Source of the DNA: Fontisphaera persica
GTDB lineage: Bacteria; Verrucomicrobiota; Verrucomicrobiia; Limisphaerales; Fontisphaeraceae
NCBI RefSeq assembly: GCF_024832785.1
Contig: NZ_CP116615.1
Location: 2,356,001 to 2,420,000 of the forward strand
DNA length: 64,000 nucleotides
Direction: 5' to 3'
Part shown: positions 1 through 64,000 of the stretch, piece after piece
Layout of the letters: every line of letters begins with the position of its first letter
How positions within the stretch are numbered: position 1 is the stretch's first letter
Position numbers and translations under genes: made by a program
The notes under the pieces: generated by a model
Told to the model about the DNA's origin: nothing
Database searches by the model: none
The model's input: only the letters and a program-made list of their open reading frames with translations

Positions 1-624
1 AGACCCCGGATACTGCGCATCCAATATGCCCGGGCTGGAGGGCCCCGTCAGATTGGCCGCATCAAAGGATTCGGCCCCCAGCAAAGTAACCCGCGTCCAC
101 CGAATGGTATAGCCCGAATTGCCGCGCACGGCTGTGCCATGGAAAGAGTAACGGGCGGCGGGGTTCAAACCAGTGAAACGATAATAAATGACGTCCGAGG
201 TGGAATCCAAATACACTGCGTTCTGGCCTCCAGACGCCGTGCTCCAGTCCACATACGGTCCAAACATGTTCATCGCCGGGGTGTCCTGGTTGGGCGTGCC
301 CATCGTGCCCGCAGGCACCACGTTTTCATTGTAGATTTCCAAGCGTGCGGACAAATCCTGCCCCGTGCTCAAATCCTTCAGGAACCCGCTGCCCGTAATC
401 GAAACGCCTTGGGCAACCGTGCCATAAGTGGTCACATTGGGATGAGTCAGGGGGCCATTGAAAACATCATTGATGGCCACCCATTGACCATGCGCCAGCG
501 ATACCGTTAAAGCCAGGGTTAATCCCGCCAGCCAGCTTCTTAATCCGGGCCTGAAACCTGCTCCCTGCCTGACCTCTCCAAGAAGCCCGCCATTGAAGTT
601 GGATTGCTGTGTTTGCATAAACAT
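1..624 (-). CDS. Secreted protein, 3' end cut by window edge
   Basis: Reading from the start at 624, the frame is open to the window edge (208 codons seen) and has no stop, so the C-terminus is missing. The start is chosen because AGAAAGGAC lies just upstream of ATG. The N-terminus has a polar stretch and then a hydrophobic segment with a likely signal peptidase site (LAGLTLALTVSLAHG, about residues 33-47). The mature part is rich in Gly, Thr, Ser and aromatic residues, as in extracellular beta-sandwich proteins. I do not recognise a domain. It lies directly downstream, in the same direction, of a PEP-CTERM surface protein, so its unseen end could also carry a sorting signal. That is inference only. 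Confidence 0.6.
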   Translation of the reverse strand, partial: MFMQTQQSNFNGGLLGEVRQGAGFRPGLRSWLAGLTLALTVSLAHGQWVAINDVFNGPLTHPNVTTYGTVAQGVSITGSGFLKDLSTGQDLSARLEIYNENVVPAGTMGTPNQDTPAMNMFGPYVDWSTASGGQNAVYLDSTSDVIYYRFTGLNPAARYSFHGTAVRGNSGYTIRWTRVTLLGAESFDAANLTGPSSPGILDAQYPGS

Positions 625-934
625 TATTGTCCTTTCTGCACGGTTTGCCGCCACCATTAGCACAAAGACATTCTTTGCCCCCCCCAAAGGCTAAACTGGC
701 CTTTGTGTCCATTGGCAGACGGCATGCTTGTTAGGGTACAAGGCAATAATTAGCTAAATTCTTGATGGAGTGCAATCCCAAAAAAGAAAATTTTTTGTGT
801 AAAAAGGGTTAATAATGAGCAACTAACAGAAGTTTTGCTTATGCGCACCCCCTGCCCATCCCCGCATGATTCCCAACCCCTTGGATTACGAAAAATGACT
901 CCGTGCCTTATCCTGCCGGCACTTGATGAAGTTA
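625..934. other. AT-rich intergenic region
   Basis: This stretch separates two minus-strand genes and is much more AT-rich than its surroundings. It contains an A/T inverted repeat at 779-797 (CAAAAAA, short loop, TTTTTTG) and probably the promoter of the gene starting at 624. I see no credible coding frame. Confidence 0.45.
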
Positions 935-954
935 CTGCCCAGCCTTTTGGGCAG
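935..954 (-). terminator. Stem-loop after the PEP-CTERM gene
   Basis: A perfect 7-bp inverted repeat (CTGCCCA / TGGGCAG, 6-nt loop) begins 8 bases past the stop of the upstream minus-strand gene. No T-tract follows on the minus strand, so it may be a processing or pause hairpin rather than a classical intrinsic terminator. Confidence 0.35.
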
Positions 955-961
955 AAAAGAT

Positions 962-3900
962 TTAATGAATAGCAGCTAGCACTTTTCGGCCCAACACCAA
1001 CCACCGGTTGCGCTCACGCCAACCCACCAAACCCGCCAGTAATACCACCGCCACAATTGTGGCCGGCTCGGGCACTGGCACCACCTCGCCGCTGCTCAAC
1101 ATCACCGCATTGTAAATGCCGGGCGTCAACCCAAACGGATTGACGAATCGGACTTGCGAAAGCTGGCCAGCAGTCAAACCGCCGGGGCCAAAATGCACTT
1201 GATCTGTTCCACCCCCATAGAGGTTGCCCGTCCAATTCACAATACTCAGGATGGCCGAAGCATTCCACGACTCGGTGGTGCTGTTGGCAAAGGTTAAAAT
1301 GCTGTTCCCCGCGCCCAAATCCACGGTGGAGTTGGCGTCCAACGTCAGTTTGCCCAGGGTCTCGTCATATCCGCCGGTGGCAAAGGTGCCGCCTGCCAGC
1401 GTCATCGGCACCGAATTGCCAATCCGCTCGTCCGCTCCCAATAAAAGCGTGCCGTTGTTGATGACCACGCGCGTCGGGGTGATTTGATTGGCCAGCACCG
1501 TCGTCCCCGGCCCGTTCTTGACAAAGGCGCCCATGCCGGTGAGCGGTGTGGTGCCGCTGACATAAGTGGTTTCGCTGGCCGCCGGGTTCATGGTGATATT
1601 CGGAGTGTTGGCCAGCGTGGTGCCATTGCCAATCAAATCCCCGCCAATGACCAGCGTGCCTTTGGTGGTCCCTGCTCCGCCGCTGAGCGTGCCCCCTTGC
1701 AGCAACGCATTGCCCTCAATCGTCAACGTCCGCGGGGTGGTGCCGCTGCCCAACACCAGCGTGCCGCCGCAAACATCCAAGGTCGTCCGAATGGCCGCCG
1801 TGCCCACAAAAGATTGATTCGCGCCCAATTGCACGGTGCCGCCCTTCACCACCAGGCCGCTGAAGTTGGCCATGTCATTGGCGGTTTGGCCAATGGTATA
1901 GACGGGGTTTACGGTGTTGGTGGTGCGGTCAAAGCCCAGCTTGATGGGGCTCGGGGCGGATGGTCCCGGCGCAAAAGTTTGCGCCGCGCTGTCGCTAAAG
2001 GCGATGGTCAGCGTGCCATTGGTGCCCTGCAAGTTCTGCAACCGCGCCGGCGTCACCAGGTTGGTGACAAACGCCCCCGGCCCCTGGATGCGCAACCCAT
2101 TGCAACAATTCGGGTCTGGGCTGTTCACAATCAAGGCCACAGACGGCGCAAAAATGACGCCATTCGTGAAACCGCCAATTAATAGATTGGTGCTCGGACT
2201 CCCGATGCCAATGCGCAAATCCACGATGGACTCGCCCTCGGTGCCGCAGCAAGACCCCACGCCTCTGCCCCGCCCTTCAATGTTGCCACGCACCAGATGC
2301 TCACCCGTCATGCCCGGCAACCCATCATTTTGACGGGAATACCCAAACATCAGCGTACCCCCCGCTTCAATCACAGTTTTCGCGTCCAGAATCACCCCAG
2401 AGGTGTTGATGGCGTTATCACTGCGGAACCGGATGTCAATCGTGGCCACCGCATTGCTTTGAATGGTCAAGGTGTTGGCATTCAGCACACTGCCGCCCAG
2501 AATCAAATAGTCGTCCTGCACCGAATCGGCGGTGCTGCGCCCCTGGAAATTGACCCGGGCGTTAGTGCGCACCAGAATGTCCGAAGAAATGCGCCTCCTG
2601 TCATAATACTCGGTGACCTGCACTGCCCCCTCAATCACCACCCCGCCATAAAACGCAAAATTAGTGAAATCCGCTGGTGAGGTATTGCCACTTAAGGAAA
2701 GACGCCCCACATTGGTGGCAAAGCTGCCCACGGTGGAATTGCCATTGGCAGGGCCGCGAAGTATCAAGGTGCCCAGAAAATTGGTGTCACGGAGCTGGAA
2801 GGTGGCGCCATTGTCCAACGCAAAAACCACCGTGCCCGTCCCATACAAGCTCCCGTTGGGTATGTTGAAATCCTCACCGGCATCCCATGCGCCGTATCCC
2901 ACGGTATTCGCCAGTGTGTTGTAACGGATGATGGCCGGTGTGTTGGAAGAGGCATTGACATTAAATCCCCCCCACGCGCTCACCCCCCGAGCAGGGCGCG
3001 CTATGTCCAACGTGCCGCCATTGGTGGTCCAGGTAATTTCGCGGTCCAAGGTGGTGATGTCGCCCACGGGATTCAACAACAGCGTGCCCCCATCAATCAC
3101 AATGGCACCACTGCCTGCCACACTGCTGCCCGACCCATAGATGTCCAGGTTGCCTCCGGGCCGCAGGCTCAGGGTGCCCGCCTGCACCCGCAAGCCATCG
3201 AAATCATTGTAATCGTTGCTCAACAACAGCGTCCCCGTGCCCGACTTCACCAGTCCGCTGCCCGTGATATAACCTGAAAAGGTGGTCAAACCGCTGTTGG
3301 TCACGGTCACCACCCGGTTCGTGGTGGATACCAGCGTCATGTCCCCCGAGAGCGTCAAATCGTTCGTGCCGCCCACCCCAAAATCACCCCCTACGGAGAC
3401 TGTATTATTCAGCGTCCTTGCCCCGCCTCCGGCCTGTATCGAGCCCCCGTTGAGGGTCAGAGTGCCGGTGCCCGCCGCATTATTATGGCCAAATCTCACG
3501 GTCCCATTGTTGATGGTCAACCCGCCGGTGTAATTATTGTTGCCGTTGAAAATGGTTAGTCCGGTGGAGTTGTGTGTGATGGAGCTGGTGCTGTTTTCAG
3601 TGACAACCCCGTTAAATGTTAGTGTGCCAGCACCAGCCAGGGTTAATATGCGTCCCCGCAAATCAACCGTATTATTAAAAGTCAGGCCTCCGCCCGCCAC
3701 TGAAGACCAAGTTTGGTTGCCGCTAACCAGCCGCATCTGCGTGTTAAAAACCTGCACGTCGGCATCCAGGTTGGTGATGCCCCAAGTGCCTGTTTCCAAG
3801 CGAAAGTTATTTACACTATTGAGGGTAAAAGAAACACTCCCCGCGGCATTCAAAAATCGCATGCCTTGAACCGTCCGAGCTTCGCCCCCCAAATTCACTA

Positions 3901-4120
3901 AATGCCGCGTGGTGCCTGCGGCGTCAAAGGTAACGAAGGCTGAGGTACTGTCGGGGACGGCAGCAGGGCTCCAGTTGCCAGCGGTCCCCCAATTCGTTGA
4001 AACACTGCCCGTCCACGTATAGAACGTCTGGGCAAGTATCGTCCCCGGCATGGCCAGCCATGCCAAAACCATCCACCCAAATATTTTGTTGGACAATAAC
4101 TTGCTCAAACTACACATCAT
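962..4120 (-). CDS. PEP-CTERM protein with autotransporter-associated beta-strand repeats
   Basis: About 1052 residues from the chosen ATG at 4120. An in-frame ATG at 4204 would add 28 residues that do not look like part of a signal peptide and has no visible RBS. The N-terminus (MMCSLSKLL, then a hydrophobic core ending in AMPGTILAQ) is a signal peptide. The body is a long series of Gly/Asn/Thr-rich beta-strand repeats such as SGTGTLLLSNDYNDFDGL and NNYTGGLTINNGTV, typical of the autotransporter-associated repeat family, so a long beta-helix is expected. The C-terminus has the motif VPEP, a hydrophobic helix and an Arg-containing end (GWRERNR), which is a PEP-CTERM sorting signal for exosortase. 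Unusually, a further 11-residue tail (WLVLGRKVLAA-IH region) follows it. Likely a surface or matrix protein; no enzymatic function is visible. Confidence 0.88.
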   Translation of the reverse strand: MMCSLSKLLSNKIFGWMVLAWLAMPGTILAQTFYTWTGSVSTNWGTAGNWSPAAVPDSTSAFVTFDAAGTTRHLVNLGGEARTVQGMRFLNAAGSVSFTLNSVNNFRLETGTWGITNLDADVQVFNTQMRLVSGNQTWSSVAGGGLTFNNTVDLRGRILTLAGAGTLTFNGVVTENSTSSITHNSTGLTIFNGNNNYTGGLTINNGTVRFGHNNAAGTGTLTLNGGSIQAGGGARTLNNTVSVGGDFGVGGTNDLTLSGDMTLVSTTNRVVTVTNSGLTTFSGYITGSGLVKSGTGTLLLSNDYNDFDGLRVQAGTLSLRPGGNLDIYGSGSSVAGSGAIVIDGGTLLLNPVGDITTLDREITWTTNGGTLDIARPARGVSAWGGFNVNASSNTPAIIRYNTLANTVGYGAWDAGEDFNIPNGSLYGTGTVVFALDNGATFQLRDTNFLGTLILRGPANGNSTVGSFATNVGRLSLSGNTSPADFTNFAFYGGVVIEGAVQVTEYYDRRRISSDILVRTNARVNFQGRSTADSVQDDYLILGGSVLNANTLTIQSNAVATIDIRFRSDNAINTSGVILDAKTVIEAGGTLMFGYSRQNDGLPGMTGEHLVRGNIEGRGRGVGSCCGTEGESIVDLRIGIGSPSTNLLIGGFTNGVIFAPSVALIVNSPDPNCCNGLRIQGPGAFVTNLVTPARLQNLQGTNGTLTIAFSDSAAQTFAPGPSAPSPIKLGFDRTTNTVNPVYTIGQTANDMANFSGLVVKGGTVQLGANQSFVGTAAIRTTLDVCGGTLVLGSGTTPRTLTIEGNALLQGGTLSGGAGTTKGTLVIGGDLIGNGTTLANTPNITMNPAASETTYVSGTTPLTGMGAFVKNGPGTTVLANQITPTRVVINNGTLLLGADERIGNSVPMTLAGGTFATGGYDETLGKLTLDANSTVDLGAGNSILTFANSTTESWNASAILSIVNWTGNLYGGGTDQVHFGPGGLTAGQLSQVRFVNPFGLTPGIYNAVMLSSGEVVPVPEPATIVAVVLLAGLVGWRERNRWLVLGRKVLAAIH

Positions 4121-4359
4121 CCACCCGCCAAGAATAGCAAAGGCAGTGCCATTCTCAACTATGATAAAATGACACACCTGCAAATCTTTGACAATTTTTT
4201 TCATTAAAAAATCTACAAATCATAACTTGTTCTGGCCGAGCCACTTTTACAATTCCTGTACCAAGATTAAGGCCTTACAAAGATGCGCTTGTCTCCCGCC
4301 ATCCAAGGTTGCCCCATTCCCCTTCTTGAAAACGCCCCTCATGCTGTTATCGTAACCCC
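4121..4359. other. Divergent intergenic region
   Basis: AT-rich spacer between the divergent PEP-CTERM and DUF971 genes. On the plus strand, TTGTTC (4227-4232) and TACAAT (4248-4253) resemble -35 and -10 boxes, but they are only 15 bp apart, so this is a weak promoter candidate. No coding frame is convincing. Confidence 0.3.
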
Positions 4360-4677
4360 ATGCGACCGCTGGATTTACAGGTTGTCGGCCAGGAGCTGGC
4401 CATCAAATGGGAGGATGGCTCGGAAGCCTTCTTACCTCTGGAAATGCTCCGCCGCCACTGCCCCTGCGCCGGATGCAAGGGCGAAATGGATGTCATGGGA
4501 AAGGTGTATAAAGCCCCAGACCGCCCCCTCACCCCCACCGCCTTCCAATTGGCCCGCCTGCTCCCCGTGGGCAATTATGCCGTCAACCTCGTCTGGGCCG
4601 AAGGCCACCAAGCCGGCATTTACTCCTTTGACTACCTTCGCCGCCTGGCTGCCAGCCAGAATCAGGAGCCATCATGA
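4360..4677 (+). CDS. DUF971 (GBBH-like N-terminal) domain protein
   Basis: A 105-residue protein made of one DUF971 domain, the small zinc-ribbon-like fold also found at the N-terminus of gamma-butyrobetaine hydroxylase. Supporting features are the WEDGSEAFLP strand pair, the cysteine motif HCPCAGC (residues 33-39), and the ending VWAEGHQAGIYSFDYLR, where the GHxxGIYSFxYL pattern is the family hallmark. Function is not established; in other bacteria it often sits near Fe-S or cofactor genes. The stop overlaps the next start (ATGA), so it is translationally coupled to the downstream dehydroquinate-synthase-like gene. Confidence 0.85.
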   Translation: MRPLDLQVVGQELAIKWEDGSEAFLPLEMLRRHCPCAGCKGEMDVMGKVYKAPDRPLTPTAFQLARLLPVGNYAVNLVWAEGHQAGIYSFDYLRRLAASQNQEPS

Positions 4678-5846
4678 GCTTCGCCCCGCTGCCTGTTATC
4701 GAGCATCCCATCACGGTCAGATGGCAACACCGCGTGTTCTTCACCCGAAACCTCTTTCACCCAGAAAACCCTCTTTTGGCCAAGGTCCTTTGCAGTAACA
4801 ACGAAATCCAGCCCGCCCGGGTTTGGATGGTGGTGGACGTCGGCCTGGCTCAAGCGCAACCGGAATGGCTGGCCTCGGTCATTCCATGGTTTGCCCAACA
4901 CAGAGGCACGTTGGAGCTGGTCAGTCCCCCCTTGGTTTATCCAGGCGGCGAGACCGTGAAGAATGACTGGGCACACCTTCATTCGTTGCTTCAGGAAATC
5001 GAAAAACACCGCCTGGACCGCCACAATTACCTCATTGCTGCCGGGGGCGGGGCTTTATTGGACTTGGCAGGTCTGGCCGCCGCACTGGCTCACCGTGGTT
5101 TGCGGCTGATTCGCCTGCCCAGCACTGTGCTCGCCCAGGCCGATTCCGGAGTGGGCGTGAAGAACGGCATCAACGCCTTTGGGAAAAAGAACTTTCTCGG
5201 CACCTTTGCCCCCCCTTATGCCGTCATCAACGACCTGGCCCTGCTCCACACCCTTGCCGAACGTGACCGCCGGGCGGGGTGGGTTGAAGCCGTCAAAGTC
5301 GCCTGCCTCAAGGACGCCGCCTTCTTTGCCCAATTGGAGCGCGAGGCCCAAGCCCTGCTGGATTTTGAGCCACAAGCCGTCCAAAGCGCCATTTACCGTT
5401 GTGCCGAATTGCATGTGACGCATATTGCCCAGGGCGGCGACCCTTTTGAATTTGGCTCCGCCCGGCCGCTGGATTTTGGTCACTGGGCCGCCCATAAACT
5501 GGAAGCACTATCCGATTGGACCTTGCGTCACGGCGAAGCCGTGGCCATGGGCATCGCGGTGGACGTGCTGTGTGCCCGCCAGGCGGGCTGGCTGCCCGCC
5601 CCGGCGGCGGGCCGCATTCTTGCTCTCCTCCACCAATTGGGATTCAGCCTTTACTCCCCCCTCATGGAAAAAAACACCGCCGCCGGCCAATGGGCCTTGT
5701 GGGAAGGCCTGCAGGAATTTCGCGAACACCTGGGCGGCCAACTGCGGCTCACTCAGTTGCGGGACATTGGGCAAAGCTTTGAGACCGATCACCTCGACCC
5801 CCGGTGGGTCCGCCAGGCGGTGCAGGTGTTGAAACAAGGCGTCTGA
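4674..5846 (+). CDS. 3-dehydroquinate synthase-like protein, EboD type
   Basis: 390 residues, sugar-phosphate cyclase superfamily (AroB-like). Visible NAD-binding and active-site patterns are PGGETVKND (about residues 85-93), AAGGGALLDLAG, the RLIRLPSTVLAQADSGVGVK segment, and DFGHWAAHKLE followed by RHGEAVAMG with the metal-binding histidines. Spacing and wording (GVGVKNGINAFGKKNFLGTF) match the EboD subgroup from memory. EboD belongs to the ebo clusters linked to export or trafficking of precursors of scytonemin, algal metabolites and similar compounds. No other ebo gene lies next to it here, so it could also serve as the cell's own AroB. Coupled by a 4-nt overlap to the DUF971 gene. Confidence 0.8.
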   Translation: MSFAPLPVIEHPITVRWQHRVFFTRNLFHPENPLLAKVLCSNNEIQPARVWMVVDVGLAQAQPEWLASVIPWFAQHRGTLELVSPPLVYPGGETVKNDWAHLHSLLQEIEKHRLDRHNYLIAAGGGALLDLAGLAAALAHRGLRLIRLPSTVLAQADSGVGVKNGINAFGKKNFLGTFAPPYAVINDLALLHTLAERDRRAGWVEAVKVACLKDAAFFAQLEREAQALLDFEPQAVQSAIYRCAELHVTHIAQGGDPFEFGSARPLDFGHWAAHKLEALSDWTLRHGEAVAMGIAVDVLCARQAGWLPAPAAGRILALLHQLGFSLYSPLMEKNTAAGQWALWEGLQEFREHLGGQLRLTQLRDIGQSFETDHLDPRWVRQAVQVLKQGV

Positions 5847-5876
5847 GGATGAAAAGCCCGCCTTGGGGGCGTTGAA

Positions 5877-5901
5877 GTTGCGCTAGCCCGAATGGCGCAA
5901 C
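5877..5901 (+). terminator. Inverted repeat after the cyclase gene
   Basis: GTTGCGC and GCGCAAC form a perfect 7-bp stem with an 11-nt loop, 30 bases after the stop codon. No U-tract follows, so terminator function is uncertain. Confidence 0.25.
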
Positions 5902-5968
5902 CGGTTTATATTGATGGGCGGCAATCATTTCTTTGCAACCAATGCCCGCGTTCACGCGTCTAGGATAG

Positions 5969-6805
5969 ATGATGCCGCCCGGTAACGGCATGATTGGTAT
6001 GAAATTGCCAGTGAGAAATCGCCCGGCACGACGCAGGGGATTGGTCGCGCAGGTGGATTTCTTGCCCCTGCTGGCCCCTCGTCGCGCCTTCACATTGATT
6101 GAGCTGCTGGTGGTCATTGCCATCATTGCCCTCCTGGCCGCCATGTTGCTGCCCGCCCTGGCCAGCGCCAAAGAAGCCGCCAAACGCACCTTTTGCATCA
6201 ACAACAACAAGCAACTGGTTTTGGCGCATCAAATGTACGTGGATGACAACGAGGACCAATTCTACCCCCGTACCATCAACCCCTGCTGGATGACCGGCCT
6301 GCTGCCCTACTACAATCAATCCAAGATGCTCCTCTGTCCCAGCGATGACCCTGAACCCGCCCGCTGGACCGGCTTTGGCGGCGGCACGGTGTATCCTGTG
6401 GACGCCGCCCCGCGCAGTTATCTGATGAATGCCTACAATGACTATTTCATGAATGTTTTCACCAATGCCCGCGATTGGCAGCTCTACATGTTCCCCGGCA
6501 AATGGGTGGGCATGCCCGCCACTGCCATCAAAGACCCCTCCACCACCATCATCTTCGGCGAAAAAGAAACGCGCTCACCCCACGTGTACATGGACTTTTC
6601 GCAGGGCGTGGGCAATGACATGGAAGAAGTCGAGCATGGCCGCCACGGCAAGGCCGGGGCCAGCAAAGCCAGTGCCGGGTCGGTGCACGGCTTTGCGGAC
6701 GGCACGGCCCGCTTCATCAAATTTGGCAAGGCCGTCAGCCCCATCAACATGTGGGCGGTCACTGAACTTTGGCGCACCAATGCCGTGGACGTCACCGTGC
6801 GCTGA
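5969..6805 (+). CDS. Prepilin-like secreted protein (DUF1559/type II pseudopilin family), copy 1
   Basis: 278 residues. The start is supported by AGGATAG before a double ATG; shorter starts at residues 8 or 11 are possible. A basic leader is followed by the prepilin cleavage/methylation motif [19 protein letters not shown] (about residues 38-56), with cleavage expected before Phe. The body resembles the planctomycete/verrucomicrobial pseudopilin-like family: [20 protein letters not shown] in the N-terminal helix and a C-terminal [15 protein letters not shown], equivalent to the H-X9-DG motif region. Probably exported through a type II/IV pilus-like machine and anchored in the inner membrane or assembled. 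No pilus machinery genes are nearby. It is followed by a close paralogue. Confidence 0.85.
6161..6210 (+). repeat. 50-bp direct repeat, copy 1
   Basis: Identical at DNA level to the copy in the next gene. It encodes the residues after the prepilin helix ([17 protein letters not shown]). Marks recent duplication or gene conversion between the two pilin-like genes. Confidence 0.75.
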
Positions 6806-6884
6806 GTCGCTCAGGCTGGCCCCGCGCCAATTCTTTTTTGATGTTTGGCAACCGAACCCGCGTCCAATCAGCACTGACGACGTT

Positions 6885-7625
6885 ATGATGCCGGAAACAA
6901 AGCGGCCCCTGCAGGCGTTCACCCTCATTGAACTGCTGGTGGTCATTGCCATCATCGCGCTTCTGGCCGCCATGCTCCTGCCCGCGCTGGCCAGCGCCAA
7001 AGAAGCCGCCAAACGCACCTTTTGCATCAACAACAACAAACAGCTTTCCCTGGCCCACCAAATGTATGTGGACGATAACGAGCAACGGTATTACCCGCGC
7101 ACCCTTAATCCTTGCTGGATGACCGGTCTGTTCTCTTATTATCAAAACGCCAAACTGCTGCGTTGCCCCTCGGATGACCCCAACCCGCGCACCTGGAATG
7201 CCAACCCGCAATTCCCCATTGACCTGGAGCCGCGCAGTTATGTCATGAATGGGTGGAATGATTACTTTCTGACTGTCTTCACCAACGCCGCCGATTTCCA
7301 GGCCTACATGCGCCGCTCCTGGAATCCCGGCATGCCCGAAGGCGTGGTCAAAGACCCCTCCGATACCATCCTGCTGGGCGAAAAGGAAACTCAGTCCACC
7401 CATGTTTACATGGATTTTACCCAGCGGGCAGGCAATGATTTGGATGAGATTGAACAAGGCCGTCACGGCAAGGCCGGCAGCACGCGGGGGGGCACCGGCT
7501 CCGTCTATGCCATGTGCGATGGCAGCGCCCGATTCATCCGGTACGGCAAGGCGCTCGCCCCTTTGAACTTGTGGGCCGTCATGCCCGAATGGCGCACCAA
7601 TGCCGTCAATGTCTCCCTGCCCTAA
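6885..7625 (+). CDS. Prepilin-like secreted protein (DUF1559/type II pseudopilin family), copy 2
   Basis: 246 residues from the double ATG at 6885. The frame is open much further upstream, but that part overlaps copy 1 in another frame and is not plausible protein. Short leader [10 protein letters not shown], then [20 protein letters not shown], so the prepilin peptidase site is intact. The rest is collinear with copy 1 ([59 protein letters not shown] near the end). The two proteins diverge in the middle but keep the same architecture, as expected for paralogues with related but separate roles. The gap to copy 1 is 79 bp, probably one transcript. Confidence 0.85.
6990..7039 (+). repeat. 50-bp direct repeat, copy 2
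   Basis: Second copy of the sequence at 6161-6210, same reading frame, inside the second pilin-like gene. Confidence 0.75.
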
Positions 7626-7806
7626 AAGGCAGGCGAGTTCCCTCAGCCCATTCAGGCACGGGTGGGCTTGCAGAACCGTGGCCTTTTTGCCAACGTCCTT
7701 GGGCATGACCACACTCCCAGCCAAAAGCCTCCGCGCCCTGTTATCCAACTCTCCAACAAAACTGCATCCACCGCACGAAAACCATAAGGCACGCCCTGCT
7801 TGCACC

Positions 7807-8523
7807 ATGAAAACCACCCCGGCCCTCTCCCCCAATTCACGGCACTCCAAACTGCCGCGCCGCGCTTTTCTCGGGCAAACCGCCATGCTCGGGGCCGCCT
7901 CCGCCCTGCTGCTGGCCCAGTCCCATCAGCCTGTTGCAGCCGCGCGGGTCTCCGCTGCCCAACGCGACCAGTGGGAAAAAATCCTGCGCCAGCTTGAAGC
8001 CGAGGACGAAAGCATGTTTGTGGTGAACCGCGCGGAGACCGCGGTCGCCCATCTTCTGGCGCATCTGCGCGGCGCACGGGAAATCCTGGAAATCGGCACC
8101 GCCCATGGTTACTGGACTTTCTGGCTGGCGCTGGCCGCCATGTCCCGTGGCGGGCGTGTTACCACCATCGAAATTGTGCCCGAGCGACGCGCCAAGGCCA
8201 TGCAACACTGGCAGGCTCTGGGTGTGTCCCGGCACATCACCAGCCTGGAAGGCAACGCTCACCAGCTTGTCCCCACTCTAAAAAAAAACTACGACTTCGT
8301 GCTGTTGAACGCCGACAAAACCGGGTACCTGGATTATTTCCGCAAACTGTATCCGCGCAAGCTCAAGCCCGGCGCACTCCTGCTGGCCTACAACTACAGC
8401 GCGCGCCTGGACCCCATGAAGGATTTTGTCGAAGAAGCCCGCGCCCACCCTCAACTCACCACCGCCGTTTTTCACGCTGTGCCGGACGATGTGTTTTTTG
8501 CCGCCCTGGATTTGCGCCCCTAA
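7807..8523 (+). CDS. Tat-exported SAM-dependent O-methyltransferase (family 3 type)
   Basis: 238 residues from the ATG at 7807, chosen because it gives a proper twin-arginine signal (LPRRAFLGQTAMLGAASALL, about residues 18-37). Upstream in-frame sequence is low-complexity and unlikely to be coding. The mature part is a class I methyltransferase: motif I EIGTAHGYWTFWLALA (SAM-binding loop), the acidic end of strand 2 at TIEIVPER, motif IV FVLLNADKTGYLDYF, and an LKPGALLLAYN strand typical of the catechol/caffeoyl-CoA O-methyltransferase group. An exported methyltransferase is odd, since SAM is cytoplasmic; the Tat route would allow folding with bound SAM first. Substrate unknown. The next gene begins 4 bases after the stop. 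Confidence 0.75.
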   Translation: MKTTPALSPNSRHSKLPRRAFLGQTAMLGAASALLLAQSHQPVAAARVSAAQRDQWEKILRQLEAEDESMFVVNRAETAVAHLLAHLRGAREILEIGTAHGYWTFWLALAAMSRGGRVTTIEIVPERRAKAMQHWQALGVSRHITSLEGNAHQLVPTLKKNYDFVLLNADKTGYLDYFRKLYPRKLKPGALLLAYNYSARLDPMKDFVEEARAHPQLTTAVFHAVPDDVFFAALDLRP

Positions 8524-8527
8524 TTCC

Positions 8528-9802
8528 ATGCGCGCCGTGATACCACGTTGCCTGACCTGGGCCTTTCTGCTTTGCGCCCTTTCTCTGGCTGCGGCGGTCT
8601 ATGTAGTGGGGCCGGACCAAACCCATACCAATCTTCAAAGCATCGCCCCGCTGCTCCGGCCCGGTGACCTCGTTGAATTGATGGGCCAAGCCACTTATCG
8701 CGGCGACGTGCGCTTCACCGCCAGCGGCACCGCCGCCCAACCCATCACCATCCGCGGCAAACCCATCGTCGGCCGCCGCCCGGTGATTGCAGGAGTTCAG
8801 GGCGCCGAAGCCGCCGTCATCCGCATCAGCGGGGACTATTATGTGTTGGAGGATTTGGAAATCACCGGCGGCGGCGATACCAATGCCACCCGCGGCGTGC
8901 GCCATGTTGGCCACGGCTCGGTGTTGCGGCGCGTGGCCGTTTATGACGTGGACGGCCATGGCATCCTGAACTCGGACGCCGCCGGTTCTCTGACGCTGTA
9001 CCAGGTCACGGTGGCCCGCTGCGGACGCGGCGAAGTGTATCACCAAATTTACATCGGCATGGACACCTTGAAATACCCTGACGCCGTTTTCCGCATGGAA
9101 TTTTGCCACGTCCTGGAGGGGCGCGGCGGCAACAATGTCAAATCCCGCGCCCGCCGCACCGAGCTTTGGTACAACTGGCTCGAAGGCGCCTGGGGCCGGG
9201 AGTTGGAATTGCTGGGCCCTGACCGCCAGGGGCAGCCCGCCAGCAACGCGCCAACCGTCCGCTGCGATGCGTTGATTGTGGGTAATGTGCTGCACAAATC
9301 ACGTGGCGTCCTGGCCTCGGCTCTGCGCGTCGGCGGCGACGGCAGCGGCACCAGTCACGGACGCGCCCAGTTTATTCACAACACCTTCCTGATGGCTCCG
9401 GAATTCGCCCGGGCCGGCGTGTTTAAGTTACAGGACGCTTTTGAGGCCCTGGAGGTGTACCATGGTGTTTTTTATGCCGGCGGCAAACCTCTGCGCCTGC
9501 TCTACGACCCCGGCCTCTCCTATCGCTCCGAGGGCGCGCACAACTGGGTGCCCCGCGGCTCCACGCATCTGCCGCGGCACTGGCAACAAACCCACACCGG
9601 CCCCGACCCCGGTTTTGTGCAAGCCGCCCTGCAAGACTGGCGTCCCCTGCCCCAAAGTCCTCTGGTAAAATTTGGCCAAACGCTGGAGGCCTCCCTCCCT
9701 CGTCCCCGGTTTGAACCCGCGCGGATATTGGCCACGGAAAAAATCTCCTTCCGCCCGCGTCCAGCCCAAGGCCGGCTGAGCCTTGGCGCCTTTGAACCTT
9801 GA
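8528..9802 (+). CDS. Secreted right-handed parallel beta-helix protein
   Basis: 424 residues from the ATG at 8528, which immediately precedes a signal peptide (RCLTWAFLLCALSLAAAVYV). The body reads as a pectate-lyase/chondroitinase-B-like beta-helix: PLLRPGDLVELMGQATYRGD, then TAAQPITIRGKP, YYVLEDLEITGGGDTN, SVLRRVAVYDVDGHGI and further strands with regular Gly/Asp turns. This is the arrangement seen in polysaccharide lyases and in mannuronan-epimerase-like proteins. No catalytic residues can be assigned with confidence. Likely co-transcribed with the exported methyltransferase before it. Confidence 0.75.
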   Translation: MRAVIPRCLTWAFLLCALSLAAAVYVVGPDQTHTNLQSIAPLLRPGDLVELMGQATYRGDVRFTASGTAAQPITIRGKPIVGRRPVIAGVQGAEAAVIRISGDYYVLEDLEITGGGDTNATRGVRHVGHGSVLRRVAVYDVDGHGILNSDAAGSLTLYQVTVARCGRGEVYHQIYIGMDTLKYPDAVFRMEFCHVLEGRGGNNVKSRARRTELWYNWLEGAWGRELELLGPDRQGQPASNAPTVRCDALIVGNVLHKSRGVLASALRVGGDGSGTSHGRAQFIHNTFLMAPEFARAGVFKLQDAFEALEVYHGVFYAGGKPLRLLYDPGLSYRSEGAHNWVPRGSTHLPRHWQQTHTGPDPGFVQAALQDWRPLPQSPLVKFGQTLEASLPRPRFEPARILATEKISFRPRPAQGRLSLGAFEP

Positions 9803-9812
9803 GTTGGCGCTC

Positions 9813-10835
9813 TCAGCCGCCAACGGATGGGCCCGGCCGCCGCCCGCGCCCTTCAATGCCGTTGTACCCGTAGTGCACCTCCACCTCCTCCAGCCCCGCC
9901 CGCGCAAACCATTGCCGCACCGTCTCCAGAGTCTGCGGATAATCATAGCGCGGCGACAGCATGTCGAAGGTGTCCAAAATGGCCCACTCCAGCAAATGCT
10001 CCTCCTTCAAGGGATAGACGCCGCGATAATCCGCAATCAACAGCCGCCAGTTCAGCCATCGGCCAAGGCGCGGAATCCGGTGAATGACGCGGGCCACCGG
10101 CCACATTCCGCGCACATACGCATTCACCCACCGATACAGCCGCTCCGGCGCCATGCGGCGCGTGAGGGGGCGCACAAAATATTTGGTGCCAAAAAGCTTG
10201 CCGATGTGCCCCCGCAGCGAGTCATTGCGCTTGTACACATCCACCGCCAGCCGCCCCCCCGGTTTGAGATGGCGCGGCAAGGCCATGAAGGCCTGCTCCG
10301 GCTGGGGCGTGTGCTGCAGCACCCCAAAACAATAGAGCTTGTCAAAAAAATCAAAACGCACCGGCAGCCGATAAATGTCTCCTTGCGCCACCAGCACATT
10401 CGGCAGCCGCCCATTCGAGGCGTGGCAGGCCTCCACCGCCACGCTGTAATCAATCGAAACCACCATCGCCCCCGTGCGCGCCGCCTGCTCGGTGAATCGT
10501 CCGGAACCACACCCCACCTCCAACATCCGCTCGCCCCGCAAATCCCGCGGCCAGCGCGTTTCCTCAAAAAATCTTTTCTCGCTGACCGGCACGCCGGTGT
10601 AGCTGTCGTACTGTGTCCGCGCGTGTTGCAGCCATTCAAAGCCAAAACCGGCCGCGTAATTTTCCGACGGCACAAAGCGGGGAATAAAGCGCTGGATGGG
10701 ATACCGGCGGGCACAGCGCACACACGCCAGTTCCCCCCTCTCGATGCGGCCCTCCACCATTGCCGCGCCGGGTGAAAGCTGCAAATCACCCCGGCATTCG
10801 GGGCAGGCCAGCAGCTCAAGATGTTCAGGCCGCAT
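9813..10835 (-). CDS. SAM-dependent methyltransferase with N-terminal zinc-ribbon (Trm112-like) segment
   Basis: 340 residues. The N-terminal 50 residues carry two CxxC pairs (LACPECRG and ACVRCARRYPI), the Trm112p-like zinc knuckle common in methyltransferases that act on large substrates or in sugar/polyketide pathways. Then a class I fold: motif I MLEVGCGSGRFTEQAA (about residue 115), SIDYSVAVEACHA, QGDIYRLPVRFDFFDKLYC, FGVLQHTPQPEQAF and LKPGGRLAVDVYKR. The C-terminal third is helical and conserved-looking but unassigned. It converges with the beta-helix gene (10 bp between stops) and lies 11 bp downstream of the nitroreductase gene in the same direction. Confidence 0.82.
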   Translation of the reverse strand: MRPEHLELLACPECRGDLQLSPGAAMVEGRIERGELACVRCARRYPIQRFIPRFVPSENYAAGFGFEWLQHARTQYDSYTGVPVSEKRFFEETRWPRDLRGERMLEVGCGSGRFTEQAARTGAMVVSIDYSVAVEACHASNGRLPNVLVAQGDIYRLPVRFDFFDKLYCFGVLQHTPQPEQAFMALPRHLKPGGRLAVDVYKRNDSLRGHIGKLFGTKYFVRPLTRRMAPERLYRWVNAYVRGMWPVARVIHRIPRLGRWLNWRLLIADYRGVYPLKEEHLLEWAILDTFDMLSPRYDYPQTLETVRQWFARAGLEEVEVHYGYNGIEGRGRRPGPSVGG

Positions 10836-10846
10836 CGAAGACTGAA

Positions 10847-11344
10847 TTAAACCTCACTGACAATGTCCCCGATGGTCTTGCGCGGCGGGCGCGGGGTGGG
10901 GTCATTCGGATACCCCAGCGGGGTCACCGCCACCGGGTCCCAATCCTCATCCAGATTCAGCGCCAGCCGCATGCCCTGGCGGTCAAAGGCGCATATCCAG
11001 CACGTGCCCAGCCCCTCGGCAGCCGCCGCCAGCACCAGATGCTCGAACGCAATGGCCACATCCACCTCGTGGTAACTCTGGCCATCCCGCCGCCAACCCA
11101 GCTTGCGATGCCCCAGGCCCACAATAATCAAAGGCGCCGTCATCACCCACGGCTGCAAATAGCGGCTCACCCGGGCGCGCATGGCGTCACTTTTCACCAA
11201 CAAAAACCGCCACGGCTGCAAATTGCAGGCCGAGGGCGCCCACCGCACGGCCTCCCAAATGCGTTCCAGTTTGTCGGGACTGACCGGCGTGGAATGATAG
11301 AGCCGCACGCTGCGGCGCGTCTTGATGACATCGTAAAAATTCAT
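10847..11344 (-). CDS. Nitroreductase family protein
   Basis: 165 residues from MNFYDVIKTRRSVR; the frame is open further upstream, but that part is low-complexity. RRSVR (residues 9-13) is the conserved FMN-binding start of nitroreductases, followed by WAPSACNLQPWRF, the second FMN motif. Later comes AFEHLVLAAAAEGLGTCWI, the signature helix, and TPLGYPNDPTPRPPRK near the end. It is shorter than two-domain NfsA types and resembles the small oxidoreductases acting on flavin-bound substrates with NAD(P)H. Substrate cannot be predicted. Confidence 0.87.
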   Translation of the reverse strand: MNFYDVIKTRRSVRLYHSTPVSPDKLERIWEAVRWAPSACNLQPWRFLLVKSDAMRARVSRYLQPWVMTAPLIIVGLGHRKLGWRRDGQSYHEVDVAIAFEHLVLAAAAEGLGTCWICAFDRQGMRLALNLDEDWDPVAVTPLGYPNDPTPRPPRKTIGDIVSEV

Positions 11345-11445
11345 GGATTGTCTGGTGTCGTTTTGTCTATGCCCCGGAATGCCCTCCCTGCCAAGCAAGA
11401 AATAAATCGGAGAATGAAAGCCACCTGCCAGGGGCCCGCCCCCGC

Positions 11446-13365
11446 TCAAGGACCCTCCAGGCTCAACCGGTCCCCCGGCTTCAAGGTGCCTTCCACAAAC
11501 ATCTGCCACCACAGCTCCAGCCACACCAAAGCCCACAGCCGATGCGTGTGATTGGCCTTTCCGCGGGCGTGCTCCTCAATGAATTGGTGTATCGCCGAAG
11601 CATCAAACCACCCCGTGGCCACCAGATGCCCCGCCGGCAGCCAGCGCCGCAGCCACGGCACCCATTCCCGCCGCAGCCAGTGTTCCAACGGCAGCGCAAA
11701 ACCCTGCTTGCGCCGGTAAATCACCTCGTGCGGCAAATGCCGCGCCGCCAGTTTCTTCAACAGATACTTTTGCCGGCCGTGCCGCACCTTGCACAGCGGG
11801 TCAATGGACCCCGCCAGCTCCGCCACCGCTGTATCCAGAAACGGACAGCGCAATTCCAGCGCCACCTTCATGGAGGCCACATCCACCTTCACCAGGTAAT
11901 CGTTTGGCAATCGCGTCACCATGGTCAGGAATAAATGGCGGTCCACCGGATGCAACGCCGCTATCTCCGGCTGCCACACGGCAAACACCTCCAGCGCCGG
12001 CTCGTCCTGCAGCAGATGGCGAAAAGCGTCGCGATAGAGCTGCGCCTTCTCCCGCGGCCCAAAAGCCATCGAGAGACTGTGCCGCGTACCCGGGTCCCGG
12101 CTGGCGTGAATGGCCACCGTGCTGAGCTTGCGCAACAGGGGAACCTGCTCCACCCGCTCCCGCTGCAGCAACACCTCGTCCATCATCCGGCGCGCGGGGC
12201 CGGGCGTGCAGCGCTCGTACCACCACGCCGCCCACGCCGCCCGCGCAATGTCATACCCTCCGAACATTTCGTCCCCCCCATCGCCAGACAACGCCACCGT
12301 CACCGACCGCCGCGCCGCCTGGGCCACATAAAATGCCGGAATGGCCGAGGAATCCGCAAAGGGCTCGCCAAATTCCCACACCAGCGACGGCAGAATGCCC
12401 AGCACATCCGGCTGCAGCATGATTTCCTCATGCGCCGTCCCATAGCGCGCCGCCACCAGCCGCGCATAATGCAGCTCCGAATAATCTTGTTCGCGAAAAC
12501 CGACGGAAAACGTCCGCACCGGCCCGCCGGACACCTGGCTCATCAGCGCCACCACCAGACTTGAATCCACCCCGCCGCTCAGAAAAGCTCCCAAGGGCAC
12601 ATCACTGATTAACCGCCGGCGCACCGCCCGCCGCAAGGCCGCCTCAATGCGCTCCAGCCATTCTGGCTCGCGCAACGCCAGCTTGTGCCCAAACGGCGGC
12701 TGCCAATAGCGCACCCAGCGCACCCCGGCGGCGGAAAAAACGCCATAGTGCGCCGGTTTGACCTTCTGCACCTCGCAATAAATGCATTGCTCCTGCGTCG
12801 TGGCCAGGTGATGCAAGTAACAATCAATGGCCGCCGGGTTGAGCCGAAGCGTCATTTCAGGGTCCCGGCGAAAGGCTTTGATATCGGAGGCAAAAGCCAG
12901 ACGCTGCCCTTGCTGGGTGTAATAGAGAGGCTTCTTGCCGAACCGGTCACGCGCCAGCAACAATTGCTGCCGCCGCGCATCCCACAAACCAAAGGCAAAC
13001 ATGCCGTCCAGCCGCTCCACCACCCCCTCGCCCCATTCTTCATAACCATGCAGGATGACCTCGGTGTCGCAGTGGGAAACAAAGCGATGCCCCGCCGCCT
13101 TCAGCTCGCGGGTCAATTCCGGAAAATTGTAAATCTCCCCGTTGTACACCAGCCACAGGGAGCCGTCCTCATTGGACATCGGCTGATTGGCCTGGTCCGA
13201 CAAGTCAATGATTTTCAGCCGCCGATGCCCCAACCCCACCGGCCCCTGCACCCACAAGCCCGCATGATCCGGCCCGCGATTGGCCATCACATCGCGCATG
13301 GCCGCCAGCACGTCCGGCGCAACCGGGCGTCCATCCCAATGCACAAAGCCGCATATGGCGCACAT
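11446..13365 (-). CDS. asnB: Asparagine synthase (glutamine-hydrolysing)
   Basis: 639 residues. N-terminal class II glutaminase domain with nucleophile Cys2 (MCAICGF; the usual third residue Gly is Ala), RGPDHAG (residues 30-36), NGEIYN and DTEVILHGYEEWG. C-terminal ATP-pyrophosphatase domain with the P-loop LSGGVDSSL (262-270) and SGDGGDEMFGGY. Together they convert aspartate, ATP and glutamine to asparagine. The length fits the AsnB family found in exopolysaccharide and cell-envelope clusters of many bacteria, so a role in modifying another acid cannot be excluded. Single gene with 100 bp before the nitroreductase start. Confidence 0.9.
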   Translation of the reverse strand: MCAICGFVHWDGRPVAPDVLAAMRDVMANRGPDHAGLWVQGPVGLGHRRLKIIDLSDQANQPMSNEDGSLWLVYNGEIYNFPELTRELKAAGHRFVSHCDTEVILHGYEEWGEGVVERLDGMFAFGLWDARRQQLLLARDRFGKKPLYYTQQGQRLAFASDIKAFRRDPEMTLRLNPAAIDCYLHHLATTQEQCIYCEVQKVKPAHYGVFSAAGVRWVRYWQPPFGHKLALREPEWLERIEAALRRAVRRRLISDVPLGAFLSGGVDSSLVVALMSQVSGGPVRTFSVGFREQDYSELHYARLVAARYGTAHEEIMLQPDVLGILPSLVWEFGEPFADSSAIPAFYVAQAARRSVTVALSGDGGDEMFGGYDIARAAWAAWWYERCTPGPARRMMDEVLLQRERVEQVPLLRKLSTVAIHASRDPGTRHSLSMAFGPREKAQLYRDAFRHLLQDEPALEVFAVWQPEIAALHPVDRHLFLTMVTRLPNDYLVKVDVASMKVALELRCPFLDTAVAELAGSIDPLCKVRHGRQKYLLKKLAARHLPHEVIYRRKQGFALPLEHWLRREWVPWLRRWLPAGHLVATGWFDASAIHQFIEEHARGKANHTHRLWALVWLELWWQMFVEGTLKPGDRLSLEGP

Positions 13366-13452
13366 CAGTCGGAACCTGCGAAAGCCGCAAGCCTGTTCAT
13401 GCTCGGGCTTGCCGGAAAGTTGAACCTCGAGGCCTCACCCCGGACGGGCAGC

Positions 13453-13980
13453 TTAATTGGGCCTGATTTCCTCCCGCGGCGCGGGTGCCGCGGGCTTGTC
13501 CGCCACGTCGCCACCGCAGCAATCCTCCGCGCGAGCAGGCGGTTTGTAGTGATACGCAGAATGCGGCGAAGGGGCCGCCGCCACCTGCGCGCCCGCCTCC
13601 TGGGGCGCCGCATTGGTTTGCGCACGGCCATATTGCTGGAGGGCCAGCTTGTATCCGTTTTCCACCGGCTCAAACCGGTTGCCGGAACACCCCAAGTAGG
13701 TGCGCGGTTGGAATTGCGGGCGCACAAATTCCGGGGTGATAAACTGGGGCTTGATGAACTCTGCCCGGTAGGGGTCGGGTTTGACAAAATCGTTTTTCTC
13801 CCGCGCCCGGCGCTCAAATTCCGGTTGGATGAAACGCGGGGCGACAAATTGCGGGTACAGGTAGCAGGAGCTGGCCTGCGCGCCAACCGTGCGCTGCCCC
13901 TGAGCCGCCGCCCAGCCCGCAGCGCCCATCCAGGCACACATCACAACCAGAAAAAAGGCAACCCGCTTCACAACCGCCAT
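13453..13980 (-). CDS. Small secreted protein with Phe-x-x-Pro repeats
   Basis: 175 residues with an N-terminal signal peptide (VAFFLVVMCAWMGAAGWAAAQ). Just after it lies a run of five-residue units ending in Pro with Phe at a fixed place: YPQFVAPRFIQPEF, then AEFIKPQFITPEFVRPQFQP (about residues 43-92). The second half is low-complexity Ala/Pro with a Cys pair (EDCCGG). I do not recognise a family. Such periodic aromatic/proline spacing suggests an extended structural segment or a binding surface. It lies between asnB and the duplicated kinase-like gene, all in the same direction. Confidence 0.65.
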   Translation of the reverse strand: MAVVKRVAFFLVVMCAWMGAAGWAAAQGQRTVGAQASSCYLYPQFVAPRFIQPEFERRAREKNDFVKPDPYRAEFIKPQFITPEFVRPQFQPRTYLGCSGNRFEPVENGYKLALQQYGRAQTNAAPQEAGAQVAAAPSPHSAYHYKPPARAEDCCGGDVADKPAAPAPREEIRPN

Positions 13981-14019
13981 TTAAGCCTCAAATCCGGGCG
14001 CTGGCAAACAAAAAATGCA

Positions 14020-15819
14020 TCAGCCCAAAGCGGCATCCGGGCCGCCCGCAGTCACCGGACGGACCAGCTCAAAATTGCACAAGCGCAGTTCAGGCTTGCC
14101 CAGGGTGTCCCGCACCAGGCGGTTCTCCGGGTCAAAGGAAATCAACAGATGCTCCGGCTCCAAATTCAGGTCTTCATAGCCGCACCGCTCAAAACGCCGG
14201 CGGGCGCGCTCCATCAGGTCCTCCATTTCCTCCGCGGTGATCAAACCCTGCGCGTATGCCTCGCGTACATTGATGCCCCGGAAATAACTCCCATCACTGA
14301 TGGCCAGCAGCACATCCGGGCCATTCCAGAATCCCCAAATCGAAATATAATCATGCCCCGGCTGCAACAAAGGCTCCCCATCTGGCATGCGCACGCTGGC
14401 AAATCGCTGGTATCGGCTGGGATCGGTGATTTGCCGCAAGTGGTCATTCCGGCTGCCGGTCATGTAAATGGCCCGCGGATACACCGTCCGCGCCCCGGCC
14501 GCGCTCAAACCCAGGGCGCACGCAAACTCTTCAAAGGGGCTGTTGAAACCATGCTGTACGATGCGCCGGGAACGCACGCTGTCATCCGGCACGTGCGGCG
14601 TGGTGCCCAGCCGGGAAACCTTCCACACCAGATTGATGTTGTCCTTGGTGCGGGTGAGGTAGGTTTCGCTCCGGTTGGACAACCGCTTTTTGGGCGTGCG
14701 CCGCCAGCGTTCCGGCAGGAAATAATTGAACAAATCCGGGTCCTTGCCCACCACCCAGAGCCGGCCGCCGGTGCTTTCCGCATTCCCGTAGATATAATCC
14801 ACCCCCAGGATGTTGACGGCTTTCAAATGCGCCGGCAGCGGTTTGCTGGTGTTGATTTCAAATCGCCGCGCCATGTGCTCCAGATAATATTGGCGGTTGA
14901 AGTTGGCGACCGCCTGCTCGTGCTCCGGCGTGCGCTCCAGCAACTCATAATCCACCACCGCATACACCACCTGCCGGTTGCGGTCCCGAAACAGCGTGAA
15001 ATCCGGCTGCGGCCGCACAATGATATGCTGCGGCTTCATGTCCACCATCCGGTAGCCCTTGTGTTCCAGCTCATGGTTGACCAGGCTTGTCACCGAGGCC
15101 AGAAACTCCTCCCGCGCCTCGCCGGTTAATTGGAACAAATTCGCCGTCTCCACCAGGTCCAGCCCCTTAATCCACCCATACAGCAGCACATACTGGCGCA
15201 GGATGTCTATTTCCACGCCGGGCGATTGGGCAATCTTGGCCGCGATGCGGTCCTGGGACCGGCCCGTCTGCCAGAGCTGCAAGCGCTCGCTGGGCACGTA
15301 AATGGCCAGGGGTTTTTGCGTGCGAATCCGAATCCGCGGCGGGCCATATTCCCCGCGCCGCATCTCCATCACCAGCGCAAACTCCTCAAAGGGACTGTTG
15401 AACTCGGCATTGATGAATTTGTTGACCGTCAGCGTGTCCAGGGGCACCACTTCACCCACGCGGGACCATTTAACGACCAGATTGACGGAAACCCCGGCCA
15501 CCGGCTTGGTGGGCACGCGATACACCGTGCTGGTGCCCACCAACCGCTCCCGTTTCGCCTCAAACCACTCCTTGCCAAACCAGTTCTCCGGCAATAAATG
15601 CTCCCAGTACGGCAGGCCGTATCGCGTCAGGTACAACTCGCCGCCATCCGACGTCTTGAGATGCGTGTAATCCACCCCCAGCAGCGAAACCGCCATGGCC
15701 TGCCGCGGCAATCGCGCCAGTTGCCGCACGGAAAACGGCGTCCGCGCCTCCTCACCGGCAGCAGCTTCACCGGTGCGTTGCCGGGCCTCGGCAGCAATAT
15801 CAGCCCACGGCCTCTTCAT
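14020..15819 (-). CDS. Tandem-duplicated kinase-like protein (second half degenerate)
   Basis: 599 residues made of two copies of one about 290-residue unit, seen from aligned landmarks: SLLGVDYTHL / NILGVDYIYG, VNLVVKWSRVG / INLVWKVSRLG, FNSPFEEFAL / FNSPFEEFAC, YRMVDMKPQHIIV / YEDLNLEPEHLLI, and AVVDYELLER / RLCNFELVRP. These fit a protein-kinase-like fold: beta-3 Lys (K117, K400), alpha-C Glu, a catalytic-loop Asp with Lys two after it (D260, K262) and a metal-binding DFG-like Asp (D290). In the second copy these become N552, E554 and N582, so it should be a pseudokinase. No transmembrane segment or signal peptide. Substrate unknown; lipopolysaccharide or small-molecule kinases are alternatives to a protein kinase. 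Confidence 0.7.
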   Translation of the reverse strand: MKRPWADIAAEARQRTGEAAAGEEARTPFSVRQLARLPRQAMAVSLLGVDYTHLKTSDGGELYLTRYGLPYWEHLLPENWFGKEWFEAKRERLVGTSTVYRVPTKPVAGVSVNLVVKWSRVGEVVPLDTLTVNKFINAEFNSPFEEFALVMEMRRGEYGPPRIRIRTQKPLAIYVPSERLQLWQTGRSQDRIAAKIAQSPGVEIDILRQYVLLYGWIKGLDLVETANLFQLTGEAREEFLASVTSLVNHELEHKGYRMVDMKPQHIIVRPQPDFTLFRDRNRQVVYAVVDYELLERTPEHEQAVANFNRQYYLEHMARRFEINTSKPLPAHLKAVNILGVDYIYGNAESTGGRLWVVGKDPDLFNYFLPERWRRTPKKRLSNRSETYLTRTKDNINLVWKVSRLGTTPHVPDDSVRSRRIVQHGFNSPFEEFACALGLSAAGARTVYPRAIYMTGSRNDHLRQITDPSRYQRFASVRMPDGEPLLQPGHDYISIWGFWNGPDVLLAISDGSYFRGINVREAYAQGLITAEEMEDLMERARRRFERCGYEDLNLEPEHLLISFDPENRLVRDTLGKPELRLCNFELVRPVTAGGPDAALG

Positions 15820-15833
15820 AACACAACCCTATC

Positions 15834-16358
15834 CTACCATAAAACCAGCCGGGAGTGAGCAATTTTATGTCCTTCTAATTTCAACAGCTTTTCCTTCCAC
15901 GATAAACCTGCGGAAAAACCTCCCAACCACCCCCCGGCGGCCACCACGCGGTGACATGGCACCATCAATGGCAGGGGATTGGCCCCGCAAGCCGCGCCCA
16001 CGGCCCGCGCTGCCCGGGGCCGGCCCATCTGGCGCGCAATGTCTGCGTAAGTGCGCACCTCGCCCGTTGGAATCGTCAACAACGCCTCCCACACCGCCCG
16101 CTGGAAAGCCGTGGCGCCGGACCAATCCAGCGGCGGTCGTTGAAGCACGGAGCGGCCCTCCAAAATGGCTTGCAGCACCCGGCAGGTGAGCTGGTGCCAA
16201 TCGGCCACGCATCCCGGCACGGCGGAGGAAACCTCACGCGCATCGGCGCCGGGAAATTCAATCGCACGCAACCCCGCCTCCCCATAGCTGACAAGCCACT
16301 TTCCCCACGAAGAAGAGAAAACCAAAACCCAAACGCCGGTGCCAGGCGGCCTCATCAT
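15834..16358 (-). CDS. ogt: Methylated-DNA--protein-cysteine methyltransferase
   Basis: 174 residues. Direct-reversal repair of O6-alkylguanine: the alkyl group moves to the active-site cysteine in PCHRV (C135). Other family landmarks are AFQRAVWEALLTIPTGEVRTY (residues 84-104, DNA-binding helix and arginine finger region) and GAACGANPLPL before the active site. The N-terminal half is poorly conserved as usual. Single-domain (Ogt/MGMT) type, without the Ada activator domain. Gap to the kinase-like gene upstream on the other side is 14 bp. Confidence 0.93.
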   Translation of the reverse strand: MMRPPGTGVWVLVFSSSWGKWLVSYGEAGLRAIEFPGADAREVSSAVPGCVADWHQLTCRVLQAILEGRSVLQRPPLDWSGATAFQRAVWEALLTIPTGEVRTYADIARQMGRPRAARAVGAACGANPLPLMVPCHRVVAAGGWLGGFSAGLSWKEKLLKLEGHKIAHSRLVLW

Positions 16359-16367
16359 GCGGCGGCC

Positions 16368-16907
16368 CTACTGATTATGCCGCAAGAGCGACAATAATAT
16401 CCACAACACCACCAAAAATGCCCCTACCAACAGCAAAAAACGGTTGCGCGCCACGCGCTTTTCAAAACGCAATGCCACCGGCTCGCGCAATCCCCCGTAC
16501 GCCAGATATTTGACCAGGTGGGGATTGCTCGGCGGTGGCGGCCGCCACCAGGCAGTCCACCGCTGCCACCATCCAACCAGATCAAACTTGCGCACGCCCA
16601 ATTCATTGTACAACTCCGGATGCGCCGCCGACTCGGGCACCACAGCCGGTGGTTTGGGGGCCGGGCGCGGCATCGTGGCGGCAGGTGCAGGACGGGAAAC
16701 CGGGGCGCGTTCCGCCACCGGCGCGGCAGGCGCAGGCTTCGCTGGACTCACCCGCTGGGACACGGGGTTGACCGGCCCGGGGCCTGCCGGGGACGCAGGC
16801 AACTGGGCGCTCAACCGGCGAATGCGCGCCTCCAATTCCGCGATTTGGATATTGAGGTCGCGCTCGCGGGTTTGCAAAGGGTCTGATTTGCGTCGAAGCC
16901 AGCCCAT
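16368..16907 (-). CDS. Coiled-coil, proline-rich, C-terminal membrane-anchored protein
   Basis: 179 residues, no known family. Residues 12-36 are a short coiled coil (LQTRERDLNIQIAELEARIR). A Pro/Ala linker spans about 38-90, then a globular-looking region with WWQRWTAWWRPPPP, and a single transmembrane helix at the very end (FLLLVGAFLVVLWILLSLL) followed by RHNQ. No signal peptide, so the protein is tail-anchored with the bulk in the cytoplasm. Starts 3 bp after the stop of the next upstream gene, which has the same unusual topology; the two are probably partners. Confidence 0.6.
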   Translation of the reverse strand: MGWLRRKSDPLQTRERDLNIQIAELEARIRRLSAQLPASPAGPGPVNPVSQRVSPAKPAPAAPVAERAPVSRPAPAATMPRPAPKPPAVVPESAAHPELYNELGVRKFDLVGWWQRWTAWWRPPPPSNPHLVKYLAYGGLREPVALRFEKRVARNRFLLLVGAFLVVLWILLSLLRHNQ

Positions 16908-16910
16908 GCG

Positions 16911-17594
16911 TCACTTGCCACGCAATAACAAGGTCGTAATCAACAATAATAAAGCCAGCACCAGCGGCCAGGTCAGCCCCAGTCCCACCCGCGTCAACGC
17001 CCAAAAATCCAGGCTGGTCCATGCCGGCGGGCCCTGCTGAGATGCCGCCGCGGCTGATTCTCCCCCTGCGCTTTCCGGCGCCGGCGGATTCAGCAAGGGA
17101 AACTTCAACCGCGCGCTGTTCCATTCCATGCGCGCATTCTCCAACGTGGTCAACGCGCGCGTCATTTCACTCTGGAAATTTTCCGCGGTCCATGACTCCT
17201 CCTGAATGGCCTGGATTTTGTTCAACGCCTCGCGCAATCCCGCAATGGCCTTCGCCATTTGCTCGGCCTCCTGCCGCGCGGAAAATTCCGCCTCCTCCAG
17301 CAAACCCAGGCCGCGGGTCAAGTGCCGCACCATTTCCTCGCGGCCAGTCTTCCACTCCGCCTGACGCCGGCGTGTCTCCTCCAGGGCGGCCCGCTCCCGC
17401 TCGAGTTGCTCCTGCGCCTGGCGCAGCCGCGCCAGCTCCGCCTGCACCTCGGCCACCTGCGACTCCACTTCCTCGCGCGTCGGGGCGCGGCCTGCCCCGG
17501 AAGTCGAGGCCGTCGCCTCACCTGGGGCCGGGGAGCGGCGTCCGTCTTGATAGTCCAAATCCACAAATTCGGATGGATCCAATTTGGAAGCCAT
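16911..17594 (-). CDS. Long coiled-coil tail-anchored membrane protein
   Basis: 227 residues. A disordered N-terminus is followed by a strong heptad coiled coil from about 42 to 150 (Glu/Gln/Arg/Leu-rich, e.g. AELARLRQAQEQLERERAAL). A C-terminal transmembrane helix (LVLALLLLITTLLL) lies just before RGK. No enzymatic motif. Tail-anchored like the gene 3 bp downstream, suggesting a membrane scaffold pair. Ordinary length for such linkers; specific role unknown. Confidence 0.6.
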   Translation of the reverse strand: MASKLDPSEFVDLDYQDGRRSPAPGEATASTSGAGRAPTREEVESQVAEVQAELARLRQAQEQLERERAALEETRRRQAEWKTGREEMVRHLTRGLGLLEEAEFSARQEAEQMAKAIAGLREALNKIQAIQEESWTAENFQSEMTRALTTLENARMEWNSARLKFPLLNPPAPESAGGESAAAASQQGPPAWTSLDFWALTRVGLGLTWPLVLALLLLITTLLLRGK

Positions 17595-17747
17595 GCGCCG
17601 AGCTTAGTGAAGCCCCCGGGCACTGTAAAGCAATCCTTGCACCCTGGACCGTCGCCGCCGTCCTCTTGCGCCCATCAACCCGCCCGCGTGCCAACGGCCT
17701 TCTGGCAGCCCCCTCTGCCGCGTCCAACGAAAGCGCGCGGAACCTTT

Positions 17748-18380
17748 TTATTCCTCCCCGAGGGCAATCTTTAACAGTTCCTCCTGCGTCCAATTGGTGT
17801 CCCGCCCCGCGGTGGCTTTGCGGATGGGAGCCACCTGCTCCGGCCGCACCGGCGACGCCTGGTTGCCCCATGCCTTGTTCATGCGGATGTAGGTGAGAAC
17901 CGCCGCAATCTGCTCGTCATTCAAAGTATCCTTCCAGGGCAACATGACGTTGTTAAACGTGTACGCCTTGCCACTGACCGTGATGGGTCCGGCCATCCCA
18001 TTCAGCACAATCCGGATGATGCGGTTAGGATGTTCAGCCAGCACCCAATCCGACCCCGCCAGCGGCGGCGCCTGAATGGGGCTGCCCAAACCATCGGCCT
18101 GATGGCAGGAAGCACAGTACGTCAAATAAATGCCGCGTCCCTTTTCAAACAAGGGGTCCGTGGCGGGTTTGGGATTCGCCTCCTCCACCTTCTGCAGGGA
18201 CGCATAGGGCGTGTACACCCGGGGGTTGAAACCGCCCGCCTGCCGGTCCAGGCTCATGGTGGCCACGTAAAACAAAATGCCCAGCAAGCCCACCAGCCAC
18301 ATCGGCGTGGGGGCGGTCCCGGCCTGTGGCTCGGCGTCCTCAGGCAGGGGGCGAAGCTCCATGGGAGAGGGCGCGCTCAT
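17748..18380 (-). CDS. Membrane-anchored monohaem cytochrome c (last gene of act operon)
   Basis: 210 residues with one N-terminal transmembrane anchor (MWLVGLLGILFYVATMSL) and one haem c motif CASCHQADGLG (about residues 89-99). The probable distal Met is in NNVMLPWKD. Resembles the cytochrome c domain of cbb3 oxidase subunit III (CcoP) but with one haem instead of two. Start overlaps the stop of the CcoO-like gene by 4 nt. Likely accepts electrons from the alternative complex III module and passes them to an oxidase or soluble cytochrome. Confidence 0.85.
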   Translation of the reverse strand: MSAPSPMELRPLPEDAEPQAGTAPTPMWLVGLLGILFYVATMSLDRQAGGFNPRVYTPYASLQKVEEANPKPATDPLFEKGRGIYLTYCASCHQADGLGSPIQAPPLAGSDWVLAEHPNRIIRIVLNGMAGPITVSGKAYTFNNVMLPWKDTLNDEQIAAVLTYIRMNKAWGNQASPVRPEQVAPIRKATAGRDTNWTQEELLKIALGEE

Positions 18381-19147
18381 GGCGTGGAAGAGTTGACGGC
18401 GGACGGCGGCACGGCATTCGTGCCTCCCGCCTGGTTGACCTGGTTGGTTTTCCCGGCGGCTGCAGCCGCCTCAGCCGCGCCCGGCAGCGGCGCCTCAAAT
18501 ACCGGGGCATCCGCCCGCAAGCTCAGCAAGTAAGCCATCAACGCCCGGGCACGCGGGCCGGGTACGATTTGCTCAAGCCAGCGTCCCGGTCCTGGCTGAT
18601 TCACTTGCAACGCCAGCGGGTCCGCCTCCTGACCAGGGCGCAGGGGCCGCCGCTCAAACAAAAAGGCATAAGCAGGCATGACCGAAGCAGGCGCCAACTG
18701 CCGTGGATTGTATAAGTGCAGGTACAACCGCCGCTCCAATTCCTCCACGTGATTGGAGTCGGTTAAAAATTTCCATGGTACCGCAAATCGCGCCGGCTCG
18801 CGCATCGCCAGGTTGGCCAGGTCCGGCCCCATCCGCAGGTTGCCCACCAGCACCGGCCGGTCCGCCAGGAAATCCTGCGCCACCGTCCGCCGCACCCCCC
18901 AGCCGCGCTCAAGGTCACCTTCCGGGCGCACCTGCTGCGTGTGGCACTCGGCGCAACCCAGTGACCGATAGACCTGCAGCCCTTGCTGTGCCAACCCCGG
19001 CCGCCCTGTGGGATAATCCGGTTGTGGGGCCGGCTGGGGCACCGGCTCCAATCGGCCCAACTGCAACTGCGGCGTCATCACCAGCCCGGCCCAGGACAGC
19101 GCCAGCGTCAGAAACGCACTCAAGAAAATCAGCGCCCCGTGATTCAT
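18377..19147 (-). CDS. CcoO-like monohaem cytochrome c (cbb3 oxidase subunit II type)
   Basis: 256 residues from MNHGALIFL, which overlaps the stop of the CcoN-like gene (ATGA). N-terminal membrane anchor, then GLQVYRSLGCAECHTQQVRP with the haem c motif CAECH, then the family blocks RRTVAQDFLADRPVLVG and GPDLANLAMREP, and VMPAYAFLFERRPL supplying the axial Met. These blocks match FixO/CcoO subunits. The C-terminus is Ala/Asn/Gln-rich and probably disordered. Subunit II normally feeds electrons to haem b in CcoN; here its partner lacks the ligands. Confidence 0.85.
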   Translation of the reverse strand: MNHGALIFLSAFLTLALSWAGLVMTPQLQLGRLEPVPQPAPQPDYPTGRPGLAQQGLQVYRSLGCAECHTQQVRPEGDLERGWGVRRTVAQDFLADRPVLVGNLRMGPDLANLAMREPARFAVPWKFLTDSNHVEELERRLYLHLYNPRQLAPASVMPAYAFLFERRPLRPGQEADPLALQVNQPGPGRWLEQIVPGPRARALMAYLLSLRADAPVFEAPLPGAAEAAAAAGKTNQVNQAGGTNAVPPSAVNSSTP

Positions 19148-20595
19148 GCCGCCACCTCCCGCGCTGGTGATGTGGGTGCCGGACAGCAGCTCGTGCGCAC
19201 CGCTTGAAACATGGCCCGTGACCCCTGATAGATTACCGCCCCGGCCAGCGCCGTCCCGCCCACCGTCATGATTAACAACCCCAGCCCGGCCAGTTTCAAA
19301 CCCGGCAGCGCCGCCGTGACTGCGGTCATGAATGGCTGCCGCCAATCGGCCAGGACGCCAGCCTGAGCGTTGCCAGCCCACAGCAACCCGAGGGCCCACA
19401 ACACCGCGCCAGCCATCAGGCATCCGGCCATGCCGCGGCTCAAGGTGCAGGTGCACGCTTCACCTCCGCAGGCCAGCCGGGGGACCACATACATGAACCC
19501 GCCCGCCAAAACCGGCAACGCAAAACCCAGCATCCATAACGTGGGCCGCGCCGCGGTCAGAAAAGTCAGATTCACCACCTCCTGCAGGGCTGGCCGCGAT
19601 ACCGCCGCCTGCCACACCACCGCCACCACCCACATCAACGCCCCAAACAAACTCAACCCCAGCCCCGGCTGCCGCCACAAACCCCGATATTGGCCGCCCA
19701 GGGTCTGATGCAGATTCAACGCCAGCGCCAGGGCGGCCACCAACATGAGCAGGTCAGCCACCGCGCTCACCGCCGGCAGCCAGCGCGGCACCGGCAGCCC
19801 AAAATGAAATCCGCCAGCCGTGCCAAAGACCGCCACCACCCAGAAAACCGTCTTACTCATCGCCACGCTATGCAGGGGCCGCCCGCTGTAACGCGGCACG
19901 AAATAAAACACCGCCGCCAGCCCCGCCGCGGAAAGCCAGAGCACCAGGAGATTATTGGCCAGCCACGTGCCGGCCACCACTTGCATCACCCCGCGCGGCG
20001 GCGCGCAATGCAGCAACACCAGCCCGACGGTCATCAGCCAGAACAACCAAAAGACCCCCGCCATGGCCCACCATTGCGCGGGATACACCGCCGGCCGCGC
20101 CCGTTGCTGCAAGGTGAACCACGCGCTCACCCCCAGCGCCGCCAGTCCCGCCCACATGACCCCGCTCCCATAAATCGGCGCGCCCCACAACGGATAGCCC
20201 GTCGCATCCCCCGCCAAAATGCCCACCGTCCCCAATATCACGCCCAAGTTCCACAGCGCTCCCCCCAGGCACGTCAGCCAGCGCTGTTGCAAGCCCACAC
20301 CTCCGAGCCGTGCGAGCATCCATAATCCCAGCGCCAACCCAGCCTGGGTGGCAAATCCGTAAAACAACACATGCTGCGCCGCGGGCCACAATCGGCCATA
20401 AGAGTTCCAGGCGGACGTCCCCAAGGCCCCGGGAAAGAGCAACTGTCCCCAGGCCCATGCCATGAGAACCAAGCCCAGCGCCAGCCAGCCCGCCGCCTTG
20501 GCCAGCAGCCACAACACCGGCCAGCGCGACACCGCATCCACTTCCGCGGCGCTCCGGGGGGACGGGGAGGCTGAAGGTGCAACACTCATATTCAT
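19144..20595 (-). CDS. CcoN-like haem-copper oxidase subunit I homologue lacking metal-ligand histidines
   Basis: 483 residues, about 12 transmembrane helices. Homology to cbb3 subunit I is visible in blocks such as SYGRLWPAAQHVLFYGF (CcoN RPLHT region), AAVFYFVPRYSGRPLHS, VVNLTFLTAARPTLWMLGF (CcoN HVHSGALGW region) and GGFMYVVPRL. However, only five histidines exist (about 75, 196, 242, 264, 296). The low-spin haem position reads PAAQ, the CuB helix reads GTWLANNL instead of W-x-x-x-H-N, and the paired haem histidines read ARPT. So oxygen reduction is not expected; a structural or electron-relay role in an alternative complex III supercomplex is more likely. Subunits II and a cytochrome c follow in the operon. 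Confidence 0.8.
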   Translation of the reverse strand: MNMSVAPSASPSPRSAAEVDAVSRWPVLWLLAKAAGWLALGLVLMAWAWGQLLFPGALGTSAWNSYGRLWPAAQHVLFYGFATQAGLALGLWMLARLGGVGLQQRWLTCLGGALWNLGVILGTVGILAGDATGYPLWGAPIYGSGVMWAGLAALGVSAWFTLQQRARPAVYPAQWWAMAGVFWLFWLMTVGLVLLHCAPPRGVMQVVAGTWLANNLLVLWLSAAGLAAVFYFVPRYSGRPLHSVAMSKTVFWVVAVFGTAGGFHFGLPVPRWLPAVSAVADLLMLVAALALALNLHQTLGGQYRGLWRQPGLGLSLFGALMWVVAVVWQAAVSRPALQEVVNLTFLTAARPTLWMLGFALPVLAGGFMYVVPRLACGGEACTCTLSRGMAGCLMAGAVLWALGLLWAGNAQAGVLADWRQPFMTAVTAALPGLKLAGLGLLIMTVGGTALAGAVIYQGSRAMFQAVRTSCCPAPTSPAREVAA

Positions 20596-20611
20596 GCCGG
20601 GCCGTCGCGCA

Positions 20612-20980
20612 TTACTCGTAGGGGTTCACCGGCGGCGGGGGCTTGGCGGAAGCCTTCTCCAGCCGCTGCAACAGTTGCTTGCGCCCCAGCGCGGGGTCGG
20701 ACCACTCCCGCGCCACCATTTCCATCGCCCGCGTCACGGGCAGGCGCACCACCCCTTTGGTCTGGTCCACCCACCCATAATTCTCCAGCGCCTCATGATT
20801 CGCCGCGTTCAGCTCCGCCAGCGCCTTCGCCCGTTCTTCCGCGCGCCGGGCGTTCAAATCCGGCGGGCGGGTGTAATGAATCATCAGCCCCACCAGCAAC
20901 AGAATGGTCGCCAAAGCCGTCACCACCGCGGCGGCATTGGCCCAGCGCCGGCGGGAAATTGGGGATACGGTTTCGCTCAT
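20612..20980 (-). CDS. Small membrane protein of the act operon
   Basis: 122 residues from MSETVSP, chosen because AAAGGAGG lies 8 nt upstream. An ATG 18 nt further upstream precedes the RBS and is less likely. One N-terminal transmembrane helix (AAAVVTALATILLLVGLMIHY), then a periplasmic part with the block NYGWVDQTKGVVRLPVTRAM. I recall this YGWVD...RAME motif from small proteins in act/cox operons of Verrucomicrobiota and Acidobacteriota, without assigned function. It sits between actF and the CcoN-like gene, so it may help assembly or join the two modules. Confidence 0.75.
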   Translation of the reverse strand: MSETVSPISRRRWANAAAVVTALATILLLVGLMIHYTRPPDLNARRAEERAKALAELNAANHEALENYGWVDQTKGVVRLPVTRAMEMVAREWSDPALGRKQLLQRLEKASAKPPPPVNPYE

Positions 20981-20994
20981 CTGGACGCCTCCTT

Positions 20995-22233
20995 TCATTT
21001 GGCTGGTCCGGGTGCCGCCTGCGCCGGCGGCACATACACCCCCATCGTCTCGGCGATGCGCGGGTCCCGCTGCGGATAGGGTGGATGCGCCTGAAAATAC
21101 CGCAGGAACACCATGCCCAGCACCCCGGCCATGAACGCCAACGCCGCCACATCCAGCCAGTGCACCCGCAAACCGTCCGGATTTAACACCGGCTTGATGT
21201 TGAAGGTCATGTCGGCGTAATGCATCAGCCACGCCCACACACACATCGGCACCATCACCTGCAGCGACAGCTTGGCATCAATCCGCAGCAGCGCCAGAAA
21301 CGGCAGGAAAAAGTGGCCAAACAGGATGATTAATCCCAAATCCCACCACGTCCCCTGTTCGCGCTGCACGTACCAGAAGGTTTCTTCCGGGATGGCCGCG
21401 TTCCAAATCAGGAAGTACTGCGAAAACGCGATGTACGCATAAAAAACCGTGAATGCAAAAAACAGCACGCCGGTGTCGTGGAAGGTCTTGGTCTGCACCA
21501 CCGCCTGCAACGGCCCGGCCTGTTTCAGCTTCAAGGCCAGCAAATACGTCGTGGCCAGCGTCACCCACACGCTGCCCGCAAAGTAATACACGCCGTACAT
21601 CGTGGAGAACCACTGATGCTGGAGCGACTTCATCCAGAAAATCGCCCCCAGCGTCAGGCTGATCGCAAACAGAAAAATCCCCGCCGCCGACCAACGCCGC
21701 ATGGCAAAGGTTTCAGCCGCCGCGCCCGTTTCATCCTGCCGCAGGGAATGCCGCCGCAACTGCCACGCCAGCAGCGACCACAACAGAAACAAGCCCGCCG
21801 ACACCGCCAGCCAGACCGGCTTGTTGAACAACACGTGCTTGACGTGCAGCGCATGGTCCGCGTGCGGGTCCAGCGCCATCCAGCGGTAGATGTAATGCTC
21901 GGGACTCGCCAAGAGCGCATTCAGCGCAATCGGCACAAATAACAGACCCAGCACCGGAAACAGCCAGGCCAGGTGCTCCCACACCCGCCGCAACGGCACC
22001 ATCCATTGCGAATCAAACAGGTGATGCATGATCACCAGAAACAACGCCCCCAGGCTCAGGCTCAGAAAAAACATGAAGGCCGTCAGGTACGAATACCCAA
22101 ACTGCTTCGGCCACCACACCGCGCCCGCCAGACACAACAGCCCGCCCGCGACCGCCAGCACCGCCGGCACCCGGCCCCATCGGCCCAGGTCCAGCTTCGC
22201 GGCGGGCGTTGGCAAATGTGAACTCGTGCTCAT
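20995..22233 (-). CDS. actF: Alternative complex III subunit ActF (quinol:cytochrome c oxidoreductase membrane subunit)
   Basis: 412 residues, about ten transmembrane helices (for example FMFFLSLSLGALFLVIMHH and WLAVSAGLFLLWSLLAW). Family markers include the His/aromatic-rich HALHVKHVLFNKPVW, SLQHQWFSTMYGVYYFAGS, FHDTGVLFFAFTVFYAYIAF and MHYADMTFNIKPVL, which match ActF and the related ActC/NrfD fold. It carries no cofactor itself and probably forms part of the quinol site and a proton path. Fifth subunit after actA-E in gene order, 21 bp after actE. Confidence 0.93.
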   Translation of the reverse strand: MSTSSHLPTPAAKLDLGRWGRVPAVLAVAGGLLCLAGAVWWPKQFGYSYLTAFMFFLSLSLGALFLVIMHHLFDSQWMVPLRRVWEHLAWLFPVLGLLFVPIALNALLASPEHYIYRWMALDPHADHALHVKHVLFNKPVWLAVSAGLFLLWSLLAWQLRRHSLRQDETGAAAETFAMRRWSAAGIFLFAISLTLGAIFWMKSLQHQWFSTMYGVYYFAGSVWVTLATTYLLALKLKQAGPLQAVVQTKTFHDTGVLFFAFTVFYAYIAFSQYFLIWNAAIPEETFWYVQREQGTWWDLGLIILFGHFFLPFLALLRIDAKLSLQVMVPMCVWAWLMHYADMTFNIKPVLNPDGLRVHWLDVAALAFMAGVLGMVFLRYFQAHPPYPQRDPRIAETMGVYVPPAQAAPGPAK

Positions 22234-22254
22234 GTTTCGAGAAACAGGTTTCGC

Positions 22255-22869
22255 TTACTTCAATTTGGCCCGCCATTCCGGCGGCACGTCATCCACCGTG
22301 CCCAGCCGGCTTAGTTGCAGGGCGCGCAGATACGCCACGATGGCCCACCGGTCGTCTATGCCTATCTGCGCCGCGTAACCGCTCATCAGGTTTTTGCCGT
22401 AACTGATGGTGTAAAACAGCTCGCCATCGGGCAGCTCCACAATTCGCTTGTCATGCAAATTGGCCACCACGCCCATGGCCCCGATTTTTTTGGTAATCCC
22501 GTTGCCGTCCGCCTGCGCCCCATGACACGGGGCGCAGTGAATGAGGAAGCGCTCCTGCCCCCGCGCCAGCATCGTGTGGGTCACCGCCGCCGGCAGCGCC
22601 TCCACAAAATTGGTCGTGCCTGGCACCCGGCCGGTGTTCCAGGGCGTCTCCGCATACGGCTCGCCGCGCGCAATGGTGCCCGCCGGCCGCGGTCGGCTGC
22701 CCCGCTGGTCCGCAAAAAATTCACTCTGGAACTGCGGCCGCTGCTTGGGCTGCCGCACCATGTCTGCAAATATTTCAATGGGCGGCCGTCGCGAGGTGCT
22801 GCCGCGGAATCCCGCAATGGCCACCACCGCCGCCACCACCGCCACAAAGGTTAGCAGGATGTATCGCAT
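22255..22869 (-). CDS. actE: Alternative complex III monohaem cytochrome c subunit ActE
   Basis: 204 residues. N-terminal membrane or lipid-type anchor (ILLTFVAVVAAVVAIAGF), then one haem c motif FLIHCAPCHGAQADGNG and an axial-Met region at GKNLMSGYAAQIG. Sequence around EIFADMVRQPKQRPQ is typical of ActE. It transfers electrons from the pentahaem subunit to an acceptor cytochrome or oxidase. Gap of 2 bp to actD. Confidence 0.93.
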   Translation of the reverse strand: MRYILLTFVAVVAAVVAIAGFRGSTSRRPPIEIFADMVRQPKQRPQFQSEFFADQRGSRPRPAGTIARGEPYAETPWNTGRVPGTTNFVEALPAAVTHTMLARGQERFLIHCAPCHGAQADGNGITKKIGAMGVVANLHDKRIVELPDGELFYTISYGKNLMSGYAAQIGIDDRWAIVAYLRALQLSRLGTVDDVPPEWRAKLK

Positions 22870-22871
22870 GG

Positions 22872-23411
22872 TTATTCCTCCACCACCTCGATGTGACGGC
22901 TCCCCAGGCGCTCCAGCATCTGGCGCGTTTCCGTCTCCGAATACTTCGGGTCATCCGTTTCGATGACCACGTAAAACTTGTCGTGCGTGGCCTGCTTGAA
23001 GCGCCGGTTCTTCAACAACGGATGATGCAACCGCGGCAGGCGGTTCAAAAACAACATCCCGAACAGCGAGCCAAACGCCCCCAGCAAAATCGTCAGCTCA
23101 TAACTGGGCGGAAACGAGGACAACGGACTGTAGTAGGGCTTGCCGCCCACCAGGATGGGATAATCCACCGCATTCATCCACCAGATCATCAACTGTCCCA
23201 GCGCAAACCCCGTGGCCCCGCCAAGGAACGTGAACCAGCCCACCGGCGAGTTCTTCAACCCCATGGCCCGGTCCATCCCGTGCACCGGAAACGGCGTGAA
23301 CACGTCCCAGCGCCGGAAACCGGCGTCGCGAATCGCCTCCGCGGCGCGCAGCACCGCCGCCGGCGTCTCAAACTCGGCCAGAATGCCGTACACCTGTCGC
23401 GGCTCGCTCAT
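22872..23411 (-). CDS. actD: Alternative complex III subunit ActD (DUF3341)
   Basis: 179 residues, DUF3341. Opens with [20 protein letters not shown] and [18 protein letters not shown], then two transmembrane helices around [14 protein letters not shown] and [18 protein letters not shown]. Ends with a cytoplasmic domain ([17 protein letters not shown]). ActD has no cofactor and stabilises the membrane part of the complex. Start overlaps the actC stop by 4 nt. Confidence 0.95.
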
Positions 23412-24856
23412 GCGTGATGCCCTCCTTCCCGGGCCCCGCCCAGCGGATGATGCGGGTCTGCCTGCGGCGTAATGCCCTTGACCTCACTGATGGCAATCAT
23501 CGGCAGGAATCGCATAAACAACAGGAACAAGGTCAGGAACAGCCCGAACGTCCCCACAAACGTCAGGATGTCCACCCACGTCGGAATGAAATAGCCCCAG
23601 TTGGACGGCATGAACTCCCGCGCCAACGTGGTGGCAATAATCACAAACCGCTCAAACCACATGCCAATGTTCACCACAATCGAAATGATGAACACTGCCC
23701 ACATGTTTTGCCGGATGCGCTTGAACCAGAACAACTGCGGCGAAATCACGTTGCAGGTGATCATGATCCAGTACGCCCACCAGTACGGCCCGAACGCCCG
23801 GAACTTGAACGCGTCCAGCTCATACGGGTTGCCCCCGTACCACGCGATGAAAAACTCCATCCCGTAGGCGTAGCCCACGATGGAGCCGGTCGCCAGCACC
23901 ACCTTGCACATCAAATCCACGTGCCGCTTGGTGATGATGTCCTCCAGGTGACACACCGAACGCAGCGGCACCAGCAGCGTCAACACCATCCCAAAGCCGC
24001 TGAAAATGGCGCCCGCCACAAAGTACGGCGGGAAGATGGTCGTGTGCCATCCCGGCAACTGCGACACCGCGAAGTCAAACGACACAATCGAGTGCACCGA
24101 CAACACCAGCGGCGTGGACAGCCCCGCCAAGAGCAGGTAAGCCTTCTCGTAATGGCTCCAGTGCCGGTTGGAGCCGCGCCAGCCCAGCGCAAACAAGCCA
24201 TACAAAATCTGCCGCAATTTCGTCTTTGCCCGGTCCCGCATCACCGCCAGGTCCGGAATCAACCCCATGTACCAGAACAGCACCGAAACCGTAAAATACG
24301 TGGACACCGCAAACACGTCCCATTCCAGCGGCGAGCGGAATTGCGGCCAGATGTTGTTGGAGGTGGGAATCGGCAGGAGCCACCACGCCAGCCACGGCCT
24401 CCCGGTGTGCACCAGCGGGAATATGCCGGCGCACATCACGGCGAAAATGGTCATCGCCTCCGCGGCGCGGTTGATGCTGGTGCGCCAGCGTTGCCGCAGC
24501 AAAAACAAAATGGCCGAAATCAGCGTGCCCGCATGGCCAATGCCAATCCAGAACACGAAATTGGTGATGTCCCACGCCCAGGCCACCGGATGATTCAATC
24601 CCCACACGCCAATGCCGGTGCTGATCAGGTACGCCAGCATCACAAAACACAGCACCATCACGGACGCGCTGATGCCAAACGCCACCCACCACCACCGCGG
24701 CGTTTTGCCCTCCGCCACCCCCGCAATATGATCGGTGATCCAGCCCAGCGAGCGGTTGTTCAGCACCAAGGGCTCCCGCTGCAGTTCAGGCGGCGGCGCC
24801 TCCACCCGCACCGTGGCCGCCGGATTCAGAGCCGTCGTTGAACTCACCTGGGCCAT
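23408..24856 (-). CDS. actC: Alternative complex III membrane subunit ActC (NrfD/PsrC family)
   Basis: 482 residues, NrfD-like integral membrane protein with ten predicted helices and the conserved N-terminal block [20 protein letters not shown]. Other marks are [56 protein letters not shown] and [17 protein letters not shown], all characteristic of ActC. Together with the Fe-S part of ActB it forms the quinol oxidation site. Its start shares one base with the actB stop (TAATG). Confidence 0.96.
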
Positions 24857-27800
24857 TAGTGACCTCCTTTCCCGGCGGCCGCGCCGTGCTTCTCCAACGG
24901 CGAGCCGTGCCGTTGGATGTACTCCTGGAGCGCCGCCGGATGCGGCTGTTCGGGATTGAAATCAGGCATACGTTCGTTGGGATTGCGCACCCGCGCCAGA
25001 TACGTGGTACGCGGGCGGGTATCCAGGTAACCTAACATGCTATAATTGTGGTCCAGTTTGCGTAATTGCGACACCGCGCTCTCCGGATCCGACACATCAC
25101 CAAAGACAATCGCCTCCGCCGGACACGCCTGCTGGCAGGCGGTCTTGGGAATCGTGCCCTCACTCTCGCGCAACCGCACCTCCCCCGAGGCGCGCGCCTT
25201 GACCTTCTGCGCGATTTTGGCCTGCTCAATGCGCTGAATGCAATAGGTGCACTTCTCCATCACGCCGCGCATCCGCACCGTGACCTCCGGATTGCGCGCC
25301 AGCTTCAACAAATCCCATTCGTCCGCCGGCACCGTCCCGCGGTCCGGGTCCTTGAACCACCGCGCCAGCTCCCACTGTCCCTCGCGATTCCGGCTGAACG
25401 GGCTGCGATACAAATCATCCTTGGGCCGGCGGTTGTAATCGAAAAAGTTGAAACGCCGGACCTTGTAGGGGCAGTTGTTGCTGCAATACCGTGTGCCCAC
25501 ACACCGGTTGTAGGTCATCAGGTTCAGCCCCTCGTCATTGTGCACCGTGGCGTTCACCGGGCACACATTCTCGCAAGGCGCATTCTCACAATGCAGGCAC
25601 ATCACCGGCTGGTAGGCCACCTGCGGATTGTCCACGCTCCCCGCATAATAACGATCCAGCCGCAGCCAGCTCATTTCGCGCCCCTTGGTCACCTGCTCCT
25701 TGCCCACAATCGGGATGTTGTTCTCGCTCTGGCAGGCCACCATGCAGGCCGTGCACCCCACGCACGCCGTCAAATCCACCACCATCCCCCATTGATGCAT
25801 CCCCGTCAGCGGCGGCCGCGGATAAATCGGCCGCGGCTGCCCGCTGGCGTCCCGCGGAATATGCGCCGTGTGTGAGGGCGCATCTAAATCCATGTGCTTC
25901 GCAAACTGCGGATGCTGGTCAAACTGCGCCTTGTTGATTTCGCGCACCAGCGGCCGTCCCTCCATGGCCCCGTGTTCCTGCGTGCTGGCCAGTTGCCGGG
26001 TCACTCCGGGCAACACCCGCACCTGCGCCCCACCCGCAAAATGAGCCTCGCTGCCTTTAACCTGATAAGCGTTGAAACCCGCCGGCGTCCCATCTGCCAG
26101 CCGCCCAATCCGCCCGGTCTTCTCTCGCCCATAACCCAGCGGCAGCCCCAGCACAAAATCCGCCATCCCCGGCTGTATCCAGACCGGCCCGCTAACTTTG
26201 GCCCCGTTGAGGGTGACCTCCACCACCTGATTGTAAAACAAGCCCTTTTCTGCCTTCGGCCCGCGCGCCTTTTCATCAAATTCATCCACCCCCAACGCCC
26301 GGGCTGTGGCCGGACTCATGAGAATTGCATTGTCCCACGTCAACTTGGTGATGGGGTCCGGCGTTTCCTGCAGCCAGCCGTTGTTGTTGAAGCGCCCGTC
26401 ATCCAGGCTGTAACTGCGCTGAAACACCAGCTCCAGACTCTGCGCCGACGGCCCGGCGGCCGACCGCGCCGAGGCCACCGCCTGTTGCACAGCGTTGACC
26501 CGCAACTGGCCGCTCACCGGCGCCGCGGCCGTGCCCGCCTGGAAGCCATCGTGCAAAAACTTCTTCCACGCCTCCTCCTGGCGGCCATGCAACGCAAAAT
26601 AGGTCTCACGGACAATGTCGTATGGCCGCGTCGTCTCCAGCCCCGCCAGCCGCGCCAGCACCTCCAGCTCGGTTATTCCGCCGAAAAGCGGCTCAATCAA
26701 CGGTTGCACCGGCACCAGCGTGCCGTCCGCCGTCCGCGCATCCCCCCAGCTCTCCAGGTAGTGCAACTGCGGCAGATGCCAGTCGCAGTTCACGCTGGTT
26801 TCATCCTCGTAATACCCCAGCCGAATCACCCGCCGCGCCTGCCGCTGCGCCGCCGCCCAGTTCAATGCCGCAGGCGCCGTATAGGCGGGGTTGCCCCCCA
26901 GCACCACCAGCGTGTCCACCTGCCCCGCTTTCAAGGCCGCCGCCAAATCGGCCAGCGGCCCTTCAATTGGCGCTTCAGCCGGCAGCAGCACCACCGTTTG
27001 GTTCAAGTTGTTGAGCGCGGCATTGACCAGATGCGCCAGCAGATGCACCACCACGGGCTGCCGATAACCCGCCATGACCAGCCCATTTTTGCCCTGGCTC
27101 ACCAGGTCCCGGGCGCATTCTTCCACCCATTTGGCGTGCGCGGCCACCGGCTGCGCCAGAGGTTTGAGCACGTCCACCAGCTCGCTGAAACGCCCCGTTT
27201 GCTGCAACACCGCCAGAGCCAGCGCCGCCGCAAAGGCCTGCACCTGTGACGCCGGCAGCCGCAAACGATGGTCTGCATTCGCCCCCGTGAGCGATAACAA
27301 CGGCTCCACCACGTACAGCCGGTTCATCACATCCCCCGGCTTGCGCACGCGCCGCCCGCGGGCAAACCGCCGCACATGCAGGTAAGCATCCTCCTCTGCG
27401 CCCAGAAAATCCGCATCCAGCGACACTATCACCCGTGCCGCATCAAACTTGAAGTAGGGCCGCACCGGCTGCCCAAAGGCCAGCGTGGCGGCCTGCCGGT
27501 GAATGTCAAAATCCACCGCCTCATGCACAAACCAGCGCGCCCTGGGCAGACGCTGCCGCAGGGCCTCCTGCAACCGCCGCCGCGAAGGCGAGCTGCTCCG
27601 CTCCATCAAAAAGCACCAGCCCTCCCCCTGCTTCTGCGCCGCCTCCCGGCTGGCTGCCGCCAGCATGTCCAGCGCCTGCTCCCGCGAGCGCACCTGGCCC
27701 CGCTCCAAAAAGCGCATGGCCCGGTCCGGGTCATACAAATTCAGCAGCGACGCTTGCGCAAATGGATCCGTGGCCCCGTTGCTGTCCGGATGCAGCGCGT

Positions 27801-28173
27801 TGCCCTCAATCTTGGTGGGCCGCCCGTCATGGCTCTTGACCACCAGCGGAATCGCGCTGCCCCGCGTGGGATACGCCGTCGCATAATACACCGGCACGCC
27901 GTGCACATAGTTCTCCGGCTGTTTGCCAAACGGCATGATTTTTTCCTCCGGCCGCCGGCAGCCCGTCATGCCCAGCCCCGCCAGCAAAAACGAGGCGGAC
28001 ATGATTTTCACAAAATGTCGGCGCGTCAGCGGGTCCGTCAGCTCGCTGGCGCCCGCCGGAAACTCACGCTCAACCCACTCGCGAAATTCAGGGCGCTCGG
28101 CCAGCTCGTCCAGGCTGCGCCAGTACTTCGGGCCGGTCTCGGGTTCAGGACAAGGAGGGGGAATCGTCTTCAT
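24856..28173 (-). CDS. actB: Alternative complex III subunit ActB (molybdopterin-oxidoreductase-like fused to 4Fe-4S ferredoxin domain)
   Basis: 1105 residues from the ATG that overlaps the actA stop (ATGA). N-terminus: a Tat-like RR at 51-52 ([19 protein letters not shown]) ending at Cys72, fitting a lipoprotein anchor. Residues about 75-750 resemble molybdopterin oxidoreductases ([19 protein letters not shown]) but lack the N-terminal Fe-S cysteines and probably bind no Mo cofactor, as known for ActB. The C-terminal third is a ferredoxin-type domain with four cysteine clusters: [37 protein letters not shown] and CTYCIQRI with ACQQACPAE. It relays electrons from quinol to the haem subunits. 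Confidence 0.96.
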
Positions 28174-28820
28174 CGGTGGCAGGCGGAGCAATGTTGGGAA
28201 GGATTGACTTGCCAGTCACGCACCGCTTTCTGCGCCCAATCCTTGGGCAGGTGCTGATGCGGATCCCAGGCCAGATCCGTCACCTTGTCCAGCGGCCGCA
28301 AATTCGGCTCCGGCTGCCGGTGACAGTCCAGGCAAAACGCCATGCTCAATGGCTGGGCATGCCGCACCTCTTCCATTTGATGAATGTTGCCGTGACAGCT
28401 CAAACAGCTAATCCCGCGATTCACATGCACCGCGTGGTTGAAATAGACATAATCCGGCAGTTTGTGCACCTGCACCCATGGAATCGGCCGCCCCGTCTGC
28501 GCGCTCTCCCGCACCAACGCCAGCCGCGGGTCATCCTTCAACACCTGGTTGTGGCAGTTCATGCAGGTGGCCGCCGCGGGAATGTTGGAATACCACGATT
28601 TCTCCACCCCGCTGTGACAATAACGGCAATCCATCCCCAACTGCCCTACATGCGTGGCGTGCGAAAAAGCCACTGGCTGGATGGGCGTGTACCCCACGCG
28701 GGTGTACTTGGGCGTGAAATAATACCACAAAGCCGCCACCGCCCCACCCCCAAACAATAAAAGAGACATGAGGGCGTAAATCGGCAGCCGGTTGGTCCAC
28801 TTGGGAAATACATCCGACAT
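28170..28820 (-). CDS. actA: Alternative complex III pentahaem cytochrome c subunit ActA
   Basis: 216 residues, first gene of the operon. One N-terminal transmembrane helix (YALMSLLLFGGGAVAALWYYF), then five CxxCH haem motifs: CRYCH, CMNCH, CLSCH, CLDCH, CSACH. The block VAFSHATHVGQLGMDCRYCH is the standard ActA start. Electrons pass from ActB through these haems to ActE. Upstream is an AT-rich region with a short direct repeat, where the operon promoter must lie. Confidence 0.96.
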   Translation of the reverse strand: MSDVFPKWTNRLPIYALMSLLLFGGGAVAALWYYFTPKYTRVGYTPIQPVAFSHATHVGQLGMDCRYCHSGVEKSWYSNIPAAATCMNCHNQVLKDDPRLALVRESAQTGRPIPWVQVHKLPDYVYFNHAVHVNRGISCLSCHGNIHQMEEVRHAQPLSMAFCLDCHRQPEPNLRPLDKVTDLAWDPHQHLPKDWAQKAVRDWQVNPSQHCSACHR

Positions 28821-29185
28821 GGTTGCCAGTTCGCCTTTCTTACACTTTTGCCATCATTAGCAAATTCAATGTTTTCAATGAATACGCCTTGAATTAGCCC
28901 AGAATTAGCTGACCGCAAGCGACTTGCCCATAATTTGTTAACTTTTTATTTTTACTAATTCTTTGCATTAACAAACTTAACGCCAGCCCGTCTGCCCCAA
29001 TCCAAAACTCCCACCCCCGCCGCGTGCCTCAGGGATTGCACCCCATCCTGCCACACTCCCCACCCCAACTCAAGCCACTCTCGCTTGACCCACCACCGCC
29101 CATGACCGCCCCGCCCACGCCCGCCCGCCTGACGCCAACCTCCCCTTGTGTTTTGCCCCGCTTTCCCTTAGCGTTCACCCCGCTT
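28821..29185. promoter_or_regulatory. Divergent control region of actA and hisD with ATTAGC repeats
   Basis: AT-rich between about 28850 and 28985, unlike the flanking GC-rich DNA. GAATTAGC occurs at 28891-28898 and again at 28902-28909, 11 bp apart (one helical turn), and ATTAGC also at 28856. This is upstream of actA and could be a regulator site. No strong -35/-10 pair is evident. The hisD side (29000-29185) is C-rich and holds no convincing gene. Confidence 0.35.
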
Positions 29186-30481
29186 ATGAACGTGTTACGT
29201 CACACGGACGCTGATTACGCCGAACGCAAAAACCAGCTCCTGGCCGCTGCGCCCCTGTTTGAAGCGCAAATCGAAGAGCGCACGCGGGCCATCATTCAAG
29301 CCGTGGCCGAACGCCGCGACGCCGCCATCGCCGAATTCACCGAACGCTTCGATGGCGTCAAACTGGCGCCTGCCCAATGGGCCGTCACCCAGGCCGAGCG
29401 GATGAACGCCGCCCTGACCGCCGACGAGGCCCTGCGCCAAGCGGTGGCCGCCACCGACCGCAACGTGGCCGCTTTTGCCCGGCGCTCCCGCCGCAAAAAC
29501 TGGTCCGCCCGCAACGCGGAAGGCGGACAGGTGGGCGAAAAATTTGACCCTTATCAGCGTGTGGGCATTTACATCCCCGGCGGCACGGCGCCGCTGGTTT
29601 CCACCGCCTTGATGACCATCACCCTGGCCCGCGTGGCCGGTTGCCCGCAAATTGTCGTTTGCACCCCTCCCGGCAAGGACGGCAGCGTCAACCCTGCCCT
29701 GCTCTATGCCGCCATGACCGCCGGCGCCACGGAGATTTACAAAGTGGGCGGCGCCCAGGCCATCGCCGCGCTGGCGCTGGGCACCGAAACCATCGCGCGC
29801 GTGCAAAAAATCTTCGGCCCCGGCAACGCCTACGTCGTGGCCGCCAAACGCCTGCTCGTGGGGCACGTGGCCATTGACCTCCTCCCCGGTCCCAGTGAAG
29901 TGCTCGTCCTGGCCGATGACTCCGCCAATCCGCGCTTTGTGGCCGCGGATTTGCTGGCCCAGGCAGAACATGGCTCCGGACATGAACGCGTCTGGCTTCT
30001 CACCCCTTCGGCCAAGCTGCTCAAGGCGGTGGAGAAAGAAATGCAGCACCAACTGCCCAAGCTCGCGCGGCGCGCCATGATTGAAACGGCGCTGCGCCAC
30101 AATGGCTGGCTCATCCAACTGCGCGATTTAGCGGAAGGCATCGAACTCGTCAACGCCCTCGCCCCCGAACATCTCGAGTTGCACATCCGCCAGCCGGCGC
30201 GGGTGGTGGAAAAAATTTACACCGCCGGCGCCATTTTCATCGGGCCGTGGTCCCCGACTGTGCTGGGCGATTACGTGGCCGGCCCCAGCCACACCCTGCC
30301 CACCGGCGGCGCGGGCGCCTCGTTCCCCGGTCTCACCGTGGACATGTTCCAGCGCCGAACCAGCGTGGTCACTTATGACCGCGCCGCGTTGAAGCGCTCC
30401 CTGCCCGTCATCCAAACCTTCGCCCAGCTCGAGGGCCTCGACGCCCACGGCCAGTCCGCTGCCATCCGTTTTCAAAAATAA
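29186..30481 (+). CDS. hisD: Histidinol dehydrogenase
   Basis: 431 residues from MNVLRHTDADY; the open frame upstream is Pro-rich and unlikely to be coding, and this start gives the usual family length. Catalyses the last two steps of histidine synthesis (histidinol to histidine, two NAD+). Landmarks: KFDPYQRVGIYIPGGTAPL, AGATEIYKVGGAQAIAALA, QKIFGPGNAYVVAAK, DLLPGPSEVLVLADD, DLLAQAEHGSGHE with the zinc/catalytic residues, and APEHLEL plus GPSHTLPTGG near the end. Followed at once by hisC. Confidence 0.95.
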   Translation: MNVLRHTDADYAERKNQLLAAAPLFEAQIEERTRAIIQAVAERRDAAIAEFTERFDGVKLAPAQWAVTQAERMNAALTADEALRQAVAATDRNVAAFARRSRRKNWSARNAEGGQVGEKFDPYQRVGIYIPGGTAPLVSTALMTITLARVAGCPQIVVCTPPGKDGSVNPALLYAAMTAGATEIYKVGGAQAIAALALGTETIARVQKIFGPGNAYVVAAKRLLVGHVAIDLLPGPSEVLVLADDSANPRFVAADLLAQAEHGSGHERVWLLTPSAKLLKAVEKEMQHQLPKLARRAMIETALRHNGWLIQLRDLAEGIELVNALAPEHLELHIRQPARVVEKIYTAGAIFIGPWSPTVLGDYVAGPSHTLPTGGAGASFPGLTVDMFQRRTSVVTYDRAALKRSLPVIQTFAQLEGLDAHGQSAAIRFQK

Positions 30482-31596
30482 TGCCCATGAAATCGTCTGC
30501 CTCCCTCATTCGCCCCCTGGTGCGGCGGCTTCATGCCTACGTGCCGGGCGAGCAGCCTCAAATCCCGGGCTTGATCAAGCTCAACACCAACGAAAATCCC
30601 TATCCCCCCTCGCCCCGCGTGCGCCAGGCCATCCGCCGCGCCGTGGACGGACGCCTCCGCCTCTATCCCAATCCCACCGCCCAACCCCTGCGCGAAGCCC
30701 TGGCCCGCCTGCACGGGTGCGCGCCGGAAAACATCGTCATCGGCAACGGCTCCGATGAGCTGCTGGCGCTGGCCACGCGCGCCTATGTGGAACCCGCTGC
30801 CGCCGTGCCCCAAGGCTCGGGCCGCGCCGTGGTGCAATTTTTCAATCCCAGTTATTCGCTTTACCCCGTGCTGGCCGAAATCCACGGCGCTGTGAACCAT
30901 CCCGTCCCCCTGCGGCCCGACTTTGGCCTGCCCGCCCTGGCCGACCTTAAACGCGGGAAACTCTGGCGTTTTGACGCCGCCCTCACCTACATCACCACCC
31001 CCAACGCCCCCACCGGCCGCGGCTATGCCCTCGCAGAGTTGGAGGCGCTCTGCCAGGCCCAGCGTGGCGTGGTTGTTTTGGATGAAGCCTACGTGGACTT
31101 TGCGCCGGAAAACGCCCTTGCCCTCGCCCTCCGTTACCCCAACGTCATCGTTTCGCGCACCTTCTCCAAAGCCTATTCCCTTTGCTTTCAGCGCGTGGGA
31201 TATTTCGTTGGCCCTCCCGCCTTGATGGCCGCGCTGGATAAAATCCGCGACAGCTACAACGTCAACGGCCTCGGCCAAATCGCCGCCCTCGCCACCTTGG
31301 AAGACCTCGATTATTACCGCCGCAATTTCCAGAAAATCATCGCCACCCGCCAATGGCTTTCCGAGGCCCTGCGGCGGCTGGGCTTTGACGTCCTCCCCAG
31401 CCACACCAATTTCATCTTTGCGCGACCGCCCCGTTTTCCAGCCCGGGCATGGCTGGAAAAATTGCGCGCCAGCAAAATCCTTGTGCGCTGGTGGAATTAC
31501 CCCGAGGTGCGTGATTACCTGCGTATTACCATCGGCACCCGCGCCGAGGCCCAGGCCCTCCTGCACGCCGCCCAACGCATTCTGACGGAAGCTTGA
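30481..31596 (+). CDS. hisC: Histidinol-phosphate aminotransferase
   Basis: 371 residues, class I/II PLP aminotransferase. NTNENPYPPSPRV opens the family pattern; ITTPNAPTGR and VVVLDEAYVDF (Asp201) contact the cofactor; K230 in SRTFSKAYSL forms the Schiff base. The C-terminus has LPSHTNFIFARPP and YLRITIGT. Converts imidazole-acetol phosphate to histidinol phosphate, directly before the HisD steps. Start overlaps hisD stop (TAATG), so the pair is translationally coupled. Confidence 0.94.
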   Translation: MPMKSSASLIRPLVRRLHAYVPGEQPQIPGLIKLNTNENPYPPSPRVRQAIRRAVDGRLRLYPNPTAQPLREALARLHGCAPENIVIGNGSDELLALATRAYVEPAAAVPQGSGRAVVQFFNPSYSLYPVLAEIHGAVNHPVPLRPDFGLPALADLKRGKLWRFDAALTYITTPNAPTGRGYALAELEALCQAQRGVVVLDEAYVDFAPENALALALRYPNVIVSRTFSKAYSLCFQRVGYFVGPPALMAALDKIRDSYNVNGLGQIAALATLEDLDYYRRNFQKIIATRQWLSEALRRLGFDVLPSHTNFIFARPPRFPARAWLEKLRASKILVRWWNYPEVRDYLRITIGTRAEAQALLHAAQRILTEA

Positions 31597-31988
31597 GCGA
31601 AGAATGCCGCGCCCCCGCCTGGGAACTGAAAAACCAATGGGTCAACGCCGGCAGCAACGCCGCTGGCAAGGCAAAACCAAGTGCGCTCGCCCCGCCACAG
31701 CCAGGGCAGCAGCACCAGGAACCACACGAATAACAAACCGATTGGCAGCGGGCCGGTGGAAGCGGCCTGTCGGCAGGCCCAGTGCCGGTTCAAGCGGCCG
31801 CGACAATTCTGAAAAACCGGCGGAGACGAGGCGCTGCTCTGTCTGGAAACCTTCTGGCGCCACCACCGCTGGCCGCTCCTCTTCCCCCCCACGGCCTTCA
31901 ACCCCGCAAAAAATGGAGAGGCGCCCCCGTCAAGCGCCCCCCACACAAAACTTTACCTCCCCTGCTCCCGCGCCTATCTTGAAACGGC
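31597..31988. other. Intergenic region without convincing gene
   Basis: Roughly 390 bp between hisC and the radical SAM gene. Frames on both strands are open but low-complexity (Arg/Pro/Ser-rich) with no recognisable domain and no RBS-start pair that stands out. One minus-strand frame has a short hydrophobic patch, not enough to call a gene. Confidence 0.5.
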
Positions 31989-33515
31989 ATGGCTGACATC
32001 GTCCTGGCCACCCTCAACGCCAAGTACATCCACGCGGCGTTTGGCCTGCGCTATTTGCTCGCCAACCTCGGCGAGTTGCGCCCGCGCGCCGAATTATTCG
32101 AGGCCGATATCAACCAGCGCCCGCTTGATGTTGCCGAGGCCATCCTTGCCCGCGCCCCCCGCATCCTGGGCCTCGGTGTGTACATCTGGAATGCCTCCGA
32201 ATCCACCGAGCTGGTGGCCATCCTCAAACGCCTCCGTCCTGGCCTGAAAATCATCCTCGGCGGGCCGGAAGTCAGTTACGAAACTGCCGCGCAACCCATC
32301 GTCCAACTGGCCGACCACGTCATCACCGGCGAGGCCGACCTTGTTTTTCCGGAAGTTTGCGCGCAGCTTCTGCGGGGCGAGACGCCGCCTAAAATCATCC
32401 CCGCCCCGCTCCCTGACCTCTCATGCGTGGCGCTGCCCTACGACGGCTACACCGACCAGGACATCGCCCATCGCATCGTGTATGTCGAAGCCTCCCGCGG
32501 CTGCCCTTTCTCCTGCGAGTTTTGCCTCTCCTCGCTCGACGTGCCGGTGCGCGCCTTCCACCTGCCCGCTTTCCTGGCAGCCATGCAAAAGCTGCTCGAC
32601 CGCGGCCTGCAACATTTCAAATTTGTGGACCGCACCTTCAACCTCGATTTGCGCCTCAGCCGCGCCATTCTCGAGTTTTTTCTGGAGCGCATGCGCCCGG
32701 GTTTGTTTTTGCATTTTGAGATGATTCCTGACCGCCTGCCGACCGAGCTGCGCGAATTGATCGTTCGTTTCCCCCCCGGTTCACTCCAGTTTGAAGTCGG
32801 CGTGCAAACCTTTGATGAGGCCACCGCCGCGCGCATCCAACGCCGCCAGAATCTGGCCCGGCTGGAGGACAATTTTCGTTTCCTGCGCCAGCAGACCGGC
32901 GTGCACATCCATGCCGATTTAATTGCCGGTCTGCCCGGCGAAGACCTGGCCAGCTTTGCCGCCGGCTTTGACCGCCTGCTGGCGCTGGACCCGCACGAAA
33001 TCCAGGTGGGCATCCTCAAACGCCTGCGCGGCACCCCCATCATCCGCCATGACCAGGCATGGGGCATGGTGTACAACCCTCTGCCCCCTTACGAAATCCT
33101 CGAAAACCGCCTGATTCCCTTCCCGGAAATGCAGCGCCTCCGCCGCTTCGCGCGCTACTGGGACCTGGTGGGCAACAGCGGCAATTTCACGGAAACCCGC
33201 GCCCTGATTTGGCGCGGGCAACCCTCGGCCTTCGCCGCCTTCATGGCGTTCAGCGACTGGCTCTTTGAACGCGTGGGCCGCACCGACAGCATCGCCCTGC
33301 CGCGCCTCATGGAGCTGGTGTTTGAATTCCTGCAAACCGCCCGCGGCCTGGACCCCCGCCAAATCGCCCCCTTGTTGCTGAGGGATTATCAACGCGGCGG
33401 CCGCCGTGACTGCCCCTCCTTTCTCCAACCCCATCTGCCGCCGGAATCCCTGCCCGCTCCCGTCCGCCGCCAGGGACGCCTGCTGCGCCGCCAGGCGCGC
33501 CATCAAAACGGGTAA
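31989..33515 (+). CDS. B12-binding radical SAM protein (DUF4080 type)
   Basis: 508 residues. N-terminal about 130 residues form a cobalamin-binding-like Rossmann domain ([25 protein letters not shown]). The radical SAM core follows with CPFSCEFC (C172, C176, C179) binding the 4Fe-4S cluster, then [12 protein letters not shown] and the strand [18 protein letters not shown]. The C-terminal part contains [10 protein letters not shown] and a helical DUF4080-like region. Methylation or rearrangement chemistry is likely; the substrate is unknown. No histidine or DXHxGxQ-type B12 ligand is evident, so cobalamin may bind base-off without protein His. Stand-alone gene before a tRNA. Confidence 0.85.
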
Positions 33516-33540
33516 GAAAAAAATGCGGGGAAAAAGAAAT

Positions 33541-33627
33541 TGGTGCCGACGGAGGGAATCGAACCCCCATGCCCTTACGGGCACCAGATTTTGAGTCTAG
33601 CGCGTCTGCCTATTCCGCCACGTCGGC
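33541..33627 (-). tRNA. tRNA-Leu (anticodon CAA)
   Basis: 87 nt including an encoded CCA. Acceptor GCCGACG pairs with CGTCGGC; anticodon arm CTAGA-CTCAAAA-TCTGG gives anticodon CAA (codon UUG). A long variable arm (GTGCCCGTAAGGGCAT) identifies a class II tRNA, and the T-arm is GGGGGTTCGATTCCCTC. Confidence 0.95.
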
Positions 33628-33715
33628 ACCCGGGGCTTATATAAGCCACCCTGCATCCCCGCGCAAGCGCAACTTTCACCCGCCTTCGTCCGGCCCAGCG
33701 GCGCCGGCTTCCGTT

Positions 33716-35635
33716 TCACTTCAACAAAAACTCCCGCAGAAACAAAATGGTCACGTAAAATTGATAATCTGCGTTTTTCTTCTTGGCAAAGCCATGGCCC
33801 TCGTCCTTCGCCAGCAAATACCACACTGTGCCGCCCGCCTGTCGAATCGCTGCCACCATCTGCTCCGATTCGCTGGCCGGGATCCGCGGGTCATTCAAGC
33901 CCTGCACCACGAGCAACGGCTTGCGGATTTTCGCCGCGTGATTCGCCGGCGAAATCTTCTCCAGAAAAGCCGCCATGGCCGGGTCCCGTTCATCTCCGTA
34001 TTCCACCCGCCGCAAATCCCGCCGGTAATCCTGCGTGTTTTTAAGAAAAGTGAGGAAATTCGAGATGCCCACAATGTCCACCCCGCAACGCAGCCGGTCA
34101 CTGTAATGCACCATCGAGGCCAGCACCATGTATCCGCCATAACTGCCCCCCATCACCGCCAGCCGCTCACTGTCCACCCCCGCATCCTGCCGCAGCCAAT
34201 CCAGCAACGCCCCAATGTCCCGCACGCTGTCTTCGCGCTTGTAACCATTGTCCAACGTCAGAAAAGTCTTCCCATAGCCGGAAGAGCCGCGCACGTTGGG
34301 ATAAACCAGCGCCACCCCCAGCTCGTTCAAATAATAGTTGTTGCGCCCCTGAAACACCGGCCGGCTCTGCGCCTCCGGTCCCCCGTGAATCATGATGAGC
34401 GCCGGCCGTTTCCCCGGAAATTTTTGCGGGTCCGGCCGGTACACAAACGCGCTGAGGGTCAGCCCGTCAAAACTCTTGAACCGCACCAGCTCGGGCTCCC
34501 GAAACTGGCTGGCATCCAGGCCTCCGGTCTCGCTCTCCGTCCACCGGGTGAGCTGACCCGTCCGCACGTCCAGCGACCACGCGTCGGCGGGCGAGCGCGC
34601 CGAGGACAGCGTGAAAGCCAGCTCCCGGCCATTTTCGTGCCACTGCAACCCGCTCACCACCCCCAGCGGCAGCCGGGGCGCGCGCCGCTCCCGGCCGCTC
34701 CGCGCCTCCATGAGATGCAACACACTCGCCCCGTCTTCATTGCTCACATAGGCCAGGGTCCGTCCATCGGGCGACACATCGAAACCCGTCACGTCCCAGG
34801 ACAACTGCGGGGTTAACACCTGCACCGCCCGGCTTCGCAAATCCATCCGCACCAGCCGCATAAATTCGCTGCCTCGATCGGTGGTGGTGTAGATCGCCCC
34901 ATCTCCCACGGCAAATTCCCCCCCATTCCAGGCAATCTTCTCGCCCGATTTGGGCGTTAATAACTCACACCGTCCGCTGCCCACGTCCAACAGATGCAGA
35001 TAGGATTCGTTGATGGAAATATACTCCTCCAACAACAGCCGCTGCTCATCGTGTGACCAATCGGCAATCTGCCAGCCCCCGCCTTGCACCGCCAAAACCA
35101 TGCGCGCGCTTTCCGGACGCGCCGGGTCCATCACCCAAATGTCATTGTCCCGTCCGTTGCGCTGCGTCGAGGTGAAGGCCAACTGCCGCCCGCTGCGCGC
35201 CCATACCGCGCCGGTATTCCGTGATTTGCCGTCCGTCAACAAGAGGCGCTGCCCGCTGGACGGTTCCAACCGGTACAACTGGTAAAACTCGCCCCCGCCA
35301 GTGTCCTGCGCAAAAATCAGATACTCCCCCCGCCGCGGCTGCACCGACCCCCCCGCCACCGGCTCGGGTAGAAAGGTCAACTGCCGCCGCGCCCCGCCAG
35401 GATGATTCACCCAGTGCAATTGGGCCGCATCGGCAAAGCGGGTGGTGATGAGCATTTCTCGCCGCACCGGATGCCACGCTTGAAAACTCGCCGTGCGAAA
35501 CTCCAGGTAACGCCCCACATCAGCGCGCAATGCCGCCGGGACCGGCGGCACCCCTTCCGCCACCATGTTTTCCGGCATCTGGGCGGCCGCCGCCAGCGCA
35601 CTGAATCCAAAAACCAGCCAACGCCATGCTTTCAT
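33716..35635 (-). CDS. Secreted S9-family prolyl oligopeptidase-type peptidase
   Basis: 639 residues with a signal peptide (WLVFGFSALAAAAQ). Residues about 40-400 form a beta-propeller (SPDGRTLAYVSNEDG and similar blades, WD40-like/TolB-like). The C-terminal alpha/beta hydrolase has nucleophile Ser in GGSYGGYM (about residue 498), an Asp in QGLNDPRIP (about 581) and His in DEGHGFA (about 612). Acts as dipeptidyl or acylaminoacyl peptidase in the periplasm. Single gene, stop facing the tRNA-Leu. Confidence 0.92.
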   Translation of the reverse strand: MKAWRWLVFGFSALAAAAQMPENMVAEGVPPVPAALRADVGRYLEFRTASFQAWHPVRREMLITTRFADAAQLHWVNHPGGARRQLTFLPEPVAGGSVQPRRGEYLIFAQDTGGGEFYQLYRLEPSSGQRLLLTDGKSRNTGAVWARSGRQLAFTSTQRNGRDNDIWVMDPARPESARMVLAVQGGGWQIADWSHDEQRLLLEEYISINESYLHLLDVGSGRCELLTPKSGEKIAWNGGEFAVGDGAIYTTTDRGSEFMRLVRMDLRSRAVQVLTPQLSWDVTGFDVSPDGRTLAYVSNEDGASVLHLMEARSGRERRAPRLPLGVVSGLQWHENGRELAFTLSSARSPADAWSLDVRTGQLTRWTESETGGLDASQFREPELVRFKSFDGLTLSAFVYRPDPQKFPGKRPALIMIHGGPEAQSRPVFQGRNNYYLNELGVALVYPNVRGSSGYGKTFLTLDNGYKREDSVRDIGALLDWLRQDAGVDSERLAVMGGSYGGYMVLASMVHYSDRLRCGVDIVGISNFLTFLKNTQDYRRDLRRVEYGDERDPAMAAFLEKISPANHAAKIRKPLLVVQGLNDPRIPASESEQMVAAIRQAGGTVWYLLAKDEGHGFAKKKNADYQFYVTILFLREFLLK

Positions 35636-35752
35636 GCCGCTTAATTTAGCCCGGGTAAAACTTCCGCCAAGCCAACGTTTTGCCGGCCCCTTCCCCCTCC
35701 CATGAAAAATCCTCGTGAATTCCCCGCCTTGCCGCTATCTTGTGGCCGCGTC

Positions 35753-36664
35753 ATGACGGTGTTGCAACAACTCAAAAAATGGGGGGAATTTGTCAAATTC
35801 TCCCACACCGTGTTTGCCCTGCCTTTCGCGCTGGCCGCCATGGCCATTGCTGCGCGCGACAACCGCGGCTGGCCGGGATGGGAAAAATTTTTGCTCATCC
35901 TTGCCGCGATGGTCTGTGCCCGCACCTGTGCCATGAGCTTCAACCGCATTGTGGACCGCCGGTTTGACGCGCTCAACCCCCGCACCGCCGGTCGCCATCT
36001 TCCCACCGGCGCCATCTCCCTGACCGCCGCCTGGTCCCTCTGCGTCCTGAGCGGCCTGGGCCTGGTGGCGGCCGCTTACTTGTTAAATCCTCTGTGTTTT
36101 TACCTCTCGCCGGTGGCCCTGTTTTTCATCTGCTTTTATTCGCTCACCAAACGCTTCACCCATTTCACCCATGTCTTTCTGGGCGTGGCCCTGGCCCTCG
36201 CCCCCGTGGGCGCCTGGCTGGCTGTAAAAGGCAGCTCCGTGACCCCCTTGGAAATCGTGCAGATGAAACTTCTGGCCCTGGCGGTCATCCTCTGGCTGGT
36301 GGGTTTTGACATCATTTACGCCCTCCAGGACTACGAATTTGACCGCACCCACGGTTTGCACTCCCTGGTGGTGGCGTGGGGCCCCAAAAATGCGCTCGCA
36401 GCCGCCTTCCTTTCCCACCTGGCCATGGTGGCCGTGCTGGTAATCTTCGGGTTGCTGTGCCGCTTTCGCCTCGCCTATCTCGTGGGCATTGGCATCATCA
36501 CCCTCTGTCTGTTCATGGAACACCTGCTCGCCCGCAAACGCACCCTGAACTGGATTCAACTCGCATTCTTCCGCCTCAACGCGCTCATCAGCGTGGTCTT
36601 TTTGGTGGTGGTGCTCGCCGAGGTCATCTTCAAGGGGGGCTTCCGCTTCACCGGCTTCAAATAA
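35753..36664 (+). CDS. mqnP: UbiA-family prenyltransferase, MqnP-like (menaquinone, futalosine pathway)
   Basis: 303 residues from MTVLQQL; an ATG 51 nt upstream is possible. Eight or so transmembrane helices. The first Asp-rich motif SFNRIVDRRFDALNPRTAG (N64, D68, D72) and second motif ALQDYEFDRTHGLHS are the Mg-prenyl-diphosphate sites. The wording of both fits the 4-hydroxybenzoate-octaprenyltransferase-like proteins of the futalosine route (MqnP) rather than MenA. No other mqn genes are in the window. Product would be the menaquinone substrate of the act operon. Alternative: generic UbiA. Confidence 0.78.
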   Translation: MTVLQQLKKWGEFVKFSHTVFALPFALAAMAIAARDNRGWPGWEKFLLILAAMVCARTCAMSFNRIVDRRFDALNPRTAGRHLPTGAISLTAAWSLCVLSGLGLVAAAYLLNPLCFYLSPVALFFICFYSLTKRFTHFTHVFLGVALALAPVGAWLAVKGSSVTPLEIVQMKLLALAVILWLVGFDIIYALQDYEFDRTHGLHSLVVAWGPKNALAAAFLSHLAMVAVLVIFGLLCRFRLAYLVGIGIITLCLFMEHLLARKRTLNWIQLAFFRLNALISVVFLVVVLAEVIFKGGFRFTGFK

Positions 36665-36667
36665 AAT

Positions 36668-36741
36668 TGGCTGTCCGGCTTGGATTCGAACCAAGACAAA
36701 GAGCTCCAAAGACTCTTGTGCTACCGTTACACCACCGGACA
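36668..36741 (-). tRNA. tRNA-Gln (anticodon UUG)
   Basis: 74 nt with encoded CCA. Acceptor TGTCCGG pairs with CCGGACA; the anticodon arm AGAGT-CTTTGGA-GCTCT gives anticodon UUG (codon CAA); T-arm CTTGGTTCGAATCCAAG. Discriminator G73 is as expected for Gln. Confidence 0.94.
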
Positions 36742-36871
36742 GCCCACGCCCCATAACCTAAGCCTTCGGCCCGCCCGCGCAAGCTGTTTTTTGCGCGCGT
36801 GCCGGTGAAAACCGGTTGTCGGCAGCACCTGTCTTGCCGGAGCGTGCCTCCCCAAATGCCAGTGCAGGGAG

Positions 36872-36895
36872 CCATGAATGGCCCTCCATTCATGG
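36872..36895. terminator. Perfect 10-bp hairpin downstream of kinase/nucleotidyltransferase gene
   Basis: CCATGAATGG and CCATTCATGG form a perfect stem with a 4-nt loop, 20 bp past the stop of the minus-strand gene. There is no U-tract, so it could be a processing hairpin, a repeat unit or a terminator helper. It lies between that gene and tRNA-Gln. Confidence 0.4.
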
Positions 36896-36914
36896 AGGCG
36901 CCGCGCCTTCCGGC

Positions 36915-40397
<3,483 letters not shown>

Positions 40398-40404
40398 TGC
40401 TAAG

Positions 40405-40416
40405 GGGAATATTCCC
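40405..40416. promoter_or_regulatory. 12-bp palindrome GGGAATATTCCC
   Basis: Perfect palindrome 8 bp upstream of the kinase start at 40397 and within the arsR divergent region. Could be an operator or recognition site; not a consensus match I can name. Confidence 0.35.
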
Positions 40417-40437
40417 TGCTCCCTCTTGCAGGCGGGT

Positions 40438-40479
40438 TTGACATTCTTAGTCATTTGGCTAACCTTGCATATGTATGCG
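40438..40479 (+). promoter_or_regulatory. arsR promoter and operator palindrome
   Basis: TTGACA (40438-40443, perfect -35) and TAACCT (40460-40465, -10-like, 16-bp spacing) place the transcription start near 40472. That falls on GCATA-TG-TATGC (40467-40478), an inverted repeat overlapping the first ATG codons, so the arsR mRNA should be nearly leaderless and self-repressed by ArsR binding there. Confidence 0.55.
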
Positions 40480-40834
40480 GGCCTTGACCCAATACCTGAA
40501 AGCCCTGGCCGACCCCACCCGGCTGCGCCTCGTCCTGGCCTTGCAGGACGGCGAGCTGTGCGTCTGCCAATTAAACACGCTCTTTCCGCTGTCACCTTCC
40601 ACCTTGTCGCGCCATCTGGCCGCCCTGGAACGTGCCGGCCTGGTGCAAAGCCGCAAGGAAGGGCGCTGGGTCTATTTTGCGCTGCCCCGCCGCGGCCTCG
40701 CGCCGGCGGCCCGCCAGTTGTTGCGCTGGGCCATGCACCACGCGGCCCGCGACCCCCAGGCCAGGGAAGACGCCCGCCACCTGCGCCAATGCCGGCGCTC
40801 CGGGCAAAAACCGGTTTGTCCCCCGGCGCCATGA
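40475..40834 (+). CDS. arsR: ArsR-family arsenite-responsive repressor
   Basis: 119 residues. Winged helix-turn-helix with [33 protein letters not shown] and [10 protein letters not shown]. The metalloid site is ELCVCQL with C29 and C31, plus C-terminal cysteines C106 and C115 that may add a third ligand. Upstream promoter-operator overlaps its start, and acr3 follows 54 bp downstream, so a classical arsenite-induced operon is expected. Confidence 0.93.
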
Positions 40835-40837
40835 GCT

Positions 40838-40859
40838 GGCGGGGGGCGCCCCCCCCGCC
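40838..40859 (+). terminator. G/C hairpin between arsR and acr3
   Basis: GGCGGGGGG and CCCCCCGCC form a 9-bp stem with a 4-nt loop right after the arsR stop. It probably tunes expression of acr3 (partial terminator or mRNA stabiliser); no T-tract. Confidence 0.4.
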
Positions 40860-40888
40860 GTTCCTCGCAGCAACCCCAGGAACACTTT

Positions 40889-41965
40889 ATGAGTGACACG
40901 ACTAAAATTGCTAAAAAACTGAACTTCTTTGAACGCTACCTTTCCCTCTGGGTTATCCTGTGCATGGGCGCAGGCGTGGCCCTGGGCAAACTGGCGCCCG
41001 GTTTCATGAAAACTCTGGGGCAGCTCGAATTCGGCACGGGCTCGCAAGTCAACGTCCCCATCGCCATCCTCATTTGGCTCATGATTTACCCCATGATGCT
41101 GAAAATTGACTTCGGCTCCCTGGTGGGCGTGACCAAACGCCCCAAGGGCCTGCTGGTGACGCTCTTTGTCAACTGGCTCGTCAAACCCTTCAGCATGGCC
41201 TTCTTTGCCTGGCTTTTCATTCAAACGCTCTTTGCCCGGTGGATTGACCCCGAGACCGCCCGCAACTACACCGCCGGCCTTATCATCCTCGCCGCCGCCC
41301 CCTGCACGGCCATGGTCTTTGTCTGGTCCTATCTCACGGACGGCGACCCCGCCTATACGCTCGTGCAGGTGGCCGTCAACGACCTCATCATGCTCTTTGC
41401 CTTCGCGCCCATCGTCATGTTTCTTTGCGGCGTGGCCAATGTCATCGTGCCCTCCAAAGTTCTCATCACTTCCGTCGTGGTCTTTATCGTCATCCCGCTG
41501 GCCGCCGGTTATCTCACGCGCACGGTCCTCCTCAAATCCCACGGCCGCGAATGGTTTGAGCAAAAATTCCTTCCGCGTTTTCATCCCGTCACCGTGCTGG
41601 CCCTGCTGGCCACCCTGGTCCTGATTTTTGCCTTCCAGGCGGAAAACCTGACCACCCGCTGGTTTGCGGTGCTTCTGCTGGCGGTGCCCATCTTGGTGCA
41701 GGTGTATTTCAACAGCTCCCTCGCCTATTTCCTGATGCGCTGGTTCAAAGTCCCCCACAATGTCGCCTCCCCTGGCGCGCTCATCGGGGCCAGCAACTTC
41801 TTTGAGCTGGCCGTCGCTGTTGCCATCACCCTCTTTGGTCCCGCCAGCCCCGCCGCCCTGGCCTGTGTCGTCGGCGTGCTGGTGGAAGTGCCGGTCATGC
41901 TTTCGGTCTGCCGCATCTGCAACAGCTCCCGCGCCTGGTATCAGCGCGCCGTGCCGGCCGCCTGA
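40889..41965 (+). CDS. acr3: ACR3-family arsenite efflux transporter
   Basis: 358 residues, ten predicted transmembrane helices. ACR3 hallmarks: LIWLMIYPMMLKIDF near helix 2, the substrate Cys in AAAPCTAMVFVWS (C139), GASNFFELAVAVAITLFG, and a last cysteine region EVPVMLSVCRICN. Pumps arsenite(III) out across the inner membrane driven by the proton motive force. Second gene of the arsR-acr3 operon; no arsenate reductase gene is visible next to it. Confidence 0.95.
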   Translation: MSDTTKIAKKLNFFERYLSLWVILCMGAGVALGKLAPGFMKTLGQLEFGTGSQVNVPIAILIWLMIYPMMLKIDFGSLVGVTKRPKGLLVTLFVNWLVKPFSMAFFAWLFIQTLFARWIDPETARNYTAGLIILAAAPCTAMVFVWSYLTDGDPAYTLVQVAVNDLIMLFAFAPIVMFLCGVANVIVPSKVLITSVVVFIVIPLAAGYLTRTVLLKSHGREWFEQKFLPRFHPVTVLALLATLVLIFAFQAENLTTRWFAVLLLAVPILVQVYFNSSLAYFLMRWFKVPHNVASPGALIGASNFFELAVAVAITLFGPASPAALACVVGVLVEVPVMLSVCRICNSSRAWYQRAVPAA

Positions 41966-42107
41966 TGTCGGCCGCCCGGTGGCGGGGGCAATTTTTCCGC
42001 GCGCCCCAACGGTTTCACTTGGCCCACTGCCCGGGCCGGGCTAATCTTTTGCTCCATGGGTGCCAGTCGCCCACTGAGGCTGGCTGGCCTGCCCACGGGC
42101 CTTGAGC

Positions 42108-44537
42108 ATGGATACAGGAGCCATTTGCCTGTTGCTGGCCATTGGCCTGCCCCTGGCAGGCTTTTTGTTGCCGGCAATCACAGGAAAACGTTTGGGACCG
42201 CGCACTGCCTGGGTGGCGCTGGGATTCCCGGTGGTGGCATTTGGGGCCTTGCTCACGCTGGCCTTGTCCCTCACCTGGCCAGCCCGCCTGGTCATGGAAA
42301 TTCCCTGGATTCCCACTTTGGGCGTTAATCTCTCGTTTCTGGTGGATGGCCTGTCCCTCTTTTTCGGTCTGGTGGTCAGCGGCATGGGCTGCCTGATTTT
42401 CTTCTACGCCGGCCACTATTTGGATGACCACTTCGAGCATCACGGCCGCTTCTACAGCTACCTTGTCCTCTTCATGGCCGCCATGTTGGGCACGGTTTTC
42501 GCCAACAACCTGCTCCTGATGTTTGTTTTCTGGGAGCTGACGGGGCTGGCCTCCTTCCTCCTGATTGGCTTCCTGCATGGCGAGGAACAGTCGCGCGTTG
42601 GCGCCCGGCAGGCGCTGCTGGTGACCGCGGGCACCGGCCTGGCCCTGCTCGCCGGCCTGGTGATGATTTACGGGGTCACCGGCACTTATGATTTCAGTGT
42701 CCTGGCCAGTACCGGTTTGCCGTGGTCCCATCACGGCGGCTGGCTGGCTGCGGCCATGGTCCTTTTGTTAATCGGCGCCTTTGGCAAGTCGGCCCAATTC
42801 CCCCTGCATTTCTGGTTGCCTAACGCCATGGCCGCCCCCACTCCTGTCAGCGCCTACCTGCACTCGGCCACCATGGTCAAATTGGGCGTCTTTTTATGCG
42901 CCCGCATCTTTCCGCTCTTTGTGGACCACGTGGCCTGGGCCCCTCTGGTCAGCCTGGTGGGCTTCACCACCATGACCTTTTGCGCCGTGCTGGCCCTCCT
43001 GGCCCACGACCTCAAAGCCATCCTCGCCTTCTCCACCTGCAGCCAGATCGGCTACCTCATCGGTTATTACGGACTGGGACCGCCAGCAGGCGTGGAATAC
43101 GACTACCTCCACATCTTCAATCACGTCCTCTACAAAGGCAGCCTCTTCATGGTGGTCGGCGTTGTCGCTCACGCCGCAGGCATTCGGGACATCCGCCAAC
43201 TGGGCGGCCTCTTCCGCCGCCTCCCGCTCCTGGGCAGCGCCACTTTAATCGCCGCCGCCTCCATGGCCGGCCTGCCCGGCACCACCGGCTTCTTGAGCAA
43301 AGAAATGATGCTCAAAGAAATTTTTGAGGCCCTCGCCCCGCATGAATACCTGAGCTGGTTCGCCTGCTTTTGCGTGATGCTCACCAGCCTGGTCAAGGTG
43401 GCCTTCTCCACCCGCCTCTTTGCCAACATCTTCCTCGGCCCCGAACCGCCCGACATCTCCCGCCAATTTCATGCTCCCTCGCTGGGGATGCAACTGCCCC
43501 CCGCCCTGCTGGCGGGCGCGGCTTTGCTTTTTGGCCTGATGCCGGGGCTGTTGGACGCCCTTTTTCAACCCCTGGCCGTCGCCGGCCTGAACCGCCCCGG
43601 GCACCTTTCCCTCTGGCATGGGTTCACCCGCGAGCTGCTCGCCAGCACCCTCCTCGTCATTGCAGGCTTCGGCCTCTACTGGCTGGGCGTGCTCACTCAA
43701 TGGCGCTGGCATGCCATTCCCAAAAGCCTCCAATTCGATCGTTTCTTTGAAGCAGCGCTCGACTTCCTGGCGCGTTTTGCCAAAGCCCTCACCCACTTTG
43801 TCCGCTCCGACACCCCCACCGCCTACCTGCCCGTGCTGCTGGGCTTTGTGTTGCTGACCGTGGGCGGTACGCTGGCCTGGCATTTCGGTCTCGACGCCCG
43901 CCTGATTACCCAGGTGGCCGCCGCGGACTGGCCCGCTCCTCAGCTCATGCGCGGCATGGTGGCCGGTTTGATCATCCTCGCCGTCATTGGTGTGCTCGTC
44001 CTCCCGCGCTGGACCACCCAGCTCATTTCGCTGAGCGTGGCGGGCTTTCTCATTTGCTTCTACTTCGTGCTCTATCGCGCCCCGGATTTGGCGCTCACTC
44101 AAATCCTCATCGAGGTGGTCACCCTCTTCCTCATCCTGTTGCTCCTGGGCCGCTTTCCCAAATCAGCCGAGGAAGGGGAAATTACCTGGCAGGCCCCCCG
44201 CTGGCGCCGCGCCCTGAATGCCGGGCTTGCCGTCGGCGTCGGCCTGCTGGCCACCTGCCTCATCCTTGTGGTCACCAGCCAGCCGGCCACCGAGCGCCTG
44301 GGCGATTTCTTCCTCGCCCAAACCGTGCCCCTTGCCGCAGGTCGCAATGCCGTGAACACCATCCTGGTGGACTTTCGCGGCTTCGACACCCTGGGCGAAA
44401 TCACCGTCCTGCTTGTTGCCACCTTGGGAGGCCTCGGCCTGTTAATGCGCTACAAACGCACCCCTGAGGAATACCGGCAGGGACCGCTTGGCCCTCCAGG
44501 CATGGGCACTCCCCCCCACGAAAAGGAGGAGACATGA
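42108..44537 (+). CDS. mrpA: Mrp Na+/H+ antiporter subunit A
   Basis: 809 residues from ATG 42108; a TTG two codons earlier is possible. Proton-pumping-type NuoL-like core with FLVDGLSLFFGLVVSGMG, FANNLLLMFVFWELTGLASFL, FGKSAQFPLHFWLPNAMAAP with TPVSAYLHSATMVK, and SKEMMLKEIF. Ends with a MrpB-like C-terminal domain (APDLALTQILIEVVTLFLIL and VDFRGFDTLGEITVLL). Seven-gene operon in canonical order follows. Exchanges internal Na+ for external H+. The start codon of mrpB overlaps its stop (ATGA). Confidence 0.95.
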   Translation: MDTGAICLLLAIGLPLAGFLLPAITGKRLGPRTAWVALGFPVVAFGALLTLALSLTWPARLVMEIPWIPTLGVNLSFLVDGLSLFFGLVVSGMGCLIFFYAGHYLDDHFEHHGRFYSYLVLFMAAMLGTVFANNLLLMFVFWELTGLASFLLIGFLHGEEQSRVGARQALLVTAGTGLALLAGLVMIYGVTGTYDFSVLASTGLPWSHHGGWLAAAMVLLLIGAFGKSAQFPLHFWLPNAMAAPTPVSAYLHSATMVKLGVFLCARIFPLFVDHVAWAPLVSLVGFTTMTFCAVLALLAHDLKAILAFSTCSQIGYLIGYYGLGPPAGVEYDYLHIFNHVLYKGSLFMVVGVVAHAAGIRDIRQLGGLFRRLPLLGSATLIAAASMAGLPGTTGFLSKEMMLKEIFEALAPHEYLSWFACFCVMLTSLVKVAFSTRLFANIFLGPEPPDISRQFHAPSLGMQLPPALLAGAALLFGLMPGLLDALFQPLAVAGLNRPGHLSLWHGFTRELLASTLLVIAGFGLYWLGVLTQWRWHAIPKSLQFDRFFEAALDFLARFAKALTHFVRSDTPTAYLPVLLGFVLLTVGGTLAWHFGLDARLITQVAAADWPAPQLMRGMVAGLIILAVIGVLVLPRWTTQLISLSVAGFLICFYFVLYRAPDLALTQILIEVVTLFLILLLLGRFPKSAEEGEITWQAPRWRRALNAGLAVGVGLLATCLILVVTSQPATERLGDFFLAQTVPLAAGRNAVNTILVDFRGFDTLGEITVLLVATLGGLGLLMRYKRTPEEYRQGPLGPPGMGTPPHEKEET

Positions 44538-45136
44538 GAGGTCCGGACTCCTTCATCTTTCGCGCCATGGTGCGAGTGGCCTTCTTTCTCATCAACCTGC
44601 TCGCCCTCTACCTGCTGCTCCGCGGCCACAATCTCCCCGGCGGCGGCTTCATTGGCGGTCTGGCCACGGCCATCTCCCTGGTGCTGCTCAGCCTTGCTCT
44701 GGGCTTGGAGGAAATGCATCGCGTGCTGCGCTTTGACCCGGTGCGGCTCGCGGCGGCGGGCCTGTTGCTGGCCACCTTGACCGGCCTGCTCCCCCTGCTG
44801 GCCGGCCGCCCTTTCCTCGAGCATTTCAATGCCCATTTCACCCGCGTGCCCCTCCTGGGCGAATTGCATGTAGGCACCCCGCTGCTCTTTGATATCGGCG
44901 TCTTTCTGGTGGTGGTCGGCATCACCACCAAAATCATTTTCGTCCTCGCCAAATCCACCGCCGGCTTCCGCGCCATGGTCCAGGAGGAAGAAGCCCGTTA
45001 CAGTTCGCCCCGGGAAACCCCCATCGAAAGCGACTGGCTGGCTGAAGCGGCGACTCCTCCCCAGCAGGAGAAATCGAGCGCTCCTCCGCCCGCCTCAGCT
45101 CACTCCCCAAGAAAGGAAGACCACCATGCAACTTGA
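44534..45136 (+). CDS. mrpB: Mrp antiporter subunit B
   Basis: 200 residues, MnhB family with four helices: FLINLLALYLLLRGHNLPGGGFIGG, AAAGLLLATLTGLLPLL, FDIGVFLVVVGITTKIIF. LPGGGFIGGL is the family hallmark. The C-terminal 45 residues are a polar Pro/Ser/Gln tail longer than usual for MrpB. Overlaps mrpA by 4 nt and mrpC by 11 nt. Confidence 0.93.
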   Translation: MRGPDSFIFRAMVRVAFFLINLLALYLLLRGHNLPGGGFIGGLATAISLVLLSLALGLEEMHRVLRFDPVRLAAAGLLLATLTGLLPLLAGRPFLEHFNAHFTRVPLLGELHVGTPLLFDIGVFLVVVGITTKIIFVLAKSTAGFRAMVQEEEARYSSPRETPIESDWLAEAATPPQQEKSSAPPPASAHSPRKEDHHAT

Positions 45137-45479
45137 AACCGCCATCTTGGTCGGGGTTCTGTTCGCCTGCGGAACTTATCTCATTCTGCAGCGCAGTTTC
45201 GTGCAGATACTCTTTGGTTTCGTCATCCTGTCCAACGCCGCCAACCTGCTGGTCTTGAGCATGGCCGGCCTGCCGGACGGCAAGACGCCTCCCATCGTTG
45301 GCGAGCCAGCGGCGCCCATGGTGGACCCCCTGCCCCAGGCCTTGATCCTCACGGCCATTGTGATTGGCTTTGGCGTCATCGCCTACCTGGTCCTGCTGCT
45401 TTACCGGCTCTTTTTGGACCAGCGCACCACCAACGCCGCCGAGCTGTACGCTGAAACGGAGGCCGACTCCCACGAATGA
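45126..45479 (+). CDS. mrpC: Mrp antiporter subunit C
   Basis: 117 residues, NuoK-like, three helices (ILVGVLFACGTYLIL, LFGFVILSNAANLLVLSM, LILTAIVIGFGVIAYLVLLL). VGVLFACGTY and DPLPQALILTAIVIGF are the family patterns. Required for assembly and activity of the antiporter. Start lies inside the end of mrpB in another frame. Confidence 0.94.
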   Translation: MQLETAILVGVLFACGTYLILQRSFVQILFGFVILSNAANLLVLSMAGLPDGKTPPIVGEPAAPMVDPLPQALILTAIVIGFGVIAYLVLLLYRLFLDQRTTNAAELYAETEADSHE

Positions 45480-46975
45480 ACTGGGCCGCCACACCACTGT
45501 TGATTCCCCTGCTCACGGCGCTGCTCCTCTTGTTGGGGCGCCCTGGGGTGGGCCGTCGCTACGTGGCGGCCTGCTCCGCTCTCCTCCAACTGGGCGTGGC
45601 GCTGTACCTGCTCAGCCGCACTTATGCCGGGGAAACTTTGGTGCTGCCCGTCGGCCGCTGGGCGGCACCTTTCGGCATCGTGTTGGTGATGGACACCCTC
45701 TCCGCCGTCATGGTGTGCCTGGCCTCCCTCATCGCCCTGGCCTCCCTCCTCTACGGCTTTGCGGAAAGCCCCGTCCACCTGGAGCACCCCTTGCGCCTGC
45801 CGCTCATGCAATTTCTCCTCCTCGGCATCAACCTCTCCTTCTGCACGGGCGATCTCTTCAACCTTTTCGTCGGCTTCGAAATCATGCTGATTGCCTCCTA
45901 CGCCCTGCTCACCCTCGAAGCCGATGACTGGGACATCAAACAAGCCTATCCCTACGTGGCCATCAATCTGGTGGGCAGCGCACTATTCCTGTGTGCCGCC
46001 GGCCTGGCTTACGGTCTGTTTGGCACGCTCAACTTTGCCGACATCGCCCTGCGCAGCGCCACGATGGGCGCCGACCCCCGCGTCCAAACCCTGGCCATGC
46101 TGCTGCTGGTGGTCTTTGGCATCAAAGCCGGCCTGTTTCCCCTCTATTACTGGCTGCCCAACAGTTATCCCACCCTCCCTTATCCCCTGGCCGCGCTGTA
46201 TGCCGGCATGCTGACCAAGGTGGGCGTGTACGTCCTCGCTCGTGTTTTTGGCACCGTGCTGCCCCATGATTTGCATTTCGCCCATCAGGGGCTCGCCGTC
46301 CTGGCCGGCTTCACCATGGTCATCGCCGTGCTCGGCGCCCTCTCCCGCCAATTCATTCGCGGCATTCTCTCCTTTCACATCCTCAGCCAGATTGGCTTCA
46401 TGGTCCTGGCCATTGGCTTTTTCACTCCTCTCGCTTTCGCTGCCGCCATTTTTTACATTATTCACCATATCATCGTTAAAGCTTCCCTTTTCCTCATCGG
46501 CGGAGTGGCGGCAGAACTCAACGGTAGCGACAATCTGGCGCGGGGCGGACACCTGTGGCGTCATGCCCCGTGGCTGGGCGTCCTCTTCCTGGCCCAGGCC
46601 CTTTCGCTCGCGGGTCTGCCGCCCCTCAGTGGTTTTTGGGGTAAATACGTCATCCTGGTGGTGGGCTTCGAGCAGGGACGCTATCTTCTGGTGCTGGCAG
46701 CCTTGGTGGCCAGTCTGTTGACGCTGATGAGCATGTTGAAAATCTGGAATGCCACCTTCTGGGGGGGCAACGCCCACACCCCCCTGCGCCTCGAAAGTCC
46801 TCGCTGGCGGCCCATGACCTGCGTCATTGCGGCCCTCACCCTCCTGTCACTGGGCATCGGCCTGGGCGCGGAAGGAGTCATGCAAATCGCCCTGCAAGCC
46901 GCCGCCCAGGTTCTGGACCAGCAAGGCTACGCTGCCGCCGTCTTCAGCGCTATGGGGAAAGGAACACTCCCATGA
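45476..46975 (+). CDS. mrpD: Mrp antiporter subunit D
   Basis: 499 residues, NuoM/N-like. Motifs: NLFVGFEIMLIASYALLTLE (key Glu for H+ path), FGIKAGLFPLYYWLPNSYPT with the conserved Lys, HILSQIGFMVLAIGF, and AGLPPLSGFWGKYVILV. Second large antiporter subunit, pairs with MrpA. Overlaps mrpC by 4 nt. Confidence 0.95.
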   Translation: MNWAATPLLIPLLTALLLLLGRPGVGRRYVAACSALLQLGVALYLLSRTYAGETLVLPVGRWAAPFGIVLVMDTLSAVMVCLASLIALASLLYGFAESPVHLEHPLRLPLMQFLLLGINLSFCTGDLFNLFVGFEIMLIASYALLTLEADDWDIKQAYPYVAINLVGSALFLCAAGLAYGLFGTLNFADIALRSATMGADPRVQTLAMLLLVVFGIKAGLFPLYYWLPNSYPTLPYPLAALYAGMLTKVGVYVLARVFGTVLPHDLHFAHQGLAVLAGFTMVIAVLGALSRQFIRGILSFHILSQIGFMVLAIGFFTPLAFAAAIFYIIHHIIVKASLFLIGGVAAELNGSDNLARGGHLWRHAPWLGVLFLAQALSLAGLPPLSGFWGKYVILVVGFEQGRYLLVLAALVASLLTLMSMLKIWNATFWGGNAHTPLRLESPRWRPMTCVIAALTLLSLGIGLGAEGVMQIALQAAAQVLDQQGYAAAVFSAMGKGTLP

Positions 46976-47448
46976 AAGCCTTCGGCTTGAACCTGCTTAT
47001 CGCCACCATCTGGCTGCTGCTCAGCCAGGCGCCTTCCCCGGCAGTGTTCGCCCTCGGTTTTCTGGTGGGCTTCATCTTCCTTGCCGCCTTCCGGAGCGTG
47101 GTGGGCGCGGAGAATTACATCCGCCGCTGGGCCGGCCTGGCCCGTTTTCTCTGGTTCTTCACGCGAGAGTTCATCATCGCCAACCTTAACGTCGCCTGGA
47201 CCGTCCTCTTTCGCCCCCTCGCCGCCTTGCGCCCCGGATTTGTCGCCTACGATGTCACCGGCCTCACCCGCACAGAAATTCTCATTCTCTCCTACTGCCT
47301 GACTTTGACCCCCGGCACCACCACCGTCGAAATCAGCCCGGACTTTCGCACCCTGATTTTTCATGCCCTGGACGCGCAAGACCCGGAACAATTGCGCGCC
47401 CAGCTTGACCAAAAACTCAAACCCGCCCTCCTGGCCTTCACCCGATGA
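46972..47448 (+). CDS. mrpE: Mrp antiporter subunit E
   Basis: 158 residues, MnhE. Membrane N-terminal half (LLIATIWLLLSQAPSPAVF, VGFIFLAAF), conserved FTREFIIANLNVAWTVL and RPGFVAYDVTGLTRTEILIL, with LTPGTTTVEISPD and a soluble end. Overlaps mrpD by 4 nt. Confidence 0.93.
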   Translation: MKAFGLNLLIATIWLLLSQAPSPAVFALGFLVGFIFLAAFRSVVGAENYIRRWAGLARFLWFFTREFIIANLNVAWTVLFRPLAALRPGFVAYDVTGLTRTEILILSYCLTLTPGTTTVEISPDFRTLIFHALDAQDPEQLRAQLDQKLKPALLAFTR

Positions 47449-47759
47449 TCGCCATCGTCATCCCCATTGCCTTTGCGATGCTTTTCCTGGCCATCCTCCT
47501 GGGTCTCTATCGTCTGGCCCGCGGTCCCACCGTCCTGGATCGCGTGCTGGCCTTTGACCTGATTACCACCTGCGCTGTCGGCATGATTATCCTGCTCTCC
47601 ATCCAGTGGCAAACTCCCTTGTTTCTGGAGCTGATTCTTGTGTTTGCCCTCCTGGGCTTTTTAACCACCGTGGCGTTCGTTGGCCATCTGCGCCAAACCC
47701 GCCAGCCCCCCGGTCCTCCATCCACCCCCTCTTCACCCGCATCTCCCGGCGCCCCATGA
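47445..47759 (+). CDS. mrpF: Mrp antiporter subunit F
   Basis: 104 residues, three helices; YRLARGPTVLDRVLAFDLI is the family signature, then TCAVGMIILLSIQW and LELILVFALLGFLTTVAF. C-terminal tail Pro-rich. Overlaps mrpE and mrpG by 4 nt each. Confidence 0.93.
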   Translation: MIAIVIPIAFAMLFLAILLGLYRLARGPTVLDRVLAFDLITTCAVGMIILLSIQWQTPLFLELILVFALLGFLTTVAFVGHLRQTRQPPGPPSTPSSPASPGAP

Positions 47760-48088
47760 TTGAATTACTGACCTTCCTTTGTCTGCTCCTTGGCGCTGCC
47801 CTGATGCTCACCGCCGCCATCGGCGTTGTGCGTCTGCCGGATGTCCTCTGTCGCTCTCACGCGGTCGCCAAGGCCCTCACCCTGGGCATTTTCCTGATGC
47901 TGATGGGTCTCTGGCTGCAACTCGAAGACCCGCGGCAGGGACTTAAAATTGTCCTCGCCATTTTCTTCCAGGTGCTCACCATCCCGGTCTCCAGCCATCT
48001 CATCGGGCTTATCAGCCGCCGCGAGATGTCTCCACTCCCCTCCGCTCCACCCTCCACGGAAAACAAGCCCCGCACAATACGCCCCTAG
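47756..48088 (+). CDS. mrpG: Mrp antiporter subunit G
   Basis: 110 residues, MnhG. GVVRLPDVLCRSHAVAKALT is the family motif (RLPDxxxRxHAxxKA), flanked by LLGAALMLTAAIGVV and ILAIFFQVLTIPVSSHLIG. Last gene of the mrpA-G operon. The complete set of seven identifies a group 1 Mrp antiporter. Confidence 0.94.
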   Translation: MIELLTFLCLLLGAALMLTAAIGVVRLPDVLCRSHAVAKALTLGIFLMLMGLWLQLEDPRQGLKIVLAIFFQVLTIPVSSHLIGLISRREMSPLPSAPPSTENKPRTIRP

Positions 48089-48201
48089 CCCCCCGCCAGG
48101 CAGCCCACTCTTATCACCGCAGGGTAAAGCAGCGCGCCCTGCTCCCTCTGGGCACAGGGGTAAAGAGGTCTGCCGGGGAAAATCATGAACCCTCCCCAAC
48201 C

Positions 48202-50256
48202 TCAAGGCCGCCACCGATACATCACATTCTTCGTGTAGCCGTCGTCCTCAAGGAAAACCAAATACTCCCCGTTGGCCCGCCGAAACACATTCAAACTGTG
48301 CACCATGTCTTGCAACGCATCCATCGGCACCGTACCCGTCCGAATGCCATCCGGCTGCATGTGCCCCAAATAACGCCGGTCACTCTTGTGGAACACCATC
48401 ACTGTGCCCGGAGGCAACTGGCGCGAGGGCAACTGCCCGGCATACACCACAAAGACAAAATCCCCCTCCACCGCAAAATCAAACGGTTCATAAGATTCAT
48501 GTCCCCCCTTGCCTTTCTCATGCGGCAACACTTCATGCCACACCAGCCGGCGCTCGCCATGCCAGGCGTCATATCTCGCCAGGTTCGGCCCCATCGGCTT
48601 CCAGTGCTCCGCGCGCGCCTGCGCGGTGGAGCCGCCCAGGTACAGCGCATCCGCCGCGCGGTCATACACAATGCGCCGCAATTCCGTGAAGGGCGCCGGC
48701 ACGGGAAAACTCTTCTTTTCCGCCAACCGATACACCGGCACCCCGTTGGGCAGAATCTCCGCCAATGGATAATGGAAAATGCCGCCGCGCAAGGGCGCCT
48801 GCCACACGCCGCCGTTGGGTTCCACAAACCACCCTCGTGTCTCCCCCGTGGCATGGGGCGCGCCCTCCCCCGCGTCTTTGCGTCCGTTGCCATTCGCATC
48901 CACCCACAACTCCCGCGTGCTGAAATGCGCGCAAAACACTGCAATCTCCCCCTCGCGCTGCGGGTCCAGCCGAAAAACATACAAGCTGCCGCCATTCATG
49001 TCGGGCATGAACAAATAGGGCCGCCCTTGCAGCACGCGATGCCACACCCCGCCGATGGCGGCCGATTTCAACCGCGGGTCTTCCGGGTATTTGTCCGGAT
49101 GCAACGTGATGGCCGCCAACGCCCATTGCTGCCCCGGCGGACGTGATACATCCAGCGTGTACCGGTACTTGCTGCCATACAAAATCGTGCCGTCCGTGGA
49201 ACGATCCACATCCACCGTGTCGAGCCATTCCGTGCTCATCACCCGCCAGTTCAACCGGCCGCCGGGCGCGTAACTTTGAATGATTGCCGTGCCGCCGTGC
49301 GCCCCGCCATACGGCCCGCAGGCCACATACACATTGCCCTGTGCGTCCCCGCCCACCCCAATGGGCGCGATGAACCGCCGCTCGCCAAACGCCCCCGGCG
49401 TCTTTCCACCAAACACCCCGCCCTCCTCGCCCAAGACCTGCTCCAACCGCGGCTGCCGCTCCAGTTGCCCATAAATCAACACCTGCCGATTCGTGCCGCC
49501 ATCCGCAATCAACAGCCGCTGACTGGGGGTAATCGCCACATCCACCGGCACCCTCCCCGCCGGCAACTTGACCACCTGCGGCAGCGCCTTTCCCTGCGCG
49601 TCAAAGCGCTGGATTACCCGGCTCTCCGTGTCAATCACCCACACCTGCCCGCTTGCATCCGCCGCCAGCTCACCGGGTGAAGGCGCCGGCCAATCGCCCA
49701 CCGGTTGCAGCTCAAGGTCATACACCCGCACCCGGCCATCGGCGCAGGCCACAAACACCCGTTCCTCCGTGGCCGCCACCCCGCGAATTTTCACGCCAAT
49801 TTCCACCCGCTTCTCCGCCTTGCGCGCGGCAATATCTGCCCGGTCCCGTCGCGCCAGGTTGGTGCCCATGATCTTGCCGTCGTGATCTCCCTGCCCGCTT
49901 TTGCCGGTGGCAAAAAAGATATAACGCGAATTGACCGCTATGGATTCGCCCACCAGCCGGTCAATGCCGCCACGCTTCCAATGCGCCGTTTGCTGCACCA
50001 GCCGCCCGTCCTTGAACGCCGCAATATTCCCCCGATGCTCCTCCCAGCCCACCGTCGTATAGACCGTGCCGTCCGAAGCCACCGCAATATCCTGCACGTC
50101 CTGCGGCACCCACCCTCCCTCGCCGCCGGCAAAAGTATTCCCAATCCACGACACCTCACAACGCAAGGGCGCATCCGCCCCCACAACCGGCGTCACCACC
50201 ACGGCCCAGCCCATGATGACCAACCCCAAAATCAAAGTGAGAACCTTGCTTTTCAT
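48202..50256 (-). CDS. Secreted beta-propeller protein (NHL-like)
   Basis: 684 residues with an N-terminal signal peptide (LTLILGLVIMGWAVVVTPVVGA). A chain of NHL/SMP-30-like blades follows: DVQDIAVASDGTVYTTVGW, KIRGVAATEERVFVACADG, GELAADASGQVWVIDTESR, PVDVAITPSQRLLIADGGTN and PIGVGGDAQGNVYVACGPYG. Further on, WVDANGNGRKDAGEG is a Ca-binding-like loop and the C-terminus has more blades. No catalytic residues recognised. First of a minus-strand group with two glycosidase-like genes; its 3' end faces the mrp operon. Confidence 0.7.
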   Translation of the reverse strand: MKSKVLTLILGLVIMGWAVVVTPVVGADAPLRCEVSWIGNTFAGGEGGWVPQDVQDIAVASDGTVYTTVGWEEHRGNIAAFKDGRLVQQTAHWKRGGIDRLVGESIAVNSRYIFFATGKSGQGDHDGKIMGTNLARRDRADIAARKAEKRVEIGVKIRGVAATEERVFVACADGRVRVYDLELQPVGDWPAPSPGELAADASGQVWVIDTESRVIQRFDAQGKALPQVVKLPAGRVPVDVAITPSQRLLIADGGTNRQVLIYGQLERQPRLEQVLGEEGGVFGGKTPGAFGERRFIAPIGVGGDAQGNVYVACGPYGGAHGGTAIIQSYAPGGRLNWRVMSTEWLDTVDVDRSTDGTILYGSKYRYTLDVSRPPGQQWALAAITLHPDKYPEDPRLKSAAIGGVWHRVLQGRPYLFMPDMNGGSLYVFRLDPQREGEIAVFCAHFSTRELWVDANGNGRKDAGEGAPHATGETRGWFVEPNGGVWQAPLRGGIFHYPLAEILPNGVPVYRLAEKKSFPVPAPFTELRRIVYDRAADALYLGGSTAQARAEHWKPMGPNLARYDAWHGERRLVWHEVLPHEKGKGGHESYEPFDFAVEGDFVFVVYAGQLPSRQLPPGTVMVFHKSDRRYLGHMQPDGIRTGTVPMDALQDMVHSLNVFRRANGEYLVFLEDDGYTKNVMYRWRP

Positions 50257-50308
50257 TTTTTATTTTGTCCTGGACGTTACCCTGTCTTTCCACCTTCAAC
50301 CTTCCTTC

Positions 50309-52540
50309 CTATCCCGCCAAATCCACCGCACACCGAAAACCCACCGTCGCCCACCGGTCCAGCCCGGGCCAAAAGCACAGGAGTTTGGCGGTATGCGGAT
50401 TGGGACGCGGCCCGCCATCGAAGTACCAGACCGAGCCCTTCGCCTCGTACCAACAGCCGCCCTTGAGCAGCACAAAACGGTTGCGCCCATCAGAGTGCTC
50501 GCTTTCGGTCAGCTCCCACACATTGCCGCAGCAATCATACAGTCCAAACGGTGAACGCCCGTGCGGAAACGCCGTCACCGGCGTCGTACCCCCCTTCTGC
50601 CCGCCATTGCGCCGGGCCGCATCGTCCTGATTGCCCCATGGATACCGAAACGCCGCCGGCCCTTGCGCCGCATATTGCCATTCCTCTTCCGTGGGCAGAC
50701 GCTTGCCCGCCCAGGCCGCATAAGCGCGCGCATCCTCCAGCGTCACATAGACCACCGGATGCTCCTCCAATCCCGCTGGAATTCTCCCGTTCTCCCAGTG
50801 CTTCAAAAAATTGTCCCGAATGGCAGGCCGGTATTTCGAGGCCCTCAAAAACTCGGCAAACTGCCGGTTGGTTACCGGCGTGGCGTCCATGGCATAGGGC
50901 TTCAAGACCACCCGCCGCGTAAAAGTGCGCAGCCCCCTGCCCGAATAAGGACGATCCGGCGACGCCGCGTAATACCCCAGCTCGCGCTCCGTGAATTCCA
51001 CCGTCAATTCGACCTCGGCGCCGGGAATGCGGACCATACCCTCCGGCACTTGCCGATAAGGCGCGGTGGGAACCATGGACACCCGCCGGGCATGGGAGCG
51101 ACCATGCGCCGTATCCTCACTGGCCCGTGCGTGAACCGCTCGCTGACGGCGCAGAAAGGCACTCCATCCGGCGGGCAGGGGTCCCTTTTCAAGCGCATAG
51201 AAACACCCCACCCCGCGCGGCCCAATTTTTCCCGAAAGCACCAGGCTGCCCTCGCGGGTTTCCCCGCGAATTTCCACGCCCTGCACCAAATCAAAGCACC
51301 GCAGGCCGCCAGCGCCTTCAATCGCCAGCAGCGGCCCCTGCACAGCCTTGGTCGCGCGATTCACCAGCGTCCACAGACGTTCCCGGCCCTCCCCCCATTG
51401 CGAGGCAAATACGTCCGGCTGCAATGTCGGCACCAGCGGCGTCCAGGCCTCGCCGGAAAACAGGGCGGCAAACCGCCGTTGAATGGGCAGCATCGCCCGC
51501 AAGAGGGACTGGTCCCGCGGATTCCACCCCACCCACTGGCCAAAGACGTTTTCCCACACCATCATGCCACTGCCGTTCATCCAGGCGGTGTGCAGCTCGC
51601 TGGAATGGTCCCACTCCCACCGCCGGATTTGATGCTGCATGTGGCGCCGCTCAAACCACTTATTGCGCAGCACACCCGGGGCGCGACTGTCATATTCCGA
51701 CCACCATTGCGCCCATGACAAATGATGATCGTGAACGTTCTGCAAAGGCAGCTCCAACTCCCCCTCCAGCGCCACCCCACGCCGCACCGCATCCAGCCGC
51801 CGGCGGAAATCCCCCCCCGCTCGGTCCATGGTGTCCAGAAAGATGCCATCGGCCTCCAAATCGGCCACCATGCGAACCAGTGACACCAGATGCTCCTCGC
51901 CGCCCAAGCGGGTCCCTTTATCCCACGGGTTGTAACAAAGAAATACTTTTACGCCGCGCGCCTGAAATCGCCGGACCATCTTGCGCACTCCGGCCAGCCC
52001 CCCGGGCAACTGCCGGTAATAATCAAACTGGTTGCGGTCATCCAATCCAATCCACGGGTAGGCCTGCCAGAGTACCACCGCGTCATAGCCACCAAATTTT
52101 TCTGCCTCCTCCGCCAAAAACTCCTCCACCCGATAACGCCCGCGCCGCGCGTCCAGAAACCGCTCGTCATTCAACATTAAAAAACAGCAGGAAAAGCAGG
52201 ACGGCACCCAGGCGAAGTCCGCCCGCCGATAAAGCGCGTCGGAGTAATTCAAACGCGCACGAGCCTCCGCTCGCATTTTCACCAGGGCGGCGCGCCAAGC
52301 CGGCCACAGAGCCGGATCCGTTGGTGCCTTGATCAGCGCTGCAGGAAATCCATCCTGCCCCACCGGCACCAAAGGAGCGCTCTCCGTCGCCGCCGGTGAC
52401 TGGCCGCGCAGCCGCGCAGCCAGCACGAAAAATGCCCCGCCCATCGCCAGACACCGCAGCCATTCCCGCCGTCCCAAGGCTCCGGCGGCCGCCGGACTCG
52501 GCTGTCGTTTACCCTGTGATTTTGACCTGCTCATGCCCAT
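50309..52540 (-). CDS. TIM-barrel glycosidase-like domain fused to SUMF1/FGE-type domain, Tat-exported
   Basis: 743 residues. N-terminal Tat signal (LGRREWLRCLAMGGAFFVLA). Residues about 90-400 resemble a clan GH-D/GH13-like barrel: FGGYDAVVLWQAYPWIGLDD, FQARGVKVFLCYNPWDKG, and VADLEADGIFLDTMDR with an acidic residue at a strand end. C-terminal about 250 residues have the formylglycine-generating-enzyme (SUMF1) fold: YAMDATPVTNRQFAEFL, VVYVTLEDARAYAAWAGKRLP (with TEEEWQYAA), and WGNQ, then LYDCCGNVWELTES. The copper-binding cysteines of true FGE are not clear, so it may be a non-enzymatic SUMF1 lectin-like module. A rare combination; catalysis is inferred only from fold. Confidence 0.65.
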   Translation of the reverse strand: MGMSRSKSQGKRQPSPAAAGALGRREWLRCLAMGGAFFVLAARLRGQSPAATESAPLVPVGQDGFPAALIKAPTDPALWPAWRAALVKMRAEARARLNYSDALYRRADFAWVPSCFSCCFLMLNDERFLDARRGRYRVEEFLAEEAEKFGGYDAVVLWQAYPWIGLDDRNQFDYYRQLPGGLAGVRKMVRRFQARGVKVFLCYNPWDKGTRLGGEEHLVSLVRMVADLEADGIFLDTMDRAGGDFRRRLDAVRRGVALEGELELPLQNVHDHHLSWAQWWSEYDSRAPGVLRNKWFERRHMQHQIRRWEWDHSSELHTAWMNGSGMMVWENVFGQWVGWNPRDQSLLRAMLPIQRRFAALFSGEAWTPLVPTLQPDVFASQWGEGRERLWTLVNRATKAVQGPLLAIEGAGGLRCFDLVQGVEIRGETREGSLVLSGKIGPRGVGCFYALEKGPLPAGWSAFLRRQRAVHARASEDTAHGRSHARRVSMVPTAPYRQVPEGMVRIPGAEVELTVEFTERELGYYAASPDRPYSGRGLRTFTRRVVLKPYAMDATPVTNRQFAEFLRASKYRPAIRDNFLKHWENGRIPAGLEEHPVVYVTLEDARAYAAWAGKRLPTEEEWQYAAQGPAAFRYPWGNQDDAARRNGGQKGGTTPVTAFPHGRSPFGLYDCCGNVWELTESEHSDGRNRFVLLKGGCWYEAKGSVWYFDGGPRPNPHTAKLLCFWPGLDRWATVGFRCAVDLAG

Positions 52541-52561
52541 GCCTTCACGCCGCCCGGCCCC

Positions 52562-53569
52562 TCAAGGCTTCGGTGGTAATGCGGCTTCATTCCAATAACG
52601 CTCGCGCTGCGCCAGAAATTCAAACACCACGCGGTGATAGGGGCTGAACCGAGGCTCTGGGATGCCACTGGGGGGACAAGCTGGCGTGCCGTAGCCGGTT
52701 TGAAACATGTCATGATGGTAAACCACGTAGGCCCCAAGCTGCCATACCGCGTAAATCTGCAAAATGTGGTCGTACGGCGAGGTGGCCCCGCGCGGCCCGC
52801 CAAATTGCGGCGTGCCGTTGCGGGCCGGTTCATCATCCACCACCGGTTTTTTGAACTTCACCAACAGACTGGCAATCTCGCGCGGGGCAATCTCCCAATG
52901 GCGGCCCTTGCCCTGGCGCGTGGTATGGGGCGTGAGGAAATCCAGCGCGGCGTTCTCCTCGTCGCTGCCCAACACCCCCGCCACTCCCGGCGAGCTGGTG
53001 ACCAGCCGCCGGGCATCCTCCGCCTTGATGACCCGCAGCAGTTCAAGCGTGCGATGCGACTTTTCATTCCAGATTTGGAAGGCCACGTTGCGCCACGGCT
53101 TCAACTCGCGGGTCAAGGCGGCCACCGCCTTGTCCTGCGCCGCTGGTTCAAGGTATTTGCCCTCCCGGTAACTCTCCTGCGAAAAAAGGCACAACTCAAT
53201 GACAAAGCCCACGGCATCTGCATCGGCAAGGATGGCCTTGAGCGTCGCCAGCGGCCCGGGCCGCAACGCACCGTCCTTTTTGTATATCGTGGCCTCCGGC
53301 CCTGCATCCACAAAACCACGAGCATTGTCCCACTGGCACCAGACGCGCAGCACATTGATGCCGTGCGCGCGAAACTCATCCAACCACCGGCGGCGGCTGG
53401 CCGAGTCCTGATTGAAAGTGGGATTGTAAATGGCATTGAAAAAACTGACACCGGTGAATGGAAACGGTTTTCCATCCAGCGTGAACCGCGTGCCAGAAAT
53501 GCCCAGCTCCGCTGCGGACATTAAATTGCCCAGCAGCAAGAGCGCCAGCAAGCCAGACCAAGATTTCAT
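52562..53569 (-). CDS. Secreted GH5-like (cellulase family) glycoside hydrolase
   Basis: 335 residues from the ATG before a signal peptide (SWSGLLALLLLGNLMSAAE). The mature part opens with DGKPFPFTGVSFFNAIYNPT, then FRAHGINVLRVWCQW, a clan-A TIM barrel. Acid/base Glu169 in FQIWNEKSH (xxNE at the end of strand 4) and nucleophile Glu247 in KPVVDDEPARNG are in the expected places. Likely cleaves beta-linked polysaccharide outside the cytoplasm. It lies 21 bp downstream of the fusion gene stop in the minus-strand order. Confidence 0.72.
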   Translation of the reverse strand: MKSWSGLLALLLLGNLMSAAELGISGTRFTLDGKPFPFTGVSFFNAIYNPTFNQDSASRRRWLDEFRAHGINVLRVWCQWDNARGFVDAGPEATIYKKDGALRPGPLATLKAILADADAVGFVIELCLFSQESYREGKYLEPAAQDKAVAALTRELKPWRNVAFQIWNEKSHRTLELLRVIKAEDARRLVTSSPGVAGVLGSDEENAALDFLTPHTTRQGKGRHWEIAPREIASLLVKFKKPVVDDEPARNGTPQFGGPRGATSPYDHILQIYAVWQLGAYVVYHHDMFQTGYGTPACPPSGIPEPRFSPYHRVVFEFLAQRERYWNEAALPPKP

Positions 53570-53705
53570 AAGCCTATTAAAGACATTCCCGCCTCCCCGC
53601 ATCAACCGCGTTCCAATAAGACTCCGGTGTCCATCCTGATTTTTCACCATGAAAAGTCTCAATGAATCATCACCTCTGCCGCTGCCGTGCGGCGTTTTTC
53701 AAGCC

Positions 53706-54480
53706 TCATTGCACCATGAATCTGCGGCTTTCCCTGAAACGCTGCTGGCCTTCCTTGACCACACGGCGAACGACCTCCAGCGGGCCAGGTGTGCCGGGCA
53801 TTTCGATCTGCTCGGTCCATTCGTGACGATGGCCGGGAGCCAGTGTCAGTCTCCCTCCCCGGCGTGAAAGCACCTGGCCTTCACGCCGGAATTCAATTTC
53901 CCACTCCACCTGATCCCCACTCCAATCTTCATTGAACAACACCAGCCGCCGGGGAACTTTCGCGCCGGCCGGCAGCACCGGCAGTTTCCCGCCAGGCCGC
54001 AACGGGGCAATACCCAGTTCGTCGTAATCGCGGTCATATAAAGCCACCGCCAGGTTGGAGTTTTTTAGAACTTCCACCCGCCACGAACCAGCGGGTTCTG
54101 TGCGCACCCAGGCCAGGGTCTTGGGGCGAAAGTCGGCAATGCCCAGGTAACGCAGGCCGCGATTCCACAGCCCAAGCCAGTCCTTCGTATTTTCAGCACG
54201 GGCACGGCGGGCTTCCGGAGTGTCGCCCATCCCAGGCGCGGTCACTGACGTCTGAAAGTACTCCCCCACCGCCACCGGCTTGCCGGCCACCAACAGGCGC
54301 CGCCAGGCATAAAGGCCGGCGTCGGGCTGGTCCGGCGCCAGACCAGGATAGTGATAGGAGACAATATCCTCGTCCCGCACCTCGGCGCATTGCCAAGGCC
54401 AACCCTTTCCCGACGTGATTGCGGTTTCGGCTGTGGACTGGTCTGGAAACCTCAGCCCTCCGGCGGTGTTTGAGCGGCGG
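53706..54480 (-). pseudogene. Truncated secreted glycoside-hydrolase-type C-terminus
   Basis: The frame up to the stop at 53706 encodes about 250 plausible residues: AEVRDEDIVSYHYPGLAP, VAGKPVAVGEYFQTSVTAP, ENTKDWLGLWNRGLRYLGIAD and a beta-rich end with LTLAPGHRHEWTEQIE. The start is not found: upstream sequence in the same frame (to 54650) is Arg-rich and implausible, then the next gene ends at 54647. It reads like the C-terminal half of a GH2/GH5-type protein whose N-terminal half has been deleted. Boundary near 54480 is approximate. Confidence 0.5.
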
Positions 54481-54646
54481 GGAATTAGGCGGCGCCATAG
54501 AATTGTCTGGCGCGGGCAAAGGCCGCGCAGGACCCAACTCTTGAGCGAGGGGGTGGCGGGCAAGCGACCGCGGTTCCACAGTGGGGACAAGGTGAGCTGC
54601 AGGCCTTGCGGAATCCGGCTGCCGGCGCCTGCATCGCCACCCCGCC

Positions 54647-56080
54647 TCACGCGGTTCCGGGTGGAGGCGGATTACGCTGCGGCAGCAGACCGAATTCAGT
54701 CAGTTTGTCGTGCATTTTGAGGCGGGTGACGCCCAACCAGCGGGCCGCCTTGGCTTGGTTGCCCTGCGCGAGCCGGATGGCTTGGGAGTAGAGTTCCGGT
54801 TCGATGTCAGCAATCAGGCGGTGAAAAGCGTCCTCCACCTCCCCGCGCTGGGCGCGGTCCAGGAGTTCGGTAATGTAGCCAGCAATCGTCAGATGGCGGA
54901 TGTCCAGCGCTTGCGCGTTGCGGGCCAGGACTTGTTGGACGTGGTCCAGTCCCACAGCAAAAGGCCGGGCGAGGAGCATGGCTTGGCGGAGTACGTTTTC
55001 CAGTTGGCGCACGTTGCCCGGCCAAGGTTGGCGCTGCAACCAAGCGATCGCCTCCGGCTGGATGGACGGATCGCGGATGGCCAGGTCCGTGGCATGTCGC
55101 TGCATGAAGAAGCGGACCAAGTCGGGGATGTCTTCGGCGCGGTCGCGCAGCGCCGGCAGGCGGAGGGTGACAACGCTGAGCCGATAAAACAAATCCTCAC
55201 GGAACTCGCGTTCGGCAATTGCCTTCTCCAAGTCCTGATGGGTGGCGGCCAGCACACGCACATTGACGTGGATGGTTTCATCACCCCCCAACCGCTGGAT
55301 GCAGCGTTCTTGCAGGACCCGGAGGAGTTTGGCCTGGGTGCCGGGCGACAAGTCACCGATTTCGTCAAGAAAGATGGTGCCGCCGTGAGCTTGTTCAAAA
55401 CGCCCAATACGGCGCGTCTGCGCGCCGGTGAAAGCCCCGCGCTCATGACCGAACAATTCGCTTTCCAGCAACGTTTCCGGGATCGCGGCGCAGTTGACGG
55501 CGATGAACGGCTTGTCGGCGCGGTCGCTGTGTTGATAAAGGGCGCGGGCAACCAGCTCTTTGCCCGTGCCGGTGGCGCCGCGGATCAGCACGGTAACGGG
55601 GGTGGCGGCCACGCGGCCAATCTGTTTGTACACTTCCTGCATGGCGCGGCTGTTGCCGACCAGGGCGAAACGGGCCTCGCGTGCCTCGCCCAGTTCCACC
55701 GGGATGGTCATGCGCTGGGAATGGGCGACCGCCGAGGCGATCAGGTCCAGGAGTTCCTCCGGCTCGCAGGGTTTGAGGAGGTACTCGAAGGCACCCAGCT
55801 TGGTCGCCTCAATGGCGGTTTCGGTGGTGCCGTGGGCCGTCATCATGATGATGGGCAGCCGGGGTTTGGCGGCATGAAGTTGGGAGATCAAGCTCAGGCC
55901 GTCCAGCCCCGGCAGTTTCAGGTCGGTCAAGATCACGTCATAAGGCTGGCACTGGCTCTGGGCAAGCCCCTCATCGCCGCGGGCAACGTGGTCCACCGCA
56001 TAGCCTTCGCGGGTCAGCAGCTTTTGAAGGATGGCCGCAAGCCGGGCGTCGTCTTCAATGAGAAGGATTCGGGCTGTCAT
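54647..56080 (-). CDS. NtrC-family sigma-54-dependent response regulator
   Basis: 477 residues from MTARILLIEDD. REC domain with phosphoacceptor D53 (VILTDLK) and K-containing EYLLKPCEP. AAA+ domain: Walker A RGATGTGKELVAR, the GAFTGA loop in HERGAFTGAQTRRIG that contacts sigma-54, Walker B GGTIFLDEIGDLSPG. C-terminal Fis-type HTH (AKAARWLGVTRLKMHDKLTEFG). Activates promoters only with sigma-54. It overlaps the histidine kinase gene by 26 nt and is divergent from the DUF4956 operon, the likely target. Confidence 0.95.
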   Translation of the reverse strand: MTARILLIEDDARLAAILQKLLTREGYAVDHVARGDEGLAQSQCQPYDVILTDLKLPGLDGLSLISQLHAAKPRLPIIMMTAHGTTETAIEATKLGAFEYLLKPCEPEELLDLIASAVAHSQRMTIPVELGEAREARFALVGNSRAMQEVYKQIGRVAATPVTVLIRGATGTGKELVARALYQHSDRADKPFIAVNCAAIPETLLESELFGHERGAFTGAQTRRIGRFEQAHGGTIFLDEIGDLSPGTQAKLLRVLQERCIQRLGGDETIHVNVRVLAATHQDLEKAIAEREFREDLFYRLSVVTLRLPALRDRAEDIPDLVRFFMQRHATDLAIRDPSIQPEAIAWLQRQPWPGNVRQLENVLRQAMLLARPFAVGLDHVQQVLARNAQALDIRHLTIAGYITELLDRAQRGEVEDAFHRLIADIEPELYSQAIRLAQGNQAKAARWLGVTRLKMHDKLTEFGLLPQRNPPPPGTA

Positions 56081-57485
56081 GATATTCAGTGCGTGGCAGC
56101 ACAACCTGGAAGGTGGTGCCACGGTTGAGCTGGGTTTGGTATTGGAGCACGCCGCCGTGTTTTTCAATGATGCGCTCGGAGATGGCCAGGCCCAGACCAG
56201 AGCCGCCAGCCTTGGTCGAAAAGAACGGATCAAAGAGGCGGGACTGCACGTCGGGCGGGATGCCTTTGCCGGTGTCAGCAATTTCGAGGATGGCGGCGGG
56301 GACAGAGCGGCCGTCCAGCCGCGCCGCGCCTTGGCGAAGGCGGAGCGTGACGGTTCCCTGGCCCTCGATGCTGTCGGCGGCGTTCTGGACCAGGTTGATC
56401 AATACCTGTTCAAGCTGCTGCTTGTCGGCCCGCAACTGAAGATCCTCGCCCAATTCGAGCACCAGGCGGATGCCGCGCGCCTGGAGCTGGGGCCGGAGCA
56501 AGGCGTACACCGTTTGCAGCGTCTGCTGGGCGGAAATGACGGCCATGGAGGGTTCGGAGGGGCGGGCAAACTGCAGGAAATCCTTGAGGATGCGTTCGAG
56601 GCGGTTGATTTCATCACCCATCACCACCACATCGTCATGATTGGCGAATTCCGGGGGCAATGACTCCTTGAGGCTGAAGAGCCGAAACTTAAGCGAAGCG
56701 AGCGGATTGCGGATTTCATGGGCCACACCGGCGGCGAGCGTGCCCAGGGAGGCCAGCTTCTCCTGTTTTTCGAGCACCGCCTGGGCGGCGCTCAGGCGGC
56801 GCCGCAGGGGAGCCACGGCGAGCCGGTGGGCGAGCAGGAAGAGGGTGGAGGTGCACAGAATCAGCATCCCCAGAGCCATCAGGGCGGATTGTTGAAGCCC
56901 CACCAAGGTGCGGTGGGATCCGCCGAGGAAGGTGCGCCAGGAGGTCTTCTGCGAGGCGATCAGCCGGTCGCTGAGGTCACGGAGGGGCTGCGAGATTTGG
57001 TGTATCTGCGCCGCAACGACCGCGGCGGAATCCTTGCGCACCGCCCGAACGCCCTTGTCCAAAAGTGGCGCAGCATCGGCGAGATAAGCGGTGAAGGCCT
57101 GCTCCCACTGCGCAACCAGATTGGTTTCCAGCGCGCTGGCCAGCCGCGGCCGGGTGCGGGCGAGGAGTTCGCCCAGCGCGCGCGCCTCCTCGTGAAACCG
57201 GTCGCGTTCCTTGGCGCTGTCGGAAAGCTGGAAGCGGAGCAGGCTGCCATCCAGCCGCTCGACCCCGGCGCCGAGGCGGGTACCAAGGTAATAACTTTCG
57301 GCCTCCATGGCGGCGAACTCGTGCTGCAGTTCGGCCAGCTGCGTCCAAATTTGGCGGGTGATCCACCCGATGAGGCTCGCGGCCAACAGGGCCATCAGCG
57401 CGAGTGCCGCCAGCCGACCCCGCGAGGCGTCGGCTGGCCGGCTGCTACTTTCTCGAACAGCAGTGCTACGATTTGTTGCATTCAT
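56055..57485 (-). CDS. NtrB-type sensor histidine kinase
   Basis: 476 residues. Two transmembrane helices (about 25-45 and 203-223) enclose a periplasmic sensor of about 150 residues, mostly helical. Then the phosphoacceptor H256 in GVAHEIRNPLASL, N-box LINLVQNAADSIEG, G1 ADTGKGIPPDVQSRLFDPFF and G2 GGSGLGLAISERIIEKHGG. Pairs with the sigma-54 regulator whose gene overlaps its end. The sensor signal is unknown. Confidence 0.93.
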   Translation of the reverse strand: MNATNRSTAVRESSSRPADASRGRLAALALMALLAASLIGWITRQIWTQLAELQHEFAAMEAESYYLGTRLGAGVERLDGSLLRFQLSDSAKERDRFHEEARALGELLARTRPRLASALETNLVAQWEQAFTAYLADAAPLLDKGVRAVRKDSAAVVAAQIHQISQPLRDLSDRLIASQKTSWRTFLGGSHRTLVGLQQSALMALGMLILCTSTLFLLAHRLAVAPLRRRLSAAQAVLEKQEKLASLGTLAAGVAHEIRNPLASLKFRLFSLKESLPPEFANHDDVVVMGDEINRLERILKDFLQFARPSEPSMAVISAQQTLQTVYALLRPQLQARGIRLVLELGEDLQLRADKQQLEQVLINLVQNAADSIEGQGTVTLRLRQGAARLDGRSVPAAILEIADTGKGIPPDVQSRLFDPFFSTKAGGSGLGLAISERIIEKHGGVLQYQTQLNRGTTFQVVLPRTEYHDSPNPSH

Positions 57486-57546
57486 CGTTCGTCCGCATCG
57501 CCCATAACCCCAAAAGTAGGCTGTTTTTCAGCATTTTTGCCGCCCG

Positions 57547-57559
57547 GCACATAATGTGC
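57547..57559 (+). promoter_or_regulatory. 13-bp palindrome GCACAT-A-ATGTGC
   Basis: Perfect inverted repeat with a one-base centre, 6 bp upstream of the sigma-54-like promoter. A candidate binding site for the neighbouring NtrC-type regulator, although activator sites usually lie further upstream. Confidence 0.45.
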
Positions 57560-57565
57560 TGAGGG

Positions 57566-57582
57566 CTGGCAGAATGAAAGCT
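57566..57582 (+). promoter_or_regulatory. Sigma-54-like promoter of the DUF4956 operon
   Basis: CTGGCAGAATGAAAGCT: the invariant GG (57568-57569) and GC (57580-57581) are 10 nt apart, as required for sigma-54 -24/-12 promoters. The -24 TGGC is intact, the -12 side is weaker (AAGC for TTGC). It lies about 140 bp upstream of the DUF4956 start. Confidence 0.5.
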
Positions 57583-57722
57583 AGAACCGTGCCTGATCAA
57601 AGCAGTCGGAAGGGGATGCGCCACCATGGGCAATGTTCAACTGCCGGGGCGTTCGCGGGGGCCGTGGGAAGCCACCCGCCAGACACCGACGCGGAGATTT
57701 CGTTGGGGTGCGGAGAAAGGCG

Positions 57723-58424
57723 ATGATGGAAACGATTAATCTGGAATGGTTCACGGGGGGCGATTTGGGGACCACGCCGACCAACTGGCCCGCGCTGGTC
57801 TTGGGTCTGTTGCTTTCGATGGCGTGCGGCCACGTGGTGTCGTGGGTCTATATGACCACCCACTCCGGCCTGTCGTACTCGCGCACCTTCGTCAACTCAC
57901 TGGTGTTGCTGCCGCCAATTGTATGTCTGGTGATGCAGGTGCTGACCAACAACTTGGTCACGGCGTTTGGCCTGATGGCAGTCTTTGCCATTGTGCGATT
58001 CCGCAACATCCTCCGGGACACGCTGGACACCACCTACCTGCTGATTAGCTTGGTGGTGGGAATGGCGGCGGGCACCCAAAAATTCGCCAGCGCGGCAGTC
58101 GGGTGCGCGCTGTTTTCGGTGGCGATGCTCTATTTGTGGTACTCCTCCTACGGCAGCCGGCATCGGTACGACCTGATCGTCAATTTGCACTGGGAGCGGA
58201 CTTTGAATGAGCTGCCCGAACTGACACGCTTGTTAAGCCGGCATAGTTGGCGCGCACATTTGGCCAGCCAACGGACGAACGATGGCTATGAGGGCGCGGA
58301 TTTGTCGTACCGACTGCTGCTGCGGAATCCAGCACGGGTGCAAGACCTGCTGAGCGAATTGCGGGCGGTGCCCGGCGTGTCGCGGGTTTCTTCGATGGCG
58401 GCGGAGGACGAATCGGAAATCTAA
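57723..58424 (+). CDS. DUF4956 membrane protein
   Basis: 233 residues from the first of two ATGs, after GGAGAAAGG. About five transmembrane helices in the N-terminal two thirds (ALVLGLLLSMACGHVVSWVY, LVLLPPIVCLVMQVL, LVTAFGLMAVFAIVRFR, LLISLVVGMAAG, FASAAVGCALFSVAMLYLWY). The conserved loop FAIVRFRNILRDTLDTTY is the DUF4956 signature. A cytoplasmic C-terminal domain (NLHWERTLNELPELTRLL) follows. DUF4956 has no known biochemical role; in other genomes it clusters with VTC/CotH-type genes. First gene of the operon; HlyD-type gene follows after 2 bp. Confidence 0.85.
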   Translation: MMETINLEWFTGGDLGTTPTNWPALVLGLLLSMACGHVVSWVYMTTHSGLSYSRTFVNSLVLLPPIVCLVMQVLTNNLVTAFGLMAVFAIVRFRNILRDTLDTTYLLISLVVGMAAGTQKFASAAVGCALFSVAMLYLWYSSYGSRHRYDLIVNLHWERTLNELPELTRLLSRHSWRAHLASQRTNDGYEGADLSYRLLLRNPARVQDLLSELRAVPGVSRVSSMAAEDESEI

Positions 58425-58426
58425 AG

Positions 58427-59533
58427 ATGAAATCACTGCCTACCATTCCTGCCCCGGTGGGGACCCTCTGGCGCGAAGTACGGGTCCGGATTATGCCCGT
58501 CCTGATGTTTGGCTTGCTGGTGTGGTGCATTGTCGGACTCTGGACGCAGGTGAACCGCGCACAAACCCTGGCCGGAGTGGGCGAGGGAGTGCGCGCGCTG
58601 GTCACCAGTCCCCAGAGGGGGTGGCTGCTCGATATAAAAGTCAAGCCGTATCAACTGGTCAACCAAGGCGATCCGCTGGCCGTGATCCAGCCGGCGGACT
58701 CGCGCATGCTCCTGGATTTTCTGCAATCGGAGGTGCAGTTGGCGCGGCTGCGGTTCCAACCGGCGGTCGCCGACCAAAACGCGATGAACTATGAACGAAT
58801 CCGGGTGGAACTGCTGCGCATGAAGTCCGAGTTGGCCATCGCCAAGGTGAACTTGCAGCGCGCGCAAAACGAGGTCGAGCGCAACCGTCCGCTCTACCTG
58901 GAAAAACTGGTTTCCGAGGATGTGTACGACTTGAGCCTCAAGACGTACGAGGCCTTCCAGGCGGAGGTTACCGAAAAGACCAGAGGCGTGGAGGAATTGG
59001 AGCGGCAGATGGCAAGCCTGCGCGCGCTGGGTGACCCGCAGGTGGCGCCAAAGGATGCACGGCTGGAGGCGCTGCTCAAGCGGCTGGAGGCCACGCAATC
59101 CCTGGCGGCCAGCAATTGGGGGCCGATCACGCTGGTGGCGCCCATTTCAGGCATGGTGGCCGCGATCAATCGTCAACCAGGGGAATATCTGATGGATGGC
59201 GAACCGGTTCTGAACGTTCATTCGTTGTGGAGCGACCGGGTGGTGGGTTATCTGCGGCAGCCGTATCCCGTGGATCCGCAGGTTGGCTTGGCCGTCAAGA
59301 TTACTACCCGCACCCGAAGCCGGCAGCAGTTTTGGTCCTCGGTGGTGCAGGTGGGGGCGCAGGTGGAAGTGATCACCAACGCCTTGGCGTATGTCCGCCA
59401 AGGCGCGCTGGTGGATGTTGGCCTGCCGATCATTATTGAAGTGCCGCCTGCCGCGCGTATTCGGCCGGGGGAAATAGTGGATTTGTGGATCAAGCCCCCG
59501 GCGGCCAACCGGGAAATTGGCCACACAAACTGA
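58427..59533 (+). CDS. HlyD/membrane-fusion-family periplasmic adaptor
   Basis: 368 residues. N-terminal transmembrane helix (VLMFGLLVWCIVGLWTQV), barrel-sandwich start GEGVRALVTSPQRGWLLDIKV, then a long coiled coil (about 95-215, e.g. QNEVERNRPLYLEKL), and the return strand NWGPITLVAPISGMVAAIN with GEYLMDGEPVLNV. The last third is a beta-barrel (DVGLPIIIEVPPA). Bridges an inner-membrane partner and an outer-membrane TolC-type channel; both kinds are encoded in this operon (DUF4956 and the last gene). Confidence 0.87.
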   Translation: MKSLPTIPAPVGTLWREVRVRIMPVLMFGLLVWCIVGLWTQVNRAQTLAGVGEGVRALVTSPQRGWLLDIKVKPYQLVNQGDPLAVIQPADSRMLLDFLQSEVQLARLRFQPAVADQNAMNYERIRVELLRMKSELAIAKVNLQRAQNEVERNRPLYLEKLVSEDVYDLSLKTYEAFQAEVTEKTRGVEELERQMASLRALGDPQVAPKDARLEALLKRLEATQSLAASNWGPITLVAPISGMVAAINRQPGEYLMDGEPVLNVHSLWSDRVVGYLRQPYPVDPQVGLAVKITTRTRSRQQFWSSVVQVGAQVEVITNALAYVRQGALVDVGLPIIIEVPPAARIRPGEIVDLWIKPPAANREIGHTN

Positions 59534-59544
59534 CTAGCTTGTTT

Positions 59545-60606
59545 ATGAAACCGACCTCCGCTTCCAGCCCGCCAGGCGGCGCTGCAACCTCGCGACGCCT
59601 TTTCCCCGGGCTGCCGCTGGTGCTGGCGGCGGCCTTGTCCGGGCAGACCGCCGAATCCGTCCGGTCATTCTACGGTTTGCGGGACGCTTCGGCAGCGGTG
59701 GCGCTGGATGCGCAGCATTTCGCGGTGGCGGATGATGAGGACAATCTGATTCGCGTTTATCGCCGCGAGGGCGGCGCGCCGATTTTCTCGTTGGATTTGT
59801 CCCGGTACCTGCGGGTGGATCCAGCCGTTCCGGAGGCGGATTTGGAAGGGGCGGCGCGGGTGGGCGAGCTAATTTACTGGATTACCTCCCATGGCCGCAA
59901 TCTGGCCGGGGAGGTGGCGCCAAGCCGCCAGCGCTTTTTCGCCACCACCGGCTCGATTCGCAATGGAGAAGTGGACTTGCGACCGGTTGGAATTCCCTAT
60001 ACCCGGCTGCTGGAGGATTTGATGGCGCATCCGCCGCTGCAACGGTTCCACCTGGCCGCCGCCTCGCGGCTGCCGCCCAAAGCGCCGGGAGCGCTGAACA
60101 TCGAGGCATTGGCGGCGACGCCCGAGGGACATTTGTGGATTGGTTTTCGCAATCCAGTGCCAGAAGGAAAAGCCTTGTTGGTGCCGCTGCTGAATCCCGG
60201 CAAAGTAATCCTGGGCGAACGGGCAATATTGGGCGAACCGCTGCAATTGGCGCTGGGGGGGCGGGGGCTGCGCAGCATGACCCGCTGGCGTGGACAATAT
60301 CTCCTAATCGCTGGTTCGCATGATGGGCGGGGACAATCGGAGATGTACCGCTGGAGCGGGCGGCTGGACGACGCGCTGCAGCGCCTGTCGCATGCCAGCT
60401 TGGTCGGACTGAATCCGGAAGCCCTAGCAGAGTTTTTTGAACCGGCAGATGACCTGCTCGTGGTCAGCGACGACGGAAACTACAAACCACCGAGAGTGCT
60501 TGGGCGAAAACCCAAAGGCATCTACCAGAAACAATTCCGGGCCGCCATCATTCCCGCTGCCGCGGTTCTGCCCGGGCCGGTCAGCGCGGCGGCGAAGCCA
60601 GATTAA
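59545..60606 (+). CDS. Secreted DUF3616-type protein
   Basis: 353 residues from MKPTSASS. Signal peptide (LFPGLPLVLAAALSGQTA). DUF3616-type pattern: FAVADDEDNLIRVYRREGG, GALNIEALAATPEGHLWIGF, LGGRGLRSMTRWRGQYLLIAG, and DDLLVVSDDGNY near the end. Beta-propeller-like. Function unknown, presumably periplasmic or surface, binding or processing something related to the operon product. Confidence 0.7.
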   Translation: MKPTSASSPPGGAATSRRLFPGLPLVLAAALSGQTAESVRSFYGLRDASAAVALDAQHFAVADDEDNLIRVYRREGGAPIFSLDLSRYLRVDPAVPEADLEGAARVGELIYWITSHGRNLAGEVAPSRQRFFATTGSIRNGEVDLRPVGIPYTRLLEDLMAHPPLQRFHLAAASRLPPKAPGALNIEALAATPEGHLWIGFRNPVPEGKALLVPLLNPGKVILGERAILGEPLQLALGGRGLRSMTRWRGQYLLIAGSHDGRGQSEMYRWSGRLDDALQRLSHASLVGLNPEALAEFFEPADDLLVVSDDGNYKPPRVLGRKPKGIYQKQFRAAIIPAAAVLPGPVSAAAKPD

Positions 60607-60626
60607 GTGAAGTGAGGTTTAGGACC

Positions 60627-63005
60627 ATGCACCTGCCAATTGCTTTGAAACCGCGGCGCCGCGTTGAAGCTCGATCCCGGCTGAACAGCGGGAAGACCTG
60701 GCTGCTCTGCCTGATGCTCGCCGGCACTCCGGCTTCCAGCCAGATTGTCATTAACGAGGTCTTGGCCAACAACAAGGGAGTGTTGACCCAGGAGGGGGTG
60801 ACCCCGGATTACGTCGAGCTGTACAATCCCACCTCGCAAGCGCTCAGTGTGGCGGGCATGCGGCTCACCGATGACCCGGCGCAGCCGGCCAAATTTGTGT
60901 TTCCAGCCGGAACCGTCATTGAGGCGGGGGGACATCTGCTGGTGCTTTGCACGACCAATCCCCTGTCGTCCGAATTGCGGGCCAACTTTGGTTTGAGCAG
61001 CTCGGGCGATCTGCTGCAGCTATACGCCGCCGACGGAACCACCCTTGTGGATGCGGTGGTGTTTGGTTTGCAGGTGCCCAACCTCAGTGTGGGGCGCGTG
61101 CCCGATGGCGCGGGCGCCTGGCAATTGAACCAACCGTCGCCGCGCGAGCCAAACGAAGCGCAGCCGCTGGCGCCACCCGTTGGGCTGAGAATCAATGAAT
61201 GGATGGCCCGTCCGGCAACTGGCGACGACTGGTTGGAACTTTACAACACCGCAAGCCTGCCGGTTTCGTTGACTGGTTTGGTCCTGACCGATCGTCCGGT
61301 GGGCACGCCCACCAATCGGGCGCTGTTGGCGCTCTCGTTTGTTGGCGCGCGTGGTTTCGCCAAGTTTCAGGCCACGGATTTGGAGAAGATGGACGCGGAT
61401 CACCTGGACTTCAAGCTGGGATCCAGCGGCGAGACGCTTACCTTGTACGCTGCCGATCGCTCAACCATCCTTGATCGCGTCACGTTTGGCAGCCAGGCAC
61501 CGAACGTTTCGCAGGGCCGTGCCCCGGATGGCAGCGCAAACATCGTCTCTTTCCCGCCCGGCTTCGCCACCCCGGACGAGCCGAACATGGCCCTCATCAC
61601 CAACGTGGTCATCTCTGAAGTGTTGAGCCATACGGATCCGCCACTGGAGGACGCGATCGAGCTGCACAACCCCACGGCGGTGCCGGTGGACATCAGCAAT
61701 TGGTGGCTGAGCGACTCGGCCGCCGAACTGAAGAAGTACCGCATTCCGGTAGGGACGGTCATTCCCGCGGGTGGGTATTGGGTGTGTTATGAATACCAGT
61801 TTGGCGCCACCGGCGGGTTCTCCCTCGATTCCGCGGAAGGCGACGAAGTGTTTTTGAGTGCAGGCGACGCCACCGGCAACCTGACGGGGAGCCAGCTCTG
61901 GACGAGCTTTGGCGCACTGAAGAACGGGGTCTCCGCCGGCCGCGTCCCCACGAGCCTGGGCACCGATTTCGTGCCGCTGCGCGAGCGCACCTTCGGCGTG
62001 GACAACCCCAGCGCCATCACTCAATTTCGCACTGGCACAGGCCGGCCCAACGCGGGGCCGCGCGTTGGGCCGGTGGTTATCAGCGAGATTCACTTTCAAC
62101 CGCCGGCGAGCGTGACCAGCGCCGACGAGGAGTTTGTGGAGTTGCACAACCCCACGGGGAATCCCGTCGCGCTTTACGATCCGCTCCATCCCACCAACCG
62201 GTGGCGGATTCGGGATGGCGTCAGCTTCGATCTGCCCCCCAACACAACGCTGGCCGCAGGGGGATATTTGGTGCTTGTCAGCTTCGACCCAGTCACGGCG
62301 CCGGGCAAGCTGGCCGCGTTCCGCGCCAAGTTTGCAGTTCCGGCGCAGGTGCCGGTCCTAGGACCGTATGAAGGGAAGTTGAGCGATGCCGGAGAAACCC
62401 TGAAATTGCTGTGGCCGGACAAACCCGAAGGACCGGCGGAGCATAATCCAGGCTACGTGCCGTATGAATTGGTGGAGATGGTCAAATACCAGCCGGGACC
62501 CCCATGGCCCAGCGGCGCGGCAGGCACGGGGCAGTCGCTGCAACGGCGCGACGCCTTGAGCTATGGCAATGAGCCTTTGAATTGGTATGTGGGCGCGCCA
62601 ACCGCCGGCCGAGCCAACGTGGTGGACAGCGACGGAGACGGGATGCCCGACGAGTGGGAAATCGCCCACGGGCTGGCACCGTATTCGAACGGCGACGCGG
62701 ACTTGGACTTGGATGCGGATGGGATGAGCAATCGCGCCGAGTTCTTGGCGGGGACTGATCCCCAAAATCAGCAAAGCACACTGCGCTTGAGTATCGCCCG
62801 GGCGGGGGACGGTGGGTTGCAGGTATGCTTCTCCGGGGTGACGGGGCGCAACTACACCATCCAACGTCGCGGCCTGGCGCTGACCGACCCGTGGCAGGCG
62901 GTGACGAACCTCGGCCCGGCGGCACACAGCGGGCCGGTGCTCGTGCCCCTGCCGATGGGGCTGGACGGCGCCATCTACCGGGTCACACTCTCGTGGCAAC
63001 CCTGA
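60627..63005 (+). CDS. Secreted lamin-tail-domain protein with calcium-binding C-terminus
   Basis: 792 residues from ATG 60627 (AGGACC upstream; a GTG 15 nt earlier is possible). Signal peptide (KTWLLCLMLAGTPASSQ). Four lamin-tail (LTD) Ig-like units begin near residues 39, 186, 326 and 481: IVINEVLANN, RINEWMARPA, VVISEVLSHTD, VVISEIHFQPP, each with the xELYNPTxxxVxLxGW-type pattern. Near 667-710 come Ca-binding loops DSDGDGMPDEWE and DADGMSNRAEF (thrombospondin type-3/dockerin-like), and a final beta domain. A big surface or exported adhesin-like protein, the likely cargo of the flanking adaptor-TolC genes. Confidence 0.85.
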   Translation: MHLPIALKPRRRVEARSRLNSGKTWLLCLMLAGTPASSQIVINEVLANNKGVLTQEGVTPDYVELYNPTSQALSVAGMRLTDDPAQPAKFVFPAGTVIEAGGHLLVLCTTNPLSSELRANFGLSSSGDLLQLYAADGTTLVDAVVFGLQVPNLSVGRVPDGAGAWQLNQPSPREPNEAQPLAPPVGLRINEWMARPATGDDWLELYNTASLPVSLTGLVLTDRPVGTPTNRALLALSFVGARGFAKFQATDLEKMDADHLDFKLGSSGETLTLYAADRSTILDRVTFGSQAPNVSQGRAPDGSANIVSFPPGFATPDEPNMALITNVVISEVLSHTDPPLEDAIELHNPTAVPVDISNWWLSDSAAELKKYRIPVGTVIPAGGYWVCYEYQFGATGGFSLDSAEGDEVFLSAGDATGNLTGSQLWTSFGALKNGVSAGRVPTSLGTDFVPLRERTFGVDNPSAITQFRTGTGRPNAGPRVGPVVISEIHFQPPASVTSADEEFVELHNPTGNPVALYDPLHPTNRWRIRDGVSFDLPPNTTLAAGGYLVLVSFDPVTAPGKLAAFRAKFAVPAQVPVLGPYEGKLSDAGETLKLLWPDKPEGPAEHNPGYVPYELVEMVKYQPGPPWPSGAAGTGQSLQRRDALSYGNEPLNWYVGAPTAGRANVVDSDGDGMPDEWEIAHGLAPYSNGDADLDLDADGMSNRAEFLAGTDPQNQQSTLRLSIARAGDGGLQVCFSGVTGRNYTIQRRGLALTDPWQAVTNLGPAAHSGPVLVPLPMGLDGAIYRVTLSWQP

Positions 63006-63023
63006 CGCCGGTATTGCCGTCCT

Positions 63024-64000
63024 ATGACTAACACTCTTCCGACTTTGAAGCAGGCTGCCGTGCTGGCAGCGGTGTGGGGTGGTTTGCTGTTGCTCTCCCC
63101 TGTCCACGGCCTCGCCCAGGAGCAATCACCGACGTTCCGCCCCATTACGCTTTTGGAGTGCATCCAAACCGCCCTCCTCAAGAACCATGCGCTCCAGATC
63201 CAGCGGTTGAACCCGGCCATCGCCCGCAACACGCTGCGCGGGTCGTATGGCTACTATGATCCCTGGTTCACCGCCGACGTGCGGCGCGAGAGCCTTTCGG
63301 ACAGCGGCGGTTTTGACCCGGCGGACTTCAGCAAGGACGCCGTCTATCGCGCGGACTCGACGACGGCACGCCTGGCGCTCACCGGTGTTCTGCCAACCGG
63401 CGCGCGCTACACGCTGGGCGGCGATTACGCGAACAGTTACGGAACCCGCAACTTCATGGATTTTGATTCCTACAATCTCAACGCGGATTTAACCCTGCAA
63501 CAGCCGTTGCTCAAGAACTTCTGGATTGACCAGGGCCGGATGACGATTCAGATCAACAAGCATAATTTGAAGATAACCGAGCTGGGGGTGAGGTACCTGG
63601 CCAACGACGTGATCAACCAGGTCCAATTAGCCTATTACGAGCTGCTGTATGCTCGCGAATACTTGGGTATTCAGCAAGGGCTGGTGGCGATGCGCCACCG
63701 GCTGCTGGCCGGTGTCAACCGCCAGATTGAGGTCGGTATGCTCACCCCGCCGGATGCGCAATTGGCGCAGTCCCAGTTGGCGGTGGCGCAGGCGGAATGC
63801 GTGAGCGCGAGCAACCTGGTCGTGCTCGCGGAGAATGCGCTGAAGACCATCTTGGGCGAGGCTCATGACCAGGCGCCGGCAAGGCGGCTTCTGCCCCAAG
63901 AGCAGTTGATTACGGTGCCGGAGGCGTTTGACCTACACGAAAGTTGGACCCGGGCATTGCGCCTGCGCGCCGATCTGGCGCAACTGCGGCTGGATTTGAA
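63024..64000 (+). CDS. TolC-family outer-membrane efflux protein, 3' end cut by window
   Basis: 325 codons to the window edge, no stop. N-terminal signal peptide (LAAVWGGLLLLSPVHGLAQ), then PITLLECIQTALLKNHALQIQRL, the usual TolC repeat start (LxEAIxxALxxNxxL). The helical coil LAYYELLYAREYLGIQQGL, VGMLTPPDAQLAQSQLAVAQAE, then NALKTILG. Forms the trimeric outer-membrane channel with the HlyD-type adaptor encoded three genes earlier. Start at ATG 63024. Confidence 0.9.
   Translation, partial: MTNTLPTLKQAAVLAAVWGGLLLLSPVHGLAQEQSPTFRPITLLECIQTALLKNHALQIQRLNPAIARNTLRGSYGYYDPWFTADVRRESLSDSGGFDPADFSKDAVYRADSTTARLALTGVLPTGARYTLGGDYANSYGTRNFMDFDSYNLNADLTLQQPLLKNFWIDQGRMTIQINKHNLKITELGVRYLANDVINQVQLAYYELLYAREYLGIQQGLVAMRHRLLAGVNRQIEVGMLTPPDAQLAQSQLAVAQAECVSASNLVVLAENALKTILGEAHDQAPARRLLPQEQLITVPEAFDLHESWTRALRLRADLAQLRLDL

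Follow-up and report, generated by a model that had tools for sequence, protein, structure and literature searches.

The metal ligands are what ordinarily define subunit I of the haem-copper oxidases. What role is left to a homologue that has lost them? This question is raised by ccoN*, a gene in the window (the whole 64,000-nucleotide stretch of Fontisphaera persica DNA analysed here) that follows the genes for alternative complex III (ACIII). The reading favoured here, at a probability of roughly 0.6, is that its product is a pseudo-enzyme, a cofactor-free platform that would link ACIII, by way of the CcoO-like protein and the cytochrome c encoded beside it, to a separate oxidase; we infer the docking, the electron route and the supercomplex.

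Table 1. Genes of the act-cco operon in the window
Feature	Position	Strand	Basis
ccoN* (ligandless haem-copper oxidase subunit I homologue, 483 aa, 12 TM)	19144..20595	minus	ORF, Pfam, alignment, structure prediction
CcoO-like mono-haem cytochrome c (CAECH, MPAY retained)	18377..19147	minus	FixO PF02433, 58.7 bits
Mono-haem cytochrome c (CASCH)	17748..18380	minus	motif; N-terminal TM judged by eye
orfX, small protein in ActG's place after ActF	20612..20977	minus	one TM by eye
ActF	20995..22233	minus	
ActE, mono-haem cytochrome c	22255..22869	minus	
ActD	22872..23411	minus	
ActC, NrfD/PsrC-like subunit	23408..24856	minus	
ActB	24856..28173	minus	
ActA with five CxxCH motifs	28170..28820	minus	

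The ten genes are tightly packed in the order actA-actB-actC-actD-actE-actF-orfX-ccoN*-ccoO-cytc, from 28820 down to 17748 (Table 1), and the ccoO start lies within the ccoN* stop codon (ATGA). ActG is a one-TM subunit according to passages of PMC5928083; the position of orfX after ActF and its single TM suggest that it may be ActG. The reading frame of ccoN* begins with ATG and contains no internal stop, so the frameshift that the initial annotation thought might hide ligands is absent. A frameshift or mis-read start is excluded for the window, as this frame is open and a genome of the same genus (L033) has an identical ligand state, including the one His discussed below. Sequencing error is unlikely for the latter reason.

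The CcoN-like topology and sequence that had been read from the window hold up well. CcoN* scores 57.3 bits against Pfam COX1 (cut-off 34.8), and its closest sequence match in the PDB is Pseudomonas stutzeri CcoN (3mk7_A). An AlphaFold2 model built from a 64-row alignment has 12 long helices (pLDDT 93.9, pTM 0.92). Foldseek places 3mk7_A first for this model (TM 0.85/0.88, rmsd 2.3), and VIA Z values fall from 48 for CcoN chains to 41 for NorB and about 34 for A-type subunits. CcoN* is thus predicted with high confidence to be a complete 12-helix CcoN fold. Identity as NorB was rejected, since His is absent from the homologous columns save for H264 and the fold is closer to CcoN. With C-type (cbb3) CcoN of P. 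stutzeri (3MK7) it shares the 12-TM fold, a full-length structural match, and CcoO and cytochrome c neighbours. The other marks of a catalytic C-type subunit I are missing: the haem b, haem b3 and CuB/Tyr residues, and a score of the expected size on the CcoN equivalog TIGR00780 (NCBI), where CcoN* reaches 38.7 bits, far under the cut-off of 583.15.

Residues are numbered as in P. stutzeri CcoN, from the alignment of CcoN* with 3mk7_A. The columns of H60 and H347, the low-spin haem b ligands, hold A73 and T352. H345, the haem b3 ligand, is replaced by R350, and Y251, the active-site Tyr, by G258. The CuB ligands are His 207, 257 and 258 (as given in a passage of PMC3578206); in CcoN* these columns hold N214, H264 and either a gap or F265. 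The protein has just five His in 483 residues (75, 196, 242, 264 and 296), as initially counted. Only H264 occupies a ligand column, that of H257; as ligands, H75 (in an N column), H196, H242 (a Y/H column) and H296 (an M/H column) can be dismissed because all lie off the ligand columns. The claim that the ligand His are lost therefore stands for five of the six and fails for the sixth. Placement of His 75, 242, 264 or 296 at ligand positions had been named as what would speak against it; H264 does so in part only, because one His cannot build the site. Judged from the aligned residues, loss of catalysis is near certain, with both the O2-reduction site and the low-spin haem b site absent, and O2 reduction would not be expected of a protein that differs in this way from 3MK7. 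The view of CcoN* as catalytically dead is thus upheld.

Counting intact and degenerate copies together, 214 of 286 genomes of the class contain a relative of the window protein; a first scan of genome contigs with the window protein as query had returned none. ActF, ccoN and ccoO lie together on one strand in all 40 fetched loci, and 36 of these have the full ten-gene order. The remaining four have no match for orfX or cytc, or have genes cut at an end. The position of ccoN after the full act set, described initially for the window, is steady behind actABCDEF in the loci read. A census set was assembled from the 40 fetched, 80 named and 40 further loci; in it are 143 different ccoN genes that each share a locus with an ActC-family match. 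One of them (L224) is unreadable at the ligand columns and was left out, so that 142 loci could be read.

None of the six ligands is retained in 70 of these loci, one in 32, two in 13, four in one, five in one and all six in 25. The intermediate states are L163, which retains four, and L185, which lacks H207 alone. The same His are thus missing in other Verrucomicrobiota, a point that had been marked for checking: 115 of the 142 sampled loci retain two ligands or fewer, two retain four or five and 25 retain six. These proportions are not frequencies in nature, because the sampling favours the ligandless group: L033-L072 and L185-L224 were picked among relatives of the window protein, and the pattern that yielded L105-L184 (at least 80 loci) was derived from ligandless proteins. 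Seven further loci, from families f48, f35 and f41, are all ligandless. Ligand loss is a recurrent family trait within Verrucomicrobiota and not a local accident.

The loss is concentrated in the ligand and Tyr columns. To compare them with the rest, 150 columns with conservation of at least 92% across the 25 intact relatives were scored in the 115 degenerate ones. Mean retention is 7% for the six ligand columns plus Tyr versus 60% for the other columns. Not one of 20000 random column sets is as poorly retained, so the ligand loss is not chance. Y251 is kept in 1% of the ligandless proteins, and no degenerate protein has all three CuB His together.

Binding of haem by other residues, with CcoN* itself relaying electrons, is a most improbable function. 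It could appeal to the persistence of H264 in the window protein and to five loci of family f31 (L196, L204, L209, L212 and L215) in which H60 and H347 are both retained and the CuB/b3 site is gone; on these residues, the five f31 genomes possibly encode a haem b-only CcoN. The window protein has no ligand pair among its five His, and it carries Leu and Met in the two columns where more than 50% of ligandless proteins still have His. The 70 loci that retain no ligand at all weigh in the same direction.

Trees were built from ccoN with the ligand columns removed, by methods termed 'quick' or FastTree, using 100 rows plus an outgroup and a hand-chosen 47 of the 143 rows. Two-state coding counted L163 (four His) and L185 (five His) as intact. 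On the ccoN tree the two states require five changes, all forced by starred branches, under two models. A single ancient loss is ruled out on this tree: placing all ligandless rows in one clade is rejected with a p-AU of 2.7e-5 for the 47 hand-chosen rows. On the tree of ActB/C/E/F, 12 changes are required, and starred branches force 11 of these; the figure becomes 17 losses if loss is irreversible. The lower figure of five is relied on here because the ActB/C/E/F tree is a FastTree with long branches and gene transfer is possible. Reading these changes as losses presumes an intact ancestor; on that assumption, the ligands would have been lost at least five times in ccoN's own tree.

In a rival reading, CcoN* is a decaying remnant without a role, left behind when an A-type aa3 oxidase took over. 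By comparison with the same-genus relative, ccoN* is indeed under the weakest constraint in the act-cco operon, with a dN/dS of 0.179 against 0.088 for ccoO, 0.033 for cytc and 0.023 for ActC. The rate of ccoN relative to ActC/ActF is 1.8-6.0 in nine of 14 ligandless pairs, faster than in any of seven intact pairs (0.95-1.6). In L122 and L133 the ligandless copy is divided between two ORFs, by decay or assembly error, and the G068 match includes one TAA. However, a dN/dS of 0.18 is well below 1 and, for a comparison of coding sequences, points to clear purifying selection on ccoN*. Five of the 14 ligandless pairs have rate ratios within or under the intact range, and the frame runs uninterrupted for about 470-500 codons in the great majority of the copies read. 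The predicted fold is complete and confident, the conserved columns other than the ligands are kept at 60% on average, and the gene has been retained after several independent losses. A remnant is accordingly an unlikely description, and retention of ccoN* for a structural role is likely.

The remnant reading also draws on ACIII clusters in which ccoN was not detected. No ccoN was found by profile in six fetched clusters (L229, L230, L233, L236, L240 and L241), and genomes G084 and G239 have no COX1 match, though ActC is present. A strict need of ACIII for ccoN is ruled out by the six clusters, and ccoN is thus not universally required.

If CcoN* does not reduce O2, other oxidases of the same genomes are candidates for this step. 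Labels such as 'A-type', 'B-type-like' and 'NOR-like' are read here from scores and motifs. The genome of the window contains two COX1 matches, ccoN* and an A-type coxA about 1.1 Mb away that is accompanied by coxB (with a CuA motif and no haem c), coxC, ctaB and ctaA. The search for a true coxA or ccoN elsewhere, proposed at the outset, thus has a positive answer. At least one further strong COX1 match is present in 40 of 41 genomes searched, with residues checked in the window's own genome alone. The exception, G244 (L036), belongs to the same family as the window genome; its sole COX1 match is ligandless, and a bd oxidase is present. As a control, in a set of 40 genomes just G003 (L191) has a lone COX1 match, and its ccoN is intact, as would be expected of working intact copies. 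Six more of 116 genomes (G040, G311, G314, G319, G338 and G344) have one match each, weaker than 1e-40. As a separate observation, the window's own genome (G000:C1:493541-494104), G013 and G244 have an open frame of 466-470 aa, of which the cytochrome bd subunit I family is matched over just its first ~190 positions.

In some loci the second oxidase is close at hand. In 18 of 143 loci (13 ligandless and 5 intact) the same strand carries an A-type coxA 1.5-5.9 kb downstream; 69 of the 143 loci extend to 8 kb in that direction. Such a coxA is found downstream in L234, L238 and L239 as well. None was seen near the operon in most loci, the window included. Fused haem c is absent from all 20 coxB found where the locus, or the window's own genome, has a ccoN module. 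Beside ACIII without ccoN, coxB has a fused haem c in two of three cases, both of one genus. The third, L230, has neither the fused haem c nor ccoN and counts against the idea that the module replaces this domain.

The partners of CcoN* keep their haem motifs. Intact CcoO-like and cytochrome c genes had been reported for the window, where both retain CxxCH; this motif is present in CcoO at 142 of 143 loci and in cytc likewise at 142 of 143. A Met-ligand motif is found beside ligandless ccoN in 93 of 115 ccoO and 81 of 115 cytc genes, and beside ccoN with four to six ligands in 26 of 27 and 21 of 27. Five haem motifs are present in ActA at 130 of 132 loci.

A bridge from ACIII to aa3 built on CcoN* is plausible. 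The ancestral operon would have combined ACIII with a C-type oxidase module of CcoN, CcoO and cytochrome c. In the window's lineage and several more, CcoN would then have lost the haem b, haem b3 and CuB sites and Tyr while keeping its fold. As a cofactor-free platform in the membrane, CcoN* may now dock its CcoO-like and cytochrome c partners to ACIII, with electrons passing from the ActA/ActE haems through the c haems of CcoO/cytc to CuA of a separate A-type aa3 oxidase. In its simplest form, a CcoN shell would keep the c haems of CcoO and cytc in place, with ACIII on one side and the CuA of aa3 on the other. Of the structural or relay role first suggested for CcoN*, bridging fits the clusters with coxA downstream; CcoN* itself is hardly a redox relay because no cofactor site is left in it, and only CcoO/cytc could be. 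G244 and L230 fit poorly to a simple ACIII-to-aa3 bridge.

Known supercomplexes provide a useful comparison. In the ACIII-caa3 system of Rhodothermus marinus and the ACIII-aa3 system of Flavobacterium johnsoniae, as here, oxidase genes often come after the ACIII genes. Passages of PMC5928083 and PMC8552683 propose direct electron hand-over from ACIII to the oxidase, the link being either a haem c domain carried by subunit II or an additional, sixth ActA haem that is mobile. Unlike those supercomplexes, the systems studied here have five ActA haem motifs, no haem c in the coxB found, and CcoO and cytc beside a CcoN that lacks its ligands; both proposed links seem to be missing. The ACIII-A2 caa3 superoperon of Acidobacteria likewise joins ACIII and an A-type oxidase in one cluster, and the passages of PMC8407424 that describe it mention no ccoN within.

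Two other functions would also leave CcoN* without cofactors. It could serve an enlarged ACIII as an ion or proton path or as a quinone-binding subunit, resembling the cofactor-free ActC and ActF, through which ion movement has been proposed (in a passage of PMC5928083). The kept fold and many kept positions suit such a function, which is nonetheless rather unlikely, as Y251 is nearly always lost and no conserved charged pathway stood out on unsystematic inspection. CcoN* could instead be an assembly or stability partner that helps CcoO and cytochrome c to enter the membrane or to mature, with no link to ACIII or an oxidase. The overlapping ccoN*, ccoO and cytc genes and a possible fusion in one genus (below) are in keeping with this. 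The steady position after the act genes in the loci read is not, and the suggestion appears improbable. The bridging platform is preferred to both.

A widespread, selected family of ligandless proteins implies that subunit I can hold a second, non-catalytic role, which is probably the building of respiratory supercomplexes. It also advises caution, since a ccoN annotation alone is insufficient to call cbb3 respiration. No description of a ligandless CcoN was met in the literature surveyed, which consisted chiefly of abstracts and passages.

There is one genus, g39, where the module may have taken a different form. A single polypeptide is encoded after ActF (L242 8070-10943 and L243 8396-11026). 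The match of its N-terminal membrane part to the profile of CcoN is weak (hhalign E 1.6e-5, probability 79%, from two sequences), and the C-terminal part carries CcoO-like and cytochrome c motifs. No COX1 match above the cut-off is found in any of ten g39 genomes. It is possible, as a lead from these sequences, that degenerate CcoN, CcoO and cytochrome c are fused here in one polypeptide.

Ligandless ccoN genes are also found in verrucomicrobial methanotrophs. In family f29, pmoA is present in nine of nine tested genomes, with three pmoA genes in G014. All ten f29 genomes read from genera g48 and g68 have a ligandless ccoN in which five of six ligands and Tyr are lost and the lone retained His is in the H258 column. 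Methanotroph loci with a ligandless CcoN beside ACIII are L234 (G014), L238 (G057) and L245-L254; in L234 and L238 the order is ActF, orfX and ccoN, then ccoO, cytc, coxA, coxC and coxB. The other COX1 matches, classed by score and motif, are two A-type, two B-type-like and one NOR-like in G014 and two A-type, one B-type-like and one NOR-like in G057. No further C-type subunit I is among the COX1 matches of these two genomes.

Published accounts describe the same neighbourhood differently. Passages of PMC8498564 state that ACIII genes directly adjoin a cbb3 oxidase in verrucomicrobial methanotrophs and name strain PQ17 as an exception to the joint presence of cbb3, aa3 and ba3; three oxidase types are also given in a passage of PMC10205796. 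The 'cbb3' beside ACIII is tied to high O2 affinity in a passage of PMC6688271. This 'cbb3-type oxidase', reported in such passages of PMC8498564 and PMC6688271 as a cytochrome c oxidase, has the genomic neighbourhood of the f29 ligandless genes, in which the ligands and Tyr are lost. The f29 genes are very probably the same genes. If so, the published cbb3 and O2-affinity assignment fails, and respiratory schemes for these methanotrophs appear to count a ligandless protein as an oxidase. The pmoA-bearing G007, where no ccoN was detected beside ACIII, might be strain PQ17. Methylacidiphilum fumariolicum SolV very probably carries the ligandless gene, and this cultured strain makes ACIII-to-oxidase hand-over without a fused cytochrome c directly testable.

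A broader proposal can be assembled from these cases. In Verrucomicrobiota, on at least five independent occasions, CcoN would have been recruited as a cofactor-free structural part of an ACIII respirasome, forming with CcoO and cytc a fixed bridge to aa3. The Methylacidiphilum 'cbb3' credited with high O2 affinity would be a dead protein that reduces no O2. In one further genus, CcoN would have been fused to CcoO and cytc to serve a non-haem-copper acceptor. Taken as a whole, this proposal is tentative, its chances lying slightly below even.

The ACIII-ccoN operon is also found in public MAG records that bear the names Akkermansia muciniphila, Klebsiella pneumoniae or Rhodospirillales (L116, L172, L178 and L158) and are probably mislabelled. 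Downstream of the operon in the window are two proteins with coiled-coil-like matches and a hydrophobic C-terminus (16368-17594). A conserved 599-aa protein with a dN/dS of 0.06 lies at 14020-15819. The order of these downstream genes is identical in the genome of the same genus.
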